A stretch of DNA of 64,000 nt from Yersinia enterocolitica. Its GTDB lineage: Bacteria; Pseudomonadota; Gammaproteobacteria; Enterobacterales; Enterobacteriaceae. Below are positions 1 to 64,000 of the stretch, in pieces. The stretch covers positions 3,844,001 to 3,908,000 of the forward strand of contig NBTC02000002.1 of assembly GCA_002082245.2 (NCBI GenBank), read 5' to 3'. The notes below the pieces were generated by a model. The model made no database searches. It saw only the letters and a program-made list of their open reading frames with translations, and was not told the DNA's origin. Both the position numbers and the translations under genes were made by a program. Within the stretch, counting starts at the first letter, position 1; the number at the start of each line of letters is the position of its first letter.

Positions 1-395
1 GTCAGAAAGCCGATACCGTCGTAATAGTTCACTCCGGTAAATAACATCCCCATGCCAGCATCACGGGATGAAGTCCAGGTGGTGTTACGTGACAAAATAT
101 CAACTTCACCCGATTGCAGGGCGGTAAAACGCTCTTTTGCGGTCAGCGGGGTGTATTTTACTTTTTCTGCATCACCAAAGATGGCAGCAGCTACGCCACG
201 GCAGACATCGACATCCAGACCAGAGAACTTGCCGCTGGCATCTGCATAGGAGAAGCCGGGCAATCCATCACTGATACCACATTGTACAAAACCTTTTTTC
301 TTCACCGCATCCAAAGTAGTGCCCGCGTGGGCCTGACCTGCTAATGCCACTAATGAGGCGGCGGCAACCAGTGTTGAAATCATTATTTTCTTCAT
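1..395 (-). CDS. aapJ: Amino-acid ABC transporter periplasmic binding protein, AapJ/YhdW family (partial, N-terminal part)
   Basis: The gene runs off the left edge, so only about 131 N-terminal residues are visible. They start with a signal peptide (MKKIMISTLVAAASLVALAG, then QAHAG), followed by the mature start GTTLDAVKKKGFVQCG. The stretch GLDVDVCRGVAAAIFGDA and the motif FTALQSGEVDILSRNTTWT are typical of the AapJ/YhdW group, which binds polar or general L-amino acids for an ABC importer in the periplasm. The start ATG at 395 has the purine-rich GGACGC just upstream on the minus strand. In E. coli the yhdW-Z cluster lies in the same chromosomal neighbourhood. Ligand range cannot be read from this fragment. 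The family call is firm; the exact symbol is less so. Confidence 0.85.
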   Translation of the reverse strand, partial: MKKIMISTLVAAASLVALAGQAHAGTTLDAVKKKGFVQCGISDGLPGFSYADASGKFSGLDVDVCRGVAAAIFGDAEKVKYTPLTAKERFTALQSGEVDILSRNTTWTSSRDAGMGMLFTGVNYYDGIGFL

Positions 396-821
396 GAAAG
401 CGTCCTGTGAGGCAAAGTCGAGCCTATTTTAATTTTGTAGCGCACCAGTGATGCACCGTCGCTGTCTGTTGGCGTGTAGCCAGTTTGGTATTAGCAAATG
501 GGATGCCAGAGTTGCATTTCATTGATGATATGAGTAATTACTTAGCGTTAACTCTTTGTAGGTAATTTCTGACCGGGTAGGATGCACTTAAATGGCGCAT
601 TTAACGGCGGATTGATACTTTTTAGTGCAGAAAATTCTTATATACAGCGATGAACGAGAGGTAAGAGTAATTGAACCAGACTGAGGTATACATTTCGTCA
701 ATGTAATAACATAAAAAGCGGCATAGACAGGTGAAATTCGGATTTTTTAAATCTCTGATCCGTTATCTAATCCTCTTGGGAGTGTTTTAACGTAAACACA
801 TTAGAGAGAAGGATAAGGATT
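396..821. other. Divergent intergenic region, no gene seen
   Basis: This 426-base gap separates the leftward amino-acid binding protein gene from the rightward pqaA-like gene and must hold both promoters. It is AT-rich. Just before the pqaA-like Shine-Dalgarno sequence (AGAGAAGGA) there is an inverted repeat at 782-799 with 6-base arms GTGTTT and AAACAC around a 6-base centre, a possible operator. I saw no convincing PhoP box (two GTTTA repeats) here, although Salmonella pqaA is PhoP-activated. Confidence 0.5.
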
Positions 822-2242
822 ATGCCTCGTTATTTAACCGCCCTGATGTGCGGGCTGCCATTGCTGTTTACCGCCAGTTGTCTGGCACAGGTGAATATTG
901 AAACTGCAAAATGCAGTGATACCGATTTTACTCAGGTTCTGTCTTGTTACAGAGAAAAGCTGGCCGCAGAGCCACTTATCTATAACTTGCTCAGTCAGGA
1001 AAACCTGCCGGGGTTGGAGTGGCGCCGTTACCAACTGACCTCGCAGAATTGGTCGCCGGAGAGCTTGGTCTCCCCTGCTGCATGGCAGCATGAAGTGGAG
1101 ATCTTTATTCCCGAAAATAGCACGTCCACCAAGGCGCTGGTGGTCATCAATAATGGTACCAACTATGGTACTGAAACCATTCCTCCCTCCGGTCCTAGCG
1201 ATTTTGCTATCGAGACCTTGCAAAATATTGCCCGCTCGACTGACACGGTGGTGATTGCCATTAGCACCATTCCCAATCAGTACCTTGAATATCAACAAGA
1301 TGGGAATCCGCGTAAGGAAGATTATAGTGTTGCACGTAGTTGGACTTTATTTATAGATGCCCCAGAAGCCCGTTCAATATTACCGCTACATGTCCCGATG
1401 GTGGCGGCGATTTCTCAGGCGATGACCATGGCGCAACAAGCCTTGCCGGAAAAAGCCTTAGACAGTTTTATTGTCACTGGTTTATCCAAGCGTGGCTGGA
1501 CTAGTTGGCTGACGGCAATTGCGGATTCACGTGTGGAGGCTATTGTGCCTTTTGTGATTGATCTGCTGGATACCCGCGCCGCATTGGAACATATGTATCA
1601 ATCTTATGGTGGCAACTGGCCTATAGCCTTCACCCCCTACTATCAGGAAGAGATTGATAAGAAACTGAGTACCCCCGGCTTCGCCAAACTGATGCAGATT
1701 ATGGATCCCCTACAGTACCTGACGAGCGAGTATCAACCCCGGCTCAGTATTGCGAAATACATTATTAATGCCAGTGGTGATGATTTCTACGTGCCTGATA
1801 ATACGCATTTTTATTATGACAAATTACCCGGTGATAAAACGTTGCGGGTGGCACCTAACTCTAGTCACTCCGGTATTAAAGCATTTAGCGAACAGTCGTT
1901 GATCACCTTTGTTAACCGTTTACGGCAAGCCACACCGATGCTCGCGATTTCCGCTATGCGTGCGATGTAAGATATAGCGCATTTCCGTTGGCTGTGGCCC
2001 CGGGTAATACCCTTGAAGTTGCACTTAGCACGCCAGCTACCGGTTGGCAGGCGACCTTTATCGAGGCCACATTCAATGATGGCTTCGTGGCAACCACGCC
2101 AGTTTATGTCTCGCCGCAGGAGAGTTATCCCACTACAGCCCCTCCTACCGGTGGGCCTGCATGCAAAACGTTGCCAGGGCGTGCGCTTATCACACCAGAC
2201 GATGCGATAGATGATCCCGATGAAGCTGAAGCGCAGTTATAG
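822..2242 (+). pseudogene. PqaA-like PhoPQ-activated pathogenicity-related protein, frameshifted near the C-terminal domain
   Basis: The first frame (822-1970, 382 residues) carries a signal peptide and an alpha/beta-hydrolase-like body of the PhoPQ-activated pathogenicity-related family. A G-x-S-x-R-G nucleophile elbow is at about Ser222 (GLSKRGW), an acidic pair at about 320 (SGDDFYVPDN) and a histidine at about 349 (SSHSG). That frame stops at 1970. A second frame, open only from 1916, continues the family's C-terminal domain as ARDFRYACDVRYSAF and on to a stop at 2242. ARDFRY is the expected family continuation and is read in the wrong frame in the first ORF. The break lies between about 1916 and 1940 and probably includes loss of a few dozen codons as well as the frame change. 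The hydrolase body is intact, so a truncated secreted product is still conceivable. In Salmonella the homologue relates to PhoP-controlled peptide resistance. A sequencing error cannot be excluded. Confidence 0.75.
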
Positions 2243-2272
2243 CTCCGCGATATTGAGTGGATTTTAGCTAAT

Positions 2273-2300
2273 AAAAAACCCGACATAGGCCGGGTTTTTA
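2273..2300. terminator. Bidirectional rho-independent terminator between pqaA-like gene and lpxP
   Basis: The arms AAAAACCCG (2274-2282) and CGGGTTTTT (2291-2299) form a stem with an 8-base loop. T-runs follow on both strands, and it sits between two convergent genes. Confidence 0.85.
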
Positions 2301-2319
2301 TGACAGATCTTGTTGATGC

Positions 2320-3240
2320 TTAATACAGCGATGGCGCACCGGCTGGGCGGGTTTTAAAGCGGCGGTGTAGCCACAGATATTGCTCAGGTGCGCGCATGAT
2401 CTCTTTTTCGATAACTTTGTTCATATAGCTGGCGGCCGCTATCTCATCATCAAGCGGATAGTCTTCTAATGCTGGCTGGATCAGCAAGTCATAGCCGCTA
2501 CCATCTGTTTTACGCAGTAAAACCAATGGCAACAGTGCCGGTTTGGCTAGCCGGGCCAACATAAAAGTGCCACTGGTGGTCGCGGCCTGATTGACGGCGA
2601 ACAGTGGTGCAAACACACTGCCACGTGGGCCGTAATCCTGATCCGGTGCAAACCACACAGCCTCACCTTTTTTCAATGCCTGCACCATGCCACGAAGATC
2701 TTTACGGTCCAGCATGGCCTTATTCGAGCGCATACGGCCCCAGGTCTGCACCAATTCCATCACTTTATTGTTATGCGGGCGGTACATCGCCATCATTGGC
2801 TGACATTGCCCCATTACGCGGCCGCCAAGTTCCAGCGACATAAAATGGACGCCAATCACCAGTACGCCGCGCTGTCCTTGCTGCGCTTTTTTCAGGTTAT
2901 CCAGACCCGTCACGGTAAACCAGCGCTTAATGCGCGCATCGGGCCAAAACCAGGCCATGCCGGTTTCCAGCAACCCCATGCCTAAGGATTCAAAATTACC
3001 GACGATAGTCCGTTCAAGAGTCTGCTTATCCATATCAGGGAAACAAAGTTCCAGATTGCGCCGGGCGATAGATACCCGCCGTTTCAGGAAGCGCATTGAG
3101 GTACGCCCCAACCAAATTCCTAACTTGTTTAACAGCGGGTAGGGGAGTTGGACTAACAGAAATAATACCCCCAGGCCAAACCAGGTCAGCCAGTAGCGCG
3201 GGTGGAGCAGTGAGATATGGAATTTCTGCGGCTTTATCAT
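2320..3240 (-). CDS. lpxP: Lipid A biosynthesis (KDO)2-lipid IVA acyltransferase, LpxP type
   Basis: This inner-membrane enzyme adds a secondary acyl chain to KDO2-lipid IVA. The LpxP branch uses palmitoleoyl-ACP and is cold-induced in enterobacteria. From the start [10 protein letters not shown] the protein is 306 residues, the length of E. coli LpxP, and it matches it strongly from [14 protein letters not shown] onward. A single hydrophobic anchor spans about residues 17-36. The catalytic H-x4-E of the LpxL/LpxM/LpxP family is at His132 and Glu137 ([11 protein letters not shown]). The frame stays open 27 codons upstream to 3321, but those residues have no counterpart in LpxP, so 3240 is preferred. 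It is a single gene, converging on the pqaA-like gene. Telling LpxP from LpxL rests on remembered sequence similarity, which clearly favours LpxP. Confidence 0.9.
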
Positions 3241-3725
3241 ATGAACTCTATCGTTATGCGTTAAGTGCGGGTTTGTAACGCATATGGATGTAACTCGATA
3301 GCGATACATTTCTTCAGACACCGGTGGTCAACTATCGTTTTGGTGAATACGACAATTGACATAATTTTTACATTAAAAGCGGGGTCGCGTAGGGGATGGT
3401 CATGAAGGCAGGCTATCTATAAGCGATGGGGGCTTTCAGAGGATTATACCATATTCGCGATAAATGAAAGAAAAAGATCAACGCTAGATGTGCTGGCGGA
3501 ATTATCGCGATATAAACTGCGTTACTGTTCGGCATATCGCAGAAAATGGTGCCTTAGAATCGAGGAAAAATAAGTCAACTGGCTGGAAAATGGGAGACTC
3601 ATCTCAATTTCGATTAATTATTGTTACCGTTGTTCTATTTTTGGGTTATTGACGTGCCACAGAGGGAGTTATAAATTCAATTTGTGTTTTTAATGTTATT
3701 AATTTGATGTTTATTTGTGTTTATT

Positions 3726-3747
3726 ATCTTTGTATTTGATCACATTT
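3726..3747 (+). promoter_or_regulatory. Candidate CRP site upstream of the sugar operon
   Basis: The right half TGATCACATTT is a near-perfect CRP half-site; the left half (centred on TTTGT) is weak. It lies about 235 bases before the binding-protein start codon. CRP control would be usual for a sugar operon, but the site is predicted by eye only. Confidence 0.4.
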
Positions 3748-3870
3748 ATTCTTTCTTATATTTAATTAACCAATTATTAACATAATAAATCATTAAATTT
3801 TACTTTTTTGGGCTTTCATCACAATTCACTCTGACTCGTCGCGCAGCCTATTGTGTTCCTTTGTTAATCT

Positions 3871-3895
3871 CATGTGTGTGAAAAGCAGTCACATG
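3871..3895 (+). promoter_or_regulatory. Inverted repeat, candidate operator or off-spaced CRP site
   Basis: The arms CATGTG (3871-3876) and CACATG (3890-3895) flank 13 bases. Inside, TGTGA and TCACA are present but 7 bases apart instead of the CRP standard of 6. It lies 85 bases before the operon's first start codon, so it could be an operator for the operon's own regulator. Confidence 0.4.
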
Positions 3896-3980
3896 AAAAT
3901 AAAACAGTCACGGTGTCACACTACGGGCTTCTCACCTCGCAACCAACCCGTTATCTGAAAGAAAACAAGAAGGTATTGCT

Positions 3981-4967
3981 ATGAAACTTAATCTCGCATT
4001 ACTGAATGCATGTGTCGTTTCCGCATGCATGCTGTTCACTACGCAAACGATGGCAGAGAAAAAATATGAAATTGCTGTTGTCGCGAAGGTTACCGGTATT
4101 CCTTGGTTTACCCGTATGGAAGTTGGCGTAAATGAAGCAGCAAAAAAACTGGATGTTAATGCTTATCAGGTTGGGCCTGCCACGCCAGACCCGGCGCAAC
4201 AAGTTAAAGTCATTGAAGACCTTATTGCCAAAAATGTAGATGCCATCATTGTGGTGCCGAACGATGCCAAAGTGCTGGAACCAGTACTGAAAAAAGCGCA
4301 AGAGAAAGGCATTGTGGTGTTAACTCACGAATCTCCTGATCAACGTATCGGGCAGTGGGATGTTGAGACCATCGATAGTGAAAAATATGCTCAGGCCAAC
4401 ATGGACGAACTGGCGAAAGCCATGGGGGGCAAAGGGGGTTATGCGATTTATGTGGGTTCCCTGACTGTGCCATTGCATAACGCTTGGGCGGATTATGCTA
4501 TCAAATACCAGAAAGAAAAATACCCCGATATGTTCGAAGTCACTCCACGCCTGCCAGTGGCTGAGAACATTGATAAATCTTACTCCACCACTCTGGATCT
4601 GATGAAAACCTATCCGAAAATGAAAGGGATCATTGGTTTTGGTTCACTGGGGCCAATTGGTGCCGGTCAAGCAGTGGCTAAGAAACGCGCGAAAGATCAA
4701 ATCGCGGTAGTGGGTATCGCTATGCCTGCACAGGCAGCGCCATACCTGATGCGTGGTGATATCAAAAAAGCCCTGTTGTGGGATCCAAAAGACGCCGGTT
4801 TTGCTGTGGTGCAGATTGCAGATCAATTACTGAAAGGCCAAAAAATCACGCCAGACTTGACCATCGAAGGCTTGGGTAAAGCCGATGTGGATAGCGAGAA
4901 AGGCGTGATCCGTTTCAACAAGATCCTTGAAGTCACTAAAGATAATGCGAAAACATTAGGTTTCTGA
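3981..4967 (+). CDS. Sugar ABC transporter periplasmic substrate-binding protein
   Basis: A 328-residue pentose/AI-2-type periplasmic binding protein (Peripla_BP_4 fold). It has a signal peptide (residues 1 to about 25, ending TMAEKK). Mature features include YEIAVVAKVTGIPWFTRMEVGV, the QVKVIEDLIAKNVDAIIVVPND segment and the late DPKDAGFAVVQIADQLLKG hinge segment. It resembles the LsrB and RhaS-like binding proteins most, but nothing visible fixes the ligand. Linkage to a ribulokinase-like kinase and a sugar-phosphate isomerase points to a pentose or pentulose. The start has AAGAAGG 8 bases upstream. It is first in an operon of six. The 150-base gap before the ATPase holds a stable hairpin that may raise the binding protein level above that of the membrane components. 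Confidence 0.85.
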   Translation: MKLNLALLNACVVSACMLFTTQTMAEKKYEIAVVAKVTGIPWFTRMEVGVNEAAKKLDVNAYQVGPATPDPAQQVKVIEDLIAKNVDAIIVVPNDAKVLEPVLKKAQEKGIVVLTHESPDQRIGQWDVETIDSEKYAQANMDELAKAMGGKGGYAIYVGSLTVPLHNAWADYAIKYQKEKYPDMFEVTPRLPVAENIDKSYSTTLDLMKTYPKMKGIIGFGSLGPIGAGQAVAKKRAKDQIAVVGIAMPAQAAPYLMRGDIKKALLWDPKDAGFAVVQIADQLLKGQKITPDLTIEGLGKADVDSEKGVIRFNKILEVTKDNAKTLGF

Positions 4968-5025
4968 TTTTCAGACGCCACACCAGGGAATTACCGGCTA
5001 ACGAGCCGTGCTTGGCAGTAAATCA

Positions 5026-5051
5026 GGCAGCGGGAGAGCATCCCCGTTGCC
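5026..5051 (+). promoter_or_regulatory. Intercistronic hairpin after the binding protein gene
   Basis: The arms GGCAGCGGG (5026-5034) and CCCGTTGCC (5043-5051) form a 9-pair stem (one G-U pair) with an 8-base loop. No T-run follows, so it looks like an mRNA-stabilising or attenuating stem of the kind found after binding-protein genes rather than a full terminator. Confidence 0.5.
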
Positions 5052-5117
5052 CTCACCATCATCACCGAATTGCTGTAAAAATAGCGCCATGCTTATGGCG
5101 TTAGGGAAGGTATTGTC

Positions 5118-6614
5118 ATGACTCAGGCCAACGCATTTATCACTCTTGAAAATATCAGTAAGCGATTCCCCGGCGTGCTGGCGCTGGATCAGGTGAATCT
5201 CACACTGAATAAAGGAGAAGTGCACTGTCTGGCAGGCCAGAACGGCTGCGGCAAGAGCACCATTATCAAAGTGATTTCAGGAGTTTATCAGCCAGAGAAA
5301 GGCGCAAGTATCCTGATAGACGGCAAGCTGTTCCATCAGTTTACGCCGCAACTCTCATTCTTCTATGGCGTGCAGGTGATATATCAAGACTTGTCGCTAT
5401 TTCCTAATCTCACCGTTTCGGAAAATATTGCCGTCCACCGTTATCTACCAGGTGGTGATTTTTGGGTGAAGCGTAAAAGTATGCGTGAGCGTGCGTTAGC
5501 CGCCATGCAGCGAGTGGGTGTCACCCTTGATCCTGATAAAAAAGTTGAACAGCTCTCTATTGCTGACCGCCAGTTAGTGGCGATTTGCCGCGCTATCGCT
5601 GCCGATGCCCGCTTGGTGATTATGGATGAACCTACTGCCTCGCTAACCAGTCAGGAAGTGAAAGGCTTGCTGGACGTGGTACGTGATCTCAAATCACAAG
5701 GTATCTGCGTGGTGTTTGTTAGCCACCGGCTGGATGAAGTGATGGAAGTGGCCGACAGAATCAGTGTCATGCGCGATGGCCAACTAATTGGTACCTGGCC
5801 GGCCAGCGAACTGGACAGCCATGAGCTGGCGTTCCTAATGACCGGCCAGCGCTTTACCTACAGCCAGTTACCGCCACTGGCGGCAGAAGCCACGCCGTTG
5901 CTGGAAATCAAAAAACTGAGTCGTGGCGAGCAGTTTCGTAACATCGATTTGACCCTACATCAGGGCGAAATTGTGTCGATCACCGGGTTACTGGGGGCGG
6001 GGCGTACTGAACTGTGTCTGAGCCTGTTTGGCATGACCCAACCCGATAGTGGCGAGGTGTGGGTCGCCGGTGAACAAGTGCATTTCCGTAACAACCGTGA
6101 TGCGATCCGCCACGGGATCGGTTATGTCTCTGAAGATCGCCTGACACAGGGATTGATCATGGAGCAATCGATCTATGACAACACCATCGTGTCCGTTTTT
6201 GACAAATTACATACCCGCAGTGGGTTGTTGGATCATGCCAAAGCCGCAGCGCTGGTGAAAAAACTGGTGCAAGATCTGAACATCAAAGTGTCCGATACCG
6301 CCCTGCCGGTCAAAACGTTATCGGGCGGTAATGCACAGCGCATCGCTATTGCTAAATGGGTAGCGACGCAACCGCGTATTTTGATCCTCGATTCTCCGAC
6401 CGTCGGCGTAGATATCGCCAACAAAGAAGGGATTTACCATATTGCCAAAGCCTTGGCAGAGCAGGGGATGGCGGTATTGATGATTTGTGACGAGATCCCG
6501 GAGGCTTACTACAACAGTCACCGGATATTAGTGATGCGCAAAGGTGAACTGGTGGCCGAGTTTTACCCGCATCAGTGCACCGAACAACAGGTAGCCGAGG
6601 TGGTCAATGGATAA
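5118..6614 (+). CDS. Sugar ABC transporter ATP-binding protein (two fused nucleotide-binding domains, RbsA/MglA type)
   Basis: This 498-residue protein has two ABC domains in tandem, as usual for class-2 carbohydrate importers. Domain 1 has Walker A AGQNGCGKST (about residues 40-50), a variant signature QLSIADRQLVAICRA and Walker B RLVIMDEPTASL. Domain 2 has the family's degenerate Walker A (GLLGAGRTE), a good signature TLSGGNAQRIAIAKW, and a Walker B reading LILDSPTVGVD, with serine where the catalytic glutamate normally sits. Only the first site therefore looks fully competent for hydrolysis. The next gene starts 8 bases inside its 3' end, implying translational coupling. It powers import by the two permeases that follow. 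Confidence 0.92.
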   Translation: MTQANAFITLENISKRFPGVLALDQVNLTLNKGEVHCLAGQNGCGKSTIIKVISGVYQPEKGASILIDGKLFHQFTPQLSFFYGVQVIYQDLSLFPNLTVSENIAVHRYLPGGDFWVKRKSMRERALAAMQRVGVTLDPDKKVEQLSIADRQLVAICRAIAADARLVIMDEPTASLTSQEVKGLLDVVRDLKSQGICVVFVSHRLDEVMEVADRISVMRDGQLIGTWPASELDSHELAFLMTGQRFTYSQLPPLAAEATPLLEIKKLSRGEQFRNIDLTLHQGEIVSITGLLGAGRTELCLSLFGMTQPDSGEVWVAGEQVHFRNNRDAIRHGIGYVSEDRLTQGLIMEQSIYDNTIVSVFDKLHTRSGLLDHAKAAALVKKLVQDLNIKVSDTALPVKTLSGGNAQRIAIAKWVATQPRILILDSPTVGVDIANKEGIYHIAKALAEQGMAVLMICDEIPEAYYNSHRILVMRKGELVAEFYPHQCTEQQVAEVVNG

Positions 6615-7596
6615 GCTAAAACTGCGGCAACTGACGGGGCGACATGAGTTTTATCTTGGGCTATTGGTATTACTGTTAGTCATCGGACTGAGTGTAAAAA
6701 GCCCGGAGTTCCTGACCTTAGGGAATCTGACCGATGTCGCCACCAGTTATGCCATTTTGGGTATTCTGGCCTGTGGCCTGTTTGTGGTGCTGATTGCCGG
6801 TGGTATTGATATCTCCTTTCCGGCGGTAACGGCTATTGCGCAATATGTCATGGCGTCGTGGGTGATTACCCATGGCGGCAGCTTCGCGCTAGCGTTTGTT
6901 CTGGCCATGTCAGTTGGTTTAGTGCTGGGGCTGATCAATGGGTTGCTGGTGTATTGGTTGAAAGTCCCAGCGATAATTATCACCATTGCCACACTGAATC
7001 TGTTCTATGGCCTGCTGGTTTATTTCACCAACGGTACCTGGTTGTACGGTTTCCCTGACTGGTTTATGACCGGGATTAACTGGTTCTCGTTTACCGGCAG
7101 TGACGGCTATGACTATGGCTTGACACTACCGCTGTTCTGCCTGGCGGCGACCATCATTTTCACAGGTGTATTGATGAACTACACCCGTCTTGGGCGGCAG
7201 ATCTTTGCCATGGGCAGCAATAAGGATGCGGCTTCCCGCCTGGGCATTAATATTCTGCGTTTGCATCTCTACGTCTATGGCTACATGGGCATGCTGGCAG
7301 GGGTGGCGGCGGTGGTACAGGCGCAGATTTCCCAGTCAGTGGCACCTAACTCATTGATGGGGTTTGAGCTGACCGTGCTGGCCGCCGTGGTCTTGGGTGG
7401 CACCAGTATGACGGGGGGCCGTGGATCCCTCAGTGGCACCGTGCTCGGCGTGATGTTGCTGGCATTTTTGCAAAACGGTCTGACGCTGCTGAGTGTCTCC
7501 TCTTACTGGCATACGGTTTTCAGCGGCGCAATCATTTTGGTGAGTATCAGTACCACCGCATGGAATGAAAAACGCAAATTGCTGAGGGAGCACTGA
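6607..7596 (+). CDS. Sugar ABC transporter permease (first)
   Basis: An integral membrane protein of 329 residues of the RbsC/AraH-like BPD_transp_2 family, with about eight to ten hydrophobic segments. Typical family stretches are ACGLFVVLIAGGIDISFPAVTAI near residues 55-77 and the conserved loop VVLGGTSMTGGRGSLSGTVLG near 260. The ATG lies inside the ATPase gene with an 8-base overlap, and the next permease follows after one base. Two different permeases in one operon suggest a heterodimeric channel. Confidence 0.9.
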   Translation: MDKLKLRQLTGRHEFYLGLLVLLLVIGLSVKSPEFLTLGNLTDVATSYAILGILACGLFVVLIAGGIDISFPAVTAIAQYVMASWVITHGGSFALAFVLAMSVGLVLGLINGLLVYWLKVPAIIITIATLNLFYGLLVYFTNGTWLYGFPDWFMTGINWFSFTGSDGYDYGLTLPLFCLAATIIFTGVLMNYTRLGRQIFAMGSNKDAASRLGINILRLHLYVYGYMGMLAGVAAVVQAQISQSVAPNSLMGFELTVLAAVVLGGTSMTGGRGSLSGTVLGVMLLAFLQNGLTLLSVSSYWHTVFSGAIILVSISTTAWNEKRKLLREH

Positions 7597-7597
7597 T

Positions 7598-8551
7598 ATG
7601 ACCTGGCTAAACCGAATTATTCCTAACGACCGCATTATCCGCCTGCAATTATTGATTCTGGTGGCAGTGATGTTGGCCTTCTCATTGACCTTGGGCCAAC
7701 GCTTCTTCAGCTTGGGTAACTTCCAGTCTATTTCCTCGCAGTTGCCGATTTTAGGCATGCTGGCGCTGGGGATGGGGCTGACCATGCTGACCGGCGGTAT
7801 TAACTTATCCATTATTGCCGGAGCGAACGCTTGCTCATTAGTCATGGCTGCCATCATTGTCAGCCACCCTGATCAGCCGCTGTTCCTGTTACTGGCATTA
7901 GTTGCTGGCTTGCTGGTGGCGGTGGTGATTGGTGCGTTGAATGGCTTACTGATTTCAGTGGTCGGGGTGTCGCCAATTCTGGCGACGTTGGGCACCATGA
8001 CATTGATTACCGGCCTGAATATTTTATTGTCCAACGGTGACGTGATCTCTGATTTCCCACCGGTGATTCAATACATTGGCAGTGGTGATATCGCCGGTAT
8101 TCCAGTCGCGATGATCTTGTTTTTACTGGTCTCCACTGGGCTGTGGGTGCTTTTGGAACACACGACCTTGGGGCGTAGCATCTATCTGGTCGGCTCCAAT
8201 GAGCAGGCCACCCGTTTTAGTGGCGTGAATACCCATCGGGTACAGGTCGCGGTCTATATCCTGTCAGCCATATTAGGATGGGGGGCGGCTATCCTGATGA
8301 TGGCGAAATTTAACTCGGCCAAAGCCGGTTACGGCGAATCCTATCTATTAGTCACCATTCTGGCATCGGTATTGGGTGGCATTAACCCGGATGGCGGCTT
8401 TGGTCGCATCATCGGCTTGATCCTGGCGCTGGTGGTACTGCAACTATTGGAAAGTGGCCTGAATTTGCTGGGGGTGAGTAGCTACCTGACCATGGCGTTA
8501 TGGGGTGGGGTGCTGATCCTCTTTATCGCATTACAGAATCGTAAGGCTTAA
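7598..8551 (+). CDS. Sugar ABC transporter permease (second)
   Basis: The second BPD_transp_2 permease, 317 residues, related to but clearly different from its neighbour. MLTGGINLSIIAGANACSLV replaces the first permease's GGIDIS segment, and SVLGGINPDGGFGRIIGL is the conserved cytoplasmic loop. Multiple membrane segments run from about residue 15 to the end. It starts one base after the first permease stops. It should pair with that permease in the inner membrane. Confidence 0.9.
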   Translation: MTWLNRIIPNDRIIRLQLLILVAVMLAFSLTLGQRFFSLGNFQSISSQLPILGMLALGMGLTMLTGGINLSIIAGANACSLVMAAIIVSHPDQPLFLLLALVAGLLVAVVIGALNGLLISVVGVSPILATLGTMTLITGLNILLSNGDVISDFPPVIQYIGSGDIAGIPVAMILFLLVSTGLWVLLEHTTLGRSIYLVGSNEQATRFSGVNTHRVQVAVYILSAILGWGAAILMMAKFNSAKAGYGESYLLVTILASVLGGINPDGGFGRIIGLILALVVLQLLESGLNLLGVSSYLTMALWGGVLILFIALQNRKA

Positions 8552-8569
8552 GAATTGAGGGATACAACA

Positions 8570-10207
8570 ATGGCAAGTTACTTTATCGGCGTAGATGTAG
8601 GGACCGGCAGCGCAAGGGCCGGAGTATTCGATTTGCAGGGCCGCATGGTCGGGCAGGCCAGCCGTGAAATTACCATGTTTAAGCCCAAGGCGGATTTTGT
8701 TGAGCAGTCTTCCGATAATATCTGGCAGGCGGTGTGTAATGCGGTACGAGATGCGGTGAATCAGGCTGATATCAACCCGATCCAAGTGAAAGGGCTGGGG
8801 TTCGATGCCACCTGTTCGCTGGTGGTGCTGGATAAAGAAGGCAACCCGTTGACCGTTAGCCCGTCGGGGCGCAGCGAACAGAATGTAATTGTCTGGATGG
8901 ATCATCGTGCCATTACCCAGGCTGAAAGAATTAATGCCACCAAACATCCGGTATTGGAGTTTGTTGGCGGCGTGATTTCACCTGAAATGCAAACTCCAAA
9001 ACTGCTGTGGTTGAAACAGCATATGCCAACCACGTGGAGCAATGTCGGTCATCTGTTTGATTTACCGGATTTTCTCACCTGGCGAGCGACCAAAGACGAA
9101 ACCCGTTCGCTTTGTTCTACGGTGTGTAAATGGACTTATCTGGGCCATGAGGATCGCTGGGATCCGTCCTATTTTAAATTGGTCGGGCTGGCTGATTTGC
9201 TGGACAACAATGCGGCGAAAATCGGTGCTAGCGTTAAACCGATGGGCGAGCCGTTGGGCCGTGGACTTAGCCAACGGGCGGCATCAGAAATGGGATTGAT
9301 CCCTGGTACTGCGGTCAGTGTTTCTATTATTGATGCCCATGCTGGCACTATTGGCATCCTCGGTGCCAGTGGTGTGACTGGCGAAAATGCCAATTTTGAT
9401 CGGCGCATTGCGCTGATTGGTGGTACCTCAACGGCACATATGGCGATGTCACGTTCCGCGCATTTTATTGGCGGCATCTGGGGACCCTATTATTCGGCTA
9501 TTCTACCGGAGTACTGGCTAAATGAGGGCGGACAGTCGGCGACGGGAGCATTAATTGACCATATTATTCAAACACATCCGTGTTACCCAGAGCTGTTGGC
9601 ACAGGCCAAAAGCAAAGGTGAGACTATTTACGAGGCGCTAAATCATATTCTGCGCCAGCTTGCCGGTGAACCGGAGAATATCGCCTTCCTCACCAAAGAT
9701 ATTCACATTTTGCCGTACTTCCACGGTAATCGTTCACCGCGCGCGAATCCGAATCTGACGGGCATTATTACCGGCTTGAAGCTGTCTACCACCTTTGAAG
9801 ATATGGCGTTACGCTATTTGGCGACCATTCAGGCGCTGGCGCTGGGAACGCGGCATATCATCGAAACCATGAATAAGAACGGCTATTGCATTGACACTAT
9901 GATGGCCAGCGGCGGCGGAACTAAAAACCCGATCTTTGTACAAGAACACGCTAATGCGACGGGTTGTGCCATGCTACTGCCGGAAGAGAGTGAAGCCATG
10001 TTGCTCGGCAGCGCCATGATGGGCACGGTCGCAGCAGGTGTGTTTGAGTCGCTGCCGGAGGCGATGGCTGCCATGAGCCGCATTGGTAAAACGGTCACAC
10101 CGCAAACTAACAAAATCAAAGCCTATTACGACCGTAAATACCGCGTGTTCCACCAGATGTATCACGACCATATGCGTTATCAGGAACTGATGCAGGAGGA
10201 AGGATGA
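8570..10207 (+). CDS. FGGY-family carbohydrate kinase, probable D-ribulokinase (YpCarbK-like)
   Basis: A cytoplasmic sugar kinase of 545 residues. The N-terminal phosphate-binding motif is IGVDVGTGSARAGVFD; WMDHRA near residue 110 carries the conserved Asp-His region; IGGTSTAHMAMS and ASGGGTKNPIFVQ are the C-terminal nucleotide-binding elements. Its length and sequence match the FGGY subfamily named after a Yersinia pseudotuberculosis carbohydrate kinase, related to the yeast and human D-ribulokinase YDR109C/FGGY. The likely reaction is ATP plus D-ribulose (or a related ketose) to the 5-phosphate. The ATG at 8570 is preferred over a TTG 15 bases upstream because GAGGG sits 8 to 9 bases before it. 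It overlaps the SIS gene by four bases (ATGA), so kinase and isomerase are probably made together. Confidence 0.88.
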   Translation: MASYFIGVDVGTGSARAGVFDLQGRMVGQASREITMFKPKADFVEQSSDNIWQAVCNAVRDAVNQADINPIQVKGLGFDATCSLVVLDKEGNPLTVSPSGRSEQNVIVWMDHRAITQAERINATKHPVLEFVGGVISPEMQTPKLLWLKQHMPTTWSNVGHLFDLPDFLTWRATKDETRSLCSTVCKWTYLGHEDRWDPSYFKLVGLADLLDNNAAKIGASVKPMGEPLGRGLSQRAASEMGLIPGTAVSVSIIDAHAGTIGILGASGVTGENANFDRRIALIGGTSTAHMAMSRSAHFIGGIWGPYYSAILPEYWLNEGGQSATGALIDHIIQTHPCYPELLAQAKSKGETIYEALNHILRQLAGEPENIAFLTKDIHILPYFHGNRSPRANPNLTGIITGLKLSTTFEDMALRYLATIQALALGTRHIIETMNKNGYCIDTMMASGGGTKNPIFVQEHANATGCAMLLPEESEAMLLGSAMMGTVAAGVFESLPEAMAAMSRIGKTVTPQTNKIKAYYDRKYRVFHQMYHDHMRYQELMQEEG

Positions 10208-10809
10208 GCCAGAGTGATGAATGGCAAATAGCCAGTGACGCATGGATGACTTATAGCCGCGAGTTGGCGGCGTTAAAGGATAATGTCGATCCGCAGGTGT
10301 GGTTGCAGGTGCTGGAGATGTTGGCTGGGTGCCGTGGCAAAATCGCGGTAACTGGGGTGGGCACATCAGGTATTGCCGCACGAAAGGTTGCTCATATGCT
10401 GGCTTGCGTAGAGCAACCGGCGATTTACCTGAATGCCACTGATGCAGCGCACGGCGATTTGGGTTTCCTCGGGTCACAGGACATCATCATTTTGATCTCT
10501 CGTGGCGGGAATTCCGATGAGCTGACCCGGTTGCTGCCAACGCTGCAACGCAAGCAAGTGCAGATTATCAGTGTAACGGAAAACGAGCAGTCGGCTATCG
10601 CGCAGGTATCTGCCTTGGTGCTGAAAACACATGTGAAGCAAGAGATAGACCCGCTGAATATGTTAGCAACCACATCTATTGTTCTGGTATTAGCCCTGTT
10701 CGATGCTATCTGTGCCTGCCTGATGGCACGCAGAGGTTTTACTAAACAGGCCCTACTGGCGGTGCACCCTGGTGGAGATGTGGGTATCGAATTACGTAAA
10801 CAGCAGTAA
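10204..10809 (+). CDS. SIS-domain sugar-phosphate isomerase, KdsD/GutQ-like but without CBS domains
   Basis: This 201-residue protein is a single SIS domain, related to arabinose-5-phosphate isomerases: GVGTSGIAARKVAHM, then the hallmark AAHGDLGFL near residue 80, ISRGGNSDEL, and AVHPGGDVG at the C-terminus. KdsD and GutQ carry two extra CBS domains (about 325 residues); these are absent. The GKSG lysine thought to matter for arabinose-5-phosphate isomerase activity is threonine here (GTSG), while the later Glu and the HPGG histidine are kept. Next to a ribulokinase-like enzyme, a role interconverting pentulose- and pentose-5-phosphate is plausible, but the altered motif leaves the substrate open. 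It is the last gene of the operon, with a terminator 10 bases after the stop. Confidence 0.8.
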   Translation: MSQSDEWQIASDAWMTYSRELAALKDNVDPQVWLQVLEMLAGCRGKIAVTGVGTSGIAARKVAHMLACVEQPAIYLNATDAAHGDLGFLGSQDIIILISRGGNSDELTRLLPTLQRKQVQIISVTENEQSAIAQVSALVLKTHVKQEIDPLNMLATTSIVLVLALFDAICACLMARRGFTKQALLAVHPGGDVGIELRKQQ

Positions 10810-10818
10810 TTAACCGAT

Positions 10819-10856
10819 AAAAAACACTGCGCCAGTGTCATCGCGCGGTGTTTTTT
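10819..10856. terminator. Bidirectional terminator ending the sugar operon and the DASS gene
   Basis: AAAAAACAC (left arm, extended by TGCGC) pairs with GTGTTTTTT (extended by GCGCG). T-runs follow on both strands, between convergent genes. Confidence 0.85.
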
Positions 10857-10876
10857 ATTCTCAATATTTCAATGTA

Positions 10877-12289
10877 TTACCAGAAACCCAGCACTTTCCA
10901 CCAGGCGCTACCGATGATCAGCCAGATAGGGATAACCACCAGACTGATCAGGAAACCAATCTTCCACCAGGTCGCCAGTGGGATAAAGTTACAACCAAAC
11001 AGGATAGGGGCCGGGCCGCCAGAGTAGTGGGTAGTTGCCATATACAGGTTACTGAACATACCAAATACCAATACTGTCAGCATTGGCGGAGCACCTGCTG
11101 CAATAGCAATGGAGACAAAAATGGCATACATGGCACTGATATGGGCGATGGCACTGGCCATCATATAGTGGCTGTAATAGTACGCCAGCAGCAGGATTCC
11201 CATCATTGGCACCCAGTTCATCCCCTGCACTGAACCGGCAATTGATGAGCCAAACCAGGTAATAAAACCCAGCTTATTCAGTTGGCTGGCGAGTGTTAGC
11301 AGTACCGCAAACCAAATCACCGTATGCCAGGCTTCTTTCTCGGCAATCACATCATCCCAGGTCAGCGCGCCACTCAGTAATAGAATTGCCAGTCCAATAA
11401 AGGCGGTCATGGTGGCATCAATATTCAGTGCTGCGCCACATACCCACAGCGTCACCAGCCCGACGAAGACAGATAATACAATCCATTCGTTGCGGCTCAT
11501 TGGCCCCATTTCTTTCAATTTCACCATTGCCAAGGCGCGCATTTCCGGGGTTTTCTTTATTTCTGGCGGGTAGAAGCGATACAGCAACAACGGGATTACT
11601 GCCAAAGAGATTAAACCAGGGACGATGGCGGCCAATGCCCAACTGGTCCAGGTAATGGTAATCCCCATTTCACCGGCCAGTTTGCCAATCATTGGGTTGC
11701 CGGCCATTGAGGTCAGGAACATCGCACAGGTAATGGCATTACACTGGAAGATACATTGCACCAGAAATGCCCCGATTTTGCGTTCGGTACCGCGTTCTGG
11801 TGTCGATTCATAGGCTTCAGAAATTGAGCGAAACAGCGGCGTAATGATGCCACCACATCGGGCGGAGGTAGACGGCATCGCCGGTGCGAATAGCAAATCG
11901 GTCAGCACCAAACCATAAGCCAGACCTAGCGAGCTGTGGCCCAACTTACTGATAAACAGATAACCGACCCGGCGGCCAAAACCTGTTTTAATAAAGCCGC
12001 GTGAGATAAAGAAGGCGCAAGCGATCATCCAGATTGTCGGGTCAGCAAAACCGGCTAACACTTCTTTGATACTCAGCAAGCCTGTAGCCGCAACGACTGT
12101 CAGGCTGAATATCGCCATTGCGCCTAACGGATATGGCGACAAGATCAGGCCGATAACCGTCGCTGCAAAAACCGCCATGAGGTGCCAGGCGCGCGGGTCT
12201 ACCGATTCCGGGACGGGGCTAAACCAGATACCTATCCCAATAAATAGGATAAGTAACATCCTTCCTATACGTGTTTTGAATATCGACAT
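10877..12289 (-). CDS. DASS-family anion:sodium symporter or antiporter (dicarboxylate/tricarboxylate type)
   Basis: A 470-residue inner-membrane protein with about a dozen hydrophobic segments. Family marks include the conserved SARCGGIITPLF loop (residues about 160-172), FLTSMAGNPMIGKLAGEMG (about 207-225) and the C-terminal ATTHYSGGPAPILFG. These belong to the CitT/TtdT/YbhI (SodiT1-like) group, whose members move citrate, tartrate, succinate or 2-oxoglutarate. The substrate cannot be chosen from sequence. It stands alone, with no neighbouring catabolic gene on its strand, and converges on the sugar operon with a shared terminator. Confidence 0.85.
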   Translation of the reverse strand: MSIFKTRIGRMLLILFIGIGIWFSPVPESVDPRAWHLMAVFAATVIGLILSPYPLGAMAIFSLTVVAATGLLSIKEVLAGFADPTIWMIACAFFISRGFIKTGFGRRVGYLFISKLGHSSLGLAYGLVLTDLLFAPAMPSTSARCGGIITPLFRSISEAYESTPERGTERKIGAFLVQCIFQCNAITCAMFLTSMAGNPMIGKLAGEMGITITWTSWALAAIVPGLISLAVIPLLLYRFYPPEIKKTPEMRALAMVKLKEMGPMSRNEWIVLSVFVGLVTLWVCGAALNIDATMTAFIGLAILLLSGALTWDDVIAEKEAWHTVIWFAVLLTLASQLNKLGFITWFGSSIAGSVQGMNWVPMMGILLLAYYYSHYMMASAIAHISAMYAIFVSIAIAAGAPPMLTVLVFGMFSNLYMATTHYSGGPAPILFGCNFIPLATWWKIGFLISLVVIPIWLIIGSAWWKVLGFW

Positions 12290-12739
12290 GATTATTTACC
12301 CTGATGCTATTTTATGTGCAGTGTTAATCATCGCCAGTGAAAAAAACGGTAATAATGAGATGATTAAGGTGATGGTTATATGAAATAACTGTATAGACAA
12401 AATAACGTAGTCATTTTGATCAAAGTCATTCTTATATTGTTAGTGGTGGGGATGCGTAGCGGGAGATATATATTATCCTGGCGAGAACAATTCAGACGAA
12501 ATTTAGCGGTTACTCTACTTTATTAATTATTCTATGCGGGATTTTATCTGTTAAAACAACGTGATTTTGCATTAATAGACGAGAAGGTAAAGCCAGGGTA
12601 AATCTGAGTAGAGGAACGTCGGACAGATTAAATCTATTGGTAAAGATTAATACATAAACGTTGCTTATTGGATTTATTACTTTTTGCCTACTGACAATTG
12701 AATATTATTCTGAGTGTAGCTCTATTTTTGGCAACAAAA
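12290..12739. other. Intergenic region upstream of the DASS gene, no gene seen
   Basis: This 450-base AT-rich stretch lies between the DASS gene start and the csp terminator and must carry the DASS promoter on the minus strand. I found no further recognisable element. Confidence 0.45.
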
Positions 12740-12766
12740 AAACCCGCACCAAGGCGGGTTCTTTTT
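12740..12766. terminator. Terminator downstream of the csp genes
   Basis: AACCCGC and GCGGGTT form a 7-pair stem with a 6-base loop. An A-run before it serves as the T-run for the leftward csp transcript, and CTTTTT follows on the plus strand. Confidence 0.85.
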
Positions 12767-12849
12767 ATTCAGAATAACGTAACTGCTCAGAGCTATCACC
12801 TTCATCTATCGTACGTTATTCCAATAGTTTTGGTATCTATTATTGGCTG

Positions 12850-13062
12850 TTACAGCGCAATAACATTTACCGCTGCTGGGCCTTTAGCGCCGTTCTCAAT
12901 AGAGAACTCCACGTTTTGGCCTTCATCTAAGGTTTTAAAATCATTACTCTGGATGGCAGAGAAGTGAACGAACACATCTTTGCTACCATCAGCAGGAGAG
13001 ATAAAACCAAAACCTTTATCAGCGTTAAACCATTTTACTAAACCAGTCATTTTATTAGACAT
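12850..13062 (-). CDS. Cold-shock protein, CspA family (downstream copy)
   Basis: A 70-residue cold-shock domain protein, a single OB-fold that binds single-stranded RNA and DNA and melts RNA structure in the cold. The RNP1 motif KGFGFISP and RNP2 motif VFVHFSAI are intact. The start [13 protein letters not shown] is preferred to an upstream in-frame extension because the family is about 70 residues and AAGGAAG lies just before. It is a near duplicate of the copy at 13328. No clear terminator separates the two, so a shared message is possible. Y. enterocolitica is known to have a tandem cspA1/cspA2 pair; this is very likely that locus. Confidence 0.93.
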
Positions 13063-13327
13063 AGAGATACTTCCTTCAATTATTTTTGATTGCCGCCATA
13101 GGCGAACGGATAGGCTTGGGTACAACTTATGGGGCACTTAGAAGGAATTTCGCGAAGAAGAGGTATCTGTCTGATAACGCTAATACGGAGAACTGCTTTA
13201 CTAAAACTGCTTGCATAAATGTTACTGTCAACCGGGTACTGCTTATTACTTTATTTGGAGAGCGGGTTACACTGCTCGGGTCTGGCCGTCATCGCTATCG
13301 GCAACCTGCTCCCCTAATCACGCTGTA
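13063..13327 (-). promoter_or_regulatory. Inter-csp region, long 5' leader of the downstream csp gene
   Basis: Minus-strand leader sequence of the type that controls cspA mRNA stability and cold translation. It shares segments with the leader of the other copy: the plus-strand block ACTGCTTTACTAAAACTGCT occurs at about 13194 and again at 13676, and the ribosome-binding region (minus-strand TTGAAGGAAGTATC) is the same. The similarity shows that leader and gene were duplicated together. Confidence 0.6.
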
Positions 13328-13540
13328 TTACAGAGCGACTACGTTTACCGCTGATGGGCCTTTAGCGCCGTTCTCAATAGAGAACTCAACTTTTTGACCT
13401 TCATCTAACGTTTTGAAATCATTGCTCTGGATGGCAGAGAAGTGTACGAACACATCTTTGCTACCATCAGCAGGGGTGATGAAACCAAAACCTTTACCAG
13501 CGTCAAACCATTTTACTAAACCAGTCATTTTATTAGACAT
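13328..13540 (-). CDS. Cold-shock protein, CspA family (upstream copy)
   Basis: A 70-residue cold-shock protein, about 90 percent identical by eye to the copy at 12850, with differences such as [13 protein letters not shown] against [16 protein letters not shown]1 (KGFGFITP) and RNP2 (VFVHFSAI) are intact. As an RNA chaperone it should bind single-stranded mRNA in the cytoplasm during cold adaptation. The chosen start MSNKMTGL follows AAGGAAG. This is the promoter-proximal gene of the tandem pair. Confidence 0.93.
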
Positions 13541-13720
13541 AGGGATACTTCCTTCAATTATTTTTTGCCACAATAGTGCGGCGAACGTGGTCTGTTTTTC
13601 AGCGGATTACTTATTTGGGCACTTAGGAGGAGACTCACGGAGAAGGGATATCTATGGATAACGCTTGAACTGAGGACTGCTTTACTAAAACTGCTTTCAT
13701 AAGGTCTGTGTTCCAAACCG
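13541..13720 (-). promoter_or_regulatory. Long 5' leader of the upstream csp gene
   Basis: About 180 bases of gene-free sequence before the upstream csp start, homologous to the leader of the downstream copy. In cspA-type genes a leader of about 160 bases forms a temperature-responsive structure. I did not find an exact E. coli-type cold box, so the leader call rests on position and on conservation between the two copies. Confidence 0.5.
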
Positions 13721-13937
13721 ATGAGGCTATTTAACCACAACACATTCCTCGTGGCAACACAATATTTGACTATCATAATCAGTATCAATGGTTTTTTCAT
13801 CTGGAATGGGGTGCGACGTAATGCCTTTTATGTTACTAAACAGCCTATTACACCGATAAAAGTTGTTGCTAAATTGTGGGGTAATATTTTGTGTTAATGC
13901 GCTCATAGCCGGAGGGGGATCCCCCCGGCTGGTTAAT

Positions 13938-14408
13938 TTAGCGGGGAGAAACTGTTACTGTGCCGCTACGGTCACTGGCAATCATGACGCGTTGACCTGC
14001 ACTGAAACGCGTTGGCCCTTGTGCCTGTACGACGACGATACTGCTGCCATCATCTCGGCGAATTTCCAGTTGTACACCTTCACTACGGTTCATGGCGCTT
14101 TGCACGCCTTGACCTGCCATACCACCGGCTACCGCACCACCTGCCGTTGCCAGGCTATTACCACGGCCACCACCTATAGTGTTACCCAAGAAGCCCCCGA
14201 CTACAGCACCGCCAATGGCACCGGCCACATTATTTTCACTGCCGCCCTGAATGGTGACTGGCCGTGCAGAGATAACGGTGCCGTAGGTTACGGTCTGTAC
14301 TTGTCGTGCCTGAGAGGCGGTGAAAGTATCACCAGACGCAGTTCTGTTGTTGGCACATCCACTTAATACTGTCGCTGTAAGTGCTACGGCAATGACCAGC
14401 TTATTCAT
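13938..14408 (-). CDS. slyB: Outer-membrane lipoprotein, SlyB/Pcp family
   Basis: A 156-residue lipoprotein closely matching E. coli SlyB (155 residues). The signal peptide ends in the lipobox LSGC at about Cys18, then come TASQARQVQTVTYGTV, the glycine-zipper membrane segment (AGAIGGAVVGGFLGNTIGG, about residues 63-81) and the C-terminal FSAGQRVMIASDRSGTVTVSPR. SlyB is a PhoP-regulated outer-membrane protein that helps keep the envelope intact. The ATG at 14408 is chosen because AGGGG lies 8 bases upstream; an upstream TTG in frame is less likely. No PhoP box was seen upstream; instead an old ERIC copy lies at 14450-14564. This could be a paralogue of the true slyB. Confidence 0.88.
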   Translation of the reverse strand: MNKLVIAVALTATVLSGCANNRTASGDTFTASQARQVQTVTYGTVISARPVTIQGGSENNVAGAIGGAVVGGFLGNTIGGGRGNSLATAGGAVAGGMAGQGVQSAMNRSEGVQLEIRRDDGSSIVVVQAQGPTRFSAGQRVMIASDRSGTVTVSPR

Positions 14409-14449
14409 AATCAAACCCCTATTATCGGTACAAATCAGACTTCGTCAGC

Positions 14450-14564
14450 AATACCCTTCCTACTTGACGTTGCAGCAGTGTTAGCTGTTTTCACTCTGAA
14501 CCTTGGTCAGCTCAACGAGATTCGCTTGTTACCTTACTGTAACGGCAATTACTTTGAGTATAGA
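14450..14564. repeat. Degenerate ERIC element
   Basis: It reads ATACCCTTCCTACTTGACGT at the left end, GTCAGCTCAACGAGATTC in the middle and TTACTTTGAGTATAG at the right end, the order of an ERIC element, with many changes in the central palindrome. It lies between the slyB-like gene and the diguanylate cyclase gene, upstream of both. Confidence 0.6.
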
Positions 14565-14669
14565 TAATTGTTAACAATGACTATAGCGTGAGAACTCTTA
14601 ATCTGAGGAGATAAATATGATAGCAGTGTACATATAGGCGGATTCTCGCCTTATTTTCATGTTACCGTC

Positions 14670-16280
14670 ATGCTAAACATAGTCATTTATCGACTCAGGA
14701 AGGCTGTCTTGCTACGCTCTATTCTTGCCGCCAAAATTTTCCGCCTCGACTTAGGTCGACTAATCCTTATTCTAGCTGTAATGAGCGCTTTTGTGACGCT
14801 AGCGAACAGTTTCTATGCCAGTTATCGGGTACAGCGGCAGCTACTGATTGATAACACACTCGAAGCCAATCGTGTCTATGCGACTAAACTGGCATCCAGT
14901 ACGGATATTTTCCTGAGAAGCGCGCAAAAGCAACTGCATTACAGCAGTATGATTGTCGCCAAGAATTTTGATGATCATGAGGCGCTGCAAGCGGAAACCG
15001 CACGGCTAAAATACCAAACCGATAGTTTTAACTCGGTGGTAATAACGGATGCGCATGGTGTTATCCGCGCAACATCCCCGGACAATCTCCAGTTATTAGG
15101 TCACGTATTGACATCACCAGGGTCAGTGGAGGCGTTAAAACTACGTCGCCCGGTAATTAGTAAGCCTTATGTATCGGCAGCAAATAATCTGGTTATCAAT
15201 ATCTCGACCCCCATCTTTACGCCGGATGGACGTTATCGCGGTTATATCGGCGGTACTATTTACCTGCGCAAGCAAAGTATTTTAAATGAGCTATTGGGTG
15301 AGCATTATTATCGTGATGGCTCCTATATCGTGGTGCTCGACAGCGATCGGCGCATCCTTTATCACCAAGATACCAGCCGTATCGGGGAAATACTTGAACC
15401 TAAACCCATCACGGAAGCGATAAAAACCTCCACTAACGGCAGCTTGATGGTTACCAGTACTAGCGGCGAATCAATGCTAGCGGGCTATGCCATTGTCGAA
15501 CCCTCCGGTTGGGAAATCATTACCTTGCGGCCCGAAGCGTCAACGTTGAAGCCACTGGAAGGTTTAATGCTAAAAGGGCTTGGTCATATCACGCCATTGG
15601 CGCTACTCACTTTGCTGGGTGTTTGGCTGTTATCCCGGTTAATTGCCCGCCCGCTGTGGTTGCTCGCCGGCAGTGCCAACCATATGGATAAGCCCGATAT
15701 TGCCAGCAGCATCAAGGAAATTCCTTCCTGGTATTTCGAATCGACCCAACTCAAACGGGCGCTATTGATTGGCATCAGTTTGTTGCAAAAGAAAATCGGT
15801 AAATTGAAGTTTGAGGCACAAACTGATCCCATGACTGGCCTGTTTAACCGGCGTGGATTGGCCATCACCCTCGAGCCTATCTCACAGCTTGGGCAGCATT
15901 TTTCGGTTATTGCACTGGATATTGACCACTTTAAGTCGATTAATGACGCTTACGGCCACGACGTTGGTGATGAGGTTATTAAGCAATTGGCAGTCCAAAT
16001 CCGCGATAGCTCCCGTGACACGGATATCTTGTGTCGTAGCGGAGGGGAGGAGTTCCTGATGTTGCTGCCGGGTACTACGTTGGATGTGGCCACACAGGTC
16101 GCCAACCGGCTGCGTCAAAATGTAGAAAGGATGGTGATATCGGACATTCATCCTATTACGATTTCGCTAGGCGTGGCGTACTGGAATGGCGAGGGTATGC
16201 TGGAAGATTCGCTCAAACTGGCGGATGAAGCCCTATATCGAGCGAAACAGCAAGGGCGCAATCGGGTAGAGATTGCGTAA
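14670..16280 (+). CDS. Membrane diguanylate cyclase with periplasmic Cache-type sensor and GGDEF domain
   Basis: A 536-residue inner-membrane enzyme making cyclic di-GMP. Order: transmembrane segment about 28-50; periplasmic dCache-like sensor about 55-300 (YVSAANNLVINISTPIFTPD, GSYIVVLDSDRRILYH); second transmembrane segment about 305-325; GGDEF domain about 375-536. The active-site loop is GGEEF and DIDHFKSINDAYGHDVGDEV is the nucleotide-binding part. An RxxD product-inhibition site (RDTD) lies five residues before GGEEF, so both catalysis and feedback look intact. No good Shine-Dalgarno precedes the ATG at 14670, and a start some codons further in (for example TTG at 14709) is possible. 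The sensor ligand is unknown. E. coli lacks this gene between fis and its neighbours. Confidence 0.9.
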   Translation: MLNIVIYRLRKAVLLRSILAAKIFRLDLGRLILILAVMSAFVTLANSFYASYRVQRQLLIDNTLEANRVYATKLASSTDIFLRSAQKQLHYSSMIVAKNFDDHEALQAETARLKYQTDSFNSVVITDAHGVIRATSPDNLQLLGHVLTSPGSVEALKLRRPVISKPYVSAANNLVINISTPIFTPDGRYRGYIGGTIYLRKQSILNELLGEHYYRDGSYIVVLDSDRRILYHQDTSRIGEILEPKPITEAIKTSTNGSLMVTSTSGESMLAGYAIVEPSGWEIITLRPEASTLKPLEGLMLKGLGHITPLALLTLLGVWLLSRLIARPLWLLAGSANHMDKPDIASSIKEIPSWYFESTQLKRALLIGISLLQKKIGKLKFEAQTDPMTGLFNRRGLAITLEPISQLGQHFSVIALDIDHFKSINDAYGHDVGDEVIKQLAVQIRDSSRDTDILCRSGGEEFLMLLPGTTLDVATQVANRLRQNVERMVISDIHPITISLGVAYWNGEGMLEDSLKLADEALYRAKQQGRNRVEIA

Positions 16281-16282
16281 TA

Positions 16283-16316
16283 AAAAAGGCGCGCTCCGTG
16301 TGGAGTACGCCTTTTT
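16283..16316. terminator. Terminator between diguanylate cyclase gene and fis
   Basis: AAAAAGGCG pairs with CGCCTTTTT around an inner CTCC/GGAG stem. It can serve both converging genes. Confidence 0.85.
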
Positions 16317-16340
16317 AAACAACAACTTAACTGACTAGTA

Positions 16341-16637
16341 TCAGTTCATGCCGTATTTTTTCAATTTCTTACGTAGCGTGCCACGGTTGATGCCCATCAT
16401 CAGGGCAGCGCGGGTTTGGTTGCCACGGGTGTATTGCATCACCATGTCCAACAATGGCTGTTCAACTTCAGCCAGTACCAACTCATACAGGTCACTCACA
16501 TCCTGACCATTCAGTTGAGCAAAATAGTTCTTCAGTGCTTGTTTAACCGAGTCACGCAAAGGCTTTTGAGTCACCTGATCTTGTGAATTTACGGTTGCAA
16601 CGGTCAGTACGTCAGAATTTACGCGTTGTTCGAACAT
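16341..16637 (-). CDS. fis: DNA-binding protein Fis
   Basis: A 98-residue nucleoid protein, the exact length of E. coli Fis and apparently identical over its whole sequence. The C-terminal helix-turn-helix is [29 protein letters not shown]. Fis bends DNA, activates rRNA and tRNA promoters and controls many genes in early growth. It is the second gene of the dusB-fis operon, 24 bases after dusB, and is expected to be expressed from the growth-rate-controlled promoter at 17666-17694. Confidence 0.98.
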
Positions 16638-16661
16638 AGTTCTGTCAGCTCTTTTTTCTGT

Positions 16662-17627
16662 TTACGCAAGATTTTCGAAATATGCCTCCAACGCCTCCAG
16701 CTGTTCGCTGGCATCCTCAATGGCGTTGAATGTGCGCCGAAACTGGTCGTTAGGGGCGTGCTCCTGGAGATACCAAGAGACGTGCTTACGTGCAATACGA
16801 AATCCCTTGCCTGGACCATAAAAGTCGTGCAATTCCCGTATATGCCCGTTTAACAAGCGCTGCACTTCGCCAAGTGGCATCGGTGGCAGCAGCTCCCCAG
16901 TGTCCAGATAATGCTGGATTTCCCGGAAGATCCAAGGTCTTCCCTGAGCGGCACGTCCTATCATCAGAGCATCAGCCCCAGTGTAGTCGAGCACCGCTCT
17001 GGCTTTATGCGGGTCAGTGATGTCGCCATTCGCGATAACGGGAATGGAAACAATCTGCTTAACTGCCCGAATGCTGTCGTATTCCGCCTCACCATTAAAC
17101 AGGCAAGAACGGGTTCGGCCATGAATCGTCAGGGCTTGTATACCACAATTTTCGGCCAGTTGGGCAATTTCTATACAATTACGGTGTTCGGTCGACCAAC
17201 CCGTCCTGATCTTCAGCGTTACTGGCGCATCTACCGCATTAACCACCGCGGAGAGGATTTGTTTAACCAAATCAGGATGTTGCAATAATGCAGAACCTGC
17301 CAGCTTGCGATTCACTTTCTTGGCCGGACATCCCATATTGATATCGATGATTTGTGCACCATTAGCCACATTGATTCTGGCTGCTGCTGCCATCTCATCC
17401 GGGTCGTTACCGGCAATTTGCACGGTACGAATCCCAGGCTCATCGCTATGAACCATACGCAAACGTGACTTATCCGTCCGCCAGACCTCGGGATTCGAGG
17501 AGAGCATTTCAGATACCGTCATCCCAGCCCCCATGCCATGACATAGCGCTCTGAAGGGGCGGTCTGTTATACCAGCCATCGGGGCGGCAATCAGGCAATT
17601 TGTAAGCTGGAAGTGTCCAATACGCAT
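16662..17627 (-). CDS. dusB: tRNA-dihydrouridine synthase B
   Basis: A 321-residue flavoenzyme that reduces uridine to dihydrouridine at position 17 of tRNA, using FMN and NADPH. Visible marks: the FMN-binding [14 protein letters not shown] near the N-terminus, the catalytic-cysteine motif [20 protein letters not shown] near residue 100, [15 protein letters not shown] and [13 protein letters not shown]. The start [10 protein letters not shown] gives exactly the E. coli length; the frame is open 39 codons further upstream, but that stretch overlaps the conserved promoter. It is first in the dusB-fis operon. Confidence 0.97.
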
Positions 17628-17665
17628 AGACAAAGAATGACCACACTGTGTCCGTAAGGGCGCGT

Positions 17666-17694
17666 ATATTACGCATTTTTGCGCCCAGATGAAA
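17666..17694 (-). promoter_or_regulatory. dusB-fis promoter
   Basis: On the minus strand, -35 TTTCAT (17689-17694) and -10 TAATAT (17666-17671) are 17 bases apart, followed by a GC-rich discriminator (ACGCGCC). This matches my memory of the E. coli fis promoter, including the CTGGGCGCAAAAATGCG spacer, and so predicts stringent, growth-phase control. Confidence 0.85.
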
Positions 17695-17996
17695 GGCCAA
17701 ACTTTGACCAATTGATGAAAAAAGAGCGATAAAATACCCGCCAAGCTGTGCTAATTAATTATTTATTCATATATAACATGGTGTTAACTAAAATTGATTA
17801 ATTTGTGCGCTTCAGGATTTTCTCCTAAACATCACAATTATCGACTAGTTATGCTACATCTGTCTGGTCGAAAGTGCTGATTTATTCATCAAATCAATGA
17901 TAAAGCACAGATGGAAATGAGTCAGACCTCCCATTTTGATTAAAAAGAGAGTGTGGTGGATTGCCAGAAATGCTAACTCAGCAAGGGATGTGATGG

Positions 17997-18028
17997 CCCC
18001 TGCTAAGGTTTAACAGCCCTGGCAGGGG
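17997..18028. other. Hairpin downstream of prmA, possible terminator without T-run
   Basis: CCCCTGC (17997-18003) and GCAGGGG (18022-18028) form a 7-pair stem just past the prmA stop. No T-run follows on the minus strand, so it may be an mRNA end protector. The rest of the 17695-18045 gap shows nothing further. Confidence 0.4.
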
Positions 18029-18045
18029 AGTCGGTTTTTGCGCGT

Positions 18046-18927
18046 TTACTGCTTGATACCGGTAATACGGCACCACTCTTCTTTCTCTGCCACTGGGTCG
18101 AGGGTGAACTTATCCTCGTAAGCCTGTGCGACGCCCACAGCCTGGGTCGCCAGTACCCCAGACAGACCCAAATGACCGCCGGTTACCGGTAGTACACTAA
18201 TCAGTGGCGCCAGTTCGCGCAAGGGGCCTGCCAGAATATTGGCGACCACCACATCAGCAGATAAGTCTGCTGGCTGGTCTTTGGCGAGATACAGCTCCAG
18301 ACGCTCTGAAACGCCGTTACGCTGTGCGTTATCACGACTGGCCTGAATGGCCTGCGGATCGATATCGATGCCAATAGCGCGCGTTGCACCGAGTTTTAGC
18401 GCTGCAATTGCCAGGATGCCAGAGCCACAACCGAAGTCGATAACAGTTTTACCGTCCAGGCTGAGGCCATCGAGCCATTGCAGACACAATGCGGTGGTTG
18501 GATGGGTACCGGTACCAAATGCCAAACCGGGGTCCAGCATCACGTTGACCGCGGTTGGGTCCGGCACATCACGCCAGCTCGGGCAGATCCACAGGCGCTC
18601 ACCGAAACGCATCGGATGGAAATTATCCATCCATTCACGTTCCCAATCCTTATCTTCCAACTGCTCAATCTTATGGATAAAGCCTTTACCGAGTTGCGGG
18701 TTGTATTCCAGCATGGCGATCACTGCGGCCATCTCCGTTTCAGCATCATACAGGCCAATCACATCAGTATCGCCCCACAGTCGAGTTTCGCCTGGTAGCG
18801 GCTCAAACACCGGATTATCGTGGGTATCCTGAAACGTAACTGACACCGCGCCACTTTCAATCAATGCGTCCCCAAGGGATTCGGCCTGATTGCCGGTGGT
18901 GTTTAATTTTAGTTGAATCCAAGGCAT
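18046..18927 (-). CDS. prmA: Ribosomal protein L11 methyltransferase
   Basis: A 293-residue S-adenosylmethionine-dependent enzyme that trimethylates lysines and the N-terminus of ribosomal protein L11. The N-terminal substrate-recognition domain starts [10 protein letters not shown]. The catalytic domain has [14 protein letters not shown] near residue 135, the SAM motif [20 protein letters not shown] near 163 and VANILAGPL near 230. Length equals that of E. coli PrmA. It follows panF in the usual yhdT-panF-prmA order, but here an ERIC element separates it from panF. Confidence 0.97.
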
Positions 18928-18945
18928 GACTTTTCTCTCAAAAGC

Positions 18946-19078
18946 TCAATCCCCTTCATCTTTCAAGTCGCAGGGGTGTTGGCTGTGCTCACGCCACCCG
19001 AATCACTTGACTGTGTAAGCTCATCGGGATGCCCTCGCTTGCCGCCTTCCTGCATCTTGAAATCTATTGGGTATATAA
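18946..19078. repeat. ERIC element between panF and prmA
   Basis: A single ERIC-like copy of about 133 bases. The left end is around CTTTCAAGTCGCAGGGGTG, the central part is CCCGAATCACTTGACTGTGT followed by AAGCTCATCGGGATG, and the right end is TGCCGCCTTCCTGCATC with GGGTATATA. The core matches the ERIC primer core (AAGTAAGTGACTGGGG and AAGCTCCTGGGG in consensus). Inside a transcribed region it would fold into a long hairpin in the mRNA. Confidence 0.8.
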
Positions 19079-19103
19079 TTGAGCTGATATAAATTAATCG
19101 TTT

Positions 19104-20558
19104 CTAATCAGCGCTAACTACCACGGGCTGCCGCGCTCTAGCCCTGTCGCCAAACTGATTACCGATATAAAACGCCAGCAGATTAAGCACCAGTGACGGC
19201 ACTATCGGGTGTAGGCCGGCTATCTTAATATTGAAACTGGCCAATACCGTATAGCATACCGCACCGACAATCATAGAGCTAAGGGCTCCGTGAGCATTGG
19301 CGCGCTCCCAGTACAGCCCCAGCACCAATGGCCAGAGGAATACCGCTTCCAGACCACCAAAGGCCAACAGATTCAGCCAGATAATCATTTCTGGCGGCCG
19401 CCAGGCAGCAAGTAACAGTAACAGTCCCAGAATAAGCGTCGATAAGCTGGAAATACGCGCCAACTTGCGTTCATTCTTCAACTCTTCTGGCCACAGATTG
19501 AGATATAAATCTTTCACGATGGTTGCAGAAGATTGCAGCAACTGGGCATTGATGGTCGACATAATCGCCGCCATGGGTGCCGCCAGAAAGATCCCGGCAG
19601 CAAAGGGCGGCAACACGGTGATCATCAGTGTCGGGATCACCTGATCGGGGATCTTCAGGTCCGGCAGGATAGCCCGGCCCAATGCGCCAGCCAAATGCAT
19701 GCCGAACATCAGGATGGCGACCACAATGGTGCCGATGATAATGCCACGATGTACCGCTTTGCTATCACGATACGAAATACAGCGCACGGCAGTATGTGGC
19801 AGGCCAATCACGCCAAAGCACACCAGGATCCAGAACGAGACCATAAACGGCAAATCAAGGATCTTGTCACCACCTTGCGGTGAAACTAGCGCTGGATCAA
19901 TATGTTGTAGTGTATCGACGGCTTTATGCAACCCGCCTGCGGCATGGATCACTGCAACCAATAGCAAAATAGTGCCGATCAACATCACCAGCCCTTGCAA
20001 GGCATCGTTCAATACACTGGCGCGGAAACCACCAAAAGAGGTATATAACGCGATACTGATACCAAATATTAATAAGCCGGTATCGTAAGGAATGCCTGCC
20101 GCAGTTTCCAGTAAACGTGCACCACCAATAAATTGCACGGTCATGGCACCGACAAACGCCACCAACAAACTGATACTGGCCAGCCACACCAGCAATCGGC
20201 TCTGATAGCGGGCATACAGCATATCGTTGAGGGTTACAGCGTTATAGCGGCGCGCCAGAATGGCAAACTTCTTGCCCAGAACACCCAGCGACAGCCAGAC
20301 CGCAGGTAACTGGATCATCGCCAATAACACCCAGCCAAGGCCATACTTATAGGCAGCACCCGGCCCGCCAATAAATGAACTGGCACTGATATAAGTGGCG
20401 GTCAGGGTCATTGCCAGTACGAATCCTCCCATCGAGCGATTGCCGATAAAGTATTCGTTTAGAAAACTTCCGGTTTTTTGGCGGGTATAGGCATAAATTG
20501 ATAAGCCAAATACCATTGCCAGATAGCCCACTAATGGCAGGACAACATCAGTTTGCAT
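19104..20558 (-). CDS. panF: Sodium/pantothenate symporter
   Basis: An inner-membrane transporter of the SSS family, 484 residues, closely matching E. coli PanF. SMGGFVLAMTLTATYISASSFIGGPGAAYKYG lies near residues 42-75, ARRYNAVTLNDMLYARYQSR near 105-125, and GLPHTAVRCISYRDSKAVHRG near 255. About 12 to 13 membrane segments are expected. It takes up pantothenate, the coenzyme A precursor, with sodium. The ATG at 20558 (MQTDVVLP) fits E. coli better than one two codons upstream and overlaps yhdT by 11 bases, showing translational coupling. Confidence 0.96.
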   Translation of the reverse strand: MQTDVVLPLVGYLAMVFGLSIYAYTRQKTGSFLNEYFIGNRSMGGFVLAMTLTATYISASSFIGGPGAAYKYGLGWVLLAMIQLPAVWLSLGVLGKKFAILARRYNAVTLNDMLYARYQSRLLVWLASISLLVAFVGAMTVQFIGGARLLETAAGIPYDTGLLIFGISIALYTSFGGFRASVLNDALQGLVMLIGTILLLVAVIHAAGGLHKAVDTLQHIDPALVSPQGGDKILDLPFMVSFWILVCFGVIGLPHTAVRCISYRDSKAVHRGIIIGTIVVAILMFGMHLAGALGRAILPDLKIPDQVIPTLMITVLPPFAAGIFLAAPMAAIMSTINAQLLQSSATIVKDLYLNLWPEELKNERKLARISSLSTLILGLLLLLAAWRPPEMIIWLNLLAFGGLEAVFLWPLVLGLYWERANAHGALSSMIVGAVCYTVLASFNIKIAGLHPIVPSLVLNLLAFYIGNQFGDRARARQPVVVSAD

Positions 20559-20790
20559 TCTCATCCTCCAACGGAATATCGCGGAAGACGAAACGCACCA
20601 TCAGAGCGCACAACACAATAAACACCAGTGGCAGCGCAATACAGGCGGCTTCAAACCAAGCCGGGAGGCCAGTCATGCCGGGGATATTACCGGGTAAATA
20701 CGCAGTCAATATCCAGCCAGCCAGATAAGCCAATGTTAAACCAAAGGCCCAGCGCGCTTCTTTGTGGGCTTGTATGAATCTTGTTTCCAT
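20548..20790 (-). CDS. yhdT: YhdT family small membrane protein
   Basis: An 80-residue inner-membrane protein of unknown function (DUF997), equal in length to E. coli YhdT. It starts METRFIQAHKEARWAFG, has two hydrophobic segments (about 17-34 and 45-65), and ends FRDIPLEDENAN. It always precedes panF and overlaps it, so it may help PanF insertion or activity; that is inference. In-frame codons upstream of 20790 come from the ERIC array and are unlikely to be translated. Confidence 0.93.
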   Translation of the reverse strand: METRFIQAHKEARWAFGLTLAYLAGWILTAYLPGNIPGMTGLPAWFEAACIALPLVFIVLCALMVRFVFRDIPLEDENAN

Positions 20791-20800
20791 TGTTCTCCCC

Positions 20801-21165
20801 ATACCCTTTGTACTTGGCGCGACAGCGTTGTTAGCCGCTCTCACCCACCCGAATCACTGACGTGAGTCAGCTCATCGGGATGTGTTCGTTTGCTGCCTGG
20901 CTGTCACACCAATTACTGTGGGTAATAATATCTTTGTACTTGGCGCGACAGCGTTGTTAGCCGCTCTCACCCACCCGAATCACTGACGTGAGTCAGCTCA
21001 TCGGGATGTGTTCGTTTGCTGCCTGGCTGCCACGCCCATTACTGTGGGTAATAATATCTTTGTACTTGGCGCGACAGCATTGTTAGCCGCTCTCACCCAC
21101 CCGAATTTACTTATCGGATTTCATTAGATTGCCGCTTGACTACAACACCAATAACTTCAGATAGA
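20801..21165. repeat. Tandem array of ERIC elements, three copies, 126-base period
   Basis: Units begin with CTTTGTACTTGGCGCGACAG at 20806, 20932 and 21058. The first two units differ at only about three positions; the third diverges after its central CCCACCCGAAT and ends near 21165. Each full unit carries CCCGAATCACTGAC and GTCAGCTCATCGGG, able to pair as a hairpin. The array fills the 460-base accC-yhdT gap and would lie in the yhdT-panF leader if transcription continues past accC. Confidence 0.85.
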
Positions 21166-21189
21166 TAAGTCGAAATAAAGTCTCAAAAG

Positions 21190-21215
21190 AAAAAAGACCG
21201 GTGATTAACCGGCCT
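21190..21215 (-). terminator. Terminator after accC
   Basis: On the minus strand GGCCGGT and ACCGGTC pair around TAATC, followed by TTTTTTCTTTT. It is 36 bases beyond the accC stop and should separate accBC from the ERIC array and yhdT-panF. Confidence 0.85.
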
Positions 21216-21250
21216 TGATATAAAAGACTAACAGCATGGAGGGCGAAATA

Positions 21251-22600
21251 TCAGGTTTCTTGTAACCCGAGTTTCTTCTCCAGATAGTGGATATTGGTGC
21301 CACCGTGCTGGAAGTTTTCGTCGTTCATGATGCGCAGCTGTAACTCAACGTTGGTTTTGATACCGTCGATAATGAGTTCCGCCAGCGCATTTTTCATGCG
21401 AGCAATCGCCACGTCACGGTTTTCACCGTAAGTGATCAGCTTGCCGATCATGGAGTCATAATATGGTGGCACAGTATAACCGGCGTAAATATGAGACTCC
21501 CAACGCACACCAAAACCGCCCGGCGCATGGAAACGGGTAATTTTACCCGGACTTGGCAGGAAGGTATTCGGGTCTTCGGCGTTGATACGGCATTCCACGG
21601 CGTGGCCGTGTACCTTCACTTCATCTTGTTTGATGGAGAGAGGTTGGCCCGCAGCGATACGCAGTTGTTCTTTGATCAAATCCACACCGGTGATCATTTC
21701 GGTAACCGGATGTTCAACCTGAATACGGGTGTTCATTTCAATGAAATAGAACTCGCCGTTTTCATACAGGAACTCGAAAGTCCCCGCACCACGATAGCCG
21801 ATCTCTACACAGGCTTTCGCGCAGCGCTCACCGATATAACGGCGCAATTCGCTGGTGATGCCCGGTGCTGGTGCCTCTTCAACCACTTTCTGGTGGCGGC
21901 GCTGCATAGAACAGTCACGCTCAGCCAGATAGATAGCATTACCCTGACCGTCAGCCAAAATCTGAACTTCGATATGGCGTGGGTTCTCAAGGTATTTTTC
22001 CATATAAACCATGTCGTTATTGAAAGCCGCTTTGGCTTCCGCACGGGTCATGTTGATGGACTGCTCGAGATCTTTATCATGACGAACCACACGCATGCCA
22101 CGACCACCACCACCACCTGATGCCTTGATAATGACCGGGTAACCGATACGTTTGGCAAAGGCTTTATTCTTGGTAGTGTCGTCAGTCAATGGGCCGTCAG
22201 AGCCAGGTACGCAAGGTACACCAGCTTTCTTCATCGCGCTTATTGCTGAAACTTTATCACCCATCAGGCGAATAGTTTCGGCACGTGGGCCGATAAAGAT
22301 GAAACCTGAACGTTCTACCTGTTCGGCAAAATCAGCATTTTCAGACAGGAAGCCATAGCCGGGGTGAATAGCCACCGCGCCGGTGATCTCAGCCGCAGAA
22401 ATGATTGCCGGGATGTTCAGATAGCTTTTAACAGAAGGCGCGGGACCAATACAAACAGTCTCGTCAGCCAATAACACATGTTTAAGATCACGATCCGCAG
22501 TAGAGTGAACTGCCACAGTTTTGATCCCCAGCTCTTTACAAGCTCGCAGGATACGCAGCGCAATCTCACCACGGTTAGCGATTACGATTTTATCAAGCAT
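21251..22600 (-). CDS. accC: Biotin carboxylase subunit of acetyl-CoA carboxylase
   Basis: A 449-residue cytoplasmic enzyme that carboxylates the biotin on AccB using ATP and bicarbonate, the first half-step of fatty-acid synthesis. The ATP-grasp protein starts [20 protein letters not shown]. The glycine-rich ATP loop [16 protein letters not shown] is near residue 160, catalytic [14 protein letters not shown] near 288-301, and the biotin-carboxylase C-terminal domain includes [13 protein letters not shown]. It matches E. coli AccC in length. It follows accB after an 11-base gap. Confidence 0.98.
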
Positions 22601-22611
22601 GGAACGCCTCG

Positions 22612-23076
22612 TTACTCGATGACGACAAGAGGCTCGTCGAATTCAACCGGCTGACCGTTTTCAACCAGAATGGCTTTTACAGTACCGGATTTATCTGCTT
22701 CGATTTGGTTCATCATTTTCATCGCTTCAACGATGCAAAGAGTGTCACCAGCAGAAACTTTCTGACCTACTTCAATGAAGGCTTTAGCATCCGGGCTCGG
22801 GGTGCGGTAGAAAGTACCGACCATTGGGGAGCGCACGATATGGCCACTGATTGCTGCTGGTGCAGCCGCTTCAGCAGGTGCTGGTGCAACGGCGGCAGCC
22901 AGTGCGGGCTGTTGCTGTGGTGCAGCAAAAGCATATGGCTGTTGCATCATTGGGTAGTTTGGTGCGGCGGGAGCACGACTGATACGTACTGACTCTTCGC
23001 CTTCTGAGATTTCCAGCTCTGAAATGCCGGACTCTTCAACCAGTTCGATCAGTTTCTTAATCTTACGAATATCCAT
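22612..23076 (-). CDS. accB: Biotin carboxyl carrier protein
   Basis: A 154-residue carrier subunit of acetyl-CoA carboxylase. The N-terminal part [23 protein letters not shown] is followed by an Ala/Pro-rich flexible linker (about 40-78) and a C-terminal biotinyl domain with the biotinylation motif [11 protein letters not shown], biotin being carried on the lysine near residue 120. E. coli AccB regulates its own operon through its N-terminal part, which is conserved here. The gene sits between aroQ (31 bases upstream) and accC. Confidence 0.98.
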
Positions 23077-23107
23077 GAGTGTGATTCCGTACTCTTTGTG
23101 TGTTGCA

Positions 23108-23560
23108 TTAGTTGGATTTTGACAAGCGATTTACCGCTGCCTGTAAAGCAAAGTTGTAGCCATCTGCGCCAAGTCCACAGATTACGCCAACTGCAATATC
23201 AGAGAGATATGAATGATGACGGAAAGGCTCCCGGGCATGCACGTTAGATAAATGGATCTCGATAAACGGGATCTGTACACCTAACAATGCATCACGCAGT
23301 GCCACGCTGGTATGCGTAAACGCTGCTGGGTTGATCAGGATAAAATCGGTATTACCCCGTGCCTGATGAATTCTATCGATCAGCGCGTGTTCTGCATTTG
23401 ACTGCAAATGAGACAGCGCCACATCCAATCCCTGAGCTTGAGCCTCTAACTGACTGACAATCTCAGCCAATGTAGTGTAACCGTACTTTTCCGGTTCACG
23501 CGTTCCAAGCAGATTCAGGTTAGGGCCATTCAGAAGCAAAATGTGCAACTTATCCGACAT
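23108..23560 (-). CDS. aroQ: Type II 3-dehydroquinate dehydratase
   Basis: A 150-residue dodecameric enzyme that dehydrates 3-dehydroquinate to 3-dehydroshikimate in aromatic amino-acid synthesis. The N-terminal motif [19 protein letters not shown] carries the catalytic arginine and tyrosine; [16 protein letters not shown] and [20 protein letters not shown] complete the active site. It is in the aroQ-accB-accC operon. E. coli lacks this type II enzyme and uses AroD, so the gene is a marker of Yersinia, Serratia and relatives rather than E. coli. Confidence 0.97.
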
Positions 23561-23800
23561 TGTGCTGGTATCTCCGGCAATTAGTCCATCATCGTAAAAA
23601 ATAACCTGATGTCACCGATTTGTCACCTTTTTACGACGAATTTGACACTGCGATCGGCACTAAGGTCGGGCATTATAATGATATCGTAGCAATTAGCAGC
23701 TAAATACTGGTCTTATCAGCGAAGATATTCAATAGAAAAGAGTGCGAACTGTGCGTTCAGCATTATTTATGACGGGGAGAATCATGATAAGTTCCGGCCA
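23561..23800 (-). promoter_or_regulatory. Promoter region of aroQ-accBC
   Basis: A minus-strand TATAAT at 23672-23677, about 110 bases before the aroQ start, is the best -10 candidate; no strong -35 is visible at 17 bases. The same bases also give TATAAT on the plus strand. The long leader recalls the long accBC leader of E. coli. Nothing else was recognised between aroQ and msrQ. Confidence 0.35.
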
Positions 23801-24400
23801 CTAACGGCACCATTGCCGAAATTTTTTATAGCGTAGTGCCAGCAATATAACCGCCGCCACGGCGTAGATAATCGGCAGTGGCGAAAGCGTTTTCACCGAC
23901 CAAAGATAATGAATTGGCGCAAGGATGGCGACAACATACACCAAATTATGCAGTTTTTGCCAGTTGGGTCCCATTTTTCGTTGCGCCCACAAGGTGGAGG
24001 TGACTGCCAGTGACAGTAACAATAACCAACTGATAATTCCCAATGTCAGATAGGGGCGGGTGACCAGCTCGCGCCCCAGCAGGCCAATATTACTCAGGCC
24101 CAGTTCCAGCAAAGAGTAGCTGACTAAATGCAGGGTTCCCCAGGCAAAACACCATAAGCCTAATAACCGGCGGCAGCGGATCAACAGGGGCTGTTTACCA
24201 TAACGCGCCAGCGGCGTGACCACTAAAGTAGCTAGCAATAGTTTCAGTGTCATGCGGCCGGTAAAATGCTGAATATCTTTGGCGGGGTCGGCACTGAGCC
24301 AACCCTGATTAACCGATAAAATAAGCCACAGCAAAGGCAGCGCTGCTGCCAGCCAGATAGCCACTTTTAACCCTTTAATCTGCCGTAGACTCAGGCGCAT
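23801..24400 (-). CDS. msrQ: Heme-binding membrane subunit of the MsrPQ methionine sulfoxide reductase
   Basis: A 199-residue inner-membrane heme protein (formerly YedZ) with about six transmembrane helices. It passes electrons to periplasmic MsrP. The conserved ferric-reductase-like core [19 protein letters not shown] (about 87-105), [19 protein letters not shown] and the early IQHFTGRM supply the likely heme-ligand histidines. Its ATG overlaps the msrP stop by one base (TGATG), so the two are co-translated. Similar in length to E. coli MsrQ. Confidence 0.95.
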
Positions 24401-25446
24401 CAGAAATTCTCCCGCAGATCCAAGCCACGGTAGAGGGATGCAACTTGGTCCGCATAACCGTTGAACAGCAGAGTAGGTTGGCGCTGCACATCAAGGATAC
24501 CGCCGGCGCCGATAAAACGCTCAGTAGCTTGCGACCAACGCGGATGATCGACATGGGGATTCACATTGGCATAAAAACCATATTCGTTAGGCGCACTGAG
24601 GTTCCAAGTGGTGGGCGGCTGATCATGGGTCAGGCGAATATGAACGATAGATTTTATCCCTTTAAAACCATATTTCCACGGTGTGATAAGCCGCAGCGGG
24701 GCACCATTTTGCGGTGGCAGGGCTTTGCCATACACCCCCAGAGTCATAAAGGCGAGTGGATGCATAGCTTCATCCAGTCGTAAGCCTTCGACATACGGAT
24801 ATTTTAGCCCGCCACCAATAAAACGGTCTTCCTGTCCCGGCATCTGATCCGGTGCATACAGCGTTTGAAATGCGACATAGCGGGCATTACTGGTCGGTTC
24901 AACCAGCTTGAGCAGTTTCCCTAACTCAAAACCAATCCATGGCACCACCATGGACCAGGCCTCGACGCAGCGCATACGATAAATGCGTTCTTCCAGCGGG
25001 AAGCGTTTTATCAGGTCATCGATATCCAGTGTCATTGGTTTAGCCACATCACCGTCGATACGTATCTGCCAACCCTCAGTTTTTAGCGTGCCAGCATTGG
25101 CGGCGGGATCAGCTTTATCCAGACCAAATTCGTAGAAGTTATTGTAACCAGTCACTTTCTCTTCCGGCGTCATCGCCAGATCCGGGTGGTACACCGTTGA
25201 TTTGGTAAACTCCAGTGGCTTACCTGAGGGCGCTTTAGGGCGATCATTGCCTTTAAACCATGCCAACAAGTCGGCCTGTGCCGCGGTGGGCAAGGCCAGT
25301 GACGCCGCCGTGATCCCCAACGCCTGCAACACCTTGCGGCGCTGATAGAAAATACTTTCCGGCGTGACGTCAGCTTCGGTCAGCTTGCGTGGTTTGGTAC
25401 TGCTACCACGGAGACTATTTTTTGAATGAGAGAACAAGTTGTGCAT
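24400..25446 (-). CDS. msrP: Periplasmic molybdopterin-dependent protein-methionine-sulfoxide reductase catalytic subunit
   Basis: A 348-residue enzyme that repairs oxidised methionines in envelope proteins. A twin-arginine signal lies at about residues 36-60 ([18 protein letters not shown]), so it is exported folded. The Mo-pterin cysteine ligand is in the motif [15 protein letters not shown] (about 150-164). The C-terminus [20 protein letters not shown] is highly conserved with E. coli. The N-terminal stretch before the Tat motif ([15 protein letters not shown]...) is longer than in E. coli, so a later start is possible. It is the first gene of msrPQ. Confidence 0.95.
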
Positions 25447-25614
25447 AGACCTACTCCATCGGGCAGGGGAGTCATACTGACCATTATGGTATTAATCATG
25501 GCGGCTTATGGACACAAGTGCGAGGCTGCTGGGAAAAATATGAAATTTCTGAGAGCGGAGTGATAGGGCCGGGTGGTAGCAATATCCACCCGGTGACTTT
25601 TGTAAAATCAATAA

Positions 25615-26592
25615 TTAGCGAACTTTAACCAACGTCCGGCCAGTGACTTCATTCGCCAGCAGGCGTGCGGCGATAGTTGGCGCATCTGCCAGCGTGATGG
25701 ACTGTGATGCCTGCTGATAGAAGCTGTCAGGTAAGATTTTCAGCAGCCGCTGCCAGGCTTGCTGGCGGCGCGGTTGAGGTGTCATCACCGAATCCACGCC
25801 CTGCAAGCGCACGTTGCGCAGAATAAATGGCATCACGGTGGTGGGCAGAGTATAGCCACCCGCCAAGCCACAGGCGGCAACGGTGCTGTTGTAATTCATC
25901 TGTGCCAGCACTTTGGCCAGCAATTTGTCGCCGACAGTATCGATTGCACCAGCCCACAACTGTTTTTCCAGTGGGCGCGACGCATCAAGATAATCATTGC
26001 GGGAGAGCACCCGATGCGCACCGAGACTTTTCAGGTAGTCACTGTTGCTGTCACGACCCGAGATCGCCGCAATCTGGTAACCGAGCGCCGACAGTAAGGC
26101 AATTGCAGTGCTACCTACGCCACCACTGGCCCCAGTGACCACCACTTCGCCACTTTCAGGGATGACACCACCGTCTTCCAAAGCCATGACGCACAACATG
26201 GCGGTGAACCCTGCGGTACCGATAATCATGGCTTTTCGGGGTTCCAATCCTTCAGGCATGGGGACCAGCCAGTCGCCATTAACACGCGCTTGCTCGGCTA
26301 AACCGCCCCAATGATTTTCGCCCACCCCCCAGCCGGTCAGTAACACTGACTGACCGATATGAAAACGTGGGTCTTCACTGCTGTGAACAGTGCCAGCAAA
26401 ATCAATGCCTGGAACCATAGGGAATTCGCGGATAATCTTCCCTTTACCGGTGATGGCTAGCGCGTCTTTATAATTCAGACTGGACCAATTGACATCAACC
26501 GTGACATTACCGGCTGGCAATTGCGAGGGCGATATTTCACGCACTTCGGCGACAGTACGGCCTTCAATTTGCTCAAGTACAAGTGCTCGCAT
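25615..26592 (-). CDS. acuI: Acrylyl-CoA reductase (NADPH), AcuI/YhdH
   Basis: A 325-residue zinc-free medium-chain dehydrogenase that reduces toxic acryloyl-CoA to propionyl-CoA with NADPH. Features: an N-terminal GroES-like domain (NYKDALAITGKG, PMVPGIDFAGTV), the nucleotide-binding motif VVVTGASGGVGSTAIALL near residue 150, and a C-terminus VTGRTLVKV. It is nearly colinear with E. coli YhdH. A single gene divergent from csrD, as in E. coli. Confidence 0.95.
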   Translation of the reverse strand: MRALVLEQIEGRTVAEVREISPSQLPAGNVTVDVNWSSLNYKDALAITGKGKIIREFPMVPGIDFAGTVHSSEDPRFHIGQSVLLTGWGVGENHWGGLAEQARVNGDWLVPMPEGLEPRKAMIIGTAGFTAMLCVMALEDGGVIPESGEVVVTGASGGVGSTAIALLSALGYQIAAISGRDSNSDYLKSLGAHRVLSRNDYLDASRPLEKQLWAGAIDTVGDKLLAKVLAQMNYNSTVAACGLAGGYTLPTTVMPFILRNVRLQGVDSVMTPQPRRQQAWQRLLKILPDSFYQQASQSITLADAPTIAARLLANEVTGRTLVKVR

Positions 26593-26610
26593 GTATCACT
26601 CTCCCGATAT

Positions 26611-26645
26611 ATTTTTCTGCAACGCCAATAACGTTGGTTATAAAT
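26611..26645. repeat. Possible terminal fragment of an ERIC element
   Basis: CTGCAACGCCAATAACGTTG followed by GTTATA resembles the right end of ERIC elements in this window (CTGCAACTCCAATTACTTTG, then GGTATA). No central palindrome accompanies it, so it may be a remnant or chance. Confidence 0.35.
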
Positions 26646-26726
26646 AGTGTGGATAATTCAAAAAAGGGATGGGTTAAGAGTGAGCTAATATAGCGGTAAC
26701 AGCAACCTTCGAGCCTGATCAAGAAC

Positions 26727-26748
26727 AAAAATCAATTCATTGATTTTT
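26727..26748. promoter_or_regulatory. Perfect 22-base palindrome between acuI and csrD
   Basis: The arms AAAAATCAAT (26727-26736) and ATTGATTTTT (26739-26748) flank TC. It lies in the 335-base divergent promoter region and could be an operator or a weak AT-rich hairpin. The rest of 26593-26927 shows no gene. Confidence 0.5.
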
Positions 26749-26927
26749 ATCATGGCTATCCTTTGAAGAGGGATTAATCGAACATCAGGGAAAGGGGCGA
26801 AAATATTGTGTTATTGTCGCATTATGAAGTAAAAAGTCAGTTTTATAGCCTATTTTTGTCATATAGTGTGCTCCTCAAGGGAAATGAGGACTTTTCTTCA
26901 CTTAATTGCGCTTCGCAAGGCTAAGGG

Positions 26928-28847
26928 ATGCGATTTACAACCAAACTTTCTGCGTTTATGACGCTACTGGTCGTCTCGGCTATGTGCTTAGTGCTACTGG
27001 GTAGCACGGTAAGTTTCTTCTATTTGTGCCAGAAAAAAATGGAGCATCGTCTCCAAAGTATCGTGACAGCTTATGATCAGTCGCTTCTGCTGCAACCGGC
27101 GGATAAAGCGCGAGAGTGGCTGCCTATTATGATGCGAACAGTTGGTGTGGTGGAGCTTAGCATTCAGGATCAAGCCAACACGCTATATCATCTCAAGCTC
27201 CCTGCAATTTATACACCCTGGAATAGCGAAAGCAGGCACCGCAACCTGGTGGTACCGATGCTGCATCAACCCGGGGCTTCGATGCATTTCACCTATATTG
27301 ACCCTTTGAGCAGCTACGCCCGCTCTCTGTACGCTGCGGCTGTTTTATCGCTGGTGGTTGTGGTGATTGCCATGATGCTACTGCTAAGTTTTCGTTGGTT
27401 GCGTGATCAGACCGCAGGCCAGGAAAAACTGGAGCGCCGAGCGAGGCGTATTCTTAACGGCGAACGTGAATATGCTATCAGTAGCGACGGACATGAATGG
27501 CCGCCTTGCGCCAGTCGTGCCATTGATCGGCTATTGGCCGAATTGATAGAGGTGAGGGAGGAGCGTAACCGTGTTGATACACTGATTCGCGCTTTTGCCG
27601 CCCGAGATGCCAAAACCGGTCTCAGTAATCGCCAGTTTTTTGATAATCAACTGACTACCCAATTGGAGGAAGAGGGCGCCCATGGGGTAGTAATCATGGT
27701 GCAGTTGCCTGATTTTGATAGTTTAAATGATACGGATGACCATCAGCAGGTACAAGAACTGATGCATTCGTTGATTAACTTGCTTTCTTCTTTTGTTGCT
27801 CGTCATCCCTCTGCACTATTAGCGCGTTACCATCAGAGTGATATCGCGATTTTGCTGCCCCATAAGACGCTGAAAGATGCCGATGTTATGGCTGCCCAAT
27901 TGGTTCATGCGGTCGGGGCGTTACCTGAACCCCATGTTATTGACCGCGAATCATTGCTGCATATGGGGATTGTGGCGTATCGCAGTGGTGAGTCCGTTGA
28001 ACAGATTATGGATAATGCTGGACAAGCGACTAAAAATGCGGCGATGTATGGGGGGAATGGCTGGTATGTATTCGATACTCAAGTGTCAGAAAAAGGGCGT
28101 GGTAGTGTCAAATGGCGCACTTTACTGGAGCAGACGCTGGCTAACGGCGGGCCAAGGCTTTATCAGAAGCCGGTGATTACTGTTGACGGTAAAATTCATC
28201 ACCGTGAAATAATCAGCCGTATATATGATGGTGAGCAAGAGTTGTTGGCTGCTGAATTTACACCATTAGTGCAGTTGCTCGGTCTGGCTGAGCGTTATGA
28301 CCGTCAAAAAATTGATCGGATAATTCCTTTATTAGCTTTATGGCCGGACGAAACTCTGGCATTTTCTATCTGCGTTGATTCATTATTGCAGCGTTCTTTC
28401 CAGCGTTGGCTGCGTGATACGCTCTTACAATGCAGAAAGTCTGATAGAAAGCGAATTATCTTTGAACTTGCAGAGGCAGATGTGTGTCAACATATCGACC
28501 AAATCCGTCCGATGATGCGTTTATTGCTTGGCGTGGGCTGCAAGGTGATGGTGTCGCAGGCCGGATTAACGGTTGTTAGCACCTCTTACATCAAATCACT
28601 GCGGGTTGAAATGATTAAACTTCATCCTGGGTTAGTAAGAAGCATTAATTTACGTTATGAAAATCAGTTGTTTGTGGAAAGTCTGACCGGTGCCTGTGCG
28701 GGGACGGATACAAAAGTTTTTGCCGCAGGAGTGCTTACCCGTGAAGAATGGCAAACGCTGAAGGATAAGGGGATTTATGGTGGACAGGGCAATTTTTTTG
28801 CTCCGCCAACACTTTTGAACCCCGGAAAGAAAAAATATTCGTATTAG
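26928..28847 (+). CDS. csrD: RNase E specificity factor CsrD (degenerate GGDEF-EAL protein)
   Basis: A 639-residue inner-membrane protein that targets the small RNAs CsrB and CsrC for RNase E decay and so sets free CsrA levels. Two membrane segments lie near residues 7-30 and 133-157, followed by a coiled stretch (about 165-220), a degenerate GGDEF domain (about 220-380; HQSDI where GGDEF would stand) and a degenerate EAL domain (about 395-635; ELAEAD instead of EAL). The lost catalytic motifs are typical of CsrD, which neither makes nor breaks cyclic di-GMP. Length and position next to mreB and acuI match E. coli. Confidence 0.95.
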   Translation: MRFTTKLSAFMTLLVVSAMCLVLLGSTVSFFYLCQKKMEHRLQSIVTAYDQSLLLQPADKAREWLPIMMRTVGVVELSIQDQANTLYHLKLPAIYTPWNSESRHRNLVVPMLHQPGASMHFTYIDPLSSYARSLYAAAVLSLVVVVIAMMLLLSFRWLRDQTAGQEKLERRARRILNGEREYAISSDGHEWPPCASRAIDRLLAELIEVREERNRVDTLIRAFAARDAKTGLSNRQFFDNQLTTQLEEEGAHGVVIMVQLPDFDSLNDTDDHQQVQELMHSLINLLSSFVARHPSALLARYHQSDIAILLPHKTLKDADVMAAQLVHAVGALPEPHVIDRESLLHMGIVAYRSGESVEQIMDNAGQATKNAAMYGGNGWYVFDTQVSEKGRGSVKWRTLLEQTLANGGPRLYQKPVITVDGKIHHREIISRIYDGEQELLAAEFTPLVQLLGLAERYDRQKIDRIIPLLALWPDETLAFSICVDSLLQRSFQRWLRDTLLQCRKSDRKRIIFELAEADVCQHIDQIRPMMRLLLGVGCKVMVSQAGLTVVSTSYIKSLRVEMIKLHPGLVRSINLRYENQLFVESLTGACAGTDTKVFAAGVLTREEWQTLKDKGIYGGQGNFFAPPTLLNPGKKKYSY

Positions 28848-30225
<1,378 letters not shown>

Positions 30226-30235
30226 TAGTCAGCCA

Positions 30236-30322
30236 AAAAGGAGGAGAACTAGATCAGATGAATCGATATCCAGCTTACTCAACGTAAGAAGGATAAATTC
30301 GTCCGATTTAGCGCCTCCTTTT
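30236..30322 (+). promoter_or_regulatory. Long-range inverted repeat between mreB and mreC
   Basis: AAAAGGAGG (30236-30244) and CCTCCTTTT (30314-30322) can pair across 69 bases that themselves hold a small CTTAC/GTAAG hairpin (30274-30288). The first arm is Shine-Dalgarno-like. It could attenuate or process the mre transcript so that MreB exceeds MreC. Confidence 0.4.
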
Positions 30323-30346
30323 GTCGTCGAGGAATACGCATAATTT

Positions 30347-31339
30347 ATGAAGCCGATTTTTAGCCGGGGTCCATCCCTGCAATTGCGACTGTTCTTTGCC
30401 GTTCTTGCAGCCATTGTTTTGGTTATCGCTGATAGCCGATTGGGCACGTTTGTCAAAATACGTACCTATATGGACACTGCCGTTAGCCCTTTCTATTTTC
30501 TGGCCAATGGGCCACGCAAAGTTCTCGACAACGTTTCTGAAACTCTGGCTACCCGTGAACAGCTAGAGTTGGAAAACCGTGCATTACGCCAAGAGTTGTT
30601 GCTTAAAAATACTGATCTTCAGTTGCTCGGGCAATTTAAGCAGGAAAATAACCGCTTACGTGAATTGCTGGGTTCTCCTTTGCGTCAGGATGAACAAAAA
30701 ATGGTCACGCAGGTGATGTCCAGCGGGACAGATCCTTACAGTGATCAGGTGGTTATCGATAAAGGTTCTAACAACGGGGTATACGAAGGCCAGCCGGTTA
30801 TCAGTGACCGTGGTGTCGTCGGCCAGGTTGTCGCGGTGAGTAAACTAACCAGCCGTGTATTATTAATTTGTGATGCCTCCCATGCGCTACCGATTCAGGT
30901 GCTGCGTAATGATATTCGTGTGATTGCCGCAGGGAGTGGCTGTACCGATGATTTATTACTAGAGCACTTACCCAGTAATACAGATATTCGCGTTGGTGAT
31001 GTATTAGTGACATCCGGGTTAGGTGGACGTTTCCCTGAAGGTTATCCGGTCGCGGTGGTCTCTTCTGTCAAAGTTGATAATCAGCGGGCTTATACCGTGA
31101 TTCAGGCTCGACCAACCGCTGATTTACAGCGCCTACGCTACTTGTTGTTATTGTGGGGGGCCGACCGTAATGGCGAGATGCCATTGCCGCCAACTGAAGT
31201 TCGCCGCGTAGCCAATGAACGACTGGCTCCGATGATGTCACAAGTGCTGCCTGCCGCAGATGCTATGGGGCCACCGGCACCATCGGCCGCTACAACCGCC
31301 ACACCAACAGCAGTGACTGCGCCGGGAGTATCGCCATGA
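30347..31339 (+). CDS. mreC: Rod-shape-determining protein MreC
   Basis: A 330-residue bitopic elongasome protein. The cytoplasmic start [15 protein letters not shown] is followed by a membrane anchor (about 14-30), a coiled coil (about 68-112, [30 protein letters not shown]) and the paired beta-barrel periplasmic domain ending near residue 275 ([15 protein letters not shown]). The Ala/Pro tail is shorter than in E. coli (367 residues). It links MreB to PBP2/RodA. Its 3' end overlaps mreD by four bases. Confidence 0.97.
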
Positions 31340-31824
31340 ACCGTTACAGCAGCAATGGCCGTTGGGTTATCTGGTTATCCTTCCTGATTGCCATGGTGCT
31401 GCAAATTATGCCGTGGCCGGAACAGATTTATATGTTCCGACCGTCATGGCTGGCATTGGTATTAATTTATTGGGTGATGGCATTACCCCACCGTGTGAAT
31501 GTTGGCACCGGCTTTGTTCTCGGGCTGATTATGGATCTTATTTTGGGTTCAACACTTGGGGTTCGAGCGCTGGCACTCAGTATTATTGCTTATCTGGTCG
31601 CTTTTAAGTTTCAACTATTCCGCAATATGGCACTGTGGCAGCAGGCACTCATCGTGATGCTGCTTTCACTCACCATGGATGTCGTGGTGTTCTGGTCTGA
31701 GTTTTTAGTGATTAATGTCTCATTCCGCCCAGAAGTATTCTGGAGTAGTGTAATTAACGGTATTTTGTGGCCTTGGCTATTCTTGTTAATGCGTAAAATT
31801 CGCCGCCAATTTGCGGTGCAATAA
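31336..31824 (+). CDS. mreD: Rod-shape-determining protein MreD
   Basis: A 162-residue inner-membrane protein with about five helices that stabilises MreC and the elongasome. It starts [28 protein letters not shown] and has the conserved [41 protein letters not shown] core. Same length as E. coli MreD. The ATGA overlap with mreC suggests coupled translation. Confidence 0.97.
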
Positions 31825-31837
31825 GGACTTAAGACCC

Positions 31838-32431
31838 ATGACTGCCCTGTATCTTGCCTCTGGCTCTCCGCGTCGCCGTGAATTACTGGCCCTGCTTGAT
31901 GTCCCTTTTGAGGTACTGAAAACCGAGGTCGAAGAGCAACGCCATCCAGAGGAGAGTGCGCAAGAGTATGTCCGGCGCTTAGCGTTGGAGAAAGCTCAGG
32001 CTGGGGTGAAGGTCGCACCACAGGATCTGCCGGTATTAGGGGCCGATACCATCGTGGTGTTAAATGGGCAAGTTTTAGAAAAACCACGGGATAAAACCGA
32101 TGCGCAGCGAATATTGAATGCGCTGTCCGGTCAGCAACATCAGGTGATTACTGCGGTGTCTCTGGCTGATCGGCAAGATGTATTATCTGCCATGGTGGTG
32201 ACAGATGTGACATTTCGTGTGTTATCCCAGTTGGAAATCAGTGACTATATTGCTACCGGTGAACCCATGGACAAAGCGGGCGCTTACGGTATTCAGGGGA
32301 AAGGTGGTTGTTTCGTCAGAACCATTACCGGCAGTTACCATGCCGTAGTGGGGCTGCCGTTGGTAGAAACCCATGAATTACTAAGTAATTTCATTGCGCT
32401 ACGTAATGTGAGAGGAATACATGACAGCTGA
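31838..32431 (+). CDS. maf: Maf-type nucleoside triphosphate pyrophosphatase (dTTP/UTPase, YhdE)
   Basis: A 197-residue house-cleaning enzyme that hydrolyses dTTP, UTP and some modified nucleotides. The N-terminal motif [14 protein letters not shown] binds the phosphates, [20 protein letters not shown] near residue 65 carries the catalytic aspartate, and [10 protein letters not shown] is near 150. Start MTALYLASG gives the E. coli YhdE length; the 9-codon upstream extension overlaps mreD. It overlaps rng by 11 bases. Confidence 0.95.
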
Positions 32432-33890
32432 ATTACTGGTCAATATCACACCGTCTGAAACGCGAGTTGCCTACATTGATGGTGGCATCTTGCAAGAAAT
32501 ACACATTGAGCGAGAAGCGAAAAGAGGGATCGTCGGTAATATCTACAAAGGTCGTGTCAGCCGGGTTTTACCGGGCATGCAAGCGGCGTTTGTCGATATT
32601 GGTCTGGATAAGGCCGCCTTCCTCCATGCCTCCGATATCATGCCCCACACCGAATGCGTGGCCGGGGATGAACAGAAAAATTTCAATGTGCGCGATATCG
32701 CTGAACTGGTGCGCCAGGGACAGGATTTAATGGTGCAGGTGGTGAAAGACCCCCTCGGCACCAAAGGCGCACGTTTGACCACGGATATCACTCTACCCTC
32801 TCGTTATCTGGTACTCATGCCAGGAGCGGCCCATGTTGGGGTGTCGCAGCGAATTGAAAGTGAAGTCGAACGCGAACGTCTGAAAAAAACCGTGGCGGCT
32901 TACTGCGATGAACAGGGCGGTTTTATTATCCGTACTGCCGCTGAAGGAATTGGCGAAGAAGAGCTATCAGCCGATGCTGCCTTCCTCAAGCGCCTGTGGA
33001 CTAAAGTCCAGGAGCGGAAGAAACGCAATATCACCAAATATAAGTTGTATGGCGAGATGGCACTGGCGCAACGTGTACTGCGTGATTTTGCCGGTGCGGC
33101 ACTGGATAAAATCCGAATCGACTCCAAGCTGACTTATGACCTGCTGGTGGAATTTACCAGCGAATACATTCCTGAAATGACTGCAAAGCTGGATTTGTAC
33201 TCGGGCAAACAGCCAATTTTCGATCTTTACGATGTTGAAAATGAAATCCAGCGCTCATTGGAACGTAAAGTTGAGCTAAAATCAGGTGGTTACCTGATTA
33301 TTGATCAAACTGAAGCCATGACCACCGTGGATATCAACACCGGTGCTTTTGTGGGGCATCGTAATCTCGACGAGACTATTTTCAATACCAATATTGAAGC
33401 CACTCAGGCCATTGCCCGCCAGCTACGCATGCGTAATTTGGGGGGGATTATCATTATTGATTTCATTGATATGAGTAATGAAGAGCATCGTCGTCGTGTA
33501 TTGCATTCATTAGAACAGGCATTGAGTAAAGATCGGGTAAAAACCAGTATTAATGGTTTCTCTCAGCTAGGCTTAGTCGAAATGACCCGCAAACGCACGC
33601 GGGAGAGCATCGAGCATGTTTTATGCAACGAATGTCCAACCTGCCGTGGCCGTGGCACCGTTAAATCGGTAGAAACCGTGTGCTATGAGATATTGCGTGA
33701 AATTGTCCGAGTGCACCACGCTTACGATTCTGATCGCTTCCTGGTCTATGCGTCTCCAGCGGTAGGAGAAGCACTGAAAGGTGAGGAGTCGCATGCTCTG
33801 GCTGAAGTGGAGATCTTCGTCGGCAAGCAGGTCAAAGTGCAGATTGAACCACTGTATAACCAAGAACAGTTTGATGTGGTGATGATGTAA
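32421..33890 (+). CDS. rng: Ribonuclease G
   Basis: A 489-residue endoribonuclease of the RNase E/G family that matures the 16S rRNA 5' end and degrades some mRNAs. Order: split RNase H-like and S1 domain (about 35-125, [23 protein letters not shown]), 5'-sensor ([11 protein letters not shown], near 135), and DNase I-like catalytic domain (about 210-400) with [13 protein letters not shown] and IIIIDFIDM carrying the two metal-binding aspartates. The zinc-link CPTCRGRG is near residue 405. The start overlaps maf by 11 bases, as in E. coli. Confidence 0.98.
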
Positions 33891-33934
33891 GATTTCCCGC
33901 TGCCACACTTGCAGCGGATAGCAAGGAGAGATGT

Positions 33935-36900
33935 GTGAGGCGACTGCCCAGGATAATATTTGCGACAGGCGCCACAATGATTGTTGTGGTGGCACTGTTG
34001 GTCAGTGGGCTACGCATGATGCTGCCTCTCATCAACGACTATCGTCTGCAAATCGTGGCCAAGGTTCAGTCCATCAGCGGTATTCCACTGGAAGTGGGGT
34101 TCATGCAGGGATCGTGGGAACCGTTCGGCCCAACGTTGGAATTGCGCGATATTCGCGCTAAATTGCCGAAAGCCGATTGGCAGGTGCAGCGGGTGACCCT
34201 TGCGCTTGATGTGTGGCAGTCACTGTTGCACTGGCGCTGGCAGTTCCGCGATATGACCTTCTATCAGTTACAGTTAGATTTGAACACCACACTGGATATG
34301 CAGCAAAACAGCAGCCGCAATCTTGAAGCGAGTAATCTGACTGATATCTTCCTGCGTCAATTAGATCACTTTGATCTGCGTAACAGTCGTGTCTCATTCC
34401 TCACCCCATCTGGCCCGCGCGCTGAATTAGAGATTCCACAACTCACTTGGCTTAACTCCCGGAACCGGCATCGCGCCGAGGGGCAGATCAGCCTGTCGAC
34501 CATTAATGGTCAGCACGGTGTGGTGCAGGTGCGGATGGATCTACACGATAATCAGGGCATCCTAAATAATGGCATGGTCTATATGCAGGCCGACAAGATC
34601 GACCTGAAACCGTGGATCAGCCGCTGGCTGCACACCAATACCGGGCTGGACAATGCGGAATTTAGTCTGGCGGCCTGGCTGAGTATCAAGAGTGGCACTA
34701 TTTACAGTGGCAATGTGTTACTCAGTGAGGGGCAGGCCAATTGGACTGTCGCGGGCAAATCACATCAGTTGGCGGTAGATAATTTTGTGTTGGAAGGTCG
34801 CCGTCAGGGTAATGGCTGGCAGGTTGATGCGCCGGAGCTAAGACTGAAAACCGATGGTCAGGCATGGCCTAAAGGGCATTTATCTGCCCTGTGGTTACCG
34901 GAGAACACGCAGTTTATTGGCCCAGACCAATCCCAGGAGTTACGCATTCGCGCCGCCAATATTCAGTTGGAGCGGGTGGGGCCACTGTTACCGACCTTGT
35001 CACTTTTTACCCCTGAGCTGATGAATCGTTGGGCGGATTTGCGGCCACAAGGGAATATTGATGCACTGGCATTGGACATTCCTATCAGCCAACCAGAAAA
35101 AACCCGTTTTCAGGCTAAATGGCACAATATCAGTTGGCAACAATGGGATTTGTTGCCGGGGGTTAATAATTTTGCCGGTGCGCTGAGTGGTTCCGCAGCG
35201 CGTGGGCGGTTGGATATCAATCTCAAAGACAGCCTATTACCTTATGGTGATATGTTCCGCGCGCCGCTGGAAGTTAGTCAGGCCAGTGGTGCAGTCAATT
35301 GGCAGATTGATGATAAAGGCTGGGAACTGTGGAGTGACCAGCTCGATGTCCGAGCTAAATCGCTGTGGGGCAACGGCAGCTTCCACTATCAGCAACCCGA
35401 TATTGGGCAGCCATGGCTGAAAATCCTGGCCGGCATCCGCCTGTATGATGCGGCCGATGCATGGCGCTATTTCCCTGAACCGCTGATGGGTAAGAAGTTG
35501 GCAGATTATCTGACCGAGGCGTTACAGGGTGGGCAGGTAGACAACGCAACACTTATTTATAACGGCAATCCTCATGATTTTCCTTATAAACATAAAGAAG
35601 GCCAGTTCCAGGTTTATGTGCCACTGCGTAACGCCACCTTCCAATTCCAACCAGATTGGCCTGCGTTAGAGAATTTGGCAATCGACCTCAATTTCCTCAA
35701 CAAAGGTTTGTGGATGGATGCCCCTCACGCGATGTTGGGTAAGGTCACTGGCAGTAATATCAGCGCGATTATCCCTGACTATCTGAAAGAAAAGCTGTAT
35801 GTCGACGCCGAAGTGGTTGGCGAAGGGCGTGATATTCATGACTACTTTACGGAGACACCACTGCATGATTCTGTGGCGGAAACTCTGGAAGAGCTGCAAG
35901 TCGGCGGTAAAGTTAGTGGGCGCTTACATTTGGATATTCCGTTGGAAGAAGACCGTATTACCCACGCCAGCGGCGAAGTGACGCTCAATAACAACAGCTT
36001 GTTGGTGAAGCCATTGCAAAGCCAACTGGAAAACATCAGTGGCAAGTTCCGCTTCAACGATGGCAATCTTGATAGCGATACCTTATCCGCTAACTGGTTT
36101 GGGCAGCCATTGACGGTTGATTTCACTACGCAAGAGCAGCCAAAAAACTTTTTGGTGAATGTTGGGTTGCGTGGTGACTGGTTACCGGCCAAGTTGCCCG
36201 GCGTTCCCGCTGATGTCGCGAAATTGCTCAGTGGTAGCGCCAATTGGCAAGGCAAAGTCGCCGTACAATTACCGAAAAATGGCAAGCCAGACTATAAAAT
36301 TGATCTGACGGCTGACCTGAAGAAAGTAAGCAGTCACTTACCTGCTCCACTAGATAAAACAATTGGTCAGGCATTACCCATGCATGTACAGGTGGTGGGG
36401 GGGCTGGAGGCGTTTACCCTCTCCGGCAGTGCTGGCAGCAACAATACATTCAACAGCCAATGGTTGTTGCAAAAAGAACAAGTAGAGCTGGCGCGGGCTA
36501 TCTGGCAATCCGACAGCAAAAAAGTCCCGTCACTGCCGGAGGATAAAGGTTTGATCCTTAAACTACCGGCACTGGATGGTGAGAGTTGGTTGGCGTTGCT
36601 GGCACCGCAGTTTACCAGTGTCAGCACACCTTTTAGCGCATCAGTACCAGCAAAAATAAAAGGCAATAAATCCAATGTGATACTTCCTACCCGGCTGACT
36701 TTACAGACGCCACAGCTTTTGGTTGGTGGGCAGGCTTGGCACCAACTGACAGTGCTGGTTGAGCCATTATTAACCGGTACTCACGTCACGGCAAAAGGTC
36801 AGGAAGTGGATGGTAGCCTGCTGATGGCCGAACATGGGCCATGGCATGCTGATATCGATTATCTTTATTACAACCCGCAATGGACCACGCACGAAGCACA

Positions 36901-37792
36901 AGATCCCCTGGCGCAAGCTGCGTTGCAGGAGCCACAAACTGCCAGTAAAATTTCGTTCCGTGATTGGCCTGCGCTGCAATTACGCTGCAAATCTTGTTGG
37001 ATTCTGGGGCAAAATGTTGGGCGTATTAACGCAGATCTGACGCCGAAAGGCTCGGTGCTGACGTTAACTAACGGCTTGATTGAGGCTGGCAATGGGCGGG
37101 CTAAAGTTTCCGGCCAATGGCAGCAAGACAGCAATGGCGATAAAACCGCGCTTAATATCGCGCTGAGCGGGCCGAAGATCGATGAAACCATTTCATTCTT
37201 CGGCCTGACAACACCGATAAAAGATGCCTCTTTTGATATCAATGCCGATGTTAACTGGCGTGGAGTTCCGTGGCAGCCACAGATTAATACCCTGAATGGG
37301 ACATTAAAGAGTAGATTGGGCAGAGGCCAACTGAGCGATCTCGGTGGTGGGCGCGCCGGTCAGTTACTGCGTTTGGTCAGCTTTGACGCACTATTACGTA
37401 AGCTCCAGCTTGATTTTAGTGATACGTTTAGTCGTGACTTTGCGTTTGATTCTATTCGGGGCACGGCCAATATTAAAAATGGTGTAATGCACACCAATGA
37501 TTTAGTGGTGGATGGATTGGCGGCCGATATTGCCATGAGTGGTAATGTGGACTTGGTTAAACGCCAGATAGCCATGGAAGCGGTTATTACACCAGAGATT
37601 TCTGCCACTGTCGGCGTCGCAACAGCCTTTGCGATCAACCCAGTGGTTGGGGCTGCGGTATTTGCTGCCTCGAAGATATTAGGGCCATTATGGAGCAAGG
37701 TTTCGCTGATTCGTTACCAGATTACCGGTAGCTTGGATCAACCAACCATCCATGAAGTATTACGCCAGCTAAAGGAGAGTAAGGCGCCATGA
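33935..37792 (+). CDS. yhdP: YhdP, AsmA-like envelope phospholipid transport protein
   Basis: A giant 1285-residue inner-membrane-anchored protein of the AsmA-like family. It bridges the periplasm and, with TamB and YdbH, moves phospholipids to the outer membrane. An N-terminal helix (about 6-30) is followed by a long repeating beta-groove and the DUF3971 and AsmA-C regions near the end (GQLLRLVSFDALLRKLQLDFSDTF, then ISATVGVATAFAINPVVGAA). A GTG start at 33935 is chosen because AAGGAGAG lies 5 bases before it and MRRLP is conserved with E. coli. It follows rng by 44 bases and overlaps the next gene by four. Confidence 0.96.
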   Translation: MRRLPRIIFATGATMIVVVALLVSGLRMMLPLINDYRLQIVAKVQSISGIPLEVGFMQGSWEPFGPTLELRDIRAKLPKADWQVQRVTLALDVWQSLLHWRWQFRDMTFYQLQLDLNTTLDMQQNSSRNLEASNLTDIFLRQLDHFDLRNSRVSFLTPSGPRAELEIPQLTWLNSRNRHRAEGQISLSTINGQHGVVQVRMDLHDNQGILNNGMVYMQADKIDLKPWISRWLHTNTGLDNAEFSLAAWLSIKSGTIYSGNVLLSEGQANWTVAGKSHQLAVDNFVLEGRRQGNGWQVDAPELRLKTDGQAWPKGHLSALWLPENTQFIGPDQSQELRIRAANIQLERVGPLLPTLSLFTPELMNRWADLRPQGNIDALALDIPISQPEKTRFQAKWHNISWQQWDLLPGVNNFAGALSGSAARGRLDINLKDSLLPYGDMFRAPLEVSQASGAVNWQIDDKGWELWSDQLDVRAKSLWGNGSFHYQQPDIGQPWLKILAGIRLYDAADAWRYFPEPLMGKKLADYLTEALQGGQVDNATLIYNGNPHDFPYKHKEGQFQVYVPLRNATFQFQPDWPALENLAIDLNFLNKGLWMDAPHAMLGKVTGSNISAIIPDYLKEKLYVDAEVVGEGRDIHDYFTETPLHDSVAETLEELQVGGKVSGRLHLDIPLEEDRITHASGEVTLNNNSLLVKPLQSQLENISGKFRFNDGNLDSDTLSANWFGQPLTVDFTTQEQPKNFLVNVGLRGDWLPAKLPGVPADVAKLLSGSANWQGKVAVQLPKNGKPDYKIDLTADLKKVSSHLPAPLDKTIGQALPMHVQVVGGLEAFTLSGSAGSNNTFNSQWLLQKEQVELARAIWQSDSKKVPSLPEDKGLILKLPALDGESWLALLAPQFTSVSTPFSASVPAKIKGNKSNVILPTRLTLQTPQLLVGGQAWHQLTVLVEPLLTGTHVTAKGQEVDGSLLMAEHGPWHADIDYLYYNPQWTTHEAQDPLAQAALQEPQTASKISFRDWPALQLRCKSCWILGQNVGRINADLTPKGSVLTLTNGLIEAGNGRAKVSGQWQQDSNGDKTALNIALSGPKIDETISFFGLTTPIKDASFDINADVNWRGVPWQPQINTLNGTLKSRLGRGQLSDLGGGRAGQLLRLVSFDALLRKLQLDFSDTFSRDFAFDSIRGTANIKNGVMHTNDLVVDGLAADIAMSGNVDLVKRQIAMEAVITPEISATVGVATAFAINPVVGAAVFAASKILGPLWSKVSLIRYQITGSLDQPTIHEVLRQLKESKAP

Positions 37793-38643
37793 AAAATGCC
37801 AATGTTGCATTATTGCAGTTATGCAGCGGTGAAAATACCCGTGACAATCTGGCTCAAATTGAGCAGCAGATCAAACAGTTAAACTCTGGTATTAAACTGG
37901 TTATGACGCCGGAAAATGCACTGTTATTTGCCAATGCTGCCTCTTATCGACACCATGCCGAGCAACATAATGACGGGCCGCTGCAACAGCAAATTCGCGA
38001 GATGGCACGCCATTACGGAGTGTGGATTCAAGTGGGCTCCATGCCGATGATAAGCCGCGAGTCACCGGAGCTTATCACTACCAGTAGCTTGCTGTTTGAT
38101 GACCAGGGCGAACTTAAAGCTCGTTACGACAAAATTCACATGTTTGATGTGGATATTAACGATATTCATGGCCGCTATCGTGAATCTGATACTTATCAGC
38201 CGGGTGAACAACTGACGGTGGTTGATACACCGGTAGGCCGCTTGGGCATGACGGTTTGTTATGATTTACGTTTTCCAGGCTTATTCCAAGCTTTGCGGGC
38301 GCAGGGGGCTGAGATTATTTCGGTGCCGGCGGCCTTTACCAAAATGACCGGTGAAGCTCACTGGGAGATTTTATTGCGCGCACGGGCGATTGAAAACCAG
38401 TGCGTGATACTGGCCGCAGCACAGGTAGGGCGTCATGGCGCCACCCGCCGCACCTGGGGCCACACTATGGCGGTTGATGCCTGGGGTAAAATATTAGGGC
38501 AGAACCCAGATGCGGTGGCTGCCTTAAAAGTAAAAATTGAAACCACAGGTTTGAACATTATCCGTAATCAGATGCCGGTATTGCAGCACAATCGCTTCCT
38601 GCCGTCTCCGTTGCCGTCATCGCATAAACCATCATCTAATTAA
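37789..38643 (+). CDS. Carbon-nitrogen hydrolase, Nit1/YbeM-like (possible deaminated glutathione amidase)
   Basis: A 284-residue nitrilase-superfamily amidase. The Glu-Lys-Cys triad is visible: Glu in MTPENALLF (about 43), Lys in ARYDKIHMFDV (about 118) and Cys in TVCYDLRFPGLF (about 160). The closest functional group is Nit1/Nit2, where Nit1-type enzymes clear deaminated glutathione; omega-amidase activity is an alternative. It is translationally coupled to yhdP (ATGA) and sits between yhdP and tldD, a place where E. coli K-12 has no such gene. Confidence 0.88.
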   Translation: MKNANVALLQLCSGENTRDNLAQIEQQIKQLNSGIKLVMTPENALLFANAASYRHHAEQHNDGPLQQQIREMARHYGVWIQVGSMPMISRESPELITTSSLLFDDQGELKARYDKIHMFDVDINDIHGRYRESDTYQPGEQLTVVDTPVGRLGMTVCYDLRFPGLFQALRAQGAEIISVPAAFTKMTGEAHWEILLRARAIENQCVILAAAQVGRHGATRRTWGHTMAVDAWGKILGQNPDAVAALKVKIETTGLNIIRNQMPVLQHNRFLPSPLPSSHKPSSN

Positions 38644-38655
38644 AGAGTGAAAACT

Positions 38656-40101
38656 ATGAGCCTCTCGTTTGTCAGTGAGCAGTTACTCGCTGCTAACAAG
38701 CTGAACCATCAGGACTTGTTCTCAGTGTTGGGGCAGTTGTCTGAACGCCGCCTCGATTATGCTGACCTGTATTTCCAGTCCAGCTACCACGAGGCCTGGG
38801 TGTTGGAAGACAGCATCATCAAAGATGGCTCGTACAATATTGATCAGGGTGTGGGGGTGCGCGCGGTCAGCGGTGAAAAGACTGGTTTTGCTTATGCCGA
38901 CCAAATCACCCTGAATGCTTTACAACAAAGTGCTCATGCCGCACGCAGTATTGTGCGTGATAACGGTAACGGTAAAGTGCATACCTTGGGTGAGATTCAC
39001 TATCAGGCGCTTTATCCCTTGCTAGACCCGCTACAAAGCTTGTCGCGCGAAGATAAAATTGCGCTGCTCCATCGGGTCGATAAAGTGGCCCGTGCTGCTG
39101 ATAAGCGGGTGCAGGAAGTCAGTGCCAGTTTGACCGGTGTCTATGAGCAAATCCTGGTCGCGGCCACCGACGGCACGCTGGCGGCAGATGTGCGCCCATT
39201 AGTGCGGCTGTCGGTCAGCGTATTGGTGGAAGACAACGGCAAACGCGAACGCGGTGCCAGTGGTGGTGGTGGTCGTTTTGGTTATGACTACTTCCTCGAA
39301 ACTGTGGATGGCGAAGTGCGAGCTGATAACTTTGCCAATGAAGCGGTCAGAATGGCACTGGTAAATCTGTCGGCTGTTGCCGCCCCTGCTGGCGCTATGC
39401 CAGTAGTCTTAGGTGCAGGTTGGCCGGGTGTATTGTTGCACGAAGCGGTCGGTCATGGTTTGGAAGGTGATTTCAACCGCCGTGGCAGCTCAGTCTTCAG
39501 CGGCCAAATGGGTAAGTTGGTGGCTTCAGAACTGTGTACCGTGGTGGACGATGGCACCATGCAAGGTCGCCGTGGCTCTTTGGCCATCGACGATGAAGGG
39601 GTGCCGGGCCAATACAACGTGCTGATTGAGAACGGTATTTTGAAAGGTTACATGCAGGATAAGTTGAACGCGCGCCTGATGGGCGTTGCACCGACCGGTA
39701 ATGGCCGCCGTGAATCCTACGCGCACTTGCCAATGCCACGGATGACCAATACCTATATGCTGGCCGGTAAATCGACACCGGAAGAGATTATCGCCAGTGT
39801 GGAATATGGCCTGTACGCGCCTAACTTTGGCGGCGGTCAGGTGGATATTACATCCGGCAAGTTTGTGTTCTCAACCTCCGAAGCTTACTTAATCGAAAAA
39901 GGTAAAATCACCCGTGCGGTGAAAGGGGCCACTTTGATTGGTTCTGGCATCGAAGCCATGCAGCAGATTTCGATGGTCGGCAACGATCTGGCGCTGGATA
40001 AAGGTGTCGGCGTTTGCGGCAAAGAGGGGCAAAGCCTGCCAGTTGGCGTCGGCCAACCTACTTTGAAGTTAGACAATCTGACGGTGGGTGGCACGGCGTA
40101 G
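38656..40101 (+). CDS. tldD: Metalloprotease subunit TldD
   Basis: A 481-residue catalytic half of the TldD/TldE heterodimeric protease, which matures microcin B17, degrades the antitoxin CcdA and cleaves small unfolded peptides. The zinc-binding motif [14 protein letters not shown] lies near residues 260-273. The N-terminal [22 protein letters not shown] and C-terminal [20 protein letters not shown] are almost as in E. coli. The ATG at 38656 is preferred over a GTG nine bases upstream on length and Shine-Dalgarno spacing (AAAGAG). The partner pmbA (tldE) is at 48211. Confidence 0.97.
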
Positions 40102-40111
40102 GGGTTGATAG

Positions 40112-40147
40112 TTGGATGCTCAGTTTAGTTCTCAACTGGGCATCCAA
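40112..40147. terminator. Hairpin between convergent tldD and aaeR
   Basis: Outer arms TTGGATGC (40112-40119) and GCATCCAA (40140-40147), with an inner CAGTT/AACTG stem. The stem is long but lacks a proper T-run on either side. Confidence 0.6.
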
Positions 40148-40161
40148 TAGCTATAGTATAT

Positions 40162-41073
40162 TCAGCGATATCCCTGATATACCTCAGCCACTCGTTTAAA
40201 GTACTCGGTCAAATAGTCGATACAGACCTGAACTTTAAGTGGCATTTTATCTTTCTCGGTATAGAGCGCATATACTGGGCGCGGATCTGAATGGTATTTT
40301 TTAAACAGTATTTCCACCTCGCCGCGTTTAATTTCCTCTATTACCCACATTAACGGTGCGTAAGCAATACCCGCCCCCGCTTTAAGCCAACGGATCATGG
40401 TTTGTGAGTCATTGGTGACAAAGCGGCCCTGTGGCGATATTTGCGTGGTAATACCTTCTGGCGCGATTAGCTCAAAGTTACTGTCTGGTCGCACGCTATA
40501 TTCCAGCCAGGAGAAATTGGTCATATCACTGGGTTTTTCTGGTGTACCATGTTGTGCTAAATAACTTTTGGCGGCGCAGACCACCATCGGCATGGAACCA
40601 AGGCGGCGTGAAAATAGCCCCGAATCCTGTAATGCACCAACGCGGACCACCACATCTAAACCATCAGCAATTAAATCCGGTGCCGGAATGCCGGTGACCA
40701 GATTAACGGATAGGCCGGGATACTCTTTCAACATCTCTGCTGTCATCGTTGCCAGTACATTTTGTGCCATCGTCGATGAGCAGCCGATGCGTAAGGTTCC
40801 GGTTGGGGTGTTGTTAAAGGCATAGAGTTGTTCATGGACTTCCTGTACTTCCTGCAACATGCGCCGACAACCCTGATAGTAAATTCGGCCTGCCTCAGTT
40901 AAACCAATGCGGCGAGTACTGCGGTTAAGCAGCTTAACATTCAGCTCGGTTTCCAGTTTTGACACTGTTTGGCTAATCGACGACACACTCATTTCTAACT
41001 GCCGTGCGGCGCCAGTAAAAGACCCACACTCAACCACCTTGGCAAATACTGACATCCGTTTTAGTCTTTCCAT
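40162..41073 (-). CDS. aaeR: LysR-family transcriptional activator AaeR
   Basis: A 303-residue LysR-type regulator. The winged helix-turn-helix occupies residues 1-60 (MERLKRMSVFAKVVECGSFTGAARQLEMS) and the effector-binding domain about 90-295. Position divergent from aaeXAB identifies it as AaeR, which activates the efflux genes in response to aromatic carboxylic acids such as p-hydroxybenzoate. Many LysR paralogues look alike, so the symbol depends mostly on context. Confidence 0.92.
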   Translation of the reverse strand: MERLKRMSVFAKVVECGSFTGAARQLEMSVSSISQTVSKLETELNVKLLNRSTRRIGLTEAGRIYYQGCRRMLQEVQEVHEQLYAFNNTPTGTLRIGCSSTMAQNVLATMTAEMLKEYPGLSVNLVTGIPAPDLIADGLDVVVRVGALQDSGLFSRRLGSMPMVVCAAKSYLAQHGTPEKPSDMTNFSWLEYSVRPDSNFELIAPEGITTQISPQGRFVTNDSQTMIRWLKAGAGIAYAPLMWVIEEIKRGEVEILFKKYHSDPRPVYALYTEKDKMPLKVQVCIDYLTEYFKRVAEVYQGYR

Positions 41074-41120
41074 GGTTCACCCTGAGTTGATTGCTAACGC
41101 TTGATTGTTAACTGTAGCTT

Positions 41121-41142
41121 AAAAGTGATTTAGATCACACAT
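41121..41142. promoter_or_regulatory. Candidate CRP site in the aaeR-aaeX intergenic region
   Basis: AGTGA (41124-41128) and TCACA (41135-41139) are 6 bases apart, close to the CRP consensus and nearly symmetric. It is 48 bases before the aaeR start and about 190 before aaeX. Confidence 0.6.
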
Positions 41143-41331
41143 CGTAGATAAGGTGATAATAAGCAGGCTAATATACTGCTGTCGGGAGAATCGTTTTAGG
41201 TTTGCAAGCCACGCAGTTGAAGTGTTATCTCGCCTCGCTAAGGTTACAGTCATGTTGCTTAGTTAAGTTTAACCTATAAGTTAGTCTTATGGCTGGTTCA
41301 CCGGCACCCTATAATAGAAAGGATCTACAGA

Positions 41332-41535
41332 ATGACGTTGCTTCCGGTGATGGTGATATTTGGCCTCTCTTTTCCGCCAATATTTTTTGAGTTGCTCCTT
41401 TCGCTGGCGCTGTTTTTTGTTTTGCGCCGCGTACTGCAACCTACTGGTATTTATGAGTTTGTCTGGCATCCGGCACTCTTTAATACCGCGCTGTATTGTT
41501 GCCTTTTCTATTTAATATCCCGTCTTTTTTCCTGA
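41332..41535 (+). CDS. aaeX: AaeX small membrane protein
   Basis: A 67-residue DUF1656 protein with two hydrophobic segments (about 3-30 and 46-64). It always heads the aaeXAB operon. Its role is unknown. The AaeA gene starts 7 bases after its stop. Confidence 0.95.
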
Positions 41536-41542
41536 GGTCGCC

Positions 41543-42478
41543 GTGAGTACTTTTTCATTAAAAATAATCCGTATCGGCATCACCTTATTGGTGGTTTTAC
41601 TGGCGGTTATCGCTATTTTCAAAGTTTGGGCTTTTTATACTGAATCACCCTGGACCCGTGATGCTAAATTTACTGCCGATGTGGTGGCTATCGCACCGGA
41701 TGTCAGTGGCTTGATCACCGATGTGCCGGTAAAAGACAATCAACTGGTGCAGAAAGGGCAGATTTTGTTTGTTATTGACCAACCGCGCTACCAGCAGGCG
41801 TTGGCTGAAGCCGAGGCCGATGTGGCCTATTACCAAACACTGGCGGCGGAGAAACAACGTGAATCCGGCCGGCGGCAACGTTTGGGGATTCAGGCGATGT
41901 CACAAGAAGAAATTGACCAGTCCAACAACGGATTACAAACCGCCAGGCATCAGTTGGCAAAAGCTATCGCGGTACGAGATTTAGCCAAACTTGATCTGGA
42001 ACGCACCACCGTGCGCGCGCCTGCACAAGGCTGGGTGACGAATCTGAATGTTCATGCCGGGGAGTTTATTAACCGTGGCGCTACCGCTGTTGCACTGGTG
42101 AAAAAAGATACTTTCTATATTTTGGCCTATTTGGAAGAGACCAAGCTGGAGGGGGTTAAAGCCGGGTATCGGGCGGAAATCACCCCACTGGGCAGCAACC
42201 GTATTTTGCACGGTACTGTCGACAGTGTCTCCGCCGGTGTCACCAACAGCAGCAGCAGTGTCGATAGCAAAGGGTTGGCGACGATTGACAATAATCTGGA
42301 ATGGGTGCGGTTGGCGCAACGAGTACCGGTGAAGATCCGTTTGGACAGTGAAGATCAACAGCATCCCTATCCCGCAGGGACGACGGCTACCGTGGTGATA
42401 ACCGGGGCGACTGATCGCAATCCTAATCAGGCTTCACCGATTGTTAAGTTGATGCATCGCCTGCGTGAGTTTGGTTAA
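41543..42478 (+). CDS. aaeA: p-Hydroxybenzoic acid efflux membrane-fusion protein AaeA
   Basis: A 311-residue HlyD/EmrA-type adaptor. One N-terminal membrane anchor (about 10-30), the biotinyl-lipoyl half-motif [26 protein letters not shown], a short coiled-coil hairpin (about 88-145) and the second half-motif [22 protein letters not shown]. It connects AaeB in the inner membrane to the periplasm. It starts with GTG at 41543 by family alignment. Confidence 0.96.
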
Positions 42479-42479
42479 G

Positions 42480-44435
42480 ATGAACAGCCCGACATTTATT
42501 CGCCTGCGCTTTGCGTTCAAACTCAGTTTTGCCATTGTGGCCGCGCTGTTTCTGGGCTTTCATCTGCAATTGGAAACACCACGTTGGTCGGTGCTGACGG
42601 CGGCCATTGTTGCTGCTGGCCCGGCATTTGCTGCGGGCGGTGAGCCATTCTCTGGTGCGATTCGTCATCGAGGCTGGTTACGTATTATCGGGACATTCAT
42701 CGGCTGTATTGGTGGTTTGGTTATCATCGTTCTGACTATCAGAGCACCAGTATTAACCCTGATGCTTTGCTGTTTGTGGGCTGGCGTTTGTACTTGGATC
42801 TCCTCACTGGTTCGGGTTGAGAACTCTTACGCATTCGGGCTGGCGGGTTACACTGCGCTGATTATCATTGTCACCACCGGTGAAACGCCATTACTGACAC
42901 CGCAGTTTGCTGTCGAGCGCTGTAGCGAGATTGTGCTGGGGATCGTCTGCGCGGTGATGGCGGATCTGCTGTTTTCACCACGATCGATCAAGCAGGATAT
43001 TGATCGTCTGGTCGATAAGGTGCTGGTAGATCAATATAAATTATTGCAGTTATGTATTCGTCCGGCAGAAAAAAACGATATCGATCGGGCCTGGAATGAT
43101 CTGGTTAAAAATACCACGGCACTGAATGGGATGCGTAGTTATCTGATGATGGAATCTTCCCGCTGGCAGCGCTGTAACCGCCGCTTACGGGTATTGCACA
43201 CGGCGTCATTAGCCCTGATCACTCAAGCCTGCGAAACCTATCTGGTATTGATCAATCATCCCGACTTACTCAGTGCCGAGCTGAAGGCGATGCTGAGTGA
43301 ACCGGCAGAGACGCCGGCTGAAATTCATCAGCAGATGAAGAAATTGCGTCAATATATTGGCGGCAGTCACAGTGCGGCGATCCCTGCGACCATCAGCAGT
43401 TGGGTGGGGGCGGCGACACGTTATTTATTGCTATCAAAAGGGATTCATACCAACAGCAGTATCAGCCGGGTGGAAGAGGGTATTCTGGACGGCGATGAGC
43501 CAATCAAACATGTTTCAGCCGAAGGTCATCATGCGATGATCAATGGCTTGCGTACCGGTATTGCTACGGCGATCGGCGGCCTATTCTGGCTGTGGACTGG
43601 CTGGACATCTGGGGCGGGCTGTATGGTCATGATTGCGGTGGTGACCTCACTGGCAATGCGCACCCCCAATCCACGGATGGTGGCGATCGACTTCCTGCTA
43701 GGGGTGATTATGGCGCTGCCTATTGGGGCGCTCTATTTCATGTTTATTATCCCTGCGACCCAGCAAAGTATGCTGTTGCTGTGCATCAGTCTGGGATTAC
43801 TGGCATTTATTATTGGTATCGAAGTGCAAAAGCGCCGTCTTGGCTCGCTGGGAACATTGGCCAGTACTATCAATATCATGGTGTTGAGCAACCCGATGGA
43901 GTTTAATGTCAGTATGTTCCTCGACAGTGCGTTGGGGCAGATTGTCGGCTGTTTCGTTTCTCTGATTGTGCTGTTGTTGATCCGCGATAATGCCAAGGAC
44001 CGAACCGGCAGAACCTTGCTAAACCGCTTTGTTTACAGTGCGGTATCGGCATTGACCACCAATAAAGTCCGCCGCAGCGAAAACCATCTACCGGCGTTGT
44101 ATCAACAACTGAATCAATTATTGATGATGTTCCCCGGTGATATTGATAAGTATCGACTGGCATTGACGCTGATCATCGCCCATCAGCGGCTCAATAACAC
44201 CGAGATCCCAGTTAATGCTGAATTGAGTGCTTTTCACAAACAGATCCGCTATACCGCCGATCGGGTTATTAATGCCAAAAATGACCAGAAGCGGCGCTAT
44301 TACTTCGCCCGTTTACTACAGGAATTAGATCAATATCAGCAAAAATTAGTCGATTATCAATCGCCTGATTCTGTTATCCGCCCGGTAAAGCGGTTGGCGG
44401 ATATGTTGCATCGTTATCAGAGTGCGCTTATCTAG
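42480..44435 (+). CDS. aaeB: p-Hydroxybenzoic acid efflux pump AaeB
   Basis: A 651-residue inner-membrane pump of the aromatic acid exporter family (FUSC/DUF893). Two membrane blocks (about 10-165 and 355-490), each of about five to six helices, are separated by cytoplasmic regions. [35 protein letters not shown] is the conserved N-terminal block and [36 protein letters not shown] the second. With AaeA it acts as a relief valve for aromatic carboxylic acids. The ATG at 42480 lies one base after the aaeA stop; a GTG 15 bases upstream, inside aaeA, is an alternative. Confidence 0.96.
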
Positions 44436-44437
44436 CG

Positions 44438-45056
44438 ATACTCTTCGTCCTTGAAACCACAGGGTTGTTAGCGGCGCTCACTTACCCGAATCACTGACCT
44501 GAGTCAGCTCATCGGGATGCATTCACTGGCAGCCTACCTGTGATTCCAATGACTTTGAGTATCCCCTTTAGAGTGAAACCACAGGGTTGTTAGCGGCGCT
44601 CACTTACCCGAATCACTGACCTGAGTCAGCTCATCGGGATGCATTCACTGGCAGCCTACCTGTGATTCCAATGACTTTGAGTATCCCCTTTAGAGTGAAA
44701 CCACAGGGTTGTTAGCGGCGCTCACTTACCCGAATCACTGACCTGAGTCAGCTCATCGGGATGCATTCACTGGCAGCCTACCTGTGATTCCAATGACTTT
44801 GAGTATCCCCTTTAGAGTGAAACCACAGGGTTGTTAGCGGCGCTCACTTACCCGAATCACTGACTTGAGCCAGCTCATCGGGATGCATTCACTGGCAGCC
44901 TACCTGTGATTCCAATGACTTTGAGTATCCCCTTTAGAGTGAAACCACAGGGTTGTTAGCGGCGCTCACTGACCCGAATCACTGACCTGAGTCAGCTCAT
45001 CGGGATGCGTTCACTGGCAGCCTACCTGCAACTCCAAGTTCTTTGGGTATATACTT
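44438..45056. repeat. Tandem array of ERIC elements, five copies, 122-base period
   Basis: Units begin GAAACCACAGGGTTGTTAGC at 44453, 44575, 44697, 44819 and 44941. Units one to three look identical, the fourth has about two changes (GACTTGAGCCAGCTC) and the fifth diverges toward its right end (TGCAACTCCAAGTTCTTTGG). Each holds CCCGAATCACTGAC and GTCAGCTCATCGGG, which can pair. The array fills the 687-base aaeB-gabD gap; no gene was seen there. Confidence 0.9.
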
Positions 45057-45122
45057 CATAGTGAAGCAACCTTCCTCGCCCTCCATTGATGGGGGCATCC
45101 TTTCCCTCAGGAGGTCGACAAG

Positions 45123-46616
45123 ATGTCAGCACAAAATCTATTACGCGATCCATTGCACAATCCATTACAAAACCAACGACACAGCGACGGTGTGTACCAT
45201 ATCGGCTATTTTGTTGGTGGTAAATGGCATCAGGCGCAGGACACTTTCGACGTACATAACCCTGCTACCGGCCAGTTGGTGGCGAAAGTGGCTAAATCGG
45301 GTACCCAAGAAACTGAAGCCGCGATTAAGGCCGCCAGTGCGGCTTTCCCCGCTTGGCGAAAAACACCCGCCAAGCAGCGGGCGGAAATTCTTCAGCGTTG
45401 GTATTTGTTGATTATGGAACATCAGCAATCATTGGCTGAGATAATGGTTTCTGAGCAAGGTAAACCATTGAAAGAAGCCTTAGGCGAGGTCGCCTATGCC
45501 GCCAGCTTTATTCAATGGTTTAGTGAGCAGGCCAAACGTGCCAATGGTGAGATTATTCCGCCAGCCAAAGAGGGGGCACGCATTCTGGCTACTCGCGAAC
45601 CGGTTGGTGTGGTGGCGGCCATCACGCCGTGGAATTTCCCGCTGGCAATGTTAACCCGCAAACTGGGGCCAGCATTGGCTGCCGGTTGTACCGGATTGAT
45701 TAAACCGGCCAATAACACGCCGTTATCCGCTTTTGCTTTACTGGCATTGGCAGAGCAAGCCGGTGTGCCTGCTGGCGTGCTCAATGGTGTTGCGGGCGAT
45801 ACGCATGCCATCAGTGATGCCATCATGGCCAGCCCGGAAGTGCGTAAAATCTCCTTTACCGGCTCAACCGAAGTTGGCAAAACCTTAATGCGTAATGCCG
45901 CAGCCACCATGAAGAAAATTTCCATGGAACTGGGCGGTAACGCGCCGTATATCGTGTTTGATGATGCTGATTTGGATGCCGCAGTTGCTGGTGCGATGGC
46001 GTGTAAATTCCGCAATGCCGGGCAGGTGTGCGTGTGCGTCAATCGTTTTTACATTCAGGATGGTGTGTATGACGAGTTTGTCAGCCGTTTAGCCACTGAG
46101 GTTAAAAAACTGAATGTTGGTAATGGTATGGATAAAGACGTCAATATGGGGCCATTGATTAATCTCGCCGGGCTGGAGAAAGTTGAGGATCACGTCAAAG
46201 ATGCGCTTGAAAAGGGCGGTCGCCTGCTGGCGGGGGGCAGTCGTCATCAACTGGGGGGAAATTTCTTCCAGCCTACAGTTATTGCCGATGCTAATGAGCA
46301 GATGAAAGTCGCCTCTGAAGAGACATTTGGCCCACTGGCTGCCTGCTTCCGCTTCAAAACCGAAGAGGAAGTTATCAAACGAGCTAATGACACGCCGTTC
46401 GGGCTGGCAGCTTACTTCTATACTCAGAATCTGCAACGTGTATTCCGGGTTTCAGATGCGTTGGAAAGCGGTATGATTGGTGTCAATGAAAGTTCAGTTT
46501 CTACTGAGCTGGCACCTTTCGGTGGTGTTAAAGAGTCTGGCCTTGGCCGTGAAGGGTCAGTGCTGGGGTTAGATGAGTTTATGGAAGTCAAAACCCTGCA
46601 TTTGGGTAATTTATAA
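45123..46616 (+). CDS. gabD: NAD(P)-dependent succinate-semialdehyde dehydrogenase
   Basis: A 497-residue aldehyde dehydrogenase that oxidises succinate semialdehyde to succinate, the last step of GABA use. Residues seen: AAITPWNFPLAMLTRKLGPALAAGC (cofactor cradle, about 165), FTGSTEVGKTLM, catalytic Glu in MELGGNAPYIV (about 264) and catalytic Cys in NAGQVCVCVNRFY (about 298). Length and motifs fit GabD well. The ATG at 45123 follows a perfect AGGAGG at 45109-45114. No gabT or gabP is adjacent, so it may act in a different semialdehyde pathway. It follows the five-copy ERIC array. Confidence 0.88.
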   Translation: MSAQNLLRDPLHNPLQNQRHSDGVYHIGYFVGGKWHQAQDTFDVHNPATGQLVAKVAKSGTQETEAAIKAASAAFPAWRKTPAKQRAEILQRWYLLIMEHQQSLAEIMVSEQGKPLKEALGEVAYAASFIQWFSEQAKRANGEIIPPAKEGARILATREPVGVVAAITPWNFPLAMLTRKLGPALAAGCTGLIKPANNTPLSAFALLALAEQAGVPAGVLNGVAGDTHAISDAIMASPEVRKISFTGSTEVGKTLMRNAAATMKKISMELGGNAPYIVFDDADLDAAVAGAMACKFRNAGQVCVCVNRFYIQDGVYDEFVSRLATEVKKLNVGNGMDKDVNMGPLINLAGLEKVEDHVKDALEKGGRLLAGGSRHQLGGNFFQPTVIADANEQMKVASEETFGPLAACFRFKTEEEVIKRANDTPFGLAAYFYTQNLQRVFRVSDALESGMIGVNESSVSTELAPFGGVKESGLGREGSVLGLDEFMEVKTLHLGNL

Positions 46617-46701
46617 ATTGGATTGGTGAATAAAACGTGGGCATGGGTTATCGCAATGAGCAGCACAACAGCTATTGGCAGCCTGAGGGTTAAGGAGAAC
46701 C

Positions 46702-47175
46702 ATGAATAAACGACTTATGGCCATTCTGGGCGCAATACTGTTGCTGGCAGTGGCGGCATTGCAGGGGATTGGCGGTGTCACGGCGCGTGATATCGGTCAA
46801 TCGGCGGATCTGGAACGCCCACCTTTATCGGCATCTGCATCGATTGAACAATTGACCCAGCACCAGCAGGTGGCTAAATACCTACAAGTGCATCATCGCC
46901 TGCCGGATTTTTACCTTACCAAGCAGCAGGCGCGTGCGCAGGGCTGGGATCCCAAAGACGGCAATCTGTGTAAAGTATTGCCAGGCAGAGCGATTGGCGG
47001 CGATCGTTTTTCTAACCGTGAACGCCAACTGCCTGAGGCGAAAGGCCGTAACTGGCGTGAAGCCGATGTTAATTATCGTTGTGGGCATCGCGGTAGCGAT
47101 CGTTTGCTGTACTCCAATGATGGCCTGATTTATCTAACTCAGGATCACTACAAGCGTTTCATTCGGATGGAGTGA
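46702..47175 (+). CDS. Secreted barnase-like ribonuclease (N1/T1/barnase family)
   Basis: A 157-residue protein with an N-terminal hydrophobic signal (about 5-29) and a complete barnase-type domain (about 55-157). The catalytic set is visible: Glu in NWREADVNY, Arg in GSDRLLYSNDG and His in TQDHYKRF; the family hallmark IGGDRFSNRERQLP is intact. Two cysteines (GNLCKV and NYRCGH) may form a disulfide after export. It should cleave single-stranded RNA after guanosine, outside or in the periplasm. The barstar gene follows 4 bases after its stop, protecting the producer. In E. coli only the barstar homologue (YhcO) remains at this place. Confidence 0.92.
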   Translation: MNKRLMAILGAILLLAVAALQGIGGVTARDIGQSADLERPPLSASASIEQLTQHQQVAKYLQVHHRLPDFYLTKQQARAQGWDPKDGNLCKVLPGRAIGGDRFSNRERQLPEAKGRNWREADVNYRCGHRGSDRLLYSNDGLIYLTQDHYKRFIRME

Positions 47176-47179
47176 GAAG

Positions 47180-47446
47180 ATGGTAAAAGTGGTATTTGAT
47201 TTTGACCATATATCCGATCTTCCTGCATTTTACCGCGCATTTTGCCAAAAATTTGCGCTGAGCGAAGATTTTGGCGCCAATCTGGATGCTCTGTGGGATG
47301 TGGTCACAGGTGAGATAGCCTTACCGGTAGAGATTGAATTTATTCATTTCAATCACCGCCACAAACGCCGCTTCGGTGCGATTGTGCTGCTGCTTGAGGA
47401 AGCGGAAGAGGAGTTAGCAGGCAGCCTGCGTTTCAATATAGTGTGA
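47180..47446 (+). CDS. Barstar-family ribonuclease inhibitor
   Basis: An 88-residue intracellular inhibitor of the preceding ribonuclease. The barstar fold shows in FALSEDFGANLDALWDVVTGEIALPVEIEF: the DFGANLDALWD motif contains the acidic residue that blocks the barnase active site. It starts 4 bases after the ribonuclease stop, with GAGAAG as ribosome-binding site. E. coli YhcO is the homologue and lies next to aaeB there. Confidence 0.95.
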   Translation: MVKVVFDFDHISDLPAFYRAFCQKFALSEDFGANLDALWDVVTGEIALPVEIEFIHFNHRHKRRFGAIVLLLEEAEEELAGSLRFNIV

Positions 47447-47493
47447 ATTAGCCTTCTTGAGTCGGGAGCCGAGTCAGACCCGGCCCCGCCCGA

Positions 47494-48042
47494 TTATTGC
47501 TGCTTTTCAGACAGTTCACGCAGATATTGGAAGATCTGACGGAATGATTTCGGTGGCTTGTTAGTGGCTTTCTCTTTCTGGGCATTACGTATCAGGCTAC
47601 GCAGTTGTTGGCGATCCGCATCTGGATATAGATCCAACACCGTAGGGATCGCGACATCACCTTCTTCAACCAAACGGTCACGCAGCATTTCCAGCTTGTG
47701 GAACAGCGAGATTTGTTGGTTATGGCGATTTTTCAGCTTATCCAATGCGGTTTGGATAGGTTCTACATCACGGGCACGTAGCATTTTACCAATTAACTGG
47801 ATCTGGCGGCGGCGGCCTTCTTTCTTGATTTTCTGTGCCAGTTCAACGGCTGCCAGCAGATCTTCATCCAGTTGGATTTTCTCCAGCGCATTTTTACCCA
47901 GCTCAACCAGCTCGGTGCCGAGTTCTTTCAGCGCTTCGGCATCACGTTTAATTTCACTTTTACTGACCCAGATAATTTCATCGTCATCTTCGTCTTTATC
48001 TTCTGGGACTTCATCTAGCCAATCTTCGGGCTGTTTGTTCAT
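47494..48042 (-). CDS. darP: Ribosome biogenesis factor DarP (YjgA)
   Basis: A 182-residue, mostly helical and acidic protein that binds late 50S precursors and helps 23S rRNA fold near the peptidyl-transferase centre. It starts [42 protein letters not shown] and ends [15 protein letters not shown], like E. coli YjgA. Codons upstream of 48042 are rejected on family length. It is divergent from pmbA, as in E. coli. Confidence 0.95.
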
Positions 48043-48210
48043 GGTCAAATTCCTTAAAAAGAGGCTAATCGTAGCAGGTTGTTGGCTTTCTGCGAAATAG
48101 TACAAAGATCTCTGATAGACTCAGAACCATGGCGTTCTATATTGTATCCGTGTAAGTCGTCGTGTTACGACTCTTTCCTGAACGATTATCTCATTAATTA
48201 TGGCAGACTG

Positions 48211-49551
48211 ATGAAAGTAGTCACTCAAGTTGCAGAACAGCGTAAAACGCTGGAACAAGCGGTTGCACAGGCTTTGGAATTGGCCCGTGTGGGTTCTGAT
48301 GCGGCCGAAGTCGCTGTAAGTAAAACCACCGGAATTAGTGTCAGCACTCGCTTTGGTGAAGTGGAAAATGTGGAGTTCAACAGCGATGGTGCGCTGGGAA
48401 TTACTGTTTATCACCAGCAGCGTAAAGGTAGCGCGTCTACCACCGATTTAAATCCAGATGCAGTCGCCCGCACGGTGCAGGCTGCGCTGGATATTGCTCG
48501 TTACACTTCACCTGATCCCTACGCTGGCGCGGCAGATAAATCGCTGCTGGCTTTTGAGGCGCCTGATTTGGACCTGTTCCATCCGAGCGATTTGGATGCA
48601 GAACAAGGTATCTTGCTGGCCGCCCGGGCGGAGCAGGCTGCATTGCAGGCCGATAAGCGGATTACCAATACCGAAGGTGGCAGTTTTAACAGCCATTATG
48701 GCATCAAGGTGTTTGGTAACAGCCACGGCATGTTACAGAGCTATTGCTCAAGTCGCCATTCGCTTTCCAGCAGCGTTATCGCTGAACATAATGGTGATAT
48801 GGAGCGAGATTACGCTTATACCATTGGCCGACGGATGGAAGATTTAGCCAGCCCGGAATGGGTTGGTGAGGAGTGCGCTCGTCGTACTTTATCCCGCTTA
48901 TCGCCACGTAAACTGCCGACCATGCAATCACCGGTGCTGTTTGCCGCTGAAGTGGCGACCGGCTTGTTTGGTCACTTGGTTTCGGCGATCAGCGGCGGCA
49001 ATATCTACCGTAAATCGACCTTCTTGCTCGATCATTTGGGTAAACAGATTTTACCTGAGTGGTTAACTATTGAAGAGCACCCACATTTACTGCGTGGTCT
49101 GGCTTCGACCCCGTTCGATAGTGAAGGTGTGCGTACTTTACAACGGGAAATCGTTAAAGATGGGGTACTGCAAACCTATCTGTTGACCAGCTATTCAGCC
49201 CGTAAACTGGGGCTGCAAAGTACCGGTCATGCTGGTGGTATCCATAACTGGCGTATTGCCGGTCAGGGGCAGGATTTCGCCGGGATGCTGAAGCAATTGG
49301 ACAAAGGTTTGGTGGTAACTGAACTGATGGGCCAGGGAGTCAGTACCGTAACCGGTGACTATTCCCGCGGCGCGGCAGGTTTTTGGGTTGAAAACGGTGA
49401 GATTCAGTATCCAGTCAGTGAGATAACGATTGCCGGTAATCTGAAAGATATGCTGCGTAATATTGTCAGCGTAGGCAGTGATATCGAAACCCGCAGTAAC
49501 ATTCAGTGTGGCTCTGTTTTATTACCTGCGATGAAGATTGCGGGCGAATAA
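48211..49551 (+). CDS. pmbA: Metalloprotease subunit PmbA/TldE
   Basis: A 446-residue non-catalytic half of the TldD/TldE protease, which completes microcin maturation and CcdA degradation. The sequence is nearly colinear with E. coli Pmb[36 protein letters not shown] near the N-terminus, [37 protein letters not shown] near 270-305 and [17 protein letters not shown] near 340. It lacks the HExxxH zinc motif of TldD. Start [10 protein letters not shown] at 48211 is chosen by family length; the frame is open 44 codons further upstream across the darP promoter. Confidence 0.97.
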
Positions 49552-49571
49552 CATCGTGTAGCTTCACACCT

Positions 49572-49602
49572 AAAGCTGGCATTGGTTGCTGGCTTTTTTT
49601 TT
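49572..49602 (+). terminator. Terminator after pmbA
   Basis: AAAGC/GCTTT and GCA/TGC stems with a TG/TG internal mismatch, followed by nine T residues. Confidence 0.65.
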
Positions 49603-49756
49603 GATTTTTATTCAGCCCTCATCTCATTTCTTAATTGATTACAAGAAATCATTGTCAGTTTCAGTGTCTATTGCCTATGTTAAGTGTGAGCAATGTACTA
49701 ATGATCAGTATTTCAATAACAATAATCCCATCCCCAATTTGGTCTTGCTGCGAAAC

Positions 49757-49785
49757 CCTGCTGCAACACCACGTTAGAAGGGTAT
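49757..49785. repeat. Orphan terminal fragment of an ERIC element upstream of cybC
   Basis: Read on the minus strand, ATACCCTTCTAACGTGGTGT and then TGCAGCAG match the left end of the degenerate ERIC at 14450 in about 23 of 28 positions. The rest of the element is missing. It ends 8 bases before the cybC Shine-Dalgarno core. Confidence 0.5.
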
Positions 49786-49800
49786 AGAAGGAATGTGAGC

Positions 49801-50187
49801 ATGGGTAAGAAAATGATGGCGTTAATGGCGGCGGTGTTACTCAGCGCCAGCACTTTAGCGATGGCTGCCAGCGTGGCTGATAACATGGAAACCATTGCTG
49901 ATAATTACGGCAAAGTGTTGAAGGCTGACTCTACTGATGTGATGAAGCAAGGCTTGCAGGCGATGCGTGCAGCGGCGCAGGATGCACAAAAGGGCATACC
50001 TACCAAGTTGAAGAGTAAAGGCGAGGGTAGCGCGGAGGTGAAGGATTTCCGTCATGGTTTGGACTTATTTATCGGGCAGATTGATGGTGCGCTGGCATTA
50101 GCGAATCAAGGCAAGCTCGATGAAGCTAAAAAAGCAGCGCAAGACTTTAAACCGACCCGCGATACCTACCATAAAAAGTATCGTTAA
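49801..50187 (+). CDS. cybC: Soluble cytochrome b562
   Basis: A 128-residue periplasmic heme protein. A signal peptide (1-22, ALMAAVLLSASTLAMA) precedes a four-helix bundle. The axial heme ligands are Met in DNMETIADN near the mature N-terminus and His in TRDTYHKKYR at the C-terminus; b562 binds heme without covalent links. An ATG at 49801 is favoured over GTG two codons upstream because AGAAGGA ends 8 bases before it. The physiological partner is unknown even in E. coli. Confidence 0.95.
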   Translation: MGKKMMALMAAVLLSASTLAMAASVADNMETIADNYGKVLKADSTDVMKQGLQAMRAAAQDAQKGIPTKLKSKGEGSAEVKDFRHGLDLFIGQIDGALALANQGKLDEAKKAAQDFKPTRDTYHKKYR

Positions 50188-50189
50188 TA

Positions 50190-50280
50190 ATCCCTTTCAC
50201 CCGAATCACTGACTTGAGTCAGTGATTCGGGGCTTGTCCATTTACCGCCTGGCGGTAACGCCAATGGCTTTGGTAATAGT
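50190..50280. repeat. Truncated ERIC element with perfect hairpin between cybC and rnk
   Basis: CCCGAATCACTGAC (50200-50213) and GTCAGTGATTCGGG (50218-50231) form a perfect 14-pair stem with loop TTGA. The right part (ACCGCCTGGCGGTAACGCCA, then ATGGCTTTGG) is ERIC-like and the left end is missing. Between convergent genes, it probably serves as terminator for both. Confidence 0.8.
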
Positions 50281-50281
50281 G

Positions 50282-50692
50282 TTAGCGGTGATATTCACCG
50301 GCTGCTTCTGGCTGGTACAGCAGTTCTAACACAGTAATGCGGGCTTCATCCCCACCTGGTAGCTTCCAACTAATTTCATCATTGACGTGCAGCCCCAGCA
50401 ATGCCGCGCCCAGCGGAGCCATCACGGAAAGTTGTTCGTTACTGTCTTGTAGCGATGCCGGATACACCAGCGTGCGGATATGCTCTTCCTGGTTATTCAG
50501 ATCGCGAAAACGCACACGGCTATTCATGGTCACCACATCTGCCGGAATGGCGTTTGGTGGCAGAATTTCTGCACGATCCAGTTCTTCATTGAGCGCTTGA
50601 GCGACCACTGTACCGGCAAAAGCCGGTTGCGCCAGTAACGCATCCAAACGTTCAGCATCCAGCTCGTTAATCGTGATGGTTGGCTTGGTCAT
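50282..50692 (-). CDS. rnk: Regulator of nucleoside diphosphate kinase Rnk
   Basis: A 136-residue GreA/GreB-like protein that binds RNA polymerase near the secondary channel and influences nucleoside diphosphate kinase levels. It has a short N-terminal coiled coil ([20 protein letters not shown]...) and a C-terminal GreA-like FKBP domain (about 50-136, [27 protein letters not shown]). Length equals E. coli Rnk; codons upstream of 50692 belong to the leader. The leader contains a strong terminator-like hairpin, described separately. Confidence 0.95.
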
Positions 50693-50721
50693 ACCACTCT
50701 CCAATTCAATTTCAGCAAAAC

Positions 50722-50760
50722 ATAAAAACAACACCCCCACGCCATAGGAGAGGGGGTGTT
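50722..50760 (-). terminator. Terminator-like hairpin in the rnk leader
   Basis: On the minus strand AACACCCCC and GGGGGTGTT form a perfect 9-pair stem, followed by GTTTTTATGTTTT. It stands 30 bases before the rnk start codon with no upstream leftward gene, so it either ends transcripts entering from the right or attenuates rnk. Confidence 0.7.
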
Positions 50761-50947
50761 AGAAAATAGCTTAATATTGATCTGATATTAGGCGCTTCTG
50801 ACTAGAAAAGAAAGAGATCAGGATCACGAACTTTTTTCCACTACAAACCGCACTGACGTATTTATATAAAAGTTATTTTGTTGTTAATGATTAAGTTAAC
50901 TATCTAACAGGCGTTTTTTGCGAAAGTGATCCCACCGGTACATTACA

Positions 50948-50967
50948 TTTCCACTTTGAACTGGAAA
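50948..50967. promoter_or_regulatory. Palindromic operator candidate upstream of the DUF4310-4312 cassette
   Basis: A 20-base near-palindrome, TTTCCACTTTGAACTGGAAA, symmetric at 8 of 10 positions. A half-like TTTCCACT also occurs near 50835. It could bind the PRD regulator coded at the cassette end. Confidence 0.4.
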
Positions 50968-51024
50968 AAAAGCCGCTACACAGCTATTCCGCTTGCAGGT
51001 AGGGTGATGTTACAGCGCAGAGAG

Positions 51025-51044
51025 AAGATAACTGAACTTATCTT
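51025..51044. promoter_or_regulatory. Inverted repeat upstream of the DUF4310-4312 cassette
   Basis: Perfect 7-base arms AAGATAA (51025-51031) and TTATCTT (51038-51044) around a 6-base centre. It lies about 160 bases before the first gene, a second operator candidate. Confidence 0.45.
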
Positions 51045-51070
51045 TATCATCAGAAAGTTGTTACAGACCT

Positions 51071-51181
51071 TAAATAATTCGAGTTGTGGGTAGGCGGCAA
51101 AGGAGTGAGTCCCTGAAGTAAATCACTAGGGCGAGAAAACGTAGCCAACGGCCCTACAACCTGAAGTATGACGGATATAGC
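51071..51181. repeat. ERIC element (reverse orientation) in the cassette leader
   Basis: It runs from AATAATTCGAGTTGTGGG through TAGGCGGCAAAGGAGTGAGT and the centre CCCTGAAGTAAATCACTAGG to CCTGAAGTATGACGGATATA, the ERIC order read backwards. Its right end is 20 bases from the first GTG, so it must lie in the leader or contain the promoter. Confidence 0.8.
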
Positions 51182-51201
51182 AAAAATAGGGGATTGCCAG
51201 C

Positions 51202-51546
51202 GTGAATGATGTAGCCGCATTAAATGCCGCCGAGGAACCTGGAAAAGAAGAGGTAATGATTATTACTGAGCGGGTATTAGCTGAAATTACCGCAATGTTA
51301 AATAGTGAAAATATTTTTACCAATAAAGTTCAGCAACAAATGTTGACATCACATATCCGTGCCATGGTATTGCGTTCCATAACTGGTGAGCCATTACCTG
51401 AAGTGGATAAATCATTATTTGATGAGATTTCAGCACATTCGATGCAAATGGCCCAGCAAGTGGTCGATAAATTTGCCAATTTGCCCATTGAAGAAGCCTA
51501 TTTGTTGTCGGTGCATTTTGAAGTAGCGAAAGACAATAACCCATAA
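51202..51546 (+). CDS. Small single-PRD protein of the SFCGS/DUF4310 cassette
   Basis: A 114-residue soluble protein made almost wholly of one PTS regulation domain, the phospho-histidine-responsive helical domain of BglG-type regulators. The conserved His is in TSHIRAMVLRSITGEPLPEV, and a second in SVHFEV near the end. There is no DNA- or RNA-binding domain, so it probably acts as a phosphorylation-sensing partner of the large regulator at 56920. It corresponds to the family first noted as EF_0829/AHA_3910 in a conserved nine-gene cassette. A GTG start at 51202 has GGGG 10 bases upstream; an ATG at 51256 is an alternative that would give 96 residues. Confidence 0.75.
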   Translation: MNDVAALNAAEEPGKEEVMIITERVLAEITAMLNSENIFTNKVQQQMLTSHIRAMVLRSITGEPLPEVDKSLFDEISAHSMQMAQQVVDKFANLPIEEAYLLSVHFEVAKDNNP

Positions 51547-51569
51547 AACAGTGATCTGGAGAAGTGACT

Positions 51570-51935
51570 ATGAGTCAAATTACCGTTGTGATTGGCGACC
51601 GTTTAGGTAAAGGCCAAAAAGTGGGCCAGGGTGTTGAATTGGCTGGTGGCCGCGTAGTGGTTATTCCCGGTGTTGCCGCAGACATGAAATTGGGTGATGT
51701 GATGAACAGTGAAAAAGCTGACTTTGGCATTTCATTCTGCGGCAGTGGCGGTGCGGGCGCTATTACGGCGCAAAATAAATATGGTTACAAAGCAAAATAC
51801 GGCATGCGTTCTGTTGAAGAAGGCGTGACGGCAATAAATGAAGGCTGCAAAGTGCTGGGCTTCGGATTTATGGATAAAGAAGAATTAGGCCAGAGATTAG
51901 TCGACGCTTATATCAAGAAATACGGTCAACCGTAA
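51570..51935 (+). CDS. Glycine-rich SFCGS family protein, function unknown
   Basis: A 121-residue soluble protein named for the conserved motif ISFCGSGGAGAITAQNKYG (about residues 52-70), with an N-terminal MSQITVVIGDRLGKGQKVGQGVELAGG. A single conserved cysteine in a glycine-rich loop at the end of a beta-strand recalls the phosphorylated cysteine of PTS EIIB proteins; this is only an analogy. It is found in the cassette and lies 23 bases after the PRD gene. The ATG at 51570 is chosen over a GTG two codons earlier because CTGGAG lies 6 to 8 bases before it. It overlaps the next stop-start by one base. Confidence 0.8.
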   Translation: MSQITVVIGDRLGKGQKVGQGVELAGGRVVVIPGVAADMKLGDVMNSEKADFGISFCGSGGAGAITAQNKYGYKAKYGMRSVEEGVTAINEGCKVLGFGFMDKEELGQRLVDAYIKKYGQP

Positions 51936-52231
51936 TGAAAGAGCAATATACCACTCAGGTGCAAGTGAAAGGTAAAGGCGATACTAAGGAAAAAGCTTTC
52001 GCTAATGCACTCGGTAATGTCCAGAATACGGTGTTGAAATCGACACAAAATATTCTGTTACGGATTGAGCCACAAGACGTAAAAGTATTAAACGCAGAAT
52101 TATCAGTTAAAAATGAGAAGTTTTTATTCTTTTTCCTGCCGCGTGAAAGAAAGACATATAGCGTTGAATTAGATATTACCGTGAACGTGACAATTATTAA
52201 TACGGATAAGGTCGTCTTCATATCTAAATGA
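51935..52231 (+). CDS. DUF4312 family protein, function unknown
   Basis: A 98-residue small protein without membrane segments. Alternating polar and hydrophobic strands (YTTQVQVKGKGDTKEKAFANALGNVQNTV, then KTYSVELDITVNVTIINTDKVVFISK) suggest an alpha/beta fold. A central FLFFFLPRERKTY is hydrophobic enough to touch a membrane partner. Start and the previous stop share one base (TAATG), so it is co-translated with the SFCGS protein. I infer a soluble subunit of the DUF4310/4311 membrane system. Confidence 0.78.
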   Translation: MKEQYTTQVQVKGKGDTKEKAFANALGNVQNTVLKSTQNILLRIEPQDVKVLNAELSVKNEKFLFFFLPRERKTYSVELDITVNVTIINTDKVVFISK

Positions 52232-52244
52232 AAAGGATATACTG

Positions 52245-53021
52245 ATGTTTCTAATCATTCTTTTTAAGTCGATTATTATCGGCGGACTGGTCGGTGTGGG
52301 GGTAGGTGTTGGGGCCGCCCGTATGTTTCATGCACCGACAATACAGGGGATGGGGGCATTTCGTACCCTGGGCGAACTGAACTCATGCGAGGGAGATCCT
52401 GCATCGCACTTCTCCTTTGGATTAGGTTTCTTCTTCAACGCCTGGGCCTCTTCGGTGGCAGCAGGTGCCTTTACTCAGGACGTCGACCACCGCATCATTC
52501 CTAACTGGGGTGCCGCCGCATTAATGATTAAAAATCGTAATGTAGCGGAAACCATGCATAACCCGAAAAAGATGGCAATTGCCTGCGGGATTATCGGGGT
52601 TATTGTTGTCAGTTTCCTAAACACCACTGCTTCTGCGGTACCAGCAGCATTACAGGTTACGGCCATTAAAGTATTGGTACCAGCAGCAAATATTCTGGTT
52701 AACACCGTGATGCCGGTTATTTTCTGGCTGGCGGCTATTGATGCCGGGCGTCGCTCTGGTTTCTGGGCCACTATTTTTGGCGGGTTGGCTCAGCTAATTA
52801 TGGGTAACGCTGTACCTGGTCTAGTGTTGGGTATTTTAATTGGTAAAGGTGTTGAGGAAAGCGGCTGGAATAAAGTGACTAAGATCATGATGACAGTGAT
52901 TGTTCTGTTATTTGTGCTCAGTGGTTTCTTCCGCGGATTCGATCTGAAATTCCTGGAGTCATTTAGCCTGAGCGCGCCGGTTTGGCTCGATACCATTCAT
53001 AACGCATTGAGCGGAAAATAA
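52245..53021 (+). CDS. DUF4311 family membrane protein, probable transporter subunit
   Basis: A 258-residue polytopic inner-membrane protein with about six hydrophobic segments (about 4-30, 55-75, 103-125, 130-160, 170-200 and 215-235). Notable are the glycine zipper IIIGGLVGVGVGVGAARM and the polar loop LNSCEGDPASHFSFGLGFFFNAWASS, likely to matter for substrate. It has no similarity I can recall to known ABC, MFS or PTS EIIC proteins. It lies 13 bases after DUF4312 and 18 before DUF4310. Confidence 0.78.
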   Translation: MFLIILFKSIIIGGLVGVGVGVGAARMFHAPTIQGMGAFRTLGELNSCEGDPASHFSFGLGFFFNAWASSVAAGAFTQDVDHRIIPNWGAAALMIKNRNVAETMHNPKKMAIACGIIGVIVVSFLNTTASAVPAALQVTAIKVLVPAANILVNTVMPVIFWLAAIDAGRRSGFWATIFGGLAQLIMGNAVPGLVLGILIGKGVEESGWNKVTKIMMTVIVLLFVLSGFFRGFDLKFLESFSLSAPVWLDTIHNALSGK

Positions 53022-53039
53022 TACAACGAGAGGAGCTTG

Positions 53040-53693
53040 ATGATGGATGAACAAACCAAGAATAATTTCTGGTATGCCGACTGGTCATTTCCGATCTTTG
53101 TAGGATTATTATCCTCCGGCGTATTTGCGGGTACTCATATGTATTATTTATATGGTATCGGTGCATTTAACGAAGTGGCATTTGTTTCAATGCTACGTGC
53201 TGGTATGGATACCGGTGTTTATGGTGCGGTGGCGGCATTTGGTGCCAGCTTCTTATTCGCCCGTATTATTGAAGGTTCGCTTGTCGGTATTTTAGATATT
53301 GGTGGCGCGATTCAAACCGGTGTTGGTCTGGGTGTGCCAGCATTATTACTGGGCGCCGGATTTGTCTTCCCGGTGGCTAATTTTGCCGCCTCACTGGTAA
53401 CCGGCCTGATTATTGGTTTAGCTATCGGCTATCTGATTATTTTGGCGCGTAAATTTACGATTAACCAAAGTAATTCTACTTATGGTGCCGACGTTATGAT
53501 GGGGGCCGGTAACTCCTCTGGCCGTTTCCTCGGGCCATTGATTATCCTGTCAGCCATAACAGCATCAATTCCAATTGGGATTGGTTCTTTAGGTGGCGCT
53601 TTACTGTTTTATCTGTGGAATAAACCAATTACCGGCGGGGCGATTTTGGGTGCCATGATTTTAGGGTCTATTTTCCCAGTCGCTATTTCATGA
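53040..53693 (+). CDS. DUF4310 family membrane protein, probable transporter subunit
   Basis: About 218 residues of polytopic membrane protein with about six hydrophobic segments. It starts MMDEQTKNNFWYADWSFPIFVGLLSSGVFAGTHMYYLYG. The glycine-rich core GILDIGGAIQTGVGLGVPALLLGAG (about 80-105) and the loop YGADVMMGAGNSSGRFLGPL (about 150-170) look like a substrate path. AGGAG ends 4 bases before ATG at 53040; the next ATG at 53043 is equally possible. With DUF4311 it probably forms a two-subunit membrane channel. A stable hairpin follows, marking the end of the transport half of the cassette. Confidence 0.78.
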   Translation: MMDEQTKNNFWYADWSFPIFVGLLSSGVFAGTHMYYLYGIGAFNEVAFVSMLRAGMDTGVYGAVAAFGASFLFARIIEGSLVGILDIGGAIQTGVGLGVPALLLGAGFVFPVANFAASLVTGLIIGLAIGYLIILARKFTINQSNSTYGADVMMGAGNSSGRFLGPLIILSAITASIPIGIGSLGGALLFYLWNKPITGGAILGAMILGSIFPVAIS

Positions 53694-53696
53694 TGT

Positions 53697-53734
53697 CAGG
53701 GGTAAATATTCAAATTACCGGATATTTACCCTGC
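53697..53734 (+). promoter_or_regulatory. Intercistronic hairpin between transport and catabolic halves of the cassette
   Basis: CAGGGGTAAATAT and ATATTTACCCTG pair with one bulge over a 12-base loop, starting right after the DUF4310 stop codon. There is no T-run, so partial termination or mRNA processing is more likely than a full stop. Confidence 0.55.
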
Positions 53735-53766
53735 TAACACTGCTGCAACGTCAAGTAAGAAGGACA
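53734..53766. repeat. Orphan terminal fragment of an ERIC element upstream of the amidohydrolase gene
   Basis: CTAACACTGCTGCAACGTCA followed by AGTAAGAAGG is the reverse complement of the left end of the ERIC copy at 14450, nearly base for base. Only the tip is present. Confidence 0.6.
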
Positions 53767-53784
53767 TAATGGAGAATAAAGATA

Positions 53785-54954
53785 ATGTATGACTTTATTA
53801 TCACACGCGCACTATTAGTTGACGGCCGTCAGGTTAATATCGTAATTAATGATGGAAAAATTGTGGCCGTCGATGCGGCTATTACCACTGAAGATAATAA
53901 TCAAGCCGAGCCTTCAGTTTCTTGCGCTAAAAAAATGTTGGATTTGGCCGGGAAATATTACATCAGTGCTGGCTGGATTGATTCCCATGTGCATTGTTAC
54001 CCCGCATCTCCTATTTATCATGACGAAGCTGATTTGGTCGGAGTCGCCAGTGGCGTGACGACGGTGGTGGATGCCGGCAGCACTGGTGCCAATGATGTGG
54101 ATGATTTTTACCGCCTAACCCGTACCGCCAAAACCCATGTTTATGCTTTTCTGAATATTGCGAAAACCGGCATCGTGACGCAAAACGAATTAGCGGATAT
54201 GGCGCAGATTGATAAGCAAAGTGTCAGTCAGGCTATTGCCCGTAATCCTGGTTTTATTATCGGTATTAAAGCCCGCATGAGCAGCAGCGTGGTCGGTAAA
54301 AACGGCATTAAACCGTTGGTGCGAGCCAAAGAGATTCAACAAGAAAATAATCAGCTACCCTTGATGGTACATATTGGCAATAACCCGCCGGACTTGGATG
54401 AGATTGCCGACTTGTTAACGCAAGGCGATATTATTACTCACTGCTATAACGGTAAGCCCAATCGTATTCTGACCCCTGCCGGGACCTTGCGTGATTCTAT
54501 TCAACGCGCATTGAAACGCGGTGTATTACTGGATGTTGGGCATGGCAGTGCCAGTTTCAGCTTTGATGTTGCCGAACTGGCCATCAAGCAAGGTATTTAC
54601 CCGCACACCATCAGCTCCGACATCTATTGTCGCAACCGTATTAATGGGCCAGTGCACAGCCTGGCGACGGTGATGTCCAAATTTTTCACCCTCGGTTTGA
54701 GCCTTAAACAGGTTATTGCTTGTGTGACAGAAAATGCCGCGCAAGCCCTGAATTTGACTCACAAAGGGATGCTGGCAACGGGCTATGACGCTGACCTGAC
54801 GATTTTTGAGCTGAAACAGCAACCTCAGCTATTCAGTGATTCAGAAGGTAAATCGCTTACCGGTGAGACATATCTGGTGCCACTGGCGGCGGTCGTTGCT
54901 GGTGACGTAGTATTAACTGACGAAGGGAAGTCAAAAGATGTCTTCAGTCTATGA
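53785..54954 (+). CDS. Amidohydrolase/deacetylase-family metallohydrolase of the cassette
   Basis: A 389-residue cytoplasmic hydrolase of the amidohydrolase superfamily. Metal ligands: HxH at His68/His70 (DSHVHCYPAS), the probable carbamylated lysine in FIIGIKARMSSS, then histidines in LMVHIGNN and IITHCYNG and the catalytic Asp in TISSDIYCRN. The group (EF_0837/AHA_3915) is related to dihydroorotases and adenine deaminase and is always next to the PLP enzyme. Removal of an acyl or amide group from a 2-amino sugar acid is the likely job; this is inference. It begins the catabolic half and overlaps the next gene by 17 bases. Confidence 0.85.
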   Translation: MYDFIITRALLVDGRQVNIVINDGKIVAVDAAITTEDNNQAEPSVSCAKKMLDLAGKYYISAGWIDSHVHCYPASPIYHDEADLVGVASGVTTVVDAGSTGANDVDDFYRLTRTAKTHVYAFLNIAKTGIVTQNELADMAQIDKQSVSQAIARNPGFIIGIKARMSSSVVGKNGIKPLVRAKEIQQENNQLPLMVHIGNNPPDLDEIADLLTQGDIITHCYNGKPNRILTPAGTLRDSIQRALKRGVLLDVGHGSASFSFDVAELAIKQGIYPHTISSDIYCRNRINGPVHSLATVMSKFFTLGLSLKQVIACVTENAAQALNLTHKGMLATGYDADLTIFELKQQPQLFSDSEGKSLTGETYLVPLAAVVAGDVVLTDEGKSKDVFSL

Positions 54955-56050
54955 AAAATACCAGTTAAAACATGTAATTAATGCTTCTGGTCGCATGACG
55001 ATGTTGGGCGTTTCAACGCCACGGCAGGATGTGGTTGAGGCGGTAGATTTGGGCCTAAACCATTACTTCGAAATGAAAGATTTGGTCAATAAGACCGGTG
55101 CTTACATTGCTGATTTGCTGAATGTTGAGAGCGCGGTGGTTGTCTCCTGTGCTTCTGCCGGTATTGCTCAGTCGGTCGCTGCGGTGATCGTGAAAGATGA
55201 TGCCAATTTACTGGTTAATCTACATGCTGCCCCGCGCGCAGTGCCACACGAAATTGTTCTGCCGAAGGGCCATAACGTTAATTTCGGTGCGCCGGTCGAT
55301 ACCATGGTGACGCTGGGGGGAGGCAAAGTGGTGGAAGCCGGTTATGCCAACGAATGTTTACCGGAACAGTTGGAAGCGGCGATCACGCCAAATACTGCGG
55401 CGATCTTGTATATAAAATCCCACCATTGTGTGCAAAAAAGCATTCTATCCGTTGAGCAAGCGGTAGTGATTGCGCGCAAGCATCAATTGCCATTAATTGT
55501 TGATGCGGCCGCAGAAGAAGACTTGCAATGTTATTACCAGATGGGTGCAGATTTGGTGATTTACAGCGGTGCCAAAGCTATTGAAGGGCCAACCAGCGGG
55601 CTGGTGTTAGGCAAGAAAACCTATATTGATTGGGTGAAGTTGCAATCAAGTGGTATTGGCCGGGCGATGAAAGTGGGTAAAGAGGGTATTCTCGGCCTGA
55701 CCCGTGCTATTGAAAGCTATATGACGCTGGAAAAAGAGACCGGCCAGCAAATGGTAGAAAAAATGACACCATTTATCAGTCAGTTAAATACCATTGACGG
55801 CGTGTCTGCGAAAGTGGTTTGGGATGCTGCCGGGCGTGATATTGCCCGTACTGAAATCAGTTTTGATGAAGCTAAAATGGGGCGCTCGACACCGGATCTG
55901 GTGGATGCGCTGAAAAATGGCGATATTGCTATCTACTTCCGCGCCTATAAAGCTAATGAAGGCAAAATTGAAGTGGATGTGCGCAGTGTCACGCCATCAC
56001 AACTCGAGATAATTTATACCTGCATTAACCGCCTGGCTAAGGGAGCCTGA
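54938..56050 (+). CDS. PLP-dependent lyase, DgaE-like (D-glucosaminate-6-phosphate ammonia-lyase family)
   Basis: A 370-residue SelA-related enzyme. The PLP-binding lysine is Lys213 in IYSGAKAIEGPTSGLVLG. SCASAGIAQSVAAVI (about 70-85) binds phosphate and LPLIVDAAAEEDL carries the aspartate that holds the pyridine ring. Salmonella DgaE removes ammonia from D-glucosaminate-6-phosphate to give 2-keto-3-deoxygluconate-6-phosphate. This protein is the cassette version (AHA_3916-like), so its substrate could be the same or an isomer. The start lies 17 bases inside the amidohydrolase gene; the aldolase gene follows after three bases. Confidence 0.85.
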   Translation: MSSVYEKYQLKHVINASGRMTMLGVSTPRQDVVEAVDLGLNHYFEMKDLVNKTGAYIADLLNVESAVVVSCASAGIAQSVAAVIVKDDANLLVNLHAAPRAVPHEIVLPKGHNVNFGAPVDTMVTLGGGKVVEAGYANECLPEQLEAAITPNTAAILYIKSHHCVQKSILSVEQAVVIARKHQLPLIVDAAAEEDLQCYYQMGADLVIYSGAKAIEGPTSGLVLGKKTYIDWVKLQSSGIGRAMKVGKEGILGLTRAIESYMTLEKETGQQMVEKMTPFISQLNTIDGVSAKVVWDAAGRDIARTEISFDEAKMGRSTPDLVDALKNGDIAIYFRAYKANEGKIEVDVRSVTPSQLEIIYTCINRLAKGA

Positions 56051-56053
56051 CCA

Positions 56054-56794
56054 ATGAAACTGACCCCGAATTATTACCGTGACCGGGTGTGCCTGAATGT
56101 GTTAGCCGGTTCAAAAGAGAATGCACGCGAGATTTATCAAGCCGCTGAAGGCCATGTCCTGGTGGGGGTGCTATCGAAGAACTATTCTGATGTCGACAGC
56201 GCAGTCAAAGATATGCGCGAATACGCGGCTGTTATCGATAATGCCCTGTCGGTAGGGTTGGGCGCGGGGGATCCGAAGCAATCAACAATGGTCAGCCAGA
56301 TTTCACAGCAGGTGCAACCGCAACATGTGAATCAGGTATTTACTGGTGTTGGCCCAAGTCGTGCTTTATTGGGGCAGCATGATACTGTGGTGAATGGCTT
56401 GATTTCACCGACCGGCAAAGTGGGTTACGTAAATATCTCCACCGGGCCACTCAGTTCACAGCAAAAGGAAGCGATTGTTCCAGTGACCACCGCCATTGCT
56501 ATGTTGAAAGATATGGGCGGCAGTTCGCTAAAGTTTTTCCCAATGAACGGGCTGGACTCTATCGATGAATACCGTTTTGTGGCTGAGGCTTGTGCTGCTA
56601 CCGGCTTCTGGTTGGAACCCACCGGCGGCATCAGTCTGGATAATTTTGAACAAATCGTACAAATTGCACTGGATGCTGGGGTAACGAAAATTATCCCGCA
56701 TATCTACAGTTCGATAATCGACAGCAAAACGGGCAATACTCGCCCAGAAGATGTGCGAACCTTATTAGCTATCGTGAAAAAAATAGTACCGTAA
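56054..56794 (+). CDS. KDPG-type aldolase, DgaF-like (2-dehydro-3-deoxyphosphogluconate aldolase family)
   Basis: A 246-residue class I aldolase-like protein. The TIM-barrel strands NISTGPLSSQQKEAIVPVTTAIAMLKDMGGSSLKFFPMNGL (about 118-160) include the likely Schiff-base lysine in SLKFFPM, and FWLEPTGGISLDNF (about 185) binds the phosphate. Salmonella DgaF cleaves 2-keto-3-deoxygluconate-6-phosphate to pyruvate and glyceraldehyde-3-phosphate. It is larger than the usual 213-residue KDPG aldolase and belongs to the EF_0839/AHA_3917 group. It ends the catabolic operon, 3 bases after the PLP enzyme. Confidence 0.85.
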   Translation: MKLTPNYYRDRVCLNVLAGSKENAREIYQAAEGHVLVGVLSKNYSDVDSAVKDMREYAAVIDNALSVGLGAGDPKQSTMVSQISQQVQPQHVNQVFTGVGPSRALLGQHDTVVNGLISPTGKVGYVNISTGPLSSQQKEAIVPVTTAIAMLKDMGGSSLKFFPMNGLDSIDEYRFVAEACAATGFWLEPTGGISLDNFEQIVQIALDAGVTKIIPHIYSSIIDSKTGNTRPEDVRTLLAIVKKIVP

Positions 56795-56860
56795 TTATTT
56801 GATTTACCTTATATAAAATCACTAGCGGTGAAGGCCTGTGTTGCCGTGTGAGATAACGCT

Positions 56861-56886
56861 CCCCCTCTGGCCATGGTGGCGGGGGG
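56861..56886. promoter_or_regulatory. C/G-rich inverted repeat before the regulator gene
   Basis: CCCCC (56861-56865) and GGGGG (56882-56886) flank an inner GGCCATGG. It lacks a T-run and may be an operator or a transcript-end hairpin between the aldolase and regulator genes. Confidence 0.35.
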
Positions 56887-56919
56887 ATGCCCATACACCC
56901 TGAATAACGGAGTGGAGCA

Positions 56920-58848
56920 GTGAGATTTCCCTATCAACGTCTGGCCTACATGTTCGATGCATTGCAATCGGAAACGCTGCCTCAGGATGAGCTGGCGAAA
57001 CGTTTTGCGGTTTCGACACGTACCGTGCGGGCAGATATTACGGCGTTGAATGAGATCCTTGAACATTATGGTGCGCACTTTATCCATAACCGTGGCTTTG
57101 GCTACCGATTGATGATCGATGATGCTGAACGCTTTCGTGCTCTACAGCAGCAAAACCGCAAAATGCACCTAACCCCGCGAACTGCCAATGAGCGAGTGCA
57201 TTACCTGTTAATCCGTTTTCTGACCTCTGCTTTTTCATTGAAGCTGGAAGATTTAGCTGATGAATGGTTCGTTAGCCGTGGCACATTGCAAAATGATATG
57301 GCTGAGGTGAGAGAAAGGCTAAACCGATACCATCTGACGATTGAAACCAAGCCACGCTACGGCATGAAATTGTTTGGTGCCGAGTTGGCTGTCCGCACGT
57401 GTTTGACCGACCTTTTGTTTCAGCTACATCTGCAAGATGCTGATAACCCATTATTAAAAAATGAGTTTCTTAACATTCAGACTATCCCCGAATTAACGGG
57501 ATTGCTGCATGAGCTATTGGCGCAATATGCGGTACGGCTAACTGATGAGGGTGAGCACTACCTTATTTTCTACTGTGCTGTGGCGATAAAACGCATCGCC
57601 GACGGTTATCCGTTATCAGATTTTGATGCCGAAGATGTGGATGAGGCGGTCAAACTCGCCTCCGGCCGTTTGGCAAATGAGTTGAAACTATTATCGGGCA
57701 AAGACATTTCGGCAGCAGAAGAAGCGTATTTGCGGGTCAATATTGCCGCCCGCCGAGTGCAAGTCAGTCAGCCTGGTACCAGTCGCCCCAGTGAAATCAA
57801 CGCCGATGATGAAGAGACATTGGTGGATTACATCCTCTCTTATATCAACGCCCACTATAACTACAATTTGCAGGGCGATAAGCAGTTACGAATTGATTTA
57901 CTCACCCATATCAAGACCATGATTACGCGGGTGAAGTATCAGATAACTATCCCTAATCCATTGTTATCCAATATAAAACAGCACTATCCGATGGCTTATG
58001 ACGTAACACTGGCGGCGGTATCCAGTTGGGGCAAATATACGCCTTATAGCTTGAGTGAGAATGAGATAGGCTATCTGGTACTGCACATTGGTGTTGGGTT
58101 GGAACGCCATTACAATATTGGTTATCAACGTCACCCACAGGTGATGTTGGTGTGTGATACCGGTAACTCCACTACCCGAATGATTCAGGCACAGATTGTT
58201 CGTAAGTATCCGCAGATCGTGATGACACAAACCATTTCCCTGCGTGATTACGAAAATCTCGACCATATCGACGAAGATTTTATTATTTCTAATTCACGTC
58301 TGGCGGAAAAGAATAAGCCGGTGGTAGTAATGTCACCGTTTCCGACTGAATATCAGTTAGAACAACTGGGTAAGTTGGTGCTAGTGGATCGCACTCGCCC
58401 TTATATGTTGGAAAAGTTTTTCGACAGTAATCATTTTATGATTATCGACCAGCCGATGACACAAGAGCAGTTATTTAAAAAAGTGTGCAGTCAGTTGGAA
58501 GAGGAAGGGTTCGTTGATGCGGACTTTTACCCATCGGTGGTGGAGCGTGAGGCGATTGTCTCCACTATGCTGGGGGAGGGGATTGCACTGCCACACTCAC
58601 TCGGCCTGTTAGCCAAAAAGACCGTGGTGGTTACCCTGTTGGCTCCCAATGGCATTGCCTGGGGTGATGGTGAGGTAGCCCATGTCATTTTCCTGTTAGC
58701 TATCAGTAAAACTGACTATGAAGAAGCGATGGCGATTTACGACTTGTTCGTTACTTTTGTGCGAGAGCGTTCAATGAGCCGTTTATTGAGCAGTCAGCAT
58801 TTTGATAGCTTCAAGGCGATAGCGATTGATTGTTTGAGTCGAATTTGA
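56920..58848 (+). CDS. PRD-containing transcriptional regulator with EIIB and EIIA domains
   Basis: A 642-residue regulator of the LicR/MtlR type. Order: helix-turn-helix (about 5-60, ELAKRFAVSTRTVRADITALN), second HTH/Mga-like part (about 85-140), PRD1 (about 180-290), PRD2 (about 295-400), EIIB-like domain with Cys412 in VCDTGNSTTRM and EIIA(fructose/mannitol)-like domain with His559 in ALPHSLGL. Such proteins bind DNA and are switched by PTS phosphorylation at PRD, EIIB and EIIA. A GTG start at 56920 is supported by GGAG 7 bases upstream; an ATG at residue 11 is possible. Found on the cassette strand, it probably controls it. No PTS permease gene is near, so the EIIA domain may also donate phosphate to another component. 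Confidence 0.88.
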   Translation: MRFPYQRLAYMFDALQSETLPQDELAKRFAVSTRTVRADITALNEILEHYGAHFIHNRGFGYRLMIDDAERFRALQQQNRKMHLTPRTANERVHYLLIRFLTSAFSLKLEDLADEWFVSRGTLQNDMAEVRERLNRYHLTIETKPRYGMKLFGAELAVRTCLTDLLFQLHLQDADNPLLKNEFLNIQTIPELTGLLHELLAQYAVRLTDEGEHYLIFYCAVAIKRIADGYPLSDFDAEDVDEAVKLASGRLANELKLLSGKDISAAEEAYLRVNIAARRVQVSQPGTSRPSEINADDEETLVDYILSYINAHYNYNLQGDKQLRIDLLTHIKTMITRVKYQITIPNPLLSNIKQHYPMAYDVTLAAVSSWGKYTPYSLSENEIGYLVLHIGVGLERHYNIGYQRHPQVMLVCDTGNSTTRMIQAQIVRKYPQIVMTQTISLRDYENLDHIDEDFIISNSRLAEKNKPVVVMSPFPTEYQLEQLGKLVLVDRTRPYMLEKFFDSNHFMIIDQPMTQEQLFKKVCSQLEEEGFVDADFYPSVVEREAIVSTMLGEGIALPHSLGLLAKKTVVVTLLAPNGIAWGDGEVAHVIFLLAISKTDYEEAMAIYDLFVTFVRERSMSRLLSSQHFDSFKAIAIDCLSRI

Positions 58849-58940
58849 GTTATGCCAAAGCAAATTTCTAGCGATGGAATAGAAAAGGCTATCCGTGAGT
58901 GGTAGACAGCCGTTGAAAAACCGAGGGGCGTTGGGGCGTA

Positions 58941-59186
58941 TCAGCTATGTAGTGATACGGGTTCTGGTTTGTACAATTTAGTCAGATTTGAAATATCGAT
59001 GCTCTCTTCTGCTTTCCCTAGATCGTAAGCCGCCTGGAGGCGGAGCCACATTGCCGGAGTGCTTCCCAGAACTGCCGTCAGTTTCACAGCCATTTCCGGT
59101 GAAAGCGCGGAGTGACAGGAGACAAGCCGCTGCACCGTGGATGGCGCAACACTCACGCGGTTAATAATCAAATCACTGCCAGCCAT
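58941..59186 (-). pseudogene. HigA-type antitoxin remnant (truncated at the N-terminus)
   Basis: An 81-residue frame whose middle (VSVAPSTVQRLVSCHSALSPEMAVKLTAVLGSTPAMWLRLQAAYDLGKAE) matches the helix-turn-helix and C-terminal part of HigA antitoxins. The usual N-terminal HPGEILREEF part is gone and replaced by a few residues that overlap the 3' end of mgtA by 14 bases. No HigB toxin gene is adjacent. It is best read as a decayed toxin-antitoxin locus. A trace of a second short frame (58852-58905, starting MPKQISSDGIEKAIREW) may be another remnant. Confidence 0.6.
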
Positions 59187-61905
59187 ATCTCCTCACAAAC
59201 CACCCTTTAACCAACTGCGTTGTCACCATATAGCCGGTTAGGATCACTATCAGCCATGGGAAGTAAGAAAGTGGCAGCGCTTGTAATTGCAGGAACCCAG
59301 CCAGTGGAGAGAAGGTTAGCCCGATACCAATAACCACCACCGCCAGTGTCATTAGACACAGCGGCCAAGAGGCACGGCTCTGGATGAAGGGAATTTTACG
59401 GGTACGGATCATATGCACAATTAAGGTCTGGGACAGCAGTCCTTCAACAAACCAACCGGATTGGAATAATGTCTGCATTTCTGGCGTATTGGCTTTAAAT
59501 ACCCACCACATCAGGCAAAAAGTCAGTACGTCAAAAATAGAACTTATCGGACCAAAAAACACCATAAATCGCCCCAAATCGCCGGCGTTCCAGCGTTGTG
59601 GCTTTGCCAGTTGCTCTTCATCAACGTTATCGAATGGAATAGCAATCTGCGAAATATCGTACAGCAGATTCTGGATTAACAGATGGAGTGGCAGCATGGG
59701 TAGGAAGGGCAAAAATGCGCTAGCAATCAGGACGCTGAAGACGTTACCAAAGTTAGAGCTGGCAGTCATCTTGATGTATTTCAGCATGTTGGCAAATGTG
59801 CGGCGGCCTTCAATTACCCCTTGCTCCAGCACCATCAGGCTCTTTTCCAACAAGATGATATCGGCGGCTTCTTTAGCAATATCTACTGCTGAATCCACCG
59901 AGATCCCAATATCAGCAGCACGCAGTGCCGGTGCATCATTGATGCCATCCCCCATAAAACCGACCACATGACCGGCATTACGCAGGTTCTGTACGATACG
60001 TTCTTTGTGTATTGGTGTCAGCTTGGCGAACACCGTGGTGGTGCGGGTGGCCTCCGTCAGTTGTGTCTCCGTCATCTGTTCGATATCACTGCCACGCAAG
60101 ACATGCTCGACAGATAATCCAACATCTTTACATACCTTACGCGCAACTAACTCGTTGTCACCGGTAAGAATTTTAACGTTAACGCCATTGCGTTTTAGTG
60201 CCAGCAGCGCCGGCGCTGTGCTCTCTTTCGGCGGATCGAGAAAGGCGATATACCCTTCCAAGATCAGGTCATATTCATCAATAACAGCATAATCCTGCTG
60301 ATAAGCTGGCATGATACGGGTGGCAACCGCCACCACTCGCAGTCCTTGCTGGTTCTGTTCATCGGTAATGCGGCGGATGCTTGCCAACAGCGCGTCGGTC
60401 AATGGGATAATTTCACTCCCTTGGCGGACATGACGGCAAATGGACAACATCTCTTCCAGCGCGCCTTTACAGATAAGTTCGTGATAATCTGCTTTATCGC
60501 TGACCACCACTGACATGCGACGGCGTTCAAAATCGAATGGGATTTCATCGATTTTGCGGTAACCCGCCAGCGTATCGGCTGCCCGAGATTCTGAGTCTTT
60601 TGACTCAACCATGGAAGATAACACCGCGACATCCAGCAGATTTTTCAATCCCGTTTGGTAATAACTGTTGAGCCAGGCGTAGTGCAGCACCCGCTCACAA
60701 TTGGCCCCAAACACATCGGTGTGGCTTTCCAACACAATTTTATCTTGCGTCAGGGTGCCGGTCTTATCGGTACACAGAATATCCATCGCGCCAAAGTTCT
60801 GAATAGCATCTAAGCGCTTGACGATCACTTTCTGCCTGGACAGTTTCACCGCCCCTTTTGCCAACGTCGACGTGACGATCATCGGCAGCATTTCCGGGGT
60901 TAAACCCACAGCAACCGAGAGCGCGAACAGCGCGGCTTCCCACCAGTCACCTTTGGTAAAGCCGTTTATCAACAACACGATAGGTGTCATGACTAACATA
61001 AAGCGAATCAGCAACCAACTGACTTTACTGATGCCACTCTGGAAGGCATTAGGTTGCTCATCCTGATGCGTTACACGCTCTGCCAGCAGACCGAAATAGG
61101 TTTGGTTACCGGTGCCCACCACGATAGCCAGTGCCGAACCGCTAACGACATTGGTGCCCATAAAGCACAGCGTGTCTCGTTCGAGTGGATTTTGTTCCTC
61201 ACACTCACGGCATTGCGCCACTTTCTCAACCGGCAGTGACTCACCGGTTAAGGCGGCCTGACTGATAAACAGATCTTTGGCCACCAGAATACGTAAATCC
61301 GCCGGGATCATATCGCCCGCAGATAGTTTGATGATATCGCCAGGCACTAACTGAGAGATCGGTAGCTCACGATGCTCGCTCTTGCCCGTATGGGCATCAC
61401 TGCGCACCACGGTTGCGGTATTGCTGACCATGGCTTTTAAAGCATCCGCAGCGCGGTTAGAACGTGCTTCCTGGATAAAATGCATCAGGGTGGAAATTAA
61501 CACCATGGCACCAATCACCAATGCGGCGGTCAGGTCTTCGGTGGCGTAGGAAATCAGAGCCAGAATGGTGAGCAGCAAGTTAAACGGGTTGCGATAGCAG
61601 TGCCATAAGTGGACCCACCAACTGGTAGCTTGCTGATTTTCAATGAGATTACTGCCATTTTGCAGGCGAATGGCTGCTGCTTCTTGTTCCGTTAACCCTT
61701 CGGGGTGGCTCTGAAAACGCAGATAAAGTTGTGGTGGCGTTTCATTCGCGCACTGCAAACGTTGTTGAGTCAGCGCTGCGGGCAAATCTTTTGTCGCACT
61801 TCCCTGCGGCAAGCCATCTAACATGGTTTCCCGGCGAATTAGGCGGCGAGGCAGGTTACGGCTCAACACATTGAGCAACTGCCGGGTGAAATTTTTAACT
61901 TGCAT
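59173..61905 (-). CDS. mgtA: Magnesium-transporting P-type ATPase MgtA
   Basis: A 910-residue P3B ATPase that imports magnesium at low external levels. Order: cytoplasmic N-terminus, M1-M2 (about 105-145), actuator domain with TGES (AALTGESLPVEK near 225), M3-M4 (about 295-350, VGLTPEMLPMIV), phosphorylation site DKTGTLT (about 385), ATP-binding KGALEEM and hinge MGDGINDAPALRAADIGI (about 660), then M5-M10. All key residues are intact. The leader contains a proline-bearing leader peptide ORF and a PhoP box. It is divergent from treR, as in E. coli. Confidence 0.97.
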   Translation of the reverse strand: MQVKNFTRQLLNVLSRNLPRRLIRRETMLDGLPQGSATKDLPAALTQQRLQCANETPPQLYLRFQSHPEGLTEQEAAAIRLQNGSNLIENQQATSWWVHLWHCYRNPFNLLLTILALISYATEDLTAALVIGAMVLISTLMHFIQEARSNRAADALKAMVSNTATVVRSDAHTGKSEHRELPISQLVPGDIIKLSAGDMIPADLRILVAKDLFISQAALTGESLPVEKVAQCRECEEQNPLERDTLCFMGTNVVSGSALAIVVGTGNQTYFGLLAERVTHQDEQPNAFQSGISKVSWLLIRFMLVMTPIVLLINGFTKGDWWEAALFALSVAVGLTPEMLPMIVTSTLAKGAVKLSRQKVIVKRLDAIQNFGAMDILCTDKTGTLTQDKIVLESHTDVFGANCERVLHYAWLNSYYQTGLKNLLDVAVLSSMVESKDSESRAADTLAGYRKIDEIPFDFERRRMSVVVSDKADYHELICKGALEEMLSICRHVRQGSEIIPLTDALLASIRRITDEQNQQGLRVVAVATRIMPAYQQDYAVIDEYDLILEGYIAFLDPPKESTAPALLALKRNGVNVKILTGDNELVARKVCKDVGLSVEHVLRGSDIEQMTETQLTEATRTTTVFAKLTPIHKERIVQNLRNAGHVVGFMGDGINDAPALRAADIGISVDSAVDIAKEAADIILLEKSLMVLEQGVIEGRRTFANMLKYIKMTASSNFGNVFSVLIASAFLPFLPMLPLHLLIQNLLYDISQIAIPFDNVDEEQLAKPQRWNAGDLGRFMVFFGPISSIFDVLTFCLMWWVFKANTPEMQTLFQSGWFVEGLLSQTLIVHMIRTRKIPFIQSRASWPLCLMTLAVVVIGIGLTFSPLAGFLQLQALPLSYFPWLIVILTGYMVTTQLVKGWFVRRYGWQ

Positions 61906-62087
61906 GGTTTGAGCCTTACTGTCATGTCACAAAGCCGTTTGTCGGACGGTCTTTATGTTGCGCCCACGGCAAATCTGCCGTAGAGAGAGCAAAAACATCA
62001 TCAGCAGAAACTAACGCAAGGACGTGCGTAGTGACCGCTTATCAGATTGTTATCCGATAAAGCAGCCACCCTGAATGGGGAATTACC

Positions 62088-62132
62088 TTACCGGACACAC
62101 CAAAAGGTGTAGGTCGAGGGAACAGGGTCCAC
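62088..62132 (-). CDS. mgtL: Predicted MgtL-type leader peptide in the mgtA leader
   Basis: A 14-codon ORF starting with GTG, MDPVPSTYTFWCVR. GGAGG lies 11 bases upstream. Salmonella and E. coli MgtL begin M(D/E)PDPTPLP, and slow translation over the prolines under low magnesium or proline shortage lets mgtA be read. Here only two prolines (residues 3 and 5) occur and the remainder differs. Its last codons overlap a hairpin (ACACC, TTTT, GGTGT on the minus strand). The stop is about 180 bases before the mgtA start, which fits the about 250-base leader expected. Identity rests on position and the MDP-P start. Confidence 0.55.
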   Translation of the reverse strand: MDPVPSTYTFWCVR

Positions 62133-62185
62133 TGGGTAATTAACCTCCGGTTTTATTTAAAGATTGTTAGCGGCTGTCTAACAGC

Positions 62186-62202
62186 TAAACAGACATTAAA
62201 CC
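62186..62202 (-). promoter_or_regulatory. PhoP box upstream of mgtA
   Basis: On the minus strand GGTTTA and TGTTTA are separated by exactly five bases, a perfect direct repeat of the PhoP consensus. A -10-like TAACAAT (62163-62169) follows 16 bases later, which puts transcription start near 62157 and gives a leader of about 250 bases. mgtA is a classic PhoP target. The surrounding 61906-62390 region holds no other gene besides the leader peptide. Confidence 0.85.
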
Positions 62203-62390
62203 GCATCACTGTTCTCGCCACGCCAAAGACCACCCCGACGGTAAGATATGCCGTTAGGGCAGTAATATGCTGCGAGTCATTGGGATATCATGCGCTGAGT
62301 CTGATTCTGCGCATGCTAGACTTCCCACAACTTCGGTAATATAAATAATCAGTTTATTATATGTTTCCAAACCTAAACATTAGGTAAACC

Positions 62391-63338
62391 ATGCAAAACC
62401 GTTTGACCATAAAGGACATTGCCCGCATGAGTGGAGTTGGAAAATCCACGGTTTCACGGGTATTGAATAACGAAGGTAGCGTCAGTCCACAAACTCGTGA
62501 ACGAGTGGAAGCTGTCATCCGTCAGCAGGGATTTACCCCGTCCAAATCAGCCCGAGCCATGCGGGGTCAGAGTGATAAAGTTGTGGGTATTATTGTCTCG
62601 CGTCTGGATTCGCCATCTGAAAATCAGGCGGTGCGCACGATGCTGCCACTGTTCTATCAGCAAGGTTATGACCCTATCCTGATGGAGAGCCAGTTTGATC
62701 CTGAATTAGTCAGTGAACATTTACATGTGTTGCAACAGCGCCATGTAGATGGCGTCATTTTGTTTGGTTTCACTGGGTTAACCGCAGAAATGCTCTCGCC
62801 ATGGCAGGAACGAATGGTGGTGCTGGCGCGCGAGTATGCGGGTTTTTCTTCCGTATGCTACGACGACGACGGGGCAGTGCGCTTGTTAATGGATAAATTA
62901 CGTCACGCGGGGCATCGGCATATTAGCTATATTGGCGTGCAGCCGTCGGATGCCACTACCGGTATGCGTCGTCATCAATCTTATCTTGATTACAGCCAAC
63001 AACATGGCCTGCTACCGACAGTTGCACTGGGTGAACTGAGTTATCAAAGTGGCTTCCAGCTCGCACCTCAGGTGATAAAACCCGATACCTCGGCGCTGGT
63101 GTGTGCCTCTGACACTATCGCTATGGGGGTGAGTAAGTATTTACAACAGCAGAGCCTGCAACACATTCAGGTCTGCGGCATTGGTAATACACCGCTGTTG
63201 CACTTTTTGTTCCCAAATACCCTGTCAGTCGAGCTGGGTTATGGCACCGCAGGAGTGAAAGCCGCCCAACAATTACTTGATCAACTTAATCATAGTCAAT
63301 CAATTCAACAAATTATCATTCCTGGTCAACTGGCCTGA
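62391..63338 (+). CDS. treR: Trehalose operon repressor TreR
   Basis: A 315-residue LacI-family repressor. The DNA-binding headpiece is LTIKDIARMSGVGKSTVSRVLNNEGSVS (residues 5-32), followed by a hinge helix and a periplasmic-binding-protein-like effector domain to about 310. E. coli TreR is induced by trehalose-6-phosphate. Length and context (mgtA-treR-treB) agree. A 14-base palindrome typical of its operators is upstream of treB. Confidence 0.96.
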   Translation: MQNRLTIKDIARMSGVGKSTVSRVLNNEGSVSPQTRERVEAVIRQQGFTPSKSARAMRGQSDKVVGIIVSRLDSPSENQAVRTMLPLFYQQGYDPILMESQFDPELVSEHLHVLQQRHVDGVILFGFTGLTAEMLSPWQERMVVLAREYAGFSSVCYDDDGAVRLLMDKLRHAGHRHISYIGVQPSDATTGMRRHQSYLDYSQQHGLLPTVALGELSYQSGFQLAPQVIKPDTSALVCASDTIAMGVSKYLQQQSLQHIQVCGIGNTPLLHFLFPNTLSVELGYGTAGVKAAQQLLDQLNHSQSIQQIIIPGQLA

Positions 63339-63370
63339 TTCTTCTTTTCTCGACGTGATGCTATCTGAAA

Positions 63371-63390
63371 TCCCACCCTGTGTGGTGGGA
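63371..63390 (+). other. Hairpin after treR
   Basis: TCCCACC (63371-63377) and GGTGGGA (63384-63390) form a 7-pair stem with a 6-base loop 30 bases beyond the treR stop. No T-run follows. Confidence 0.5.
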
Positions 63391-63448
63391 GTGCGTGATG
63401 GGCGAACCCATGGTTTACGGCCAATAACATCATAAAAAGTTGTCAAAT

Positions 63449-63464
63449 TGTGATCTCTAACGCA
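63449..63464 (+). promoter_or_regulatory. Candidate CRP site upstream of treB
   Basis: The left half TGTGA is perfect; the right half (ACGCA against TCACA) is poor. It abuts the TreR operator. CRP activation of treB is known in E. coli. Confidence 0.5.
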
Positions 63465-63467
63465 AGT

Positions 63468-63481
63468 TGGGAACGTTCCCA
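63468..63481. promoter_or_regulatory. TreR operator
   Basis: A perfect 14-base palindrome, TGGGAACGTTCCCA, with the CG centre typical of LacI-family sites, about 150 bases before treB. Confidence 0.85.
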
Positions 63482-63632
63482 TTCCATAAAAATCAATACA
63501 TAGCTAATCTTTAATGAGCTGTATATTTAACAGGCTATCGATGTATTTTTTCTTTAAGACTGACCCTACTGCTTTTATTAAGAAAAACGAATAAGTCGCA
63601 CGTTATCTCACCTTTACGAAAGGTACGTTGAA

Positions 63633-64000
63633 ATGAGCAAAGTAAAACAACAAGATATCGATCAATTGATCGTACTGGTGGGAGGCAGAGATAATATTGC
63701 CACCGTCAGCCACTGCATTACCCGGCTACGCTTTGTGTTGAATGACCCCTCTAAAGCTTCACCTAAAGAAATTGAAAATCTGTCGATGGTTAAAGGTTGC
63801 TTTACTAATGCCGGGCAATTTCAAGTGGTTATCGGGCCTGAAGTTGACGATTACTATCAAGCGCTGATTGCTAAAATTGGCCTGAATGAAGTGGATAAAG
63901 AGCAGACCAAACTGGCTGCACGGCAGAACATGACTTGGTTTGAACGTGGTATTTCTCACTTTGCCGAGATTTTCTTCCCGTTGCTGCCAGCGCTGATCAG
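63633..64000 (+). CDS. treB: PTS trehalose transporter subunit IIBC (partial, N-terminal part)
   Basis: The first 122 residues are visible; the gene continues beyond the window. The EIIB domain (about 1-90) has the phosphorylated cysteine in TVSHCITRLRFVLND (about Cys28) and the EIIB-typical FTNAGQFQVVIGPEVDDYY. The EIIC membrane domain begins about residue 106 (FERGISHFAEIFFPLLPALI). TreB imports trehalose as trehalose-6-phosphate. The ATG at 63633 has GAAAGG about 10 bases upstream. Confidence 0.95.
   Translation, partial: MSKVKQQDIDQLIVLVGGRDNIATVSHCITRLRFVLNDPSKASPKEIENLSMVKGCFTNAGQFQVVIGPEVDDYYQALIAKIGLNEVDKEQTKLAARQNMTWFERGISHFAEIFFPLLPALI

Follow-up and report, generated by a model that had tools for sequence, protein, structure and literature searches.

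As Miller and co-workers are said to have described in 2013, Salmonella dgaABCDEF serves D-glucosaminate and includes a mannose-family PTS. A further described system, the E. coli yhfSTUVWXYZ operon (NC_000913), is annotated as putative or uncharacterised. The protein families of the cassette analysed here are themselves already catalogued, as hypothetical equivalogs, under TIGR03577-TIGR03583 (EF_0829-EF_0839 / AHA_3910-3917); the literature passages on these families that were available to us do not treat four orphan genes among them, those for DUF4310, DUF4311, DUF4312 and SFCGS. No function is assigned to DUF4311 or to the three proteins that accompany it, and in E. coli K-12 the yhf genes carry putative or uncharacterised labels only.

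The nine-gene cassette at 51202..58848, on the + strand of the window (the whole 64,000-nucleotide stretch of Yersinia enterocolitica DNA analysed here), is real: an ORF check of the window found all nine frames open, and the family calls of the preliminary description were confirmed, apart from the EIIB part of the last gene. Matches to NCBIfam were scored against curated cut-offs, which eight of the nine genes exceeded (TIGR03582, TIGR03577, TIGR03578, TIGR03580, TIGR03579, TIGR03583, TIGR01437 and TIGR03581 plus NF047796), and the nine window proteins were also run against Pfam. In 76 of the 80 genome loci read for gene order, the nine genes are all present on a single strand and follow the same sequence (split frames were taken as one, and the complete loci are proteobacterial), so the arrangement is not due to chance. 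Contrary to the earlier statement, the cassette is not restricted to Enterococcus and Aeromonas and is much more widespread than had been supposed: DUF4311 was confirmed in 474 stretches of one collection with one genome per species, Pantoea agglomerans and Serratia plymuthica being among the carriers. In a sample of 345 genomes of the order, SFCGS scored over its cut-off in 53 and DUF4311 in 54, with all 53 contained in the 54; the lone DUF4311 match without SFCGS begins at base 71 of its contig. Loss is joint: in the two genus members without DUF4310 (2/2), DgaF is missing as well and no DgaE-family match exceeds the cut-off. Outside, the distribution is patchy: the cassette was found in none of 16 order relatives in a separate comparison and in 7 of 299 genomes of a phylum sample. 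There is no room inside the cassette for a kinase or other transporter gene in 75 of the 76 complete proteobacterial loci, where the largest gap is 512 bases; the exception, locus L020, has a gap of 1735 bases in which a lactonase was searched for and none found.

The enzymes point to a narrow class of substrates. The DgaE-family PLP ammonia-lyase (54938..56050, + strand) scored 595 bits against the TIGR01437 cut-off of 385 and 369 bits against the DgaE equivalog NF047797, below the 600 of that model. Residues R301, R332 and R346 of the Salmonella enzyme were put near the substrate phosphate by manual docking (PMC9529869). Their counterparts in the window lyase, R304, R335 and R349, are invariant in 41/41 sequences, as is the proton-donor His163 (41/41), and the position of the Salmonella carboxylate Arg226 is occupied by Lys in the window. 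The KDGP aldolase DgaF (56054..56794, + strand; solved relative 3lm7) scored 409 bits with TIGR03581 and 398.5 bits with NF047796 (cut-off 300). Together, lyase and aldolase support the proposal that the substrate is a 2-amino-2-deoxy sugar acid 6-phosphate, the 6-phosphate of the lyase step being suggested by the conserved arginines. The amidohydrolase/deacetylase (53785..54954, + strand; 553 bits with TIGR03583; solved relatives 8wzy, 2ics and 2ogj) fits an acylated substrate, as had been suggested. In 30 of 80 loci a lactonase is also present, and the N-termini of 7/7 lactonase sequences looked signal-like when judged by eye.

Two genes encode PRD proteins. The solo PRD protein (51202..51546, + strand) scored 131.5 bits, far above the TIGR03582 cut-off, and 20.8 in Pfam, under the cut-off of 23; it keeps both PRD histidines, H51 and H105, which are invariant in 38/38 sequences. 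The HTH/Mga-PRD-EIIA regulator (56920..58848, + strand) was described earlier as PRD/EIIB/EIIA. Pfam found its PRD and PTS_EIIA_2 domains (the latter at 2.9e-19) but nothing for the EIIB part at E<=10; there, we read a CxxG motif at residues 412-415, and C412 is present in 38 of 43 sequences. EIIA His559 and PRD His330 and His389 are invariant (43/43). On two near-identical Bartonella plasmids, which we count as one case, an HPr-EI gene directly follows the regulator. No other PTS transport gene is annotated on the HY406 Bartonella plasmid, and no other transporter inside the cassette on either plasmid. The best non-Bartonella plasmid hit of this HPr-EI adjoins ptsG, and in Bartonella it would serve a regulator as well. 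Two observations support the proposed link to the PTS: the EIIA and PRD histidines do not vary, and HPr-EI sits beside the cassette in Bartonella. The link is not universal, since the one Enterococcus regulator examined has no EIIA or EIIB in Pfam at E<=0.01. In E. faecalis the cassette additionally includes an EIIC of its own and a MupG-type hydrolase, and it closes with a PfkB kinase. For the nine window proteins, NCBIfam and Pfam listed no mannose-family PTS permease domain.

The SFCGS protein (TIGR03577/PF14272, 223.7 bits with TIGR03577) lies at 51570..51935 on the + strand; a start at ATG 51570 fits the 120-121 aa of most relatives, and the ORF finder begins at GTG 51564. A structure search with its model predicted a Rossmann-type fold of the RpiB/LacAB sugar-phosphate isomerases. 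Its Cys is invariant (60/60) and sits at the end of a strand just before a helix. When the first 40 of the 60 SFCGS rows were aligned with 29 RpiB sequences (an alignment of sequences, not of coordinates), this Cys fell on the RpiB catalytic base (E. coli Cys66) in 40/40 rows, and the active-site Asp was likewise kept in 40/40. The roles of these two residues are taken from excerpts of PMC4783025 and PMC3755991. The remaining RpiB positions differ: the phosphate-binding His is Arg in 40/40 rows, the ring-opening His (23/29 RpiB rows) is Asn in 32/40, and both C-terminal phosphate arginines fall in a gap in 40/40. SFCGS scored 16.5 bits with PF02502 in Pfam, under the cut-off of 24.7; 57 of 76 SFCGS members matched this family at E<=1, the best at 1.7e-4. 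A search of PDB sequences with the SFCGS profile returned no RpiB chain at E<=10, and phmmer with one SFCGS sequence reached RpiB only at E 0.29.

Downstream lie the small soluble protein DUF4312 (51935..52231, + strand; TIGR03578, 133.6 bits) and the membrane proteins DUF4311 (52245..53021, + strand; TIGR03580, 503.3 bits) and DUF4310 (53037..53693, + strand; TIGR03579, 390.7 bits), which we propose as the two halves of a permease. Their membrane model was poor (pLDDT 66.7, pTM 0.46), and a structure search with it matched no transporter or other structure. DUF4310 showed a weak profile match to YhfT (E 0.0017, a score reached by 0/40 shuffles); DUF4311 alone did no better than chance (24/40 shuffles reached its score), and BLASTP linked neither protein to YhfT. 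When DUF4311 and DUF4310 were concatenated, a local alignment with YhfT covered 76 columns at E 8.8e-4 (0/60 shuffles), but an end-to-end alignment failed, its score of 0.67 being exceeded by 14 of 15 shuffles. The companions gave further matches: the SFCGS-YhfU profile score was reached by 0/40 shuffles, and the solo PRD protein matched its counterpart YhfY at 3e-7 in BLASTP and with an hhalign probability of 93. YhfU stands immediately before YhfT in 9/9 loci, and 4 of the 9 short YhfU loci also carried a PRD resembling YhfY.

We suggest, with about even confidence, that the operon takes up an N-acyl aldonic amino-sugar acid in a PTS-linked manner and degrades it, our best guess for the substrate being N-acetyl-D-glucosaminate or its C2 epimer; the epimer is possible because the lyase destroys the stereochemistry at C2 and C3. 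Where present, a secreted lactonase would open the lactone outside the cell. DUF4311 and DUF4310 would together make up the permease, two proteins standing where E. coli has YhfT alone, and SFCGS may be the soluble partner of this permease, as YhfU would be to YhfT, with a Cys/Gly-rich pocket that could bind the sugar acid, or a phosphorylated form of it, on its way in. The phosphoryl group would most likely come by way of the PTS, and the substrate would carry it at position 6 before the lyase acts. By homology, the amidohydrolase would remove the acyl group, the lyase would yield KDGP and ammonia, and DgaF would split KDGP into pyruvate and glyceraldehyde-3-phosphate. The solo PRD protein and the PRD/EIIA regulator would sense PTS phosphorylation and control the operon.

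A different division of labour, which we regard as unlikely though worth serious attention, would make the membrane pair a non-phosphorylating carrier, with phosphorylation by an unlinked kinase, a PTS link that is purely regulatory (through PRD and EIIA) and SFCGS as a soluble pathway enzyme, an isomerase or epimerase. The isomerase fold with its retained Asp and Cys would suit such an enzyme, the PfkB kinase ending the Enterococcus cassette would suit such a route, PRD/EIIA proteins are regulators, and the Bartonella HPr-EI would serve a regulator too. However, an aldonate carries no aldehyde for an RpiB-type reaction, SFCGS lacks the phosphate and ring-opening histidines and the C-terminal arginines, both SFCGS and YhfU are encoded within one gene of membrane genes, and nearly all complete loci leave no space for a kinase.

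The preliminary description had instead inferred a novel transporter, possibly linked to the PTS through the SFCGS Cys and the regulator's EIIA. Taken as a model of a new type of PTS permease, this would give SFCGS the part of IIB, with its Cys phosphorylated by that EIIA, and DUF4310/4311 the part of IIC. The invariant Cys between strand and helix, the invariant His559 and the dedicated HPr-EI in Bartonella are what such a permease would have. We nevertheless consider it improbable, given that the predicted fold is of RpiB/LacAB type with the Cys on the catalytic base, that the only IIB among 50 listed structure matches was lactose IIB 3nbm (rank 49, TM 0.36), that SFCGS showed no similarity to the IIB-like part of the regulator (hhalign E 0.43), that the Enterococcus regulator examined has no EIIA, and that PTS_EIIC in Pfam matched neither window membrane protein at E<=10 and none of 48 alignment members at E<=1. 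Very improbable, in our estimate, is a membrane enzyme or sensor complex of DUF4310/4311/4312 and SFCGS whose substrate enters by another carrier. Such a carrier could be the EIIC that the Enterococcus cassette has in addition to the four genes, and the membrane model matched no transporter; against it, other transporters have no room in all but one of the complete proteobacterial loci and none is annotated within the Bartonella cassettes, and the yhf operon, in which neither SFCGS nor DUF4312 is annotated, again pairs a membrane protein with an RpiB-like neighbour.

The cassette shares with Salmonella dgaABCDEF the DgaE-family lyase with its 6-phosphate arginines and the DgaF aldolase. It differs in its four orphan proteins, amidohydrolase and two PRD proteins, in lacking a mannose-type PTS, and in a lyase that scores under the DgaE equivalog cut-off. 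Relative to the RpiB/LacAB isomerases, SFCGS has Ser for the Thr of CGTG and a shorter C-terminus without the phosphate arginines. The block as a whole looks like a sister of the yhf operon: both have a PRD protein, an RpiB-like Cys protein directly beside a membrane protein, a PLP enzyme and a putative hydrolase, which in the yhf operon is Php, of the amidohydrolase class. The yhf operon alone has a single 434-residue membrane protein, an extra mutase (YhfW) and the PLP protein YhfX; SFCGS, DUF4312 and KDGP aldolase genes are absent from its annotation, and YhfS is not detectably close to the window lyase (BLASTP E 0.20). The predicted RpiB fold of SFCGS, the paired operons and the narrow substrate class make both systems testable. 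If the permease reading is true, it would add a mode of transport in which one subunit derives from an isomerase, and would account for bacterial use of acetylated amino-sugar acids. We tentatively propose, as a possibility we hold doubtful, a new bacterial uptake class in which a protein of RpiB/LacAB fold, with a sugar-phosphate isomerase as its ancestor, acts as the soluble permease subunit, tied to a solo PRD and in part driven or gated by the PTS while having no classical IIB, with SFCGS and DUF4311/DUF4310 (and DUF4312) as one branch and YhfU and YhfT as the other.

Nine ORFs lie on the plus strand at 51202-58848, as the preliminary description had it, and the observation of a nine-gene cassette is confirmed. 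Each gene matched the family it had been assigned (NCBIfam/Pfam), apart from the EIIB part of the regulator, which had no Pfam match. Most of these families take their NCBIfam names from EF_0829 to EF_0839, so the cassette itself is already catalogued; its function is not. Within DUF4312 (51935-52228), a beta-helix-beta-beta pattern was visible by eye, and a conserved FLFxF segment precedes an invariant Arg. In the window, which comes from a genome of 5.07 Mb, Rfam also detected a Yersinia sRNA, and a tandem pair of cspA-type thermoregulator RNAs, each scoring far above the gathering threshold, occupies 12818-13722 on the minus strand.

The DUF4311 protein was found at 97-100% identity in eleven named Yersinia loci, and a relative was encoded in 474 of 565 pattern-matching stretches from a genome collection. 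The best 80 of these 474, all Enterobacterales by their titles, were read. This gene-neighbourhood survey, which the preliminary description had proposed, found the nine genes in one order and on one strand in 76 loci (split frames counted once); of the four exceptions, two are truncated at the end of a contig (L041, L091), a third has no DUF4312 call (L053) and the fourth has the regulator upstream (L078). In a GTDB-order sample of 345 genomes, 54 had DUF4311 over cut-off; SFCGS passed its own cut-off in 53, every one of them among the 54. DUF4310 was present in 23 of 25 genomes of the genus sample; neither DgaF nor any DgaE-family match was found over cut-off in the remaining two, and the cassette is therefore missing from them as a unit. 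Weak partial DUF4311 matches away from the cassette (E 8e-6 to 3e-4; genome contigs G812:C28, G293:C45, G236:C60, G660:C5 and G579:C1) may come from distantly related membrane proteins or have arisen by chance.

The window lyase belongs to the DgaE family, yet falls under the DgaE equivalog cut-off; the aldolase scores above that for DgaF. For the Salmonella lyase, manual docking in PMC9529869 puts the phosphate of the substrate close to Arg301, Arg332 and Arg346, and the paper shows that His163 donates the proton; these numbers match the reference chain (7lc0), whereas the PLP lysine is 217 in the paper and 213 in the chain. Aligned to 7lc0, the four residues correspond to Arg304, Arg335, Arg349 and His163 of the window lyase, each of them kept by all 41 of the cassette lyases compared. 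Arg226, near the carboxylate in Salmonella, is Lys in the window. From the invariant docked-phosphate arginines, together with the aldolase score, the lyase substrate most likely carries a 6-phosphate, and the product is KDGP, which leaves both C2 and C3 of the substrate unfixed.

The amidohydrolase, whose close solved relatives are 8wzy, 2ics and 2ogj, keeps H68, H70, K162, H196, H219 and D279 in 60 of 60 sequences, a set that we take to be metal-site-like. Atu3266, a member of this group, reportedly accepts N-acetyl-D-serine as well as acetyl-(R)-mandelate; N-acetyl-D-glucosaminate, being an N-acetyl amino acid of 2R configuration, would match this preference. A PF10282-type lactonase lies between DgaF and the regulator in 30 of the 80 loci and in a Klebsiella record (called by Pfam for the Klebsiella protein and by BLASTP to that protein for the rest). 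The seven N-termini read by eye (six of the 30 loci plus Klebsiella) resemble secretion signals, which would suit an aldonic acid lactone outside the cell. In Yersinia aldovae (L020:14539-16273), 1735 bases separate aldolase and regulator, where other species may carry the lactonase; tblastn with the Klebsiella protein found none in this gap at E<=1e-3. Considered together with the deacylating amidohydrolase and a lyase for a phospho-amino-aldonate, the lactonase leads to our narrowest guess at the substrate: N-acetyl-D-glucosaminate (or its mannosaminate epimer) and its lactone.

The E. faecalis cassette (one record) differs from the others in having an extra PTS EIIC, a small hydrophobic protein, a MupG-type hydrolase and a PfkB kinase. 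The EIIC, the hydrophobic protein (99 residues, without a Pfam match at E<=0.01) and the MupG-type 6-phospho-muramidase lie between DUF4310 and the amidohydrolase (L101:13620-16355), an insert that hints at a substrate in disaccharide form. No EIIA was found in the regulator of this record at E<=0.01. Its DgaF-like gene (L101:18573-19315) is divided between two overlapping frames and unannotated. In the literature, the E. faecalis duplicates are named dgaE and dgaF (PMC7396535), and the promoter of ef_0839 or ef_2975 is induced by urine (PMC2912369).

Pfam places PRD and EIIA domains in the cassette regulator, with EIIA His559 and PRD His330 and His389 invariant in 43 of 43 sequences; the solo PRD protein keeps both of its histidines in 38 of 38. 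On the Bartonella HY406 and HY761 plasmids, which are near-identical and count as a single case, a 671-residue HPr-EI protein is encoded directly after the nine genes; its best non-Bartonella plasmid match is 55% identical and adjoins ptsG. The annotation of the HY406 plasmid lists no other PTS transport gene. This context suggests a requirement of the cassette for PTS phosphate, be it in transport or in regulation. Genes for a replication initiator, a RelE/ParE-type toxin and ParA also occur on the Bartonella plasmids as duplicated blocks in mirror image (L177:274-7254 and L174:121-7085), and a type VI secretion cluster adjoins the HY406 cassette. The earlier interpretation is partly supported overall: its substrate class is strengthened by the lyase, aldolase and amidohydrolase, and its PTS link by the invariant EIIA/PRD histidines and the neighbouring HPr-EI gene, but the IIB-like cysteine it proposed for SFCGS gains no support, SFCGS being probably of the RpiB fold.

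A likely sister of the cassette is the E. coli yhf operon, listed in NC_000913 as yhfS (PLP), yhfT (membrane), yhfU (DUF2620), php, yhfW, yhfX, yhfY (PRD) and yhfZ. YhfY is related to the solo PRD protein (BLASTP 3e-7 in one comparison; hhalign probability 93), and LacAB_rpiB is the second Pfam match of YhfU (E 0.065). DUF4310 weakly matched YhfT (E 0.0017; 0 of 40 shuffles), and DUF4311 alone gave no match beyond shuffles (24 of 40). Concatenated, DUF4311 and DUF4310 matched YhfT locally (E 8.8e-4 over 76 columns, a score reached by 0 of 60 shuffles); a permissive setting gave an order-keeping path over 385 columns, but end-to-end alignment of this pair failed. BLASTP found no cassette-yhf parallel for the PLP enzyme or for either membrane protein. 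YhfU immediately precedes YhfT in nine of nine loci, and the pair also occurs in the window's genome (G000:C2:4587168-4588812; loci L104 and L136), so that this genome has the proposed system in both its branches. The parallel between cassette and yhf operon is suggestive for the membrane part and strong for the PRD and RpiB-like proteins. Our most useful new result is the pairing of SFCGS with YhfU, probably two branches of one family with the RpiB fold, whose members accompany membrane proteins and PRD regulators.
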